A stretch of DNA of 33,946 nt from Clostridiales bacterium. Its GTDB lineage: Bacteria > Bacillota > Dehalobacteriia > UBA4068. This document shows, piece by piece, positions 1 through 33,946 of this stretch (within the stretch, counting starts at the first letter, position 1; each line of letters begins with the position of its first letter). The notes beneath the pieces are model-generated. The model was not told where the DNA came from, searched no databases, and was given only the letters and a program-made list of their open reading frames with translations. Made by a program: the position numbers and the translations under genes. The DNA lies in NCBI GenBank assembly GCA_009783415.1, contig WRHF01000006.1:1-33946 (forward strand), given 5' to 3'.

Positions 1-1610
1 AGCAAATGTGCCGACAAGTTGAACATAGATGTCTCCCTGCCGAGATTAGTACCATAAAGGGCATTCCGGTAATTGGGATACTGGTAGCGCTCTTCGTACT
101 GAATGGTGCCGAGTATGAATGTATCAATAGGATCCCCAAGCACATTAAAGGCATTATCCGCCATAGCCGGCGTATCAAAGTTCATATTGACGGTTACCAC
201 GGCCTTGCCTTCAGCGCGCAATTTTTCAATCAAAAAACTGGTAGCGCTGAAATCGTTGTATTCTTCAGCTCCTTGGGCTGCAAAGATCAACTCTATATTG
301 CCTGTATCCACATTTTTAAACCGTCTGGCAAGCTCGGCGAGAGCTGCAACACCTGTTGCGGTATCGGTCGCCCCTGGGGCGCCCCTGACAGTATCAATAT
401 GCGAAGTATATACGATCACAAGATCCGGATTATCCGGGTTCGCGGCAGCTTTCCTGGCAGAAGTCATACGCCCGATTTCGGGATCTGCTCTGAAGACTTT
501 TGTGATAATACCTGCTTCACCCGCGGCTTTACACTTCATAAGGTCCACGAGGGTCAGGCCTATGACTGAAGTTGTCGCAGTAGTATAGCTGCTTACAGTT
601 ACCGGAACATCGTTATATGTATAGGAAAGCAGATTGGTCGTAGTCTTAACATTATCAGTCCTGGCGACAAAAAGCCCCGTCACATCAACGGTAGACGAAT
701 AGGCAGCTTTGATATTAGCGATAGCGTTATTGATCATTGTACCTGTAACAGCCCGGTCGAACCTTAATGTCCCATAAACTTTTCCGCCCGCGGCAATTAC
801 ATCGCTTTCCTGGGGGGTCGAGGAAACCCGGTTATTTGAGGCATTAAAGTTGCCGAAATCGTGGAAAAGCCCGCCTTCAAAATCCCTGAAGCTGGCAGAA
901 TTCGGGTAGGGATTACCAACCGCAGCAGCGCCGCTTTTAACATCGGCTTCAACCACGCCGTATTGCTGGCGGGCATTCATAACCAAATATCCGTATTGAG
1001 TACGGGTCGGGCTCAGCTGAATACCTCTGGCCGGCACCCAACTATATAAATATTCTTCCAGGGCGATATCATAGACATTATCGCCGCCGTCAATTTTTTC
1101 GAATACTTCTTTCATGTACTCACAGGCGCGCTGTTCGGTAATTGTCCCTGAAATTCTCGGCCCAATATCATTGACGAGGTATTCTATGGTCTCCCGCAAA
1201 ACACAACCGTCAATATCCGGGATAATAGTCATTGTCAGCTCTTTGGTGGTCAACGATGCTGCGGTGTCGTCGCTGAGCGTCACCGTGAATAGGTATTTAC
1301 CGTCAAGATTCGGCTGAACCGCCGAATCAACCGTTGCCGCTGCCGTAAAGGCAGGAGCGTTTGTTGAATCGGTTACTACCGCAGTTATCCCGCTTCCTGT
1401 TACCAAGTCCGCAATGATCGCTTCAGCTTTTGCTTTGGCGGCGGCAGCAGTAGCTCCCTGGGCTCCATAAGCCTTAAATCCGGCTGCCTCAATTTTTGCT
1501 GCCATGCCGTCAAGATCCGCCGGGGCAGAATAGCCCAGCGCCCCTGTCCCTGCCGAAAAGGCAAAGGCAATCACAATGCACAAGCTTAAAAATACTTTCA
1601 TCTTTCTCAT
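1..1610 (-). CDS. Secreted M28-family metallopeptidase, 3' end outside window
   Basis: The minus strand is open from an ATG at 1610 to the window edge (536 codons, no stop). A GAGGAGG site lies 9 nt upstream. The N-terminus (MRKMKVFLSLCIVIAFAFSA) is a signal peptide, so the enzyme is probably secreted. The catalytic region carries M28 zinc-ligand motifs: H404 and D406 in SHIDTV, D416 in GATDTATG and the E449-E450 pair in GAEE, followed by VNMNFD. M28 enzymes are di-zinc aminopeptidases or carboxypeptidases that release single residues from peptides. Residues of about 30-130 resemble a cell-surface spacer and are not recognised. The C-terminus, including the last metal ligand, lies outside. 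The specificity cannot be told from this part. Confidence 0.85.
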   Translation of the reverse strand, partial: MRKMKVFLSLCIVIAFAFSAGTGALGYSAPADLDGMAAKIEAAGFKAYGAQGATAAAAKAKAEAIIADLVTGSGITAVVTDSTNAPAFTAAATVDSAVQPNLDGKYLFTVTLSDDTAASLTTKELTMTIIPDIDGCVLRETIEYLVNDIGPRISGTITEQRACEYMKEVFEKIDGGDNVYDIALEEYLYSWVPARGIQLSPTRTQYGYLVMNARQQYGVVEADVKSGAAAVGNPYPNSASFRDFEGGLFHDFGNFNASNNRVSSTPQESDVIAAGGKVYGTLRFDRAVTGTMINNAIANIKAAYSSTVDVTGLFVARTDNVKTTTNLLSYTYNDVPVTVSSYTTATTSVIGLTLVDLMKCKAAGEAGIITKVFRADPEIGRMTSARKAAANPDNPDLVIVYTSHIDTVRGAPGATDTATGVAALAELARRFKNVDTGNIELIFAAQGAEEYNDFSATSFLIEKLRAEGKAVVTVNMNFDTPAMADNAFNVLGDPIDTFILGTIQYEERYQYPNYRNALYGTNLGRETSMFNLSAHL

Positions 1611-1715
1611 AGCTTATTCCCTCCTCTAATTTTTTCTCCTAAAATCTGAAACGGTAGCCCTCACTTTCAGGCTCATTCAGCCTCACATAAAAAGATAATG
1701 CTTCCCTCCCTTCGA

Positions 1716-1743
1716 CATATTTAGACAATATTTTCTAAATATG
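1716..1743. promoter_or_regulatory. Inverted repeat upstream of the peptidase gene
   Basis: CATATTTAGA (1716-1725) is the exact reverse complement of TCTAAATATG (1734-1743), with an 8-nt spacer. It lies about 105 bp upstream of the peptidase start, where an operator or a leader hairpin would fit. No regulator is identified. Confidence 0.35.
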
Positions 1744-1810
1744 TAATTTTATGTAAGACTTATGCAATTATTTTAGCACGGCAAATAAAGTATGTCAATA
1801 ATGATCTGTG

Positions 1811-1923
1811 TGTCAAAACCCTTTTTTTGCAAGCCTAAACACAATATATTGATGATTTTCTGCAATACACATATATTCAAACAATATATATTGCGGCAAA
1901 ATCGCAAAAAAAGGGTTTTGACA
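1811..1923. repeat. 113-bp element with 20-bp perfect terminal inverted repeats
   Basis: The 20 bases at 1811-1830 (beginning TGTCAAAACCC) are the exact reverse complement of 1904-1923. The 73-bp interior is AT-rich and holds a second imperfect inverted pair around ACAATATATTG and CAATATATATTG. There is no coding potential. It could be a small non-autonomous mobile element or a long hairpin in the 1611-2076 gap between the peptidase and kinase genes. Confidence 0.5.
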
Positions 1924-1984
1924 TCCGAACCAATAATAGGATTTTTCGATGCTAAAAAAAGGTTTGTAAAAAAATGTCATATTG

Positions 1985-2039
1985 AAAAAAGTCCTATAAA
2001 ATATAGGAAATATTTTCCTATATTTTATAGGACTTTTTT
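1985..2039 (-). terminator. Strong terminator-like hairpin after the sensor kinase
   Basis: A perfect 26-bp stem (1985-2010 with 2014-2039) has a 3-nt loop and A/T tracts at both ends, so it can work in either direction. It lies 38 bp past the kinase stop codon at 2077. The stem is unusually long and AU-rich for a simple intrinsic terminator. Confidence 0.7.
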
Positions 2040-2076
2040 TCTTAGCATTCAAACCGGCAGGGTATTCATGATTTCT

Positions 2077-4224
2077 TTATTTTGATAAGGGACTGCTTAT
2101 TGGGAGATATAGTGATACCTTAAACAGATCCCCATCAATTGAGATATTAAACCGGCCGCCTTGCAACTGAGTAAAGCTTTGGGCAATAGATAAACCCAGG
2201 CCGCTGCCCTCCCCTCCTCTGGCGCTGTCGCCGCGTTTGAACCTTTCTGTTAATTCGGCAGGCTCAAGATTCAAGGGATGCTCCGATATGTTTTTAATAT
2301 CCAGCCGATAGCAGCCGTCTTCCGGCATAATATCAATATAAACCCTGGACCCGCTTAAGGCATATTTAAAAACATTGGCAAGCAGATTTTCCATCACCCG
2401 CAAGAGCAGCTTGCCATCTGCTCTAACCTTTGCATGTTCCGGCAGGTTGAGACGAAAATCAAGCCCCGACCCCTTTACCCGCTCATCCAATTCACCCACC
2501 ACCTGGCGGAGAAAATCTGCCAGATCAAAATCATCTATCTTCACCTCAATATTGCCGCTGGCCGCTTTGGCAGCTTCGAACAAATCATCGGTCAGGGATT
2601 TGAGCCGGGTGGATTTTTGAATCAGGATATCCAGATATTCCGGGGCCTTGGCGCTGTCCAGGCCCTCGTTTTTGAGCAGATCGGTATAGGTGATCAAAGA
2701 AGTAAGAGGTGTGCGGATATCATGGGAAACATTGGTTAAGAGCTCGGTTTTAAGCCGTTCGCTTTTCAAACGCTCATGAACGGCAGCATTGATCCCGCCT
2801 GCGATACTGTTTATAGAAGCGGCAATACTGCCAAGCTCCCCGCCGCTGACCTCAATAGGTGGGTCATAGATTCCGTTGCCGGCAGCTTTGGCCCCCTGCT
2901 CAAGCAAATACAGCTTCCTGGCATAGCGCAAAAGCCCCAATACCGTAAGAGCTGTTATGACAAGGCAGAAGAGAAGAACAGCCCATGTTGTATCGCTAGC
3001 TATACAGATAAGCATAGCCGCAAAAAAAGCAACAGCAATCAACACAGCCCTGGCAGTAAGAGGAAATCCGGCCCACAAGGATTTGGCAAAGCTCTTAAGT
3101 TTTCTATAAACTCCCCGGATCAAGACATAGGTCAGAGTATATTTCCAAAATTTTCCATTTTTACAGCGCTTAACAAAGCTTGTTACCCACCAAAGCAGGG
3201 GCAGGGTAAATAAGAGGGATAATATGGCGCCAATAACGATCATCCCTTGCCTATTGTTGTATTGCCAGGCTGTTTCAATTGCCTTATAACTCAAAACACA
3301 AACAAAAAACTCATAGATGATAAGCAAAGCAAGGCTAAAATCAAGCCAAGGTTTGTCAAAGAAGGTAAAATGGATATTTTTATCACCAGAGCGCCGGCCC
3401 GCGCCGGCTAAAAGAATGACAAGTAAGATAAGCATACCTATAAATGAAGCAGTAATAAGTCCGATATGGGAATATGCCTGCCTTTGCGTAAACTTCCACA
3501 AGCTATTCATGTCTTCTACAGCTTTCTTTGAGAAAGCGATACTGCAGGTCACATCTTCGAGGTTTTTATATATCCATGGTCCGCCGTATCCGCCAGATTT
3601 CAGTTGACTGGAAAATTGAGAAACTCCGCCTTTTTCCAGGATCAGAAAAACCGGCTGGCCAAGAAAGAAATCCACATCCTGTTTTTGCGTCAGGTTGCTT
3701 GATTCCCTTATGCCATCAGTTATAAAATAGTATAAACCTTCCCGCGCTTGCAGCAACTTCTTAATGGTCAAATAAGCCGATAACTGATTGTTGATCGCTT
3801 CTTCTACAAGGTGTTTTGCTTCCGGGCTTTCCAGATCTAAGATGAAGGTACTGCCTAATTGCCTTCGCCCATAGTCGATATTATACTCCCAGAGCTCATA
3901 CTGTTGTTCTTTGATTTCCCGACCATCGCTATCATATCTGTAACCATAATTCAGCTGCCATTCCAGGCAGCCCATATTGCGTATATTTTCTTCATCCTGA
4001 TAATGAAACAAAGTTTGCACCTGATGAAGAGCAGACGAAACATAGCTGGTATAAAAGAAATCGTTCTCATTGAGATCAGCAAATAAAAGCTCCATATAGA
4101 AATTATCCATCTGCAAAATTCCTATAACACCAAATAGGGTCAGAAAAGCCATGATAGGAATAAGGATCACACAGCATATTTTAACAGGACGCCGGGCTGT
4201 CCAGTTTTTCAATTTTATAGCCAA
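2077..4224 (-). CDS. Multi-pass membrane sensor histidine kinase
   Basis: This 715-residue sensor autophosphorylates and passes phosphate to the regulator encoded just upstream. A transmembrane segment at about 13-38 is followed by an extracytoplasmic domain to about 255. Four or five further membrane segments lie between about 256 and 435, then a HAMP-like linker. The HisKA motif NVSHDIRTPL places the phospho-acceptor at H501. The ATPase domain shows the N-box ENLLANVFKYAL and the G-box GEGSGLGLSIA. The start is a TTG at 4224, overlapping the regulator gene by 44 bp, which suggests translational coupling. The next in-frame ATG falls inside the first membrane helix, so the TTG is preferred. 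The extra membrane segments are unusual compared with the common two-helix sensors. The signal is unknown. Confidence 0.9.
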   Translation of the reverse strand: MAIKLKNWTARRPVKICCVILIPIMAFLTLFGVIGILQMDNFYMELLFADLNENDFFYTSYVSSALHQVQTLFHYQDEENIRNMGCLEWQLNYGYRYDSDGREIKEQQYELWEYNIDYGRRQLGSTFILDLESPEAKHLVEEAINNQLSAYLTIKKLLQAREGLYYFITDGIRESSNLTQKQDVDFFLGQPVFLILEKGGVSQFSSQLKSGGYGGPWIYKNLEDVTCSIAFSKKAVEDMNSLWKFTQRQAYSHIGLITASFIGMLILLVILLAGAGRRSGDKNIHFTFFDKPWLDFSLALLIIYEFFVCVLSYKAIETAWQYNNRQGMIVIGAILSLLFTLPLLWWVTSFVKRCKNGKFWKYTLTYVLIRGVYRKLKSFAKSLWAGFPLTARAVLIAVAFFAAMLICIASDTTWAVLLFCLVITALTVLGLLRYARKLYLLEQGAKAAGNGIYDPPIEVSGGELGSIAASINSIAGGINAAVHERLKSERLKTELLTNVSHDIRTPLTSLITYTDLLKNEGLDSAKAPEYLDILIQKSTRLKSLTDDLFEAAKAASGNIEVKIDDFDLADFLRQVVGELDERVKGSGLDFRLNLPEHAKVRADGKLLLRVMENLLANVFKYALSGSRVYIDIMPEDGCYRLDIKNISEHPLNLEPAELTERFKRGDSARGGEGSGLGLSIAQSFTQLQGGRFNISIDGDLFKVSLYLPISSPLSK

Positions 4225-4891
4225 TTCCCCACACCACCTTTAGATATTTTGGTTCTTTTGGATTGATTTCGATTTTTTCCCGGATACGCCGGATATGTAC
4301 AGTCACGGTGCTCCCCCCGCCCAAGGAGTCCTCTCCCCAGACCCGCTCATAGATTTCGTCAATAGAAAATACCCGTCCCGGATGGCGGATCAAAAGTTGT
4401 AGAATCTTATACTCCAAAGGTGTCAAGCGGATATCTTCCCCATCCAGGTTAACCGTCTTTTGACTGTCGTTTAAGGAAAGTCCGCCAACCGTATAGACAC
4501 CCTCGCTCTTTGCTCCCGGAATGCTGCCCAAAGAAGTATAGCGGCGCAGCTGGCTCTTGACCCTGGCAATCAGTTCCAGAGGATTAAAGGGCTTGGTAAC
4601 ATAATCATCCGCCCCCAGATTAAGCCCCATAATTTTATCGGTATCCTCGCTTTTGGCCGAAAGCATAATGATAGGAATATTGCGCTTTTGCCGGATTTCC
4701 CTAGTAGCCAGGTGTCCATCCATTCGGGGCATCATCACATCCATAATGATCAAATGGATCTCCTGTTCCTCCAGAAGAGAAATGGCCTCCCTGCCATCAT
4801 GGGCCAAATATGTTGAATAACCCTCATTCTGCAAATAAACCGCAATAGCCGCCGCAATTTCCCTATCATCGTCGCAAATCAAAATATTCAT
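4181..4891 (-). CDS. OmpR/PhoB-family response regulator
   Basis: 236 residues. The receiver domain has acidic residues D7 and D8, phospho-acceptor D51 (IIMDVMMPRMDG) and K100 (YVTKPF). A winged-helix DNA-binding domain follows from about 135 to 230 (LTPLEYKILQLL, then TVTVHIRRIREKI). The ATG at 4891 has GAGGAG 11 nt upstream. A GTG at 4903 in the same frame sits directly on that site and is rejected. It is the first main gene of the two-component operon, and an 11-bp direct repeat upstream of the promoter suggests autoregulation. Confidence 0.93.
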   Translation of the reverse strand: MNILICDDDREIAAAIAVYLQNEGYSTYLAHDGREAISLLEEQEIHLIIMDVMMPRMDGHLATREIRQKRNIPIIMLSAKSEDTDKIMGLNLGADDYVTKPFNPLELIARVKSQLRRYTSLGSIPGAKSEGVYTVGGLSLNDSQKTVNLDGEDIRLTPLEYKILQLLIRHPGRVFSIDEIYERVWGEDSLGGGSTVTVHIRRIREKIEINPKEPKYLKVVWGIGYKIEKLDSPASC

Positions 4892-4942
4892 AAACCCCAC
4901 CACTCCTCATATTTCAGATGTGGATATAGGAATAGCTGATTT

Positions 4943-5008
4943 TCACTTCAATAATTTTTGCGAAGCAAAAACCCACCGTTCCTTCCTCCGTTCTCTGTCC
5001 TCTGTCAT
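4943..5008 (-). CDS. Possible 21-residue leader peptide of the two-component operon
   Basis: An ATG at 5008 follows a perfect AAGGAGGTGG site (5017-5026) with 8-nt spacing. It opens a 21-codon frame, beginning MTEDRERRKER and ending at a TGA at 4943, about 50 bp before the regulator start. The transcript start predicted from the -10 box (5034-5039) would place the Shine-Dalgarno at the very 5' end. Most of the codons are made by the CTCTGTC heptamer array and its hairpin. It may be a real leader or a by-product of the repeat. No family is recognised. Confidence 0.25.
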   Translation of the reverse strand: MTEDRERRKERWVFASQKLLK

Positions 5009-5016
5009 CTATTATA
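4955..5016. repeat. Heptamer array A with GCAAAA hairpin
   Basis: A hairpin TTTTTGC-gaa-GCAAAAA (4955-4971) is followed by CCCACC and then about five 7-bp units (4978-5016) of the CTCTGTC type, partly degenerate. The order hairpin, ACC, array matches the arrays at 13374, 23357, 27846 and 31972. It lies in the 5' leader of the two-component operon. Confidence 0.6.
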
Positions 5017-5033
5017 CCACCTCCTTAAGGCTT

Positions 5034-5087
5034 AGTATAGTTGCTAATTCTTACAAATCAACAAAAGCTTTTCTTAAGATTTTCTTA
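5034..5087 (-). promoter_or_regulatory. Promoter and tandem regulator box of the two-component operon
   Basis: On the minus strand TTGATT (5056-5061) and TATACT (5034-5039) are 16 bp apart. Directly upstream two 11-bp direct repeats, TAAGAAAATCT and TAAGAAAAGCT (5066-5087), abut the -35. OmpR-family regulators bind such tandem half-sites, so this is a likely autoregulatory box. Confidence 0.55.
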
Positions 5088-5099
5088 CAAATTATAAGA

Positions 5100-5130
5100 A
5101 AAAACGCCGACAGCAACAGTCAGCGTTTTT
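5100..5130 (-). terminator. Terminator of the yefM-yoeB operon
   Basis: AAAAACGC (5100-5107) pairs with GCGTTTTT (5123-5130), with three further pairs after one mismatch. On the minus strand it ends in a T run 23 bp past the yoeB stop codon. It looks usable in both directions. Confidence 0.7.
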
Positions 5131-5152
5131 CACCGTATAGTATAGATAATTG

Positions 5153-5413
5153 TCAATCTTCGTAATGCCCCTTACATGCGATAACCAGAAGGTTTTTGTT
5201 TTCATCAAAATCGTAAACCAATCTGTTTGCCTGATCTATTCTCCTGCTCCATGCCTTACGGTATTTCAAAGGCTCTGGCTTGCCAATACCATCAAATAAG
5301 CCGTTTCTTTCAATGTCCTTAATAAGTGCATTGATACGCTTGAGGGTTTTTCTATCCTCTGTCTGCCATGCTACATAATCGTCCCACGCCTTATCCGCCC
5401 ATATCTTAGTCAT
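5153..5413 (-). CDS. yoeB: YoeB-family mRNA interferase toxin
   Basis: 86 residues, the usual size for YoeB, a RelE-fold ribosome-dependent endoribonuclease that cuts mRNA in the A site. The residues that correspond to E. coli YoeB catalytic positions are present: E48 (KPEPLKY), R64 (NRLVYDF) and the C-terminal H83-Y84 (KGHYED). The start ATG at 5413 overlaps the end of yefM by 8 nt, the normal coupling of this operon. A longer frame to 5479 is rejected because it overlaps the antitoxin. It should be silenced by direct binding of the YefM C-terminus. Confidence 0.93.
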   Translation of the reverse strand: MTKIWADKAWDDYVAWQTEDRKTLKRINALIKDIERNGLFDGIGKPEPLKYRKAWSRRIDQANRLVYDFDENKNLLVIACKGHYED

Positions 5414-5660
5414 CGTCCACCTCAATAAGCTCATGGACTGTCCCTTCGCCACTAGCAAGCTGTACCATTGATTTGTCAATCATGTCCAAGTAAGCCACAT
5501 TTCTTGCGGCTTTTTTTAATGAGTTATATTCTTCCAGGCTAATAAGAACAACATTTTTTTCATCCTTCCGGGTTACGATAACTGTTTCGTTTTCGTCAGT
5601 TACCTTGTCACAATAATCTTTTAGGCTATTGCGAATGGTAGAATAGTTTACGGCCAGCAT
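5406..5660 (-). CDS. yefM: YefM/Phd-family antitoxin
   Basis: 84 residues starting MLAVNYSTIRNSLKDYCDKV, the typical YefM N-terminal DNA-binding fold, with the VIVTRKDEKNVVLISLEEYNSL core. The C-terminal part would wrap and neutralise YoeB. The ATG at 5660 has an AAGGGA site 9 nt upstream. A longer frame to 5726 would run through the promoter and operator repeats and is rejected. Known YefM proteins repress their own promoter at sites with a TGTACA core, and matching sites lie at 5692-5722. Confidence 0.92.
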   Translation of the reverse strand: MLAVNYSTIRNSLKDYCDKVTDENETVIVTRKDEKNVVLISLEEYNSLKKAARNVAYLDMIDKSMVQLASGEGTVHELIEVDDD

Positions 5661-5691
5661 AAAATCAAATCCCTTCGTTATTGGACTTATT

Positions 5692-5733
5692 ATTGTACTT
5701 ATTATTGTACAGTATATTGTACTCATTTGTCAA
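5692..5733 (-). promoter_or_regulatory. yefM-yoeB promoter with three phased operator repeats
   Basis: On the minus strand TTGACA (5728-5733) and TACAAT (5704-5709) are 18 bp apart. The plus-strand heptamer ATTGTAC occurs at 5692, 5704 and 5716, exactly 12 bp apart, and covers the -10 and spacer. The middle copy gives the TGTACA core known for YefM operators. Confidence 0.75.
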
Positions 5734-5776
5734 GTTTTTATTCGCTTGATATTCTTCCTTTTCCCTTTTTCAATTT

Positions 5777-7369
5777 CTAAAGCTCTTCAAACCTCCTAAC
5801 TCCAGCCTTTGCCAGCCATAGGGAAAATAGAGCCGAAGTCGCGGCAAATATGGCTGCTGCCAGCCAAAGATATGCGGTTATTGACATGATATTGCTGAAT
5901 GCGAAAATATATAAAACAGTCAGGCCGATAATAAGCCCAATGGCGCCAAGTATAGATATCATTGCTGAAATCCCCTGCTTAACAGCCTGAATTTCGTTGA
6001 GCCAGTCCAGCTTGGGGAAAATCAAATTCAGCATAAGACCGCTGCAAGCAAGCAGTACAGTCAGGGTTTGGGGCAAGATAATGATCAGCAGATATTCCTC
6101 TATAGTACCGGCAAAGACAATCGCCGCCGCTATGGAAGCGGCTAGGCAAGGCAGACTTGAGAGTAAAAGATGAGTATAGGCTTTCGCCAGCAAAACTATT
6201 TTCCCGCTGACAGGGATGCTTTTGGCGATCCAAAGTTGTTTTCCTTCCAAAGAAATCAGGGAAGCTGCCAGGCTGTTCAAAGTAACCAAAAACAGCAAAA
6301 GAGCGCTAATCAGGCCGGCAGAAGATGAGCCGCTGAGCGGTAATAGGTCAAGGGTTGCCAAAATAGCCTCTCTTTTTATCAGGATCAAAACTGCGCCTAT
6401 CAGCATAAAAATAGAGCCAAATGAAGAATTAAGGATAACATTGGGATTGCTCCAAAAATGGGCCATCTCTTTTCTGATAAGGGCCAAACAAGCTCCCTTT
6501 ACTCTGGTCTGCTTTTCCCGATACAAAACAGCAACACTGCCCCGGTTTGCAGTTAATACTTTATGATAATTAGCCGAGATCAAGGCAAAGACAAGGCCAA
6601 AAGCCAAGACTGCCCACAGGATAAATATTCCAAAATTTACCATATCGCCTTGGGCAATACCAACCCCGAAAGCATAAAACGGCGGCATAGCCTTTTGAAA
6701 AGCCGCTGCTATTTCCGTGCCTTTGCTCAGCAGCTGGCCCAAATAATTTTGCATATTGCTAAAGGCATAAAAAAAAGCCAGCAAAAATACCACCGAGATC
6801 AAAAGGGTGACAATACTTTTATGGCGCAAGCGAGCTGTGCTAACCGAGAGGAGCCAGGCCAGTAAAAGAGAGATGGAGGCAGCCATCGGCGGCAGCAGGA
6901 TAAATCCCAGAGCATAAAAGACAATACCGGCAGATGCGGCATAACCTCCCGCCAGCCACAGCACCAAAGCAGGAAGGGAAATTATAGCTTCAAATAAATA
7001 TTCGGCAGCCAAAATCACCAGCAAACGGCTGATCAGAATATCCCTGGGGCAAACCGGCATAGCCAGCAGCCTTTCATTATCTCTGGCCTTAAAAAGCTGA
7101 GCTTGGGCGGTAAAAATAGTACTGAATACACAGATAGCAAAAACAATAGTGGCTAAAAAGGCAAAATACAACCAACCCAATCCGGTCTCATAAAAGGGAC
7201 CCAGAAGGCTGTAAAAAAGTACGCCGAAAAAAAGAGCAAGAGCGCCCGCAACATAAATCCCGATGGCTGCAATAAGCAGCTTTTTTATAATACCTGTTTT
7301 TTTGCCGCCCAGCTGGAATATTCCTGAAATAAGCGCTTTGGTATTAAGGACAAACAAAGCCTTAATCAT
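5777..7369 (-). CDS. ABC-2 type exporter permease
   Basis: 530 residues with about twelve hydrophobic segments over the whole length. This looks like the large, fused two-half permeases of ABC-2 exporters. The ATG at 7369 overlaps the last codons of the ATPase gene by 8 nt (7362-7369), so the two are co-translated and must form one transporter. The substrate cannot be read from the sequence. Relatives include transporters for peptides, antibiotics and membrane stress. No promoter lies between the two genes. Confidence 0.85.
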   Translation of the reverse strand: MIKALFVLNTKALISGIFQLGGKKTGIIKKLLIAAIGIYVAGALALFFGVLFYSLLGPFYETGLGWLYFAFLATIVFAICVFSTIFTAQAQLFKARDNERLLAMPVCPRDILISRLLVILAAEYLFEAIISLPALVLWLAGGYAASAGIVFYALGFILLPPMAASISLLLAWLLSVSTARLRHKSIVTLLISVVFLLAFFYAFSNMQNYLGQLLSKGTEIAAAFQKAMPPFYAFGVGIAQGDMVNFGIFILWAVLAFGLVFALISANYHKVLTANRGSVAVLYREKQTRVKGACLALIRKEMAHFWSNPNVILNSSFGSIFMLIGAVLILIKREAILATLDLLPLSGSSSAGLISALLLFLVTLNSLAASLISLEGKQLWIAKSIPVSGKIVLLAKAYTHLLLSSLPCLAASIAAAIVFAGTIEEYLLIIILPQTLTVLLACSGLMLNLIFPKLDWLNEIQAVKQGISAMISILGAIGLIIGLTVLYIFAFSNIMSITAYLWLAAAIFAATSALFSLWLAKAGVRRFEEL

Positions 7370-8081
7370 TGGCTATACCCTCCTCCAGCTCAAAAAATAC
7401 CTCTTCCAGAGAGGATTCTCCCCGTACTTTATCCATTTCTCCATGGGCTATTAATATGCCGTTTCTAATTATCGCTACCTTGTCGCAGAGTTTTTCGGCA
7501 ACTTCTAAAATATGGGTGGAGAAAAAAACCGCCCCGCCGCCTGCGCATTTTTCCCGCATTATTCCCTTGACCAGGCGAGAGGCTTTCGGGTCCAGTCCGA
7601 CAAAGGGTTCATCCAAGATCATCAGCTTGGGATCATGGATCAGGGCGGAGATCAGGGCCAGCTTTTGCTTCATCCCATGGGAATAGGCGGATATGGGATT
7701 GGCCAAATCAGCGGTAAGCTCAAACAGCTCCGCATATGTATTGATTTTTTTCTTTCTTTCCTGAGCGCCCACTTTATAAACATCCGCGATAAAGTTCAGG
7801 TATTTGATCCCGCTGAGGAAATCATATAAATCCGGATTATCGGGGATATAGGCGATCTGGGCTTTGCATTCCAGGGGATGGGTTTTGATCGACTTGCCGT
7901 CGATCAGGATTTCACCGCTGTCAAAACTGATTATACCGCAAACAGCTTTGATGGTAGTGGTTTTCCCCGCTCCGTTATGGCCGATAAAGGCACATATTTC
8001 TCCCGGAGCGATCCCAAGTGACAAATCATCTACAGCCCGTTTTTTGCCATAGGTTTTGGTAAGATGTTCGATTTTCAGCAT
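7362..8081 (-). CDS. ABC transporter ATP-binding protein
   Basis: 239 residues. Walker A GHNGAGKTT is at 34-42, a YIPDNPDLYDFL segment at 78-89 stands where the Q-loop is expected and is typical of BcrA-like ABC-2 exporters, the signature is YSHGMKQK (133-140), Walker B is LMILDEP (153-159), and FFSTHIL gives the H-loop. The ATG at 8081 follows AGGAGGAAAGCT, a strong site. It powers export by the permease encoded next in the operon. The proximity of the two-component system suggests, but does not show, regulation by it. Confidence 0.95.
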   Translation of the reverse strand: MLKIEHLTKTYGKKRAVDDLSLGIAPGEICAFIGHNGAGKTTTIKAVCGIISFDSGEILIDGKSIKTHPLECKAQIAYIPDNPDLYDFLSGIKYLNFIADVYKVGAQERKKKINTYAELFELTADLANPISAYSHGMKQKLALISALIHDPKLMILDEPFVGLDPKASRLVKGIMREKCAGGGAVFFSTHILEVAEKLCDKVAIIRNGILIAHGEMDKVRGESSLEEVFFELEEGIAND

Positions 8082-8256
8082 AGCTTTCCTCCTTGATCTC
8101 CGGTTTCCAGCAAATTATAGGTCAATCTGTTACAGAAATTACCATTTGGGTACCTCTATAAATTCTTGCAGTTTATGCTATTTTCCTTCTTAGGCTACCT
8201 CTGTCAGTTTCGCTGATATTCTTCGTATTTAAAAATATACTTGAAAACTTCCTGCA

Positions 8257-8310
8257 ACTAAAAAGTCAACTTTAATGAAAATATATTTTCATTAAAGTTG
8301 ACTTTTTAGT
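8257..8310. repeat. Perfect 54-bp palindrome
   Basis: The 27 bases at 8257-8283 are the exact reverse complement of 8284-8310, with no loop. The right arm contains TTGACT, which serves as the -35 of the promoter for the downstream ATPase. The left arm carries the same hexamer on the other strand. It could be an operator, a cruciform or hairpin site, or a remnant of a mobile element. Confidence 0.8.
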
Positions 8311-8326
8311 AAATATGGCATATAAT
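8298..8326 (+). promoter_or_regulatory. Promoter of the ATPase gene
   Basis: TTGACT (8298-8303) and TATAAT (8321-8326) are separated by exactly 17 bp. The -35 lies inside the right arm of the 54-bp palindrome, so anything binding or melting the palindrome would affect initiation. The start codon is 20 bp past the -10. Confidence 0.7.
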
Positions 8327-8345
8327 ACTTGCGGAGGTGTTGGAG

Positions 8346-9800
8346 ATGATAGCAAGCAGTGAAAATTTACTGAAAGTATTGTCTGCTACAAATCCCTGGT
8401 GGAAGACAGGAAGAATCTCAGCTGATTATGCAAAGCCGGTTAGGCGGTTTGCCTATTTTGAGGCCATGAAGCTGCTTATGCATCCGGATATACGCCGCAT
8501 AGCCCTTTTGACCGGCGCTCGCCGGATCGGCAAGACTACTATTATGTACCAAATGATTGAAGGCCTGTTAGATGCTGGTGTAGCGTCAAACCGCATTGTC
8601 TATATCTCCTTCGATCATCCCCTGTTGAAGCTATGCCGCTTTGATAAAATAGTGAATGTGTACCAACAAAACATTTATCCTGATGACGATGTCTACTATT
8701 TTTTCGATGAGATCCAGTACACAGCTGATTGGGCTGCCTGGCTTAAGACGCTCTATGATACCAACCCCCATTGCCGGGGAGTGGCCACTGGTTCTGCCAG
8801 CCCGATTTTGATTGATAAGGCTAATGAAAGCGGTGTAGGCCGCTGGAGCACCTTACAAATACCTACTTTATCATTTTATGAATACTGCGATCTGCTGGGC
8901 GTTGAAAAGCCAAAGCTTTTGCCGGAAATAAAGCCCTCCGGGCTATCTGATTTGCCGCAGCATGAGCAGACTATGCTCTTTGCAAGGCTGTCGCCGCTGC
9001 AAAGGCACCTGAACCGTTATCTTACTGTCGGCGGCTTCCCTGAGCTCGCTCTTTCCTCTGACGAGTTGTTTGCCCAGCGTGTTATGAGGGATGATGTGGT
9101 TGACAAAGTGCTCAAGCGCGATATTCCGGCTTTGTATAATATCCGCAGTATTGTCGACCTGGAAAAGATTTTCCTCTATCTTTGTTATAATTCGTCCGGC
9201 ATCATAAGCATGGAAGCTATATCACAGGAGCTTGAAGGTGTAACAAGGCCGACTGTTGAAAAGTATATCCAGTATCTTATGAGCGCGAATTTGATCTATA
9301 TCAGCAAGCCTGTTGACCTTGGCGGCAAGAAAATACTAAAATCCCAACCCAAAATCTATATTGCGGATGCAGCTATCCGTAATGCTGTCATCATGCAGGA
9401 GGATATCCTGACTAATCCCATTGAAATGGGGATTATAGCCAAAACAGCTGTCTACAAGCATGTGCGGGCTTTTTACTACCGGCTGGCAGCGAATGTAGGC
9501 TATCACCGCAATGGAGGTAAGAATCAGGAAATAGATATTGTGGTCGACTATTTAAAGAGCCGGATTTTAATTGAGGTTAAATATCGCGAAGAATACTCGA
9601 TCGGCGAAAAGGCGCTTATTGTAAGAACGGCTGAAAAAGCGGACAGCGCCTTGTTAATTACAAAACGCGCAGATGATTTCGGGCCGCTTCAAGCTTGCCC
9701 AATTGTTTACCGCATCCCGGCTTATGCCTTTTTATACCTTCTGGGACATGCCGAAAAAAACATGTATGCAAACCCCGGCGATGACCTCATAACTAAATAA
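8346..9800 (+). CDS. AAA-type ATPase with DUF4143-like C-terminal region
   Basis: 484 residues from the ATG at 8346, which has GGAGGTG at optimal spacing. A GTG at 8337 lies within that site and is rejected. The N-terminal AAA_14-type domain has the P-loop GARRIGKTT (57-65), Walker B YYFFDEIQ (117-124) and sensor region VATGSAS (146-152). A winged-helix-like middle (about 270-320, with IISMEAISQEL) is followed by a nuclease-fold-like C-terminus with KNQEIDIVVDY and ILIEVKYRE, as in DUF4143 proteins. Such ATPases are common in accessory regions, often near toxin-antitoxin genes, and their role is unknown. The gene has its own promoter. Confidence 0.85.
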   Translation: MIASSENLLKVLSATNPWWKTGRISADYAKPVRRFAYFEAMKLLMHPDIRRIALLTGARRIGKTTIMYQMIEGLLDAGVASNRIVYISFDHPLLKLCRFDKIVNVYQQNIYPDDDVYYFFDEIQYTADWAAWLKTLYDTNPHCRGVATGSASPILIDKANESGVGRWSTLQIPTLSFYEYCDLLGVEKPKLLPEIKPSGLSDLPQHEQTMLFARLSPLQRHLNRYLTVGGFPELALSSDELFAQRVMRDDVVDKVLKRDIPALYNIRSIVDLEKIFLYLCYNSSGIISMEAISQELEGVTRPTVEKYIQYLMSANLIYISKPVDLGGKKILKSQPKIYIADAAIRNAVIMQEDILTNPIEMGIIAKTAVYKHVRAFYYRLAANVGYHRNGGKNQEIDIVVDYLKSRILIEVKYREEYSIGEKALIVRTAEKADSALLITKRADDFGPLQACPIVYRIPAYAFLYLLGHAEKNMYANPGDDLITK

Positions 9801-9803
9801 TAC

Positions 9804-9831
9804 TTGAGTTTTTAAAAATATAGCGTATAAT
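9804..9831 (+). promoter_or_regulatory. Promoter of the P-loop ATPase and TPR pair
   Basis: TTGAGT (9804-9809) and TATAAT (9826-9831) are 16 bp apart, just after the preceding stop codon and 37 bp before the next start codon. Confidence 0.5.
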
Positions 9832-9867
9832 ATAACTATCAAAAGAAAAGAAGGGAGCATTCTTGTT

Positions 9868-11187
9868 ATGGTTAGTAAAGCGCCTGCTTCGGCAGATATG
9901 ACCTTGGCTGATATATCTAACCTTTTTCACCCCTTTGCTTTGACTGAAGAGCAAATGGATTTTTATCAAAAAACTGACTCTGTCAGGGGTAACGAAGGCT
10001 TTGAATTCCATGATTTATTATATCAGAACATCAAGTCGGCAGATAAAAACTCCCATCTTCTGGTGGTTGGCCATGGGGGATGCGGCAAATCGACCGAGCT
10101 GGGAATGCTGACTTTAAAGCTGAAAAATGCCGGTTTGCCCTCTATTGGCATTGAAGCCCGTGAGGATTTAGATCTTAATAATTTCAGTCATATCGATATT
10201 TTTATGCGGATAGTAGAATGCCTGCTAAAATATGCTGAAGATAACGGAATGCAGGTACACAAAAAATTAATATCCTCTTTTTATGAAGCGCTTGCAACAA
10301 AAACAACCATAAAATATTGGGGTAAGGAGGTACAAGCCGAAGTTGGCGCCGAAGTAGAAGCTGCTTTTTCCCTGCCTTTTATCTTAAAAATCACTTCAAA
10401 AATCTCGGCTTTTCTTAAGATTGGTTCCGGCCAAAAAGAGGAGTTAAGGAAAGAAATCGCCCCCCAAATCCCCAATATTACTAGAGCCCTAAACGCTATG
10501 ATTGATGAGATAAATGATTCGCTTGCTCCAAAGGGCAAGATTATTATTATCATCGACGGACTGGAAAAATGCCGCTCCGACAATGTCAAGGATTTGTTCA
10601 GAAATGATATCTCCTCCCTGGCCAATATCAATACCCACCTGGTGATCACTTGCCCTATCAATGTCTATCGTTCGCCTATTGCTACTATTTTGCAGGGGTA
10701 TTTCGTCAACCCTGCCATAATGCCTATGATCAAAACCCATTATCGGGGTTTCCCGGATAAGCCTTATGAAGATGGCATCCGGGTGATCAAAGAGCTGATC
10801 GCAAAAAGAGTCGATCCTTCCTATTTCGAAGACGGTGTGATAGAAAGTATTATTGCTATGGGAGGCGGGAATCTGCGGGATACTTGTTATTTGGTCAGGG
10901 AAAGCGCTTTTGTGGCTTATATGCGGGAAAGAAAAACAGTGGATATGTCCTCATTTGAACATGCCGCCAAGAAATTTGCCACCGATTTGTTTTTCCGGGC
11001 CGAATACAAATATTTTCCGGCGATCAAAGCTATATATGACGGGGATCACCGGACCCGTAATGAGGCCGATTTATCCGAACTGCTATATGCCGGAGTTGTT
11101 TTTGAATATAACGGGGAACATTGGCTTGATTTGCACCCCCTGATCCGGAATTATATCAAAAATCATCCGGGGGTGCTGGATGATTAA
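9868..11187 (+). CDS. STAND/AAA-like P-loop ATPase
   Basis: 439 residues. The P-loop GHGGCGKST is at 68-76, Walker B IIIIIDG at 225-231, and a HLVITCP sensor strand follows at 257-263. Between them lies a hydrophobic, Ala/Val-rich stretch (about 155-190). The C-terminal part is helical and ends in a winged-helix-like DLHPLIRNYI. The domain order recalls STAND or KAP-type signalling ATPases, but no exact family is recognised. A GGGAG site precedes the ATG by about 10 nt. It overlaps the next gene, a TPR protein, by 8 nt, so the two are made together. The pair may act as a split sensor-ATPase. Confidence 0.75.
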   Translation: MVSKAPASADMTLADISNLFHPFALTEEQMDFYQKTDSVRGNEGFEFHDLLYQNIKSADKNSHLLVVGHGGCGKSTELGMLTLKLKNAGLPSIGIEAREDLDLNNFSHIDIFMRIVECLLKYAEDNGMQVHKKLISSFYEALATKTTIKYWGKEVQAEVGAEVEAAFSLPFILKITSKISAFLKIGSGQKEELRKEIAPQIPNITRALNAMIDEINDSLAPKGKIIIIIDGLEKCRSDNVKDLFRNDISSLANINTHLVITCPINVYRSPIATILQGYFVNPAIMPMIKTHYRGFPDKPYEDGIRVIKELIAKRVDPSYFEDGVIESIIAMGGGNLRDTCYLVRESAFVAYMRERKTVDMSSFEHAAKKFATDLFFRAEYKYFPAIKAIYDGDHRTRNEADLSELLYAGVVFEYNGEHWLDLHPLIRNYIKNHPGVLDD

Positions 11188-12847
11188 TAAATCAGGTTAT
11201 GATGAAAAAGAATTCCATTATCTATATACCCGGCTTCTTCACCAAAAAATCAATGCCTTTTTCTGCGTTACCAGCAATTCGATCCTCCTGCAAAGGGAAA
11301 TAGCGGCAGAGATCCAAGACCTTTTTCCTGCCGGCGAGGTCCAGGTCATTGATTTTAAAAATATCGGCAATGATTTTCTCTTTACCTCCCAAGCCCTGAA
11401 GGAAATGCTGGCCCCCGGCGTACGGATTCTATTTTTGGTAAATTTTCAGCTGGCAGGCGGTGATCTGCCGGATGAAGACTTTTTGCAAATCGTCAACCTG
11501 AGCCGGGACAACCTGGCGGAAATGCCCCAAGTATTTGTCTTTATGATGCCCCTCTATTTCCGGATCAAAATAGCCCGCAAGGCTCCGGATTTCAATTCCT
11601 TTTTCCAATATCATGCAGATTTTACCGTCCCGACAGAATCTGTAGAGCCAATCCAAAAAATATCTGATGTGCCATATAGCCAGGCTGATAAAGAGCTGCT
11701 GGAGTATTATTTGGAAAAATATGGTAATTTGAAGGACTATAACAGCCGCCGGGCCTTTGAAATTGTCCTGAAGATACTTGATTTAAACAAATCATTACGG
11801 ATCCTGCATTTTGCTGAACTAAACCGCTTTTTTGCCGAGTTTAAAAGGCTCCTGCAAAAATACGAAAATGAACTTGACGATTTTACTTTTGAAATAGCCG
11901 CTGTCTTTGCCAGCCAAGGGGATTATGACAGGGCTTTGCTGTTTTATGAGAAGGCTTTGGCTATTAAGGAAAAAGTGCTGGGCAAGGAGCATCCCCGTAC
12001 CGCCGCTACCTATAACAATATGGCGGGAGTTTATCAATACCAAGGGGATTATGATAAGGCTTTGCTGTTTTATGAAAAGGCTTTGGCTATTAAAGAAAAA
12101 GTGCTGGGCAAGGAGCATCCCTCTACCGCTGATACCTATAACAATATGGCGATAGTTTATCAAGACCAAGGGGATTATGACAAGGCTTTGCTGTTTTTTG
12201 AGAAGGCTTTGGCTATTAGGGAAAAAGTGCTGGGCAAGGGGCATCCCTATACCACCGCTACCTATAACAATATGGCGATAGTTTATCGAGACCAAGGGGA
12301 TTATAACAAGGCTTTGCTGTTTTTTGAGAAGGATTTGGCTATTAGTGAAAAAGTGCTGGGCAAGGAGCATCCCTCTACCGCTGATACCTATAACAATATG
12401 GCGATAGTTTATCAAGACCAAGGGGATTATAACAAGGCGTTGCTGTTTTATGAGAAGGATTTGGCTATTAGTGAAAAAGTACTGAGCAAGGAGCATCCCT
12501 CTACCGCCACTACCTATAACAATATGGCGGGAGTTTATCAAAACCAAGGAGATTATGACAAGGCTTTGCTGTTTTATGAGAAGGCTTTGGCTATTAGGGG
12601 AAAAGTGCTGGGCAAGGAGCATCCCTCTACCGCCGATACCTATAACAATATGGCGGTAGTTTATCAAGCCCAAGGGGATTATGACAAGGCTTTGGAATTA
12701 TATATTCTAGCATACAAAGTATGGCTTAGATATGGAGCAAACCATCCGTCTACAGCAACAATTCTTAACAATCTGCGGCAGGCGTATCTTGAAGCCGGCG
12801 GAAAATCAGAAAGCTTTACTGCCTGGCTGTCGGAACAGCTTAATTAA
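11180..12847 (+). CDS. TPR protein with kinesin-light-chain-like 42-residue repeats
   Basis: 555 residues. Residues 1-230 hold an unrecognised domain that reads like a degenerate NTPase fold without a P-loop (VQVIDFKNI, then VRILFLVNFQL). From about 248 to 540 there are seven copies of a 42-residue TPR (GDYDKALLFYEKAL, then KVLGKEHPST, then TYNNMA), the TPR_12 or kinesin-light-chain style. The last copy is diverged and capped by LNNLRQAYLEAGG. TPR stacks of this kind bind peptides or partner proteins. The start overlaps the ATPase gene, which points to a common complex. Near-identity of the repeats indicates recent expansion. Confidence 0.88.
   Translation: MINKSGYDEKEFHYLYTRLLHQKINAFFCVTSNSILLQREIAAEIQDLFPAGEVQVIDFKNIGNDFLFTSQALKEMLAPGVRILFLVNFQLAGGDLPDEDFLQIVNLSRDNLAEMPQVFVFMMPLYFRIKIARKAPDFNSFFQYHADFTVPTESVEPIQKISDVPYSQADKELLEYYLEKYGNLKDYNSRRAFEIVLKILDLNKSLRILHFAELNRFFAEFKRLLQKYENELDDFTFEIAAVFASQGDYDRALLFYEKALAIKEKVLGKEHPRTAATYNNMAGVYQYQGDYDKALLFYEKALAIKEKVLGKEHPSTADTYNNMAIVYQDQGDYDKALLFFEKALAIREKVLGKGHPYTTATYNNMAIVYRDQGDYNKALLFFEKDLAISEKVLGKEHPSTADTYNNMAIVYQDQGDYNKALLFYEKDLAISEKVLSKEHPSTATTYNNMAGVYQNQGDYDKALLFYEKALAIRGKVLGKEHPSTADTYNNMAVVYQAQGDYDKALELYILAYKVWLRYGANHPSTATILNNLRQAYLEAGGKSESFTAWLSEQLN
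11921..12700 (+). repeat. 126-bp tandem DNA repeats inside the TPR gene
   Basis: The GATTAT of each GDY motif recurs at 11921, 12047, 12173, 12299, 12425, 12551 and 12677, exactly 126 bp apart. Six full units are closely similar at DNA level, including synonymous positions, so the array should gain or lose whole TPRs by recombination without changing the frame. Confidence 0.9.
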
Positions 12848-12939
12848 CCTGTTTGTATTTTTAGCAAAAATGTATTAAAACATATTACTCAACATAAAAT
12901 AAGATTCAATAATATATTTGCGAAAAGCAGGTGAAGATT

Positions 12940-13353
12940 ATGTTTGTTTCGAGAGAATATGACTACGCAATCCGCATCGTTCGGGCGCTTTCGGAAGAAG
13001 GGTTAACAATTAACCAAATCTGTGAAAAGGAAAACATCTCCTATTCAAATGCTATTAAGATAGCGCAGAAACTGGAAGAAGCCTCTTTGATTAAGTTATA
13101 CCATGGCGGCGGGTGTGAACTGATTAAACCTCCTGCATCTATTACGCTGTTGGATATTTATACCGCCATAGAAGAGGAGTTAGTCATTAACGAGTGTTTG
13201 ATAAAAGATGCGGTCTGTCCCTGTCCCAATAACAAGAGCGGAAAGCATTGTAATGTGCATACACTATTGATTGGCCTGCAGGATCATTTAGCCAATATTC
13301 TGCAAAGCGCCAACATGCAGGCCGTACTCAATAATGAAATAAAACTGCCATAG
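12940..13353 (+). CDS. Rrf2-family transcriptional regulator
   Basis: 137 residues. The N-terminus (SREYDYAIRIVRAL) and winged helix (TINQICEKENISYSNAIKIA) match the Rrf2 family, which includes IscR and NsrR. A cysteine cluster (NECLIKDAVCPCP, then KHCNVH) lies at about 88-112, the region that binds an iron-sulphur cluster in some members, so redox or NO sensing is possible. It has four cysteines rather than three, so cluster binding is uncertain. The ATG at 12940 with AGGTG upstream is preferred to a GTG at 12931. Its target is unknown. Confidence 0.85.
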   Translation: MFVSREYDYAIRIVRALSEEGLTINQICEKENISYSNAIKIAQKLEEASLIKLYHGGGCELIKPPASITLLDIYTAIEEELVINECLIKDAVCPCPNNKSGKHCNVHTLLIGLQDHLANILQSANMQAVLNNEIKLP

Positions 13354-13373
13354 GCGGGCTTTTACCGCAAGTA

Positions 13374-13429
13374 TTCAGAATTCAGGATTCAGAATTCAGA
13401 ATGTTGGTAACTTTTCGCTCCGCGAAAAG
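13374..13429. repeat. Heptamer array B with GCGAAA hairpin
   Basis: Four units of the TTCAGAA type (13374-13401) are followed by GGTAA and the hairpin CTTTTCGC-tcc-GCGAAAAG (13411-13429). Read on the minus strand the order is hairpin, TTACC, CATTCTGAATTCTGA, as at 27846 and 31972. The left side has a GCGGG/CCGC-type hairpin ending in AAGTA, like the one at 31862. Confidence 0.7.
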
Positions 13430-13558
13430 ATTGAACGAAAACCTTATTTTTTATTTACGACTCTGCGCCGTAAGTTACTATTGGTATACAGAAAAGCTCT
13501 CATTTGGGGGCTTTTTGTATATTAATTGTCATGGGTTCCTATGACTTTTATAATATGC

Positions 13559-13587
13559 TTGAAAATAAGCGAATTTTATAGTATATT
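13559..13587 (+). promoter_or_regulatory. Promoter of the second two-component system
   Basis: TTGAAA (13559-13564) and TATATT (13582-13587) are 17 bp apart, 31 bp before the regulator start codon. Confidence 0.5.
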
Positions 13588-13618
13588 ACATGTAAGAAGA
13601 GTCAGGGGGCTTAAGCCT

Positions 13619-14311
13619 ATGAATAAAATCTTGCTTATAGATGATAATCCGGAAATACAGGCTGTCAATCAGGAATACTTGACTGCCAAGGGCTATCAGG
13701 TTGATCTGGCAATGGACGGCGCTACAGCCATTGCTCTTTTAAAAACCAAAAAATACGACTGCATCGTCCTGGATGTGATGCTGCCCGATTTGGATGGATT
13801 TACCATCTGCTCGATTGCCCGTAATAATCCGGAAAAGACCCCTATTATATTTTTAAGCTGCCTGGATAGCGAGGACAGCCGGATCAAGGGCTTGATTGCG
13901 GGCGGTGATGATTATATGACAAAACCCTACAGCATCAAGGAGCTTACCGCCCGGATCTATTCCCAGGTGCGCCGCAGCAAGGTTTATGACGGGACAGACC
14001 ATATGATAGAAAGCCCCCGGCCCAATATCATGTTTGGCAAGGAAAACCGGGTCGTCGCCATCCGGGGTGTCAATCTGATTATGTCGCGGGCGGAATATGA
14101 AATACTGACGCGGCTATTGGCTACCCCCGGTGAATTGGTCGGCAAAGATGAATTACTGGCTCTTGTTTCGGGTGAGGAAGCCACTCTCTTTACCTGTATC
14201 AAGCGGATCCGCTCCAAACTTGCCGGCGATGATTCATTGGGTAAAATTGAAAATATTTTCGGCGAGGGCTATAAATATATCCCGGGCGAGGAAAGCGGAG
14301 GCGGCTTATGA
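13619..14311 (+). CDS. OmpR-family response regulator
   Basis: 230 residues from the ATG at 13619, with a CAGGGGG site upstream. Longer readings to 13526 would include the promoter and are rejected. The receiver domain has D8 and D9, phospho-acceptor D52 (IVLDVMLPDLDG) and K102 (YMTKPY). The C-terminal winged helix (SRAEYEILTRLL, then TCIKRIRSKL, then GEGYKYIPG) binds DNA. It is coupled to the kinase gene by a 4-bp ATGA overlap. Confidence 0.93.
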   Translation: MNKILLIDDNPEIQAVNQEYLTAKGYQVDLAMDGATAIALLKTKKYDCIVLDVMLPDLDGFTICSIARNNPEKTPIIFLSCLDSEDSRIKGLIAGGDDYMTKPYSIKELTARIYSQVRRSKVYDGTDHMIESPRPNIMFGKENRVVAIRGVNLIMSRAEYEILTRLLATPGELVGKDELLALVSGEEATLFTCIKRIRSKLAGDDSLGKIENIFGEGYKYIPGEESGGGL

Positions 14312-15852
14312 AGCGCTTTTTGTCTACGCTGGAGATAGCTTTTTATGCCCTTTTCGCTGCGGTTTTTATCGGCTTATTATTTTATTTTTTAGGGATCCAG
14401 CCTATGAGCGGCGGGGCAAATCAGCTCAATATCTGGATCTGTATCTGCCTTGTTTGCGGCGGAATGCTGATGATGGCCCTCTATAACCTCTCCTTGCGCT
14501 TCTTTACCCGGCGGGAAAAAGCGGCCTTGTACTTCGCGATTTTCTGCCTGGGCCAAAGTCTGCGCTTTTTATTTATGCCGGGCAGTATCGGCTGGCAGCT
14601 TTTTCCTAGCCTGCCGGAACTTTTCGCTACCATCTGGCTGCGCCAAATCCCCTATACCATTGCCCTGATAGGGCTTATTCTTTTTGTCTATGAGATATTC
14701 GGCGCCGGCAGGTCAAAAAAAATCAAATATGCCCTGATAATCGTATCTGCCGCCGTAAACGTTGCCATTATCCTGATGGGACTTGATACCGTCTGGCGGG
14801 CGATACTGGGGCTCCCTTTAGTTGCGGTCTATGCCGCAGTCTGCATTGGGGTGATCCTTAAATCCGGTGAATACCGCCAAAACCGTCTCTCTGTCTTGTA
14901 TCTGTTCGGTTTCATCCTCTATATTTTCTCCGGTTTCTTTACCACTACCTCCTATAATGCCGCCCCCTATATAGCGGTTGCTTTTAACTTTGTCTTCGCC
15001 ATCATCCACTCCATACTGCTTTCCGACCGCTTTGCCAAAGCCCTCAAAGGCGTGGAAGAAGCAAATCTGATTTTGGAGGATAAGGTCGCCGAGCGCACGG
15101 CCAAGCTTCAGGAAACCGCTACCGACCTTGCCGCTTCGGAAAGAAGCGTCCGGGAGGCCGTGGCAAACATTTCCCACGACCTGAAAACTCCCATTTCGGT
15201 ACTTTCCGCCAACCTGGAAATCGCCCTGGAGGCGGATATTCCGGCCGATGTAAAACGGCATTTAAATATAGCTTACAACAAAAGCAGCGATCTGGCCCGG
15301 CTGATCCGGGAGCTTTTATCTGTAGGCAATATGGAAACAGCCAAATATGATATGACCTGGATTTCTCTTTCCACCCTGCTTTCCGGCATAGCCGCCAAAT
15401 ATACCGACCAAATGGAAGCAGCGGGAATAGTACTTAATGTCAGCTACCGGCAGGATTGCCAGGTTTGGCAAGCTGAAAATCAGATTTTGCGTGTATTCGA
15501 TAACATCCTCAGCAACGCCCAGCGTTATACGGCAAAAGACGGTTCGATTACGATTTCTGCCGGCGAAATCAAGGATGGCTTTGTCAATATTTCCATATCG
15601 GACACCGGCTGCGGTATTGCCCAAGAGCATCTGCCTCATATCTTTGAGCAATATTACAAAGCAGACAAAAGCCGGGGCGCAGAAGGCGCAGGTCTGGGTC
15701 TTTATATAGTAAAAACAGCAGTAGAAGCTATGGGCGGAAGCGTTGTCGCAGAGAGTAAGCTTGGTGAGTGGACGAAAATCACCTTTTCGGTTACTGCTCA
15801 GGCCCCCACCTGTCAACCGGACCTGATCCGCAATCCCCTGATAGGCGAGTAG
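14308..15852 (+). CDS. 7TM-type sensor histidine kinase with repeat-derived tail
   Basis: 514 residues. Seven or so membrane segments occupy about 8-238, as in 7TMR-DISM sensors. A coiled-coil linker (about 245-285) leads to the HisKA motif NISHDLKTP with H290 as phospho-acceptor. The ATPase domain has the N-box FDNILSNAQRY and the G-box GAEGAGLGLYIV. It phosphorylates the regulator encoded just upstream. The last 13 residues (CQPDLIRNPLIGE) are encoded by the left arm of a dispersed palindromic element (15812-15880) and replace the natural C-terminus. The kinase core is complete, so it is probably still active. Confidence 0.92.
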   Translation: MKRFLSTLEIAFYALFAAVFIGLLFYFLGIQPMSGGANQLNIWICICLVCGGMLMMALYNLSLRFFTRREKAALYFAIFCLGQSLRFLFMPGSIGWQLFPSLPELFATIWLRQIPYTIALIGLILFVYEIFGAGRSKKIKYALIIVSAAVNVAIILMGLDTVWRAILGLPLVAVYAAVCIGVILKSGEYRQNRLSVLYLFGFILYIFSGFFTTTSYNAAPYIAVAFNFVFAIIHSILLSDRFAKALKGVEEANLILEDKVAERTAKLQETATDLAASERSVREAVANISHDLKTPISVLSANLEIALEADIPADVKRHLNIAYNKSSDLARLIRELLSVGNMETAKYDMTWISLSTLLSGIAAKYTDQMEAAGIVLNVSYRQDCQVWQAENQILRVFDNILSNAQRYTAKDGSITISAGEIKDGFVNISISDTGCGIAQEHLPHIFEQYYKADKSRGAEGAGLGLYIVKTAVEAMGGSVVAESKLGEWTKITFSVTAQAPTCQPDLIRNPLIGE

Positions 15853-15880
15853 GGGATCCCGGGTCAAGCCCGGGATGACG
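15812..15880. repeat. Dispersed palindromic element, copy 1, inside the kinase 3' end
   Basis: The left arm 15812-15840 and right arm 15851-15880 are diverged forms of the perfect copy at 19820-19889 (GTCATCCCGGACTTGATCC). The right arm is the better conserved. The left arm is translated as the kinase tail, and the stop codon lies at the junction. Elements of this sequence type occur in many bacterial genomes. Confidence 0.8.
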
Positions 15881-15961
15881 TTGGTTTCCCAGCTTGTCTG
15901 GATTAGGGCCTGAACAGTAACCCTTTTCGCTGAAAGCTCAAAGGTGACTTATAAAAAAACG

Positions 15962-15990
15962 TTGACAATTTTATCAAACGGCAGTATAAT
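15962..15990 (+). promoter_or_regulatory. Consensus promoter of antisense RNA A
   Basis: TTGACA (15962-15967) and TATAAT (15985-15990) are exactly 17 bp apart, a perfect sigma-A promoter. The same arrangement is found in copy B at 33414-33442. It is stronger on paper than the peptide promoter at 16257. Confidence 0.85.
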
Positions 15991-15996
15991 AGAAAT

Positions 15997-16084
15997 AGAA
16001 AAGGGCAAAACCTCTAACGGTTACGTCCAAGTTTCAGGACAAAAAATAGCCCGTCACTTGGGGAAGCGGAGGGCTATTTTTTCA
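15997..16084 (+). ncRNA. Predicted antitoxin RNA A, convergent to the small peptide gene
   Basis: Starting about 7 nt past the -10 box and ending at the hairpin 16041-16082, the RNA would be about 88 nt. It contains no good reading frame. Its 3' part is complementary to the end of the peptide gene. Its 5' part carries ACGGTTACGTCCA (16017-16029), which is repeated in inverted orientation in the leader of the peptide mRNA (16186-16198). The architecture resembles type I antitoxins. The ends are predicted from sequence only. Confidence 0.65.
16041..16082. terminator. Shared bidirectional terminator of type I locus A
   Basis: AAAAAATAGCCC (16041-16052) pairs with GGGCTATTTTTT (16071-16082) over an 18-nt loop. 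The T runs on both strands allow termination of both converging transcripts. The peptide stop codon is inside the stem. Copy B has a different stem sequence with pairing kept. Confidence 0.85.
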
Positions 16085-16151
16085 TATTTCGATTTGCAAG
16101 TATAGCAACAATAGCAACGAGTGCCATGCAAACTATGTATGCTATCTCCAT
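16074..16151 (-). CDS. 25-residue hydrophobic peptide, candidate type I toxin A
   Basis: ATG at 16151, stop TAG at 16074. The peptide begins MEIAYIVCMALVA, continues with IVAIL and ends in ANRNMKK: one hydrophobic helix plus a short basic tail, as in membrane-acting type I toxins. A perfect AAGGAGGTGG lies 6 nt upstream (16158-16167). The homologue at 33254-33331 is identical at most positions, including MEIAYIV, MALVA, VAI and the NRN and KK of the tail. The strong Shine-Dalgarno is hidden in a hairpin and the gene is faced by an antisense RNA, both of which fit tight repression. The family is not one I recognise (not Fst, Ldr, TxpA or the holin-like group). Confidence 0.75.
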   Translation of the reverse strand: MEIAYIVCMALVAIVAILANRNMKK

Positions 16152-16157
16152 ACGCGA

Positions 16158-16188
16158 CCACCTCCTTCCTGCATCCAGGGGTGGGTGG
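16158..16188 (-). promoter_or_regulatory. Hairpin hiding the Shine-Dalgarno of toxin A
   Basis: In the mRNA, CCACC (16184-16188) pairs with GGTGG of the Shine-Dalgarno (16158-16162), and CCTG (16176-16179) pairs with CAGG (16168-16171). Copy B keeps both stems with different bases. Just upstream is a further hairpin CGGC-gaaaa-GCCG (16200-16212). Confidence 0.65.
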
Positions 16189-16256
16189 ACGTAACCGTCC
16201 GGCTTTTCGCCGTTTTTAGATTTGCCCTTTTCCTGCCGGATTACTCCAGCTATTCA

Positions 16257-16284
16257 ATTATACAGCAAAATTCACCAAAATCAA
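16257..16284 (-). promoter_or_regulatory. Promoter of toxin A mRNA
   Basis: On the minus strand TTGATT (16279-16284) and TATAAT (16257-16262) are 16 bp apart. The leader would be about 100 nt. Downstream of the -10 the leader shares GGAGTAATCCGG with copy B. Confidence 0.65.
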
Positions 16285-16356
16285 TACTTTTCTTCGAACT
16301 TCTATATTTTACCTTTGCAATCATCATCATTCAACAGTATAATAAAACTAACTCTG

Positions 16357-16396
16357 ATGCGTGTGACGCGGGAAATAATTCCCTCATCACGCGCAT
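16357..16396. other. Hairpin in the 16285-16683 intergenic stretch
   Basis: ATGCGTGTGA (16357-16366) pairs with TCACGCGCAT (16387-16396) with one G-T pair, and inside it GGGAA (16370-16374) pairs with TTCCC (16379-16383). It has no T run and no nearby gene. I see nothing else in this stretch; long frames here have no protein-like features. Confidence 0.4.
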
Positions 16397-16683
16397 TTGT
16401 CGTTTTTTGGAACTTCTTGCAAAACGATATCTCAATTTGAAAGAAATATTTGGAAAACCTTTCCATATAACCAAACTGAAGCCCCAGCAGCAAGTCAGAT
16501 TGTTTGTAATTAGTAAAATTTTCCAATTAATTTCTTCAGGTATTTTGAAAGTAATCTTATTAACTATTCCTTGTTAAAGTAGTACTTAATATGTTATCCA
16601 GGCAAACTTCAACTCCCAAAAGCCAGCAGCTCTGAAAGAAGTCAAAGCAAAACAAATAAAGTAAAACGAACAGTCCAATAATT

Positions 16684-16774
16684 ATCCTTTATCCTTTATC
16701 CTTTATCCTTTATCCTTTATCCTTTATCCTTTATCCTTTATCCTTTATCCTTTATCCTTTATCCTTTATCCTTT
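16684..16774. repeat. Heptamer array C: 13 perfect ATCCTTT units
   Basis: Thirteen exact copies of ATCCTTT run from 16684 to 16774 and decay into TCCTTTT-type units to about 16797. This is the longest and purest 7-bp array in the window. It lies just left of the IS110-family element. No GCGAAA hairpin is attached. Confidence 0.95.
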
Positions 16775-16865
16775 TCCTTTTTCCTTTATCCTTTTTCTTA
16801 CAATATAATTATGGTTGAAGGCACGGTTGTCAGCCGTGTCTTTTCCATCTCGTGCTGAACTGTTA

Positions 16866-16952
16866 GAATGAGAGTGGATTGGACTGACGATGTCCCTCAA
16901 GAACTGATCTGATCATGTTCGTAATGGAGTCCGTCAGCCCGCCCTCTCATTC
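16866..16952 (+). ncRNA. Candidate bridge RNA of the IS110-family element
   Basis: GAATGAGAG (16866-16874) pairs exactly with CTCTCATTC (16944-16952), and CTGACG (16884-16889) pairs with CGTCAG (16932-16937), giving a long stem with an internal loop region upstream of the transposase. IS110-group elements are known to express a bridge RNA from this place that specifies target and donor DNA. The targeting loops cannot be assigned without knowing the element ends. Confidence 0.5.
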
Positions 16953-17079
16953 GCAGTGTTCGATTTGCGCAGGTTGTCCTGCCACCTTCTGGTGCGTTCG
17001 TGTAACCCAAGAGATTGAATAAGCATTGAGTAAAGGGCGGTAGCCAATACCAAAAATATATTTAAGGAGGCCTTTTACT

Positions 17080-18306
17080 ATGAACGCTGTCGGTATCGAC
17101 ATCTCCAAAGGCAAGTGCATGGTTGCAGCCATGCGACCCTTTGGGGAAGTAACCCTCACTCCACATGAAGTCACTCATTCCTATGCCAATCTTGAGAAGC
17201 TAGGCTACGATATTATCGGGCTTGGTGAGAACACAAGGGTCATCATGGAGGCCACGGGGCGCTACCATGAACCCGTGGCGGCAGTTCTCCATGAAATGGG
17301 CATCTACGTCTGTGTCCTCAATCCTATTGTTATCAAACAGAGTGGCGCTGGCTCCGTCCGAAAGGTCAAAAGCGATAAGAAAGATGCTCTCAAAATCGCA
17401 AAGTACGGGATCGACAATTGGACGACATTACGCCAATACACACCTACGGATGCCGTAAGACAACAACTTAAACTGTTCAGCCGCCAGTACAACCTGTACA
17501 TGAAAACATCGGTGGCACTGCAAAACAACCTTATTGCACTACTGGACAAGACTTTTCCAGGCGCCAATACCATTTTTGATAGCCCAACCCGCGCCGACGG
17601 CCATCAAAAATGGGTAGATTTTATTACATCTTTTTGGCATTGTGATTGCATTTGCCGCGTCAGTCAAAATGCCTTCACAGAGCGATACCAAAAGTGGTGT
17701 AAACGCAAGGGATATAACTTTTCCGAATCAAAAGCAGAGGATGTGTATATCTCTAGTGCCGGGCATTTTCCTACTCTGCCGAAGAATGCCAACACCAAGC
17801 TGTTGATTACCTCTGCTGCTGCCGAACTCTCCGCCGTTAGAGAGGGTTTGATGACAATTAAGGCTGAGGTGATCCGTCTGGCTAAGCAGCTCCCCGAGTA
17901 TGACATCGTGATTGGCATGTATGGTGTTGGCGAGATAACAGGGTCGCAGCTTATGGCTGAACTGGGGGATGTGAGACGCTTTAATAACCGCAAGTCAATC
18001 GTTGCTTTCGCAGGTATTGATCCGGAAGTCAGCCAGTCCGGCTCTTACCAGAGAGTAAGCAATCCTTCTAGCAAGCGCGGCTCGCCGCATCTTCGTAAAA
18101 CCCTGTTCCAAGTGATGGATACTTACCTGAAACGATCTCCGGAAGATGAGCCTGTGTATCAATTTCTTGATAAAAAACGCGCCGAGGGTAAGCCTTATTA
18201 CGTTTACATGACTGCTGCTGCCAATAAGTTCCTAAGGATCTACTATGCCCGGGTTAAAGAGCATCTGAATAAGCATTATCCCGAGCAAGATCCTCCGGAA
18301 TTATAG
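17080..18306 (+). CDS. IS110-family DEDD transposase (recombinase)
   Basis: 408 residues, full length for the family. The RuvC-like DEDD domain shows D7 (GIDISK), E57 (MEATGRYHEP), D99 and D102 (SDKKDA). The C-terminal Transposase_20 domain has GVGEITGSQLMAELGDV, then SIVAFAGIDP and a serine-rich SGSYQRVSNPSS segment, where the nucleophilic serine of the family lies. It recombines DNA guided by a structured RNA, without terminal inverted repeats. AAGGAGG precedes the ATG. The reading frame is intact, so the element may be active. Confidence 0.96.
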   Translation: MNAVGIDISKGKCMVAAMRPFGEVTLTPHEVTHSYANLEKLGYDIIGLGENTRVIMEATGRYHEPVAAVLHEMGIYVCVLNPIVIKQSGAGSVRKVKSDKKDALKIAKYGIDNWTTLRQYTPTDAVRQQLKLFSRQYNLYMKTSVALQNNLIALLDKTFPGANTIFDSPTRADGHQKWVDFITSFWHCDCICRVSQNAFTERYQKWCKRKGYNFSESKAEDVYISSAGHFPTLPKNANTKLLITSAAAELSAVREGLMTIKAEVIRLAKQLPEYDIVIGMYGVGEITGSQLMAELGDVRRFNNRKSIVAFAGIDPEVSQSGSYQRVSNPSSKRGSPHLRKTLFQVMDTYLKRSPEDEPVYQFLDKKRAEGKPYYVYMTAAANKFLRIYYARVKEHLNKHYPEQDPPEL

Positions 18307-18318
18307 GGTGTACCCTAT
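18302..18318. repeat. 17-bp direct repeat, left copy
   Basis: TATAGGGTGTACCCTAT overlaps the transposase stop codon. It is repeated with one change at 18512-18528 after the next stop codon. The motif is itself an inverted repeat (ATAGGGT/ACCCTAT) and supplies AGGGTG as ribosome site for the small gene. Confidence 0.8.
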
Positions 18319-18511
18319 GGGTACCGCGGCTACTCGGGCTACAGCCCGCTATCAAAAGAAGAAGGGTCTAATCAGCAAGTCATACAAACTACCTCGTGAA
18401 GTTGTCGATGAGTTTGCAGAGGCTTGCGAGGAAATGGAGCTATCTCAAGCCCAGGTATTAACAAAGTACATGAAGTATTACATCAAACGATATCACCCCG
18501 ACTACGAATGA
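18317..18511 (+). CDS. Small ribbon-helix-helix-like protein, IS passenger
   Basis: 64 residues from the ATG at 18317 (a GTG at 18308 is less likely), with AGGGTG 6 nt upstream. A basic N-terminus (ARYQKKKGL) is followed by a strand and two helices (SKSYKLPREVVDEF, then LSQAQVLTKYMKYYIK), which looks like the DNA-binding ribbon-helix-helix fold. It begins 10 bp after the transposase stop codon and is flanked by identical 17-bp motifs, so it may be an accessory gene of the element that binds those motifs. Its function is not established. Confidence 0.6.
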   Translation: MGTAATRATARYQKKKGLISKSYKLPREVVDEFAEACEEMELSQAQVLTKYMKYYIKRYHPDYE

Positions 18512-18528
18512 TATAGGGTGTACCCCAT
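18512..18528. repeat. 17-bp direct repeat, right copy
   Basis: TATAGGGTGTACCCCAT, one base different from 18302-18318, starts directly after the stop codon of the small gene. It may mark the element end or a second operator. Confidence 0.8.
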
Positions 18529-18604
18529 ATTTGAAGTGTCCTTCTGCAAAGGGATATTTCGATTAGTCAAATAAAACTCAATTATGCCAGCCTCCTCCTG
18601 CTAA

Positions 18605-18675
18605 TTTTTTTACGCCGACGCCGAAAAGGTGAACGAGCGCAGCGAGTGAGGCTTTTCGGCGGCGGCGTAAAAAAA
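18605..18675. repeat. Palindromic element at the end of the broken ATPase gene
   Basis: Arms of about 24 bp (18605-18628 and 18652-18675, TACGCCGACGCCGAAAAG and complement) pair with one mismatch around a GAACGAGCGCAGCGAGTGAG interior. It ends in A/T runs on both sides and could end transcription. The last codons of the truncated ATPase frame read through it. Confidence 0.75.
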
Positions 18676-19218
18676 TTTTGCCGGAACCGCCTGCTTTGCT
18701 ATACCCATTTTTAAAGAATAAAAGAAATAAAAAATAATTAAAATATTTTTCAAAAAAGGCTTGACTTTTCTTTGCAGGACTCTTACATTAAGAACAGGTG
18801 AACCCCAAGCATAGTCATAAAAAATATAAGGCTGGGCTTCACCTTGACTCTTTTCTGTACTGGTTATTTTTTCGTTAATTATCCTGAATCGTTGCGCTTC
18901 ATCGGCAAAGGTAATTTGATATAATAGATTTGGAAGACTGTTTTTTGAAATTGCGGCAAGGTTTTCAACCACAAAAGTCATTGTTGCGGGTTTTTTTTCT
19001 CCAGAAGAGCCCTTGTGAAGCCATTCAGCAGCGCCACCTCCTTTACGAATATGTTCCCTCATGTCCGAAGGCGCACTTCTGAGCAACTCTATTGCTTCAA
19101 TAAAATTGGATTTTCCGCTCCCGTTTCTACCAATGATAACATTCAGTGGTTGTAATTCAATTTTTTCAGAATCTGGCCCAAAGCTTAAGAAATTTTTAAG
19201 TTCTACCGATTTTATCAT
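18610..19218 (-). pseudogene. Truncated AAA-type ATPase (RecF/SMC-like head)
   Basis: The frame starts at an ATG at 19218 behind AAAGGAGGAAG. Residues 1-150 are a good ATPase head: MIKSVELKNFLSFG, then the P-loop GRNGSGKSN, then a region like AAA_15/AAA_21 proteins. After about residue 150 the sequence changes to low-complexity IIFYFFYS, then crosses the palindrome at 18605-18675 and stops at 202 residues. Relatives are usually near 350-450 residues and have the signature and Walker B motifs, which are missing here. It is therefore a 3'-truncated gene, probably cut by the palindrome or by arrival of the IS. Function is probably lost. Confidence 0.7.
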
Positions 19219-19327
19219 GAGGCTTCCTCCTTTAGAAAAATACTCACGGATAAACATATTCTAGCATAATTCATTAATTCTGACAATAGCCCTGCAAATA
19301 CTCACCTAATTTTGAATCATAGTTAAG

Positions 19328-19356
19328 TTGACGATTTTGATGAAATTGAGTATACT
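19328..19356 (+). promoter_or_regulatory. Promoter of the DUF1330 gene
   Basis: TTGACG (19328-19333) and TATACT (19351-19356) are 17 bp apart, leaving a leader of about 90 nt before the start at 19454. Confidence 0.6.
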
Positions 19357-19453
19357 ATATTTAAGAGGGATTACTATATCTATGTGATTCCTTGTACTTC
19401 TTTAACTTCATAGTTTTGCTATGACTGTAAAAGATAACAAAAGGAGGTTAATT

Positions 19454-19738
19454 ATGGCTGTATTTTTTATCGCGAATATAAAGATAGAGGATGAGGATAA
19501 ATATCAAAAATATCTTATTGATGTAGATAAAGTCTTTAGCAAGTTTAATGGCAAATATTTAGCTGTTGATGACAATCCGGAAATATTAGAAGGGCATTGG
19601 GACTATTCCCGACTAGTTTTGATAGAGTTTCCCGATAGACGATCCCTCAAAGATTGGTATTACTCAGCTGAATATCAGGAAATTTTAAAATATCGGCTTA
19701 ATGCCACTGATTGTGATTCAATTATTGTTGGACAGTAG
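19454..19738 (+). CDS. DUF1330-family protein
   Basis: 94 residues from the ATG at 19454, behind AAAGGAGG. The sequence (AVFFIANIKIEDEDKYQKY, then LVLIEFPDRRSLKDWYYSAEYQEI) matches the DUF1330 ferredoxin-like alpha-beta fold, whose members often form dimers. The biochemical role is unknown. A hairpin CATAGGCTG/CAGCCTATG (19742-19776) follows the stop codon. The oxidoreductase downstream may be co-transcribed, though a palindromic element lies between them. Confidence 0.85.
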   Translation: MAVFFIANIKIEDEDKYQKYLIDVDKVFSKFNGKYLAVDDNPEILEGHWDYSRLVLIEFPDRRSLKDWYYSAEYQEILKYRLNATDCDSIIVGQ

Positions 19739-19819
19739 ACGCATAGGCTGTGAAAAATCCGATCTTGCAGCCTATGTGACTGCTTACAGTTGCGAGTTTG
19801 CCTACAAAATCGATCCTTA

Positions 19820-19889
19820 CGTCATCCCGGACTTGATCCGGGATCCCCTGCTTATCCCCGGGGGATCCCGGATCAAGTCCGGGATGACG
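19820..19889. repeat. Dispersed palindromic element, copy 2 (perfect)
   Basis: Two 29-bp arms (19820-19848 and 19861-19889), starting CGTCATCCCGGACTTGATCC, are exact reverse complements around a 12-nt loop. Each arm is itself nearly palindromic. The 3' end of the kinase at 15812-15880 holds a diverged copy. Both strands are open across it, but the translations (for example HPGLDPGSP) are products of the repeat and not genes. Confidence 0.92.
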
Positions 19890-19980
19890 GGAAGAATAAA
19901 GGAGGATCAATTGCTGATTTTTCGCAAGTAATAAAAACTTGGGAATCATTCAAAAGTAAACTTGGAAGGAGAAGGTACCC

Positions 19981-21450
19981 ATGAAATCAATACTTATTAT
20001 CGGAGCCGGAATGGGCGGTTTGGCGGCGGGAATCTATGGTCAAATGAACGGGTATCAAACCCAAATTGAGGAAATGCATATATCTCCGGGTGGCCAGTGC
20101 GCCTCCTGGCAGCGCAAAGGCTATACTTTTGATGCCTGTATCCACCATCTGATGGGTTGCAAGGAAGGTTCAAAACTCAACAAATTATGGCGGGAATTGG
20201 GCGGATTGCCGAGGGAAATGATTTCGCAAAAAGAGAGTGTCGCCTTTACAGACCTCAAAGGCAACCTGTTTTATGACTACAATGATTTAGGTCAATTACG
20301 GGAACATATGCTTGACATTGCCCCTGAAGATAAAAATGAGATAGAAAAATACATAAAAGGTATTCGCTCTTTTGTCGGAGAGGACATGATGGGCAGCATG
20401 ATGATGGGCGGAAAAAGAGGTATGATTGGCCTGATGCCAACTATGTTGAGAAACCTGAAATATATGAACCTAACTTTAGGTGATTACGCGAAACGCTTTA
20501 AAAATCCTCTTTTAAGGCGGGCGATAGCTTTACTGGAATATTCAATACCGGAACTTCCGACAGGTATGCATTTTGCCAAACACGCGGCAGGGGCTGCCGG
20601 AGATATTCTTTGGCCGGTCGGAGGAAGCGGGCAATTTGCCAAGTCGATTGCCGGGAAATACCAGGCTTTAGGCGGCAAACTGAACCTTGGCCATAAAGTA
20701 ACAAAAATCCTGACGGAAAGCGACAAAGCCATTGGCGTCCTCCTTGAGGATGGGAGCAAGCATTACGCGGATATTATCATTTCCAACGCGGACGGGAGAA
20801 AAACCATATATGACCTTCTTGAAGGCAACTATGCAGACAATGAGATCGCAGGCTGGGCAAAAGAGGGAGCGGCTGAAACTAATTGGGGGACCATGGTTTA
20901 TCTGGGCGTCAATCGCGATCTGTCCCATGAACCCTCCGCACTGGTAATGCTTTTGGATGAACCGGTAACTTTGGCGGGAAAAACGGTAGACTCACTGGAA
21001 ATGCAAATTTACGGTTTTGACCCCTCTTTAGCACCGAATGGCAAAGGTGTGATCAAGGTGGAGATGATAACACCCTTTTCCTACTGGGAATGCGGCACAG
21101 ATGAGGAATATAAAGACAAAAAGCGGCTGGTGGCGGATCAAGCCATCACGATTTTGGAAAAGTATTTTGAGGGAATAGCAAACCAGGTAGAGGTTCTCGA
21201 TGTGGTTACAATTAAGACATGGGAACGCTTTATGGGAGGAACACGCGGCTTTGCCAACGCTCCCAATAAACCCTTCAATTTAGGAACAATGCTAAAGGCG
21301 GCAAAAAATACTTTACCCGGGCTTGATGGGTTCTACCTGGCTGGTATTTGGGTAACATCGACAGGCGCCCTGTTTGCTAACGCCCTCTCGGGCAAAAATG
21401 TGATCAAAGATATCTGTAAGCGTGATGGCAGGAGGTTTGAGGTGCGGTAA
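19981..21450 (+). CDS. NAD(P)/FAD-dependent oxidoreductase, phytoene-desaturase-like
   Basis: 489 residues. The N-terminal Rossmann motif GAGMGGLAAGIYG (8-20) is followed by HISPGGQCASW, as in the CrtI/CrtN and flavin amine oxidase families. A second nucleotide-binding portion lies near the C-terminus (LPGLDGFYLAGIWV, then GALFANALSGKNV). Such enzymes use FAD to oxidise or saturate C-C bonds of isoprenoids or other lipids, but the substrate cannot be assigned. No carotenoid genes are nearby. An AAGGAGAAGG site precedes the ATG. A divergent or regulatory link with the convergent MerR gene is possible. Confidence 0.88.
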   Translation: MKSILIIGAGMGGLAAGIYGQMNGYQTQIEEMHISPGGQCASWQRKGYTFDACIHHLMGCKEGSKLNKLWRELGGLPREMISQKESVAFTDLKGNLFYDYNDLGQLREHMLDIAPEDKNEIEKYIKGIRSFVGEDMMGSMMMGGKRGMIGLMPTMLRNLKYMNLTLGDYAKRFKNPLLRRAIALLEYSIPELPTGMHFAKHAAGAAGDILWPVGGSGQFAKSIAGKYQALGGKLNLGHKVTKILTESDKAIGVLLEDGSKHYADIIISNADGRKTIYDLLEGNYADNEIAGWAKEGAAETNWGTMVYLGVNRDLSHEPSALVMLLDEPVTLAGKTVDSLEMQIYGFDPSLAPNGKGVIKVEMITPFSYWECGTDEEYKDKKRLVADQAITILEKYFEGIANQVEVLDVVTIKTWERFMGGTRGFANAPNKPFNLGTMLKAAKNTLPGLDGFYLAGIWVTSTGALFANALSGKNVIKDICKRDGRRFEVR

Positions 21451-21474
21451 ATGAAGATATCATTGATAGTTTTT

Positions 21475-22362
21475 TCACTGATTTTTTGATACAGCAACAT
21501 AAACCTGCGATAAATAGTGGGATATATCTTTAACACACACTTCGTCATGTAAATAAACAGAGAAAACCGGACCGGACACGGTCAGGTTTTTTTCTTCTAT
21601 ATATGCCGTCATTCTTGCAGGTAAATCGCCGAAATGGCCATAATAACCATAGGCAAAACCGGTTAAATAATTTCCGGCTTTCGAGCTGCGGTTCCCGGTT
21701 GGATCTAATGATATAAAATAATCGGGATTTCCCGGCGCCTTCAAAAACCTGTCCCAACTCTCGTGCATACCACCGATGGGAAAACTAAGATTTATCCGTA
21801 AATTCAGAGCCTCATTGCAAAAATTCATAAGCGGCTTATAAAAATCTTCATCTTCATTCCAATTATTGCCTGAACCAAGAATATATGGAGTGCCTTCTCT
21901 TTTCAACACAGCAATCTTGGTCACATCAACATATCCATTCTCATTTGCCGTATTTTTATTATTTTTGTCCTTGGCTATTTCTCCATCCGCCGCCTTGTAT
22001 CCCTCAAGCACCTTTATCCCATAGCTGATCAATTCGCGCCTGGTATTGATTATGGAATAGCATTCGCGTAGTTTGTGCAATTCCATGTCTATCTGCTTTT
22101 CCCTTTGCTCGATCAAAGCCAATATTTTTTCCGGAGTGCGTTCACTATCCGCCTTTCTGATTTCCTTCAAGGGAATATTCAAATTACTTAAAACAGAAAT
22201 AAATTTTATGGTTACCATCTGGTCAGGGGAATAATAGCGGTAATTCGTTTTCATGTCACGTTTTACAGGGAAAAACAGTCCGGACTCCTCCCAATGACGC
22301 AGTGTCGTTTGACTGATACCGGATAATTTGGAAAATTCTTTTATTGATAGCAACTCTTTCAT
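21475..22362 (-). CDS. MerR-family regulator with a C-terminal sensing domain
   Basis: 295 residues. The first 70 form a MerR winged helix (LLSIKEFSKLSGISQTTLRH, then YRYYSPDQM). A coiled-coil dimer helix follows (about 88-125). Residues from about 140 to 295 form a separate domain with an aromatic core (NYLTGFAYGYYGHFGDLP, then ISHYLSQVYVAV) that resembles GyrI-like effector-binding domains, so a small hydrophobic ligand is likely. It ends convergent with the oxidoreductase, 24 bp away. A GAAAGGA site lies about 12 nt before the ATG. Targets are unknown. Confidence 0.85.
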   Translation of the reverse strand: MKELLSIKEFSKLSGISQTTLRHWEESGLFFPVKRDMKTNYRYYSPDQMVTIKFISVLSNLNIPLKEIRKADSERTPEKILALIEQREKQIDMELHKLRECYSIINTRRELISYGIKVLEGYKAADGEIAKDKNNKNTANENGYVDVTKIAVLKREGTPYILGSGNNWNEDEDFYKPLMNFCNEALNLRINLSFPIGGMHESWDRFLKAPGNPDYFISLDPTGNRSSKAGNYLTGFAYGYYGHFGDLPARMTAYIEEKNLTVSGPVFSVYLHDEVCVKDISHYLSQVYVAVSKNQ

Positions 22363-22415
22363 ATATCATTATATCCTTTCAAGGCCCAAGTATATTTAAT
22401 ATGCTACATAAAGGC

Positions 22416-22459
22416 AAAAAAAATCCCTGAATGTGCCTTATACCGCACCCCAGAGATTT
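22416..22459 (-). terminator. Terminator at the end of the surface-protein cluster
   Basis: On the minus strand AAATCTCTGGGGTGC pairs imperfectly with GCACATTCAGGGATTT and is followed by a run of T. It lies 33 bp past the stop codon of the Cna-B protein gene. Confidence 0.65.
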
Positions 22460-22492
22460 AATTAGTTTATTTACTTAAAAGTGCAAAAAGCA

Positions 22493-23173
22493 TTACCGCC
22501 TTTTCTCCAAAAGCAATCTAAGGCAAAACGCGCATCCGATCATTATCACAAACCATATAGCCATATTGGTGGTATCGCCTGTATTGGGACTATCCGATGA
22601 CGGTTTATTCCGGTGGGAGGGATTGGAAAGGCCGGGATCAGGCGAATCCGGAATATTCAGGGCCGGTGGGATATATGTGTTTGTAATACTGTATCCGTCC
22701 ACTTTTTTTCTGTATCCGTAAACCGTATCTTCATCAACAGTGTAAACGATTTCCTTATTGTAACTATCATATTTCGGCAAGCTGAAGTTCCATTGCCAGC
22801 CATCAGCAGCAGATACAATCTTTTGGATCACAACCGCGTTGCCGTTTTTAACGAGCACCGTAATGTTTTTTGGCTGGTTCACTGCCGGGTTTTTTCCGTG
22901 TTCCCATTTCTTCATGCCTTCGATTTTTATAGTGTTTGAGCTAAAAGAGGTATCATCCTTTTTATCTGTGTTTGATGTCGGATCCTTTGTACCCGGTTTC
23001 GTTGGATCGGATTTTTTTTCTTGCTGTGTGCCGCTGAAGAGATTCTCCTTGTTTACTAAGCCGCGCCAGGCATAACTGCTTGCCATAAAAATTGATAGTA
23101 TCATTAGAAAACTTAACGCAAAGTAAATAATTTTAACGGAAACAATATGTTTTTTATTTTCAACTTGCTTCAA
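22493..23173 (-). CDS. Cna-B domain surface protein with sortase-like tail
   Basis: 226 residues. The N-terminus has a membrane segment (VKIIYFALSFLMILSIFMAS) followed by SYAWRGLVNKENLFSG, like the SipW-type signal of TasA/CalY proteins. A Lys/Thr/Asp-rich linker leads to a Cna-B domain (about 83-165: IKIEGMKKWEHG, then IVYTVDED, then ITNTY). The C-terminus has SPNTGD, a hydrophobic helix and LLLEKRR, which is a sorting signal with SPNTG in place of LPXTG. It is likely anchored to the wall by a sortase not in this window. The start is a TTG at 23173, as in-frame stops lie just upstream. Confidence 0.82.
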   Translation of the reverse strand: MKQVENKKHIVSVKIIYFALSFLMILSIFMASSYAWRGLVNKENLFSGTQQEKKSDPTKPGTKDPTSNTDKKDDTSFSSNTIKIEGMKKWEHGKNPAVNQPKNITVLVKNGNAVVIQKIVSAADGWQWNFSLPKYDSYNKEIVYTVDEDTVYGYRKKVDGYSITNTYIPPALNIPDSPDPGLSNPSHRNKPSSDSPNTGDTTNMAIWFVIMIGCAFCLRLLLEKRR

Positions 23174-23208
23174 CCATCATCACTTCCTTTGGCTTGATTG
23201 CCCTCAAA

Positions 23209-23346
23209 AGACCGTGATCATTTTCTTGATCAGGGTCTTCCTAAATGTGTTTGCCATAATCAAACACATTTAGGAAGACTCTGCCCAAGCAAAGTGTTTT
23301 TGGGGGGGCGCCGCTGTTTCGGGCAGCGGCGCCCCCCAAAGCACTT
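23209..23346. repeat. Three consecutive strong hairpins before the Cna-B gene
   Basis: Hairpin 1: 23209-23220 with 23227-23238 (one mismatch). Hairpin 2: 23235-23253 with 23261-23279, a perfect 19-bp stem. Hairpin 3: 23303-23316 with 23324-23337, a perfect GC-rich 14-bp stem extended by flanking pairs. Hairpins 1 and 2 share 4 bases, so they compete. They may process or attenuate the message between the two surface-protein genes. Confidence 0.8.
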
Positions 23347-23356
23347 AATTCAATCC

Positions 23357-23430
23357 TTTCGCGGAGCGAAAGTCACCCATTCCGTCCTCTGTCATCTGTC
23401 CTCTGTCCTCTGTCCTCTGTCCTCTTTATA
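23357..23430. repeat. Heptamer array D with GCGAAA hairpin
   Basis: TTTCGC-gga-GCGAAA (23357-23371) is followed by GTCACC and an array of about six CCTCTGT/CATCTGT units (23384-23427). The order is the same as at 27846 and 31972, but the heptamer sequence differs. It ends about 13 bp past the stop codon of the 817-residue surface protein. Confidence 0.85.
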
Positions 23431-23442
23431 AAGGCTCAACCC

Positions 23443-25896
23443 TTAATTGACATTGATCCACATAGCCGGACGGATCCAGCGGTTGGAGGTCGGAGTAGTG
23501 GAAGCCGGCGCTCCGGGTGTAGTTGTACGGATGACATAATTTGTATTACGGGCGGTACGGGTCCAAAAACGTCCGTTTCCTCCGGTTACCGTTCTGTTCG
23601 GGTCGTTGGCAGTGCTGTTGGGAGCAGGGTTGGCGCCAATGAATCCCGGGCTGAAATATAGTTCGGTAGCGGAAAGGGCAAAGCAAGTCTTCTCTCCCAC
23701 ACCCTCGTCCACATAGGACCAGGCGCTCATGTCCTGCGTATTCCTGGCATTAGCGGTCGAACTGATTTGGATACCTGCCGGGAAAACTGCCGGTCTTGCT
23801 ACTTTCTGCAAGTCATTCAATCTCCGGGCATAGAAACTTCTGCATTCGGTGTCAAGCCGGGAACTGGGGTAGAATTTTTGGCTTGCCGAGGAATTAAAGG
23901 GAGTCCGGCTTTCAACACTTGTGGTTGTGATCAGGGTATCGCCGTTTTCTTCAACCTTGAGAACTCTCCAAAGTATCCCGTCAGCCATGAAGATTTTGCC
24001 GAGATCATCGGTTGTACCAGTAAGACCGTCAAGTATGTCGACTAAGTCTTTATCGGGAACAACATACACAAGGGCCGTAACCCTGTTGCCTTCTGCATCC
24101 TCTGCTGTTACAATGATCCTGTCAACTGTTTCGTTGGCCGCGATCTGGATGAGTCCGGTATTCGGGTCAATGGTTGTGGTTGCTTTAAAGTTTCTCAGCG
24201 TACCTACCTCGTCGTCGTCATTCGCATAATCATAGCTATCGGACACCATAGACCAGGTAACGGCTACAGGAATGCCTTCTATTTTGGTCGTTGCCGTTAA
24301 TTGCAGCGTTCTGTTGTTTTTCAAGTCCATAATCTTTTTATCCGGACCGATAACCCATTCGGCATAGTTTTTCTCTTCGAGCCTGGCCATTGCAATGATC
24401 AAATCATTGATAGCGTCTTTGACCTCTTCCAGAGTTGCGGTATCGTCTTCCAAAACAAATTCTCCGCCGGAAATTGCCCCGGGAAGGTCTGCTCTGCTCC
24501 AACTATCCGCAGTATAATCGTCTTCATTCAAAGATTTGGCCTGGTTGAGCAAATCTTCAAGCTGATCTTTCATTGCTTTTTGAGTTACCATTGTACCGGT
24601 CACCATATCATAGTAGAAAATCTCATCGGTTTCATGCAACGCGTCTTCGGTACTCATCAATTTGCCGTTTCCGCCTTCCAGCTTATCGCCATAATAGAAA
24701 TCCCCGCCATCGGCTTTAACATAGTATTTGCCGTTGATCTTGATAATCGGTTTTGCCGGTGTTTCCCAAGGCTTCATGCTACCGCCGCCGCCGGTAAGAT
24801 CTCCGTACAGCTGGCCATCAACAGGAGATACTTTTTGGAAGACATTTTGTTCCAGATCAGCCCACCACCAGGCTTGACTATCCGGATCATAAACGGCTGC
24901 TTTGTCATCTCCGCCGCCGGGTTTCCTGCTCGGGCCTCCCCAGCTGCTTTTACCGGTTCTGCTGCCGGTTTCCGGATCTATTTCGTGCCAGATATTGGGG
25001 TAATCCGGATCTTCTTCATAATACTTTCCGTCTTCACCGGGTTTTACGGGAATTGAGGGATTGGTGGGATCGGCAGGGCCGTCTTCGTCCAAATCAAATA
25101 CATAATTCGGCGGGGTAATGACATTACCGTCCTCATCGCATTCGATCCAGATATGTTCTTTATCCGTAGGATACCAGAATTTTCCATCCCCATCTTCAAC
25201 AGCATTGCTGGATGTACCCACAATAACCAGGTAGGAAATAGTCTGCGTCACGCCCCATTTGTCGGTGACTGTGCCGATCATAACAGCCGAACCTTTACTG
25301 ATTACGGAAATATTACCGCCGGCGTCTATATCTGCCACATCTGTATGCAGCGACTCCCATTCCACTTTGTTATCAGGGTTGTCCAGGTTCCAGGTTTCCA
25401 AATCTTTGCTTATTATGTTCCCATCATCATTTTGGTCGATATTGATCTCAAGAGCTAAAGGGGTAGTCTCGTCAGTAACTTTGGCGATCACCAGCTTGCC
25501 ATCAGGGATCCTGTATCCGGCAGCTCCGCTTGGGTCATAGATCTGATAATTGAGGAAGGCGGAATCGCCAACCATGGTGAATAAGGCGATACTGGCGACA
25601 CCTGTGTTTGCCGCATCCGCAACAACGGTCGCGTTACCGCCGGATACACGCACACTGGCGATCTCAGAGTGGTTGGATCGCGCTCTGTAAACACCGGAAT
25701 AGGTATTCAGCTCTGAACCCAGAGCAATTTTGTTGTAACTGTTTTGGCAGACAAAATCTTTTTCCACATCATTGTTGCTGCCAAGGGTAAAGGTCAGTCC
25801 AACTATAACAGCACTGATCAGGATTGCTGCCGTTAGTGTTGCAGCAATTACACGTCCTTTGGATGTGCTGAAAAATCTTTGAAATTTATTCATCAT
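23443..25896 (-). CDS. Large secreted repeat protein with FIVAR- and DUF6273-like regions
   Basis: 817 residues. A signal or membrane anchor lies at about 14-38 (VIAATLTAAILISAVIVG). Residues of about 45-230 contain Ig-like segments (VEWESLHTDVADIDAGG). A linker of about 245-400 is rich in Gly, Pro and acidic residues. A FIVAR-like helical unit (about 450-520: DYTADSWSRADLPGAI, then LEEVKDAINDLI) and another Ig-like unit follow. The C-terminus (about 650-817: GILWRVLKVEENGDTLI, then NRWIRPAMWINV) resembles DUF6273, a lectin-like fold. It is probably exported. The ATG has GAGGAG at 6 nt. It is 21 bp downstream of the TasA/Big protein gene, so the two are one operon. Confidence 0.78.
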   Translation of the reverse strand: MMNKFQRFFSTSKGRVIAATLTAAILISAVIVGLTFTLGSNNDVEKDFVCQNSYNKIALGSELNTYSGVYRARSNHSEIASVRVSGGNATVVADAANTGVASIALFTMVGDSAFLNYQIYDPSGAAGYRIPDGKLVIAKVTDETTPLALEINIDQNDDGNIISKDLETWNLDNPDNKVEWESLHTDVADIDAGGNISVISKGSAVMIGTVTDKWGVTQTISYLVIVGTSSNAVEDGDGKFWYPTDKEHIWIECDEDGNVITPPNYVFDLDEDGPADPTNPSIPVKPGEDGKYYEEDPDYPNIWHEIDPETGSRTGKSSWGGPSRKPGGGDDKAAVYDPDSQAWWWADLEQNVFQKVSPVDGQLYGDLTGGGGSMKPWETPAKPIIKINGKYYVKADGGDFYYGDKLEGGNGKLMSTEDALHETDEIFYYDMVTGTMVTQKAMKDQLEDLLNQAKSLNEDDYTADSWSRADLPGAISGGEFVLEDDTATLEEVKDAINDLIIAMARLEEKNYAEWVIGPDKKIMDLKNNRTLQLTATTKIEGIPVAVTWSMVSDSYDYANDDDEVGTLRNFKATTTIDPNTGLIQIAANETVDRIIVTAEDAEGNRVTALVYVVPDKDLVDILDGLTGTTDDLGKIFMADGILWRVLKVEENGDTLITTTSVESRTPFNSSASQKFYPSSRLDTECRSFYARRLNDLQKVARPAVFPAGIQISSTANARNTQDMSAWSYVDEGVGEKTCFALSATELYFSPGFIGANPAPNSTANDPNRTVTGGNGRFWTRTARNTNYVIRTTTPGAPASTTPTSNRWIRPAMWINVN

Positions 25897-25917
25897 TATA
25901 GTCTCCTCAATAATTTA

Positions 25918-27807
25918 TTAAAAGAATCCCATAAACGAGACACGCAGGGTAATATCTTCACTGATCTGGGTTTTAGCCCCGATGGTTTGCGCCAGCTTGA
26001 TCGTGACGTCTACATAACTTATGCTGGGTTGGGCAGCGTCTTTATTCATCGCAGCCAGTATAGCCGTGCTGGCGGGAAGGAATTTGACGATGATGCAGTC
26101 CTCGCCGCTATAATCAGCGCCATTGAGACGGCCATAAAGATCTATACCGGAACCAACCACTATAGAGCCGGACCCGCTGGGTAAACCATCTATGCTATAT
26201 ATGCTTACCCCGGAAGTATCATCCAGGAAAATACTGAGGGGAATATAGCCGTAACATTGTTCCAAGCTGCCTCTGTCATCAATATTAAACTCAGGCTTTC
26301 CGGTTGTAAAGGTCTCTTGGGAAACCAGGGAACTGACAAATGGGGCAGGATTGGCTGCATCCCAGGGATTCAAAAATGCATCTGTTTTAGTTGCCAGCAG
26401 ACCGGGAGCTACCGTAATGGTGATGGAGTCGGATTTGGCGCCTACGGTTACGGTAATGACAGCATCTCCTTCCCCGACAGCGGTGATTTCGCCGGTGTCC
26501 GGGTCAACTGTAGCCACGGATTCATCACTTGAACTCCAGACAGGTCTATCGGTGCTGTCTGCAGGATCAATGGTGATCAATGGGGTATAGGTATCATCAA
26601 CTTCCATCGTTTTGTTTCCGCCCTCAATGGTGACGTTTTCGGCAGGAATAAACTCCGGGGAAACCGTGATGGTAATGGAATCGGTTTTATCGCCAACTGT
26701 AACGGTGATAACAGCTTCGCCTTCGGCAACGGCAGTGATTTTGCCGGTATCGGGATCAACTGTAGCAACAGATTCATTATCGGAGCTCCACTGAGGTTTA
26801 TCGGTGCTATTGGCAGGCTCAATGGTAATAGAAGGTGTAAGAGTATCGCCTACAGCCATCGTTTTGTCCCCGCCGCTGATGGTAACGCTTTCCGCCGGGA
26901 CAGGGGGGGTTGCTGCTTCTAAAGCTGCGTCCAAAATTTCTTTGCCCTTATCATTAGCGCTGTCTTTGATTACGCTGAAATCTTTTTCATCGGCAAAGTC
27001 AAAGATGACATTGATCGCATAATAATATTCGTCCCAATCGTCATCCTCACCGAGCCCTTGAGGTCCTTCCACCATTTTCAGCAGAAGCCCGCTGGCTTCA
27101 CCCGGGGCAATTGCCTGAGCCCAATAGATATATCCGTCTTCCGGATCGATCACCCAGTAAGGGCCGGCTTCTCCGTTCAGTTCATTTTTCCAGTATTCAT
27201 AGGTCATAACCGTGCCGACAGGCGTTTTCATCAAGCCAAGATCTGCAAGTTCTGCAGCAGATGAGGCATTGTACCCGCTATAATCAGTGATGTCAGAATA
27301 AGCGTCGCCGTTATATGTACCATCTTCCGCAACTGCGCTGGCCGGGGCGGGCTTATAGACTTTTGAGCCGCCAAGGGTCCACTGCCAATAATCATGGGCG
27401 GTTTTATCCGGAGAGGGGTTTGTGCCGTAGGCAATGACCGTTTCGCCTAATCCGGAAGGATCCGGAGCGTCTTTGTGGACGAGCCAGCCATCAGAAGGTG
27501 TTCTTGTGGCATCGGCATCTCCTACGATCACTATGCCGTTAAGCTCCATAAACTCCTCGAGCTTGATCCTGGCATAAAGATTTGTTTTGCCTTTATTTTC
27601 CACATAAACCTCTTTGCCGGGCTGTCCCGGTTCATAATCATCACGGCCTACGCCGCCGTCATCAACGGTTTTTTTATCTTTAAAAATATTGAGAGCCGAT
27701 TGACCGCCAAAATAGGCAAATGTTCCCGTAATAAGCAATGCTAAAATCAGGATCACTGACGCGGTAACCGCCGTCGTCTTTTTGAAATTTCGCTTTTTTG
27801 TTTGCAT
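25918..27807 (-). CDS. TasA/CalY-like matrix protein with two Big2 Ig-like domains
   Basis: 629 residues. The signal peptide (about 12-35: VTASVILILALLITGTFAYF) followed by GGQSALNIF is of the SipW-processed type. Residues of about 60-270 are a TasA/BsaA-like domain (KEVYVENKGKTNLYARIKLE, then DYWQWTLGG). Two Big2 repeats follow (about 300-383 and 387-470: AVGDTLTPSITIEP, then SVATVDPDTG, then AVITVTVGD). The C-terminal part is unassigned. It is likely a matrix or fibre protein cut by the peptidase encoded upstream. The AAGGAG site before the ATG is good. Confidence 0.85.
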   Translation of the reverse strand: MQTKKRNFKKTTAVTASVILILALLITGTFAYFGGQSALNIFKDKKTVDDGGVGRDDYEPGQPGKEVYVENKGKTNLYARIKLEEFMELNGIVIVGDADATRTPSDGWLVHKDAPDPSGLGETVIAYGTNPSPDKTAHDYWQWTLGGSKVYKPAPASAVAEDGTYNGDAYSDITDYSGYNASSAAELADLGLMKTPVGTVMTYEYWKNELNGEAGPYWVIDPEDGYIYWAQAIAPGEASGLLLKMVEGPQGLGEDDDWDEYYYAINVIFDFADEKDFSVIKDSANDKGKEILDAALEAATPPVPAESVTISGGDKTMAVGDTLTPSITIEPANSTDKPQWSSDNESVATVDPDTGKITAVAEGEAVITVTVGDKTDSITITVSPEFIPAENVTIEGGNKTMEVDDTYTPLITIDPADSTDRPVWSSSDESVATVDPDTGEITAVGEGDAVITVTVGAKSDSITITVAPGLLATKTDAFLNPWDAANPAPFVSSLVSQETFTTGKPEFNIDDRGSLEQCYGYIPLSIFLDDTSGVSIYSIDGLPSGSGSIVVGSGIDLYGRLNGADYSGEDCIIVKFLPASTAILAAMNKDAAQPSISYVDVTIKLAQTIGAKTQISEDITLRVSFMGFF

Positions 27808-27845
27808 GAGGTAAACTCCTTCTTATGAATTTTAAAAATAATTAG

Positions 27846-27905
27846 TTTTCACGCAGCGAAAAGTCACCAGCATTCTGAATTCTGAATTCTGACCTCTGAA
27901 TTCTC
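27846..27905. repeat. Heptamer array E with imperfect GCGAAA hairpin
   Basis: TTTTCACGCAGCGAAAA is followed by GTCACC and then ATTCTGA-type units to about 27905. It occupies the gap between the two TasA-like genes and thus is part of their mRNA. Confidence 0.7.
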
Positions 27906-27921
27906 GCAGATGAAATCCGCA

Positions 27922-28839
27922 CTAGAATGATTTGATAATATCAAGGACTTGTTTTGCTTCGCCTGAAGCCGGCGGTGCATTTCCGGTAATGTCCGGATCG
28001 ACCGAATTTGCGTTATCCGTCCACATAGGCAGATCGTCTGCATCGACAACGTCCATGATAACGTCGATTATGTAGCAGTAATCATAGTCCTTCAGTTTGC
28101 TTTGAATTGCAGTTACGCTGCTGAGCAACAGTCCGGTTGCCTCCCCGCCTTTTAGGGGTTGAGACCAGTAAGCCCAACCGTCGGCATCGTAAATCCAGCC
28201 TATGTATGCTCTCTGCCCTCTTGCAGTCATTTTTAGGTACTCGTCGATGCAGATAATACCCCCAACCGGGGTTTGCTTTATCCCTAATTCTTCTCTTTCC
28301 AAGCGGGTCAGGCTGCCATAATCAGTAGTATCGTCAACATAAGTTCCTTTGTTGTATGAGGCATATTCGCCGACCATTTTAGAAGCGGGCATATACCATT
28401 TTTGGCCGCCCAAAGTCCAACTGAAATAGTCATGGAACTTATCGCCATTATTATTTGCCTTCATGCAATCATTAAAGATACAGGAGCTATCAGGATGGGA
28501 AGGACAGTGGGTAAACCAGTCTGTTTCAGCGATTGTCAGCGGACGGGTATTGGTCGATAAATCAAGGAATTCATTAAATTTGACCCGGACATACATCAGG
28601 GAATCAGGATCGCCGGTGTTCTCTACATAAACATCCTTCTGTCCGGTATTGGGGTCAAAGTCGTCGTGCAAGACGGCCGGCGGCGGTTCATCGGGAGGGG
28701 TCGTTTTGCTGCCGGTAAAGATATTTTCCACACTTACACTGGCATAATAGGCAAAGGTTCCCACGAGCAAAATAGCCACGATGAACACACCCGCTGCAAT
28801 TGCTGATACTTTTTTGTTCAGGTTTCTTTTTAACTTCAT
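27922..28839 (-). CDS. TasA/CalY-like SipW-dependent matrix protein
   Basis: 305 residues. The N-terminus has a SipW-type signal (VSAIAAGVFIVAILLVGTFA, then YYASVSVENIFTG). The rest is a single TasA/BsaA-like beta domain (KDVYVENTGDPDSLMYVRV, then DYFSWTLGGQKWYMP, then GGEATGLLLSSV), paralogous to the first 270 residues of the 629-residue protein. Proteins of this family form biofilm fibres or surface coats and depend on a dedicated signal peptidase. That enzyme is encoded 200 bp upstream. AAGGAGG lies 7 nt before the ATG. Confidence 0.88.
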   Translation of the reverse strand: MKLKRNLNKKVSAIAAGVFIVAILLVGTFAYYASVSVENIFTGSKTTPPDEPPPAVLHDDFDPNTGQKDVYVENTGDPDSLMYVRVKFNEFLDLSTNTRPLTIAETDWFTHCPSHPDSSCIFNDCMKANNNGDKFHDYFSWTLGGQKWYMPASKMVGEYASYNKGTYVDDTTDYGSLTRLEREELGIKQTPVGGIICIDEYLKMTARGQRAYIGWIYDADGWAYWSQPLKGGEATGLLLSSVTAIQSKLKDYDYCYIIDVIMDVVDADDLPMWTDNANSVDPDITGNAPPASGEAKQVLDIIKSF

Positions 28840-29037
28840 TTTTTTGCCTCCTTAAATTATTTAGAATTTTTTTGTTTTATTTACACAAAGCTTTTCGCGG
28901 CAAATTCCTTTGCCCTGCTGTATTTGATTCACAAAACCCGGTTTTGCACTGTCGCCTTGAACATGAAGCCTGCTGATAACAGTTACAGCGCTAAATTTTG
29001 CAAATCTTACAGTGGCGGCTAAAGTTTTTGCTGCCGC

Positions 29038-30186
29038 TTAGGCTTTGGATAAATCACGTTTGGGCTGTTCTTGTTTTTTGATACCAAAAAAGACTTGCAG
29101 GGTAAATGATAAGAGTAGTAATAAGCCCAGGAAAATCATGGCAAAAATAATCTTTTCATTTAAATTAGACAAGGCTTTTCCCATACCGGGTACAGTAAAA
29201 ACGACTTTTCCGATTACATTTGCTGCGTCAACTATATCTTTGTCGGGCTGGGGGTTGTTCACACCCTGAGTTTGAAATCCTCTTGTTTCTTTTTCGTTAT
29301 AATTCTCGTAAATGCCGATAATTTTATGGGTAACGCTGGTATTTGAGCTTTTCATAAAAGTAATATTATCGCCGATTTGCAGTTTATCCGGATCGATCTT
29401 GCGGGTTATGACAAGGGAACCGACGGGTATCTCTTTTTGCATTGAGCCGCTAAGAACGGTAAAATAGGAATATCCCAGGATATTGCGGGGAGCATCACCG
29501 GTTTTTCCTGAAGCAACAAATGCCAGAAATACGGCGCCTATGATAGCGACGTAAAACAATATGCTAGAAGCGACCCTTAAGGCGGAACGCTTTCTCTTCG
29601 GTTTTGTGCCATTCATTTGCGGGCTTGCCGGTACCGGATCCGCAGGAATAGCAAATTTCTCCGGAACAACAATCTCTTCCGGGAGAACGGTCTCTCCCGG
29701 AAGAGCAATTTCCTCAGTAACAATAAGAGGCTTGTTGTCAGTGTTTTTATTGTTAGCCTCCGCGCCTCCTATGCCAAGGATAATATCTTGAATTTGCTGC
29801 TGCATTTGTTCGATCAAACGGATCGATTCGCTTTTTTTGGCTTCGGCTATATTTGCCTGTTCGTTCGCATTACGGATAATAAGATCAGCTTCTTGTTTGG
29901 CTTGATTTGTGATTTGCGCTGCAATTTTTCGAGCATCGATCAGTGCTTGCCCGATATGAGAAGCATCTGCACTTGCAGAGTTTGCTTTTAAACGCCTAAT
30001 CTCAGCTTCGAGTTGTTCATTTTCCAGCCTGAGCTTTGTATATTTTGATCCTAAATACTGATAACCGGTATTCAGATTGCTAAATTCTCCTGAAATCAAG
30101 TCCAGATATTCATCTACCTGGGTCTTGTTATATCCTTTATTATCTATATTAAAAGGTAGTTTTACTTTCGCGTTTTTAGCCTGCAT
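29038..30186 (-). CDS. SipW-type signal peptidase I fused to an N-terminal DivIVA-like coiled coil
   Basis: 382 residues. Residues 8-68 look like the DivIVA N-terminal domain (FNIDNKGYNKTQVDEYLDLI, then a coiled coil), followed by more coiled coil to about 135 and a Pro/Glu linker. A membrane helix (about 206-226) precedes the peptidase: SGSM places the nucleophile at S248, VTHKII places H287 where bacterial type I enzymes have Lys, so it is of the SipW/ER type. TQGVNNPQPDKD carries the acidic residue. A second helix lies near the C-terminus. It should process the TasA-like precursors encoded downstream. The ATG at 30186 fits the AGGTG site better than a GTG at 30198. Confidence 0.88.
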   Translation of the reverse strand: MQAKNAKVKLPFNIDNKGYNKTQVDEYLDLISGEFSNLNTGYQYLGSKYTKLRLENEQLEAEIRRLKANSASADASHIGQALIDARKIAAQITNQAKQEADLIIRNANEQANIAEAKKSESIRLIEQMQQQIQDIILGIGGAEANNKNTDNKPLIVTEEIALPGETVLPEEIVVPEKFAIPADPVPASPQMNGTKPKRKRSALRVASSILFYVAIIGAVFLAFVASGKTGDAPRNILGYSYFTVLSGSMQKEIPVGSLVITRKIDPDKLQIGDNITFMKSSNTSVTHKIIGIYENYNEKETRGFQTQGVNNPQPDKDIVDAANVIGKVVFTVPGMGKALSNLNEKIIFAMIFLGLLLLLSFTLQVFFGIKKQEQPKRDLSKA

Positions 30187-30515
30187 GTTTTTTATCACCT
30201 CATTTTGCTATAAAAATAGTGTTTTTAATAAACAATTGAGACAATAACATATAGTTAATACCATAAAAGGATAAGGTATGTGGTAACAAGAAAGTCAACC
30301 CTTTTTTTCATAAATTTGATTTCATAAAAAAAGCAAAATATTACTGCCTCAAATCAGCATGGTAACGTGGTTATATTAAGTCCAATAGTTAGTATTTATA
30401 CCTAAATTATTTGTATCTTATTGGAAATACTCAAAACCAAAACTTTAAGCATTTTAAAGTGGTATTTTATGTAAATAAAGTTAGGCTTTTGTCAGGATCC
30501 AAGAAGAAAAACCGC

Positions 30516-30543
30516 AAAAAAAAGCTGGGGTTAAGCCCCAGCT
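30516..30543 (-). terminator. Terminator of the SPFH gene
   Basis: On the minus strand AGCTGGGG pairs with CCCCAGCT around a 5-nt loop (30523-30543) and is followed by seven T. It lies 60 bp past the SPFH stop codon. The remaining 30187-30515 region is AT-rich and should hold the promoter of the peptidase operon, but no clear -35/-10 pair is visible. Confidence 0.9.
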
Positions 30544-30604
30544 AGTTGTTGGTTTTTAATCAGATGTGTTCCATAATTTTTGTGATTTGCAAAGGTATAG
30601 CTCT

Positions 30605-31594
30605 CTACCTTTGCTCAGGACCCAGAATAACCGAAGTATCCGAGCCGAGCATTGTTGCCGGCAGCTGTCCGTTCCAGGTTCCATAATACATTTCCGCCAG
30701 GATGGCGGCCCGGACTTCGGCTGACATAGACTGCCAGACTTCCTGGCGGATCCGCTGGGCTTCGGCTTCACCCCTGGCTTCTTCTATGGCGGCTTCCGCA
30801 TGTTTTTTTGCCGATTGCAGAACGGCGTCCGCTTGAGTAATGGCTACATCCCGATCACGATCCGCTTCTATTCTGGCTTTTTCCGCCTCGGTTTGAGCCC
30901 GGAGCTTTTCTTGCTCGGCCTGCACCTTGGCAGAGATCGATCTGAGAAACTCTTCGGAAAAAGCTATGTCCACGATCTCTGCCTTCCTTATGTCAACGTA
31001 GTAATTCTCGCCCAGGGCATTGGTTATCAGAGCATAAGTCTTTTCCTCCAGCAAAGCCCGGATCTCGATCAGCCCCATCGCGCTCTGCTCCGAAAAGAGG
31101 ACTTTGGACTGCGCTTCGGCAATCCTGACGATCCGGTCATTAAGAGTAGATTGAGTACCAAATTCACTGGTTATTTTGCGCAAATTGTCCCGCTGGATCG
31201 TATATTGCACTATTGACTTTACCAAAACTGTTTGGCCTTCTTTGGTATAGGCATCGTAATTCAAGTCAATTTGCTGGAGAGCGAGATCGTATTTCTGGAG
31301 GGTTTGAGTCACCGGGTTAATAATATGGAGCCCGGCATAAAGCGTATTACCCGGCTTGCCGAATGTTTTGACCACAGCCCCCTCTGTCGCGCCGATTATT
31401 CTAAAGCCGAATCCGACTGTCAGCATGGCGATCAAAACCGGAATTGCTATTAAAATAAGGGTCATCCTAAGGCGCAGCTGGGAATTATCACGCCCGGGGT
31501 ATTCTTTTTCGTTTGCCTTGATATTTCTGGAGATGATCGTCCGCCAAACTAAGCCACCTACAATAATTATTATTGCCAGAAATAGTAATGCCAT
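30605..31594 (-). CDS. SPFH/band 7 (prohibitin-type) membrane protein
   Basis: 329 residues. A first membrane helix (about 2-20) and a second (about 44-65) are followed by an SPFH domain (about 68-230: GAVVKTFGKPGNTLYAGLHI, then SIVQYTIQRDNL, then DIAFSEEFLRSI) and an Ala/Glu-rich coiled coil (about 230-290). Such proteins build membrane microdomain scaffolds or regulate membrane proteases. The ATG at 31594 has GGAGG 9 nt upstream, whereas the ATG at 31603 directly abuts that site and is rejected. It appears to be a single-gene unit. Confidence 0.88.
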   Translation of the reverse strand: MALLFLAIIIIVGGLVWRTIISRNIKANEKEYPGRDNSQLRLRMTLILIAIPVLIAMLTVGFGFRIIGATEGAVVKTFGKPGNTLYAGLHIINPVTQTLQKYDLALQQIDLNYDAYTKEGQTVLVKSIVQYTIQRDNLRKITSEFGTQSTLNDRIVRIAEAQSKVLFSEQSAMGLIEIRALLEEKTYALITNALGENYYVDIRKAEIVDIAFSEEFLRSISAKVQAEQEKLRAQTEAEKARIEADRDRDVAITQADAVLQSAKKHAEAAIEEARGEAEAQRIRQEVWQSMSAEVRAAILAEMYYGTWNGQLPATMLGSDTSVILGPEQR

Positions 31595-31623
31595 TGAATT
31601 CATCCTCCTTCGACTTTTATTAT

Positions 31624-31794
31624 TTTAAGGCAACCTCTAAAAACCCCTCGCCGCCATATTCGCTGCCCTTTTTCCGCCTGGACTGCGTTGTCGTCACCTC
31701 ACGTAGCTCGGCTACGCTTCGGCTCCTCCGCCTTGCCAGTCGAAAAAATTGCTAGCGAATCTGGCAGCGCTGTGTTTTTAGAGGTTGCCTTAAA
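31624..31794. repeat. 171-bp MITE-like element with 21-bp perfect inverted ends
   Basis: The 21 bases at 31624-31644 (TTTAAGGCAACCTCTAAAAAC) are the exact reverse complement of 31774-31794. The interior has a GTAGC-tcg-GCTAC hairpin near its centre and partial repeats CGCCTGGACTG and CGCCTTGCCAGT. No coding potential is seen. It fits a non-autonomous mobile element or an intergenic palindromic repeat. Confidence 0.85.
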
Positions 31795-31861
31795 CGAACT
31801 TCATTCAAATACTGGGGGAAGAACGTTTTTGTGCTGAGGCGTTTGGAAAAGAATACATAAA

Positions 31862-31911
31862 GCGGTCTTCGACCGCAAGTAGTCAGTAGTCAGGAGTCAG
31901 AATTCAGAATA
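31862..31911. repeat. Heptamer array F with GCGGTC hairpin
   Basis: GCGGTC-ttc-GACCGC (31862-31876) is followed by AAGT and five 7-bp units of the AGTCAGT/AGAATTC type. Array G lies 60 bp away in the opposite orientation. The flank GCGG..CCGCAAGTA is also found beside array B. Confidence 0.75.
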
Positions 31912-31971
31912 AAACATGCTATAAGAGTACACTTCCCAATAAAAATAAGCTCTTTCTTTTTACTTCAATCG

Positions 31972-32028
31972 TTTCGCGGAGCGAAACTACCTACATTCTG
32001 ACTACTGACTTCTGAATTCTGACTACTT
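31972..32028. repeat. Heptamer array G with GCGAAA hairpin
   Basis: TTTCGC-gga-GCGAAA (31972-31986) is followed by CTACC and five units with CTGA at a fixed place every 7 bp (31994-32028). Arrays F and G are inverted relative to each other and could pair in RNA. Confidence 0.8.
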
Positions 32029-32083
32029 GAAAATCACATGCTATAGCTTGCTTTAAGGCAATAATCTTGTTTTTTTTGTGCGT

Positions 32084-32563
32084 TTATTGGAAGCAATAGC
32101 ATAGCTTCCTCTCAAGGTATACCTTGTCTTTTAACAGCACGCCATCTTCAATGATCGGCTTTTTATAATGTTCGGTAAAATAATTGGGCAGGCGATGGGT
32201 CACCGCAAAGCCGCGCCGCTGGTAAAAATCCAGTATCCTCGGAACATCTCCGGTTCCGAGGATAATTTTATCATACTGATTTTTGTAGTGTTCTGCAATA
32301 TAATCAATTAGTTTTGAGGCATATCCCCGGCGCTGATAACGTTCATCAGTTGCCAGATTTTGGATCTCCAAGACGCCTTCGTCCTCATCTGTGACCAGGC
32401 AGATACTCTTCAGATCACCATCGTACAAAGCGAAAAGCTCTCCGCGCTCAAGATATGTGTCAATACTGCTCTCCTCTTCATCGCCCAAAAGCAATAGGGG
32501 GAGAAAAACTTTCTTTTCTCCGGTGATGATGCGGATGGAAACCCCGCTTGATTCTTTGGGCAT
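32084..32563 (-). CDS. GNAT-family N-acetyltransferase
   Basis: 159 residues. The acetyl-CoA-binding motif A is clear (VLEIQNLATDERYQRRGYAS), with the R-R-G-Y-A loop, followed by KLIDYIAEHY and the motif B-like DVPRILDFYQRRGF. Members transfer acetyl groups to amines of proteins, antibiotics or metabolites, and the substrate here cannot be told. TAAGGAGG precedes the ATG by about 9 nt. It has no evident operon partners. Confidence 0.88.
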   Translation of the reverse strand: MPKESSGVSIRIITGEKKVFLPLLLLGDEEESSIDTYLERGELFALYDGDLKSICLVTDEDEGVLEIQNLATDERYQRRGYASKLIDYIAEHYKNQYDKIILGTGDVPRILDFYQRRGFAVTHRLPNYFTEHYKKPIIEDGVLLKDKVYLERKLCYCFQ

Positions 32564-32618
32564 AAAAAAATGCCTCCTTAAAAATCAAGAACAAATAATG
32601 CCGGCTAAAGTGCTTTAA

Positions 32619-32759
32619 AATGATAAATGATAAATGATTCGCTTTGCTAATGATGAATGATAAATACAAAAAGTGCCTGTTGGTACTTACTTGTATTTAT
32701 TTATTCATCATTTACAATTTATCATTTATCATTCTTCATTGCCCCGTCGGGGCACTTTT

Positions 32760-32761
<2 letters not shown>
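32619..32761. repeat. Heptamer arrays H in inverted pair between GNAT and tRNA genes
   Basis: ATAAATG-type units at 32619-32638 and 32650-32666 face ATTTATC-type units at 32703-32740, so the halves are complementary. Outside the right and inner arrays, CAAAAAGTGCC (32667-32677) pairs with GGCACTTTTTG (32751-32761), and GCCCC-gtc-GGGGC (32741-32753) forms a hairpin. The whole could form a long stem just after the tRNA-Tyr gene. Confidence 0.7.
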
Positions 32762-32844
<83 letters not shown>

Positions 32845-32895
32845 ATGTAGGCAATTCGTAATTTGTACTGCTTAATTCGTAATCAACAAAAAACT

Positions 32896-32971
32896 TGGAG
32901 CCGACGATGGGACTCGAACCCGCAACCTGCTGATTACAAATCAGCTGCTCTGCCAATTGAGCTACGTCGGC
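32896..32971 (-). tRNA. tRNA-Thr (TGT)
   Basis: On the minus strand the gene starts GCCGACGTAGCTCAATTGG. It has the anticodon loop TTTGTAA (anticodon TGT), the T-loop GGTTCGAGTCC and the acceptor GTCGGC with the discriminator T and CCA encoded. It is the first gene of a two-tRNA operon. Confidence 0.97.
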
Positions 32972-32988
32972 GAAAGCTGACGAATGAT

Positions 32989-33017
32989 ATTATAACAAAA
33001 AGGTCGAAGCATGTCAA
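32989..33017 (-). promoter_or_regulatory. Promoter of the tRNA operon
   Basis: On the minus strand TTGACA (33012-33017) and TATAAT (32989-32994) are exactly 17 bp apart, 18 bp from the tRNA-Thr 5' end. Both boxes match the consensus, as expected for stable RNA genes. Confidence 0.85.
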
Positions 33018-33124
33018 TGGCTGGAGACAAAAATGATAGAAAAAGTACTAACAAATTTTACCAAAACGGCTCAACAATTACTTCTGGCCTGCTTGGGCAA
33101 TAATTGTGCTATTTGCAAAAAACA

Positions 33125-33153
33125 TTGTAATTAATATGATTACCAGGTATAAT
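33125..33153 (+). promoter_or_regulatory. Promoter of toxin B mRNA
   Basis: TTGTAA (33125-33130) and TATAAT (33148-33153) are 17 bp apart. The leader of about 95 nt shares GGAGTAATCCGG and a CGGC-gatt-GCCG hairpin (33200-33211) with copy A. Confidence 0.65.
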
Positions 33154-33222
33154 AAAAGCTATCGGAGTAATCCGGACAGAATAAGGGTCAGATTGAAAAC
33201 GGCGATTGCCGGACGGTTGCGT

Positions 33223-33249
33223 TCACCCATCTTCTATGGAAGGAGGTGA
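33223..33249 (+). promoter_or_regulatory. Hairpin hiding the Shine-Dalgarno of toxin B
   Basis: TCACC (33223-33227) pairs with GGTGA (33245-33249) of the ribosome site, and CTTC (33231-33234) pairs with GAAG (33239-33242). In copy A the same pairs are CCACC/GGTGG and CCTG/CAGG, so both stems changed on both sides. Confidence 0.7.
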
Positions 33250-33253
33250 TTGT

Positions 33254-33331
33254 ATGGAAATTGCATACATAGTGGCAATGGCTCTTGTAGCTGTAGTAGC
33301 TATCTGTGTAAATAGAAATACAAAAAAGTAA
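33254..33331 (+). CDS. 25-residue hydrophobic peptide, candidate type I toxin B
   Basis: ATG at 33254, TAA at 33329-33331. The peptide begins MEIAYIVAMALVA, continues with VVAIC and ends in VNRNTKK. It is homologous to the peptide at 16074-16151, has the same length, and has one hydrophobic helix and a basic tail. AAGGAGGTGA lies 4 nt upstream and is in a hairpin. The start of the terminator stem overlaps the stop codon. It is not a known gene of the priA or tRNA neighbourhood. Too short for usual gene finders. Confidence 0.78.
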   Translation: MEIAYIVAMALVAVVAICVNRNTKK

Positions 33332-33407
33332 CCTCCGCCCATCCAAAGTGAAGGTTACTTTTTTTCCTTAGCTTTGGACGCAACCGTTTAAAGTCTTGCC
33401 CTGTTCT
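33320..33407 (-). ncRNA. Predicted antitoxin RNA B
   Basis: From about 7 nt past the -10 box to the hairpin T run, the RNA would be about 88 nt, the same as copy A. It begins AGGGCAAGACTTTAAACGG, close to the start of copy A (AGGGCAAAACCTCTAACGG). Its 3' half is complementary to the end of the toxin B message. The TGGACGCAACCGT site (33375-33387) is an inverted copy of the leader site at 33213-33225. Confidence 0.65.
33322..33364. terminator. Shared bidirectional terminator of type I locus B
   Basis: AAAAAAGTAACCT (33322-33334) pairs with AGGTTACTTTTTT (33352-33364) around a 17-nt loop. It replaces TAGCCC/GGGCTA of copy A by GTAACCT/AGGTTAC, so the base pairs are kept while the bases differ. 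Confidence 0.88.
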
Positions 33408-33413
33408 GTTTTT

Positions 33414-33442
33414 ATTATACTTCCGCCTGTTGAAATTGTCAA
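33414..33442 (-). promoter_or_regulatory. Consensus promoter of antisense RNA B
   Basis: On the minus strand TTGACA (33437-33442) and TATAAT (33414-33419) are exactly 17 bp apart. It begins 7 bp past the priA stop codon. Confidence 0.85.
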
Positions 33443-33448
33443 TATTTT

Positions 33449-33946
33449 TTACATCAGATTCAGCGGTTCCATATCCAACTGCAGGTTTACTCCGTCTGCC
33501 AGGCGCTCGCTTTGGACTTTTTGCCAGGTTTTGACAGCTGCCCGGCCCAGGGCTGCTCCGTTTTTGCCTTTTAAGATGATTTGCTGGCGCCAGCGGTTTT
33601 TGACTTTTTCCCAGGGGGCAAAAGCCGGGCCGCATAGTTCTGCTCCTTCCGGCAAATCAAGCTTCAGATAGCCGGCAACTGCCTCTGCTGTTCTGATCAA
33701 TTGCTCCTGGTCCAGGGCGCTTAATAACAGGCGCAAAACCGTTATAAAGGGGGGATAGTTATAGTTGCGGCGGTTTTCCAGTTCGGCGTCGGCAAATAAG
33801 GGGTAATCCTGGGCGGCGGCGCTTTGGATTACCGGGGAAGCGGGATAATAGGTTTGGATGATGGCCAGGCCCGGCTTTTGGCGGCGGCCTACCCGGCCCG
33901 CTACTTGGGTCAGAAGTTGACAAGTCCGCTCCCCGGCCCGGCAATC
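33449..33946 (-). CDS. priA: Primosomal protein N' (PriA helicase), C-terminal part
   Basis: 165 residues remain, with the start outside the window. CRAGERTCQLLTQVAGRVGR is the conserved helicase motif VI region, followed by KPGLAIIQTYYP and the NYNYPPF segment and the C-terminal domain, as in PriA. PriA is a superfamily 2 3'-5' helicase that restarts stalled replication forks by loading DnaB. The frame is open and uninterrupted from the edge to the stop codon at 33449. The type I locus begins right after it. Confidence 0.95.
   Translation of the reverse strand, partial: DCRAGERTCQLLTQVAGRVGRRQKPGLAIIQTYYPASPVIQSAAAQDYPLFADAELENRRNYNYPPFITVLRLLLSALDQEQLIRTAEAVAGYLKLDLPEGAELCGPAFAPWEKVKNRWRQQIILKGKNGAALGRAAVKTWQKVQSERLADGVNLQLDMEPLNLM

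Follow-up and report, generated by a model that had tools for sequence, protein, structure and literature searches.

Where, and by what means, bacteria place the machinery that releases their matrix fibres is largely an open question, and one gene of a Clostridiales bacterium raises it in a specific form: what does a SipW-type signal peptidase do with about 200 extra residues at its N-terminus? The gene lies on contig WRHF01000006.1, of which the whole stretch of 33,946 nucleotides that was analysed is here called the window. An earlier note on this DNA had read the extra residues as a DivIVA-like region with a coiled coil that senses curved membrane and thereby places the secretion of matrix protein at a defined cell site. 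DivIVA/GpsB scaffolds as such are already known. SipW-bsaA operons are known as well (PMC7395162), and the new content is the conserved pairing of DivIVA with SipW, together with an N-terminal motif of SipW. A published description of the pairing was not found in a literature search, which covered open-access papers only and is weak evidence of absence.

The signal peptidase and its gene run

The fusion gene (29038..30186, on the minus strand like all features of this region given below) starts with an ATG at 30186, has its stop at 29038, and encodes 382 aa in a single clean frame that includes the linker and has no internal stops. A Shine-Dalgarno-like GAGGTGAT, recognised from the sequence, lies 7 nt 5' of the ATG (30194..30201). 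An intrinsic terminator (30523..30543) is found between the fusion operon and the upstream Band_7 gene, and as the terminator splits off that gene, a separate transcript probably begins with the fusion.

Residues 207-357 (29116..29568) match the model of SipW/ER-type signal peptidases, TIGR02228, with 89.2 bits (cut-off 51.85), and the Bacillus SipW equivalog NF046067 with 92.1 bits, which is under its cut-off of 190. In an alignment with human SEC11A, S248 (29443..29445), H287 (29326..29328) and D315 (29242..29244) fall on the Ser, the His and the second Asp, which form the triad S56-H96-D122 of that protein; S248 and H287 are thus intact, as the earlier note had said, and D315 is invariant in the peptidase alignment. 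At the 'GD' box the fusion and its sister have Val309 instead of the Asp, and L069 has Thr, which is a feature of the subfamily. Hydropathy indicates two membrane helices, with peaks at residues 201-229 (the helix itself at about 201-225, 29512..29586) and 341-370 (29077..29166), and with KPKRKR just before the first, so that, with the topology taken from charge, one expects the DivIVA part in the cytosol and the catalytic part on the outer side. The family models and the evidence from neighbouring genomes agree on a SipW-type signal peptidase with about 200 extra N-terminal residues, and this part of the earlier note stands.

The two genes that follow the fusion probably encode BsaA/TasA-type matrix proteins that SipW exports, as judged from their sequences. 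The first (27922..28839, 305 aa, leader ...ILLVGTFAYYASVSVENIFTGSK) is BsaA-like with 39.1 bits for TIGR04090, missing the cut-off of 60, and resembles the protein directly 3' of a second fusion, L153, that is described below (42% over 59 residues, pair E 2e-9). The second (25918..27807, leader ...LLITGTFAYFGG) has a BsaA-like N-terminus, with 32.6 bits likewise short of the TIGR04090 cut-off of 60, and two Big_2 domains (86.6 bits). The SipW-type leaders of these two candidate substrates contain GTFAYY and GTFAYF. In the same gene run there are an 817-aa DUF6273 protein according to Pfam, probably secreted (23443..25896), and a Cna_B protein with an LPXTG-like C-terminus (22493..23173), and then follows a MerR-family regulator (21475..22362), homologues of which lie close to SipW genes in other genomes (G651, G633, G430, G434, G497 and G794; weaker or partial in G426 and G435). 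Substrate-like neighbours with SipW-type leaders are seen in the window and also at the linked loci described below, and in the split pair of L069 the neighbouring proteins even exceed the TIGR04090 cut-off of 60 (64.7 and 72.2 bits).

With SipW of B. subtilis, which goes with TasA and TapA, and with the sipW-bsaABCRSD operon of C. perfringens (PMC7395162), the system shares an ER-type peptidase that has Ser-His-Asp and two helices across the membrane, and the position of sipW as the first gene before genes of secreted matrix-type proteins. It differs from them in that the nearby regulator is of the MerR type, and in that those SipWs have been described with neither a DivIVA domain nor a DivIVA partner, whereas the SipW of the window has the roughly 200 additional cytosolic residues. 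A second kind of cytosolic SipW add-on was met in this analysis in several Bacillota genomes, in which a response-regulator receiver, and not DivIVA, precedes the SipW domain (L057:5397-6452, L058:3361-5379, L058:8824-10602, L059:5000-7006, L062:5013-6122 and L063:6231-8015); three of these receiver matches are over the Pfam cut-off and the others are weaker.

Elsewhere in the window, three adjacent genes at positions 8337-12847 resemble an NTPase-TPR defence-type locus; their products are an AAA ATPase (PADLOC candidate PDC-S01), a KAP/NPHP3-like NTPase and a protein that has seven TPR units, all nearly identical. A truncated OLD/HEC-01A-like AAA ATPase of 215 aa (18610-19257), which matches the first part of the models only, lies near an IS110-like transposase (17080-18306).

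The N-terminal region matches the DivIVA family

Residues 12-130 of the fusion match the DivIVA family PF05103 with 35.1 bits (E 1.5e-8, gathering score 28), and both models that the earlier note had named for a check, DivIVA and signal peptidase (TIGR02228), are hence over their cut-offs. A rival reading is a generic oligomerisation tag, a coiled coil whose likeness to DivIVA would be compositional. The coiled coil does supply part of the score, as residues 41-146 alone have DivIVA as the best Pfam match with 29.8 bits, and the model of the N-terminal DivI1A motif, TIGR03544, is matched by the fusion with 19.5 bits only, below the cut-off of 22 (22.3 for the linked gene of the sister). Residues 1-40, however, contain no long coiled coil, and on their own they pick DivIVA, and no other family, out of the 24,736 models of Pfam (17.3 bits), while shuffled versions of either fragment (1-40 or 41-146) have zero Pfam matches, which argues that the region is not merely any coiled coil. 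Moreover, the loop signature F...GY...V is common to the linked genes described below, 13 of 15 of which are over the Pfam cut-off. A generic coil is thus a very improbable explanation, and at sequence level the outcome that the earlier note had named as speaking against its reading, nothing but a generic coiled coil, was not what was found, the first 40 residues being DivIVA-specific.

The loop segment (residues 12-38, FNIDNKGYNKTQVDEYLDLI..., 30073..30153) carries this signature and is followed by a heptad coiled coil, and in an alignment of 17 DivIVA/GpsB rows (the fusion and 16 others) F12, G18 and V24 are invariant and Y19 is nearly so. The GpsB equivalog NF010725 is matched with 21.8 bits, far under its cut-off of 91. 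An AlphaFold2 model of residues 1-160 (mean pLDDT 84) has a short extended N-terminal loop and two helices, residues 21-70 (29977..30126), the a/d positions of which are 80% hydrophobic in one register by heptad count, and residues 75-146 (29749..29964), which correspond to the C-terminal coiled coil of DivIVA according to the fragment Pfam scan. The full-length model is of low confidence (pLDDT 65). Structure prediction, also proposed with the earlier note, thus gives the loop and the helices with fair confidence. A Foldseek search of the PDB with the N-terminal monomer, which is modelled as long isolated helices, returned no meaningful match and hence no DivIVA; this could be listed for the generic coil, but it is put down here to a limit in matching such helices and weighs neither way. 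At the level of sequence, the PDB matches of the region are Wag31 and GpsB, weakly (E 0.3-0.6). In comparison with B. subtilis DivIVA (PF05103; PDB 2wuj), the N-terminal loop with the GY...V motif and the long coiled coils after it are shared, whereas here the domain is fused to a transmembrane enzyme, is encoded in a SipW operon rather than alongside genes for cell division, and has Asn16 in the position of the lipid-inserting Phe17.

Between the DivIVA-type region and the first transmembrane helix there is an E/P/V-rich linker that is probably disordered (residues 147-200, 29587..29748). Its coding sequence holds a perfect 13-nt inverted repeat (29674-29705); that this palindrome is a repeated mobile element is unsupported, as it occurs in a single copy within the window.

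Split pairs in relatives and two fusions

In the closest relative, G004 (WRKD01000200.1, a MAG named 'Bacillota bacterium', 51% identity), SipW has no DivIVA domain, and a separate DivIVA gene of 174 aa (PF05103 36.5 bits) lies 31 bases upstream of sipW. This pair follows a flagellar operon with flgK-, flgL- and fliW-like genes. A SipW profile made from the proteins of the window, G004 and L069 picked up a SipW subfamily in the relatives of G426 and G651. When the flanks were read with DivIVA profiles, a DivIVA-like gene was found directly 5' of sipW, or slightly overlapping it, at 15 loci in 12 other genomes (L066, which is the G004 locus, L081, L087, L140, L144, L147, L149, L150, L151, L152, L155, L156, L157, L158 and L180). 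PF05103 scored highest at L155 (47.8 bits), L156 (46.7) and L144 (45.2), and the two linked genes under the cut-off are those of L069/L081 (21.9 bits) and L079/L087 (27.1 bits).

The pairing emerged only from this reading of neighbours and from the SipW profile. The full protein, searched against the order, the class and a sample of the phylum, gave no second DivIVA-SipW fusion, scans with the single protein found no relative in the genome contigs and none in the viral contigs, and in about 78 other SipW-bearing genomes of the phylum there was no PF05103 near SipW among the matches listed. L078 (G426 contig C65), L083 and L084 had been candidates for SipW fusions and were found not to be such. 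In the phylum sample 323 of 399 genomes have a PF05103 match over the cut-off, and in the window's own order (35 genomes) it is reached only by the fusion and by the sipW-adjacent gene of G004. The detectable DivIVA-type protein of this order is therefore the one tied to SipW, with the provision that the genome of the window is 85% complete and a canonical DivIVA could sit in the missing part.

The DivIVA-linked SipW homologue of L079:2798-3727 (= L087:10800-11768) has Ala and Arg in the catalytic Ser and His positions (TAAM, LLTREV) and is, by its sequence, probably a pseudo-enzyme, retained with a matrix-type protein and a DivIVA-like gene as neighbours. In L069 the DivIVA-like ORF shares 158 bases (4766-4923) with sipW in different frames, both homologue-like over the overlap, which is either a real coding overlap or a frame error of the MAG. 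In two genomes of the window's family, DivIVA-like proteins under the Pfam cut-off are encoded beside Tad-pilus-like genes (L085:3189-3896, L086:2469-3413), and this position suggests that there may be DivIVA-type scaffolds at other surface machines too.

The survey of domain order thus changed the picture of the earlier note to some extent: the fusion exists but is rare (2 loci), and the usual form is two adjacent genes. The second fusion, L153 (genome G435), begins with MTPEFDVEKRGYNKQQVDEYIDYLL..., continues with a short proline-containing stretch and then the SipW domain, and is shorter than that of the window; TIGR02228 is matched with 52.7 bits, and DivI1A with 18.1 bits, below the cut-off of 22. 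A maximum-likelihood tree built from 72 SipW domains places the protein of the window as sister of five split-pair SipWs (two from G651 and one each from G803, G004 and G633; support 94/87), and L153 with the split-pair SipW of L151 (support 97/80). The tips of L151 and L153 are long, and the bootstrap had not yet stabilised fully. If the tree is accepted as it stands, these separate positions mean that the fusion arose at least twice, each time from split pairs. Such repeated fusion, a classic hint at joint work of two proteins, speaks strongly for the DivIVA/GpsB-type scaffold and SipW acting together.

As the fusion of the window comes from one MAG, and in its close relatives the two genes have about 30 nt between them or overlap slightly, one may ask whether two adjacent genes were joined by an assembly or sequencing error in which a stop codon was lost. 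This is even less probable than a generic coil: the frame is clean over 382 codons including the linker, an independent fusion is known in L153, and the motif with which split SipWs start is missing here, for which the loss of more than a stop codon would be needed.

A candidate docking motif

The N-terminal element of the split-pair SipWs resembles E[L/I/F]N[R/L]E[F/Y]. Instances are SLEEINREF (G004), TLEEINREF (G426) and SIEEINQEF (G432), as well as TINDFNREY, TVNDFNREY, DVNDFNREY and TLLEINRDF, and the motif occurs twice in one protein of G651 (LLDELNREF, SLEELNREF) and twice in one of G633 (SLNELNLEF, SIDELNLEF). It is present in 13 of 15 DivIVA-linked SipWs (with a relaxed match in L151), in 2 of 55 unlinked ones and in neither of the two fused ones. 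The Fisher p of about 2e-10 for linked against unlinked is descriptive only, because the pattern was written after the first set had been seen and the rows are related. The later sample, a small one, brought a single linked locus, where the motif is present, and some twenty unlinked SipWs, of which one carries it. Exceptions occur on both sides, with L143 and L181 having the motif and no upstream DivIVA gene, and the linked L087 and L140 having no good motif.

GpsB, a relative of DivIVA, binds to membrane PBPs through short motifs of their cytosolic N-termini (PMC6335420), which makes docking the natural reading of the SipW motif. By this analogy, its presence in split-pair SipWs and absence from the fusions suggest that the former may dock onto DivIVA and that here a covalent link would take the place of docking. 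In the proposed model, the GpsB adaptor and the SipW system would have in common that a DivIVA-family N-terminal domain organises membrane enzymes via their short cytosolic N-termini. They differ in the motifs, which are of the SRxxR(R/K) type in GpsB partners (PMC6335420), and in that domain and enzyme form one chain in the protein of the window.

Possible function as a scaffold

The fusion is probably a SipW peptidase with a built-in cytosolic DivIVA/GpsB-family scaffold, and as such a conserved module of two genes in fused form. The N-terminal coiled coils would dimerise or multimerise in the cytoplasm below the membrane and would hold several SipW catalytic domains, which are outside the membrane, together, probably along with other envelope machinery. 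The operon's BsaA/TasA-like matrix proteins would be processed at the site of this clustering. In the split form, SipW probably attaches to its DivIVA partner by way of the short N-terminal motif, and in the fused form the covalent linker would do the same. It counts against such a scaffold that the majority of SipWs function without any DivIVA.

How a defined cell site could be chosen is a matter of its own. DivIVA of B. subtilis accumulates at negatively curved membrane (PMC8872289), and the protein of the window retains the N-terminal loop and the coiled coil, so that the DivIVA domain might sense such membrane at poles and septa and fix matrix secretion there, as the earlier note had it. 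In B. subtilis it is Phe17 that inserts into the membrane (PMC3924036), but here this residue is Asn16, and in the SipW-linked homologues the position is mostly polar or charged, Met or Pro; L147 and L149 alone have Phe there, and L152 has Leu. The protein of the window is thus unlikely to sense curvature in the known way, most of its SipW-linked homologues lack a hydrophobic tip as well, and the fusion already has transmembrane helices of its own as an anchor. The claim that the domain senses curved membrane therefore finds no support, and targeting by curvature is rather unlikely overall. Actinobacterial DivIVA relies on other residues (PMC8872289), so that polar targeting would be compatible with Asn16; place-specific clustering by other means may occur, and matrix protein might be secreted at a defined site of the cell.

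As DivIVA of B. subtilis cross-links to SecA and DivIVA of Listeria is needed for SecA2-dependent secretion (PMC3924036), it is a serious alternative that the DivIVA domain serves to station SipW at SecA or at the translocon, where matrix preproteins would be cut on emergence. The export of BsaA in C. perfringens indeed needs SipW (PMC7395162), but the conserved linkage is to sipW and not to sec genes, and such a coupling is improbable, somewhat more so than targeting by curvature.

Returning to the scaffold, the short motif, its candidate binding partner and the fusion protein make the question directly testable. It can be proposed, as a tentative generalisation from sequence that falls a little short of an even chance, that some Bacillota have a dedicated DivIVA-family scaffold for SipW, attached by a new docking motif or by fusion, that spatially organises the secretion of the biofilm matrix. 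If this is true, the role of a 'cytosolic adaptor', known for GpsB with cell-wall synthases, would extend to a signal peptidase.
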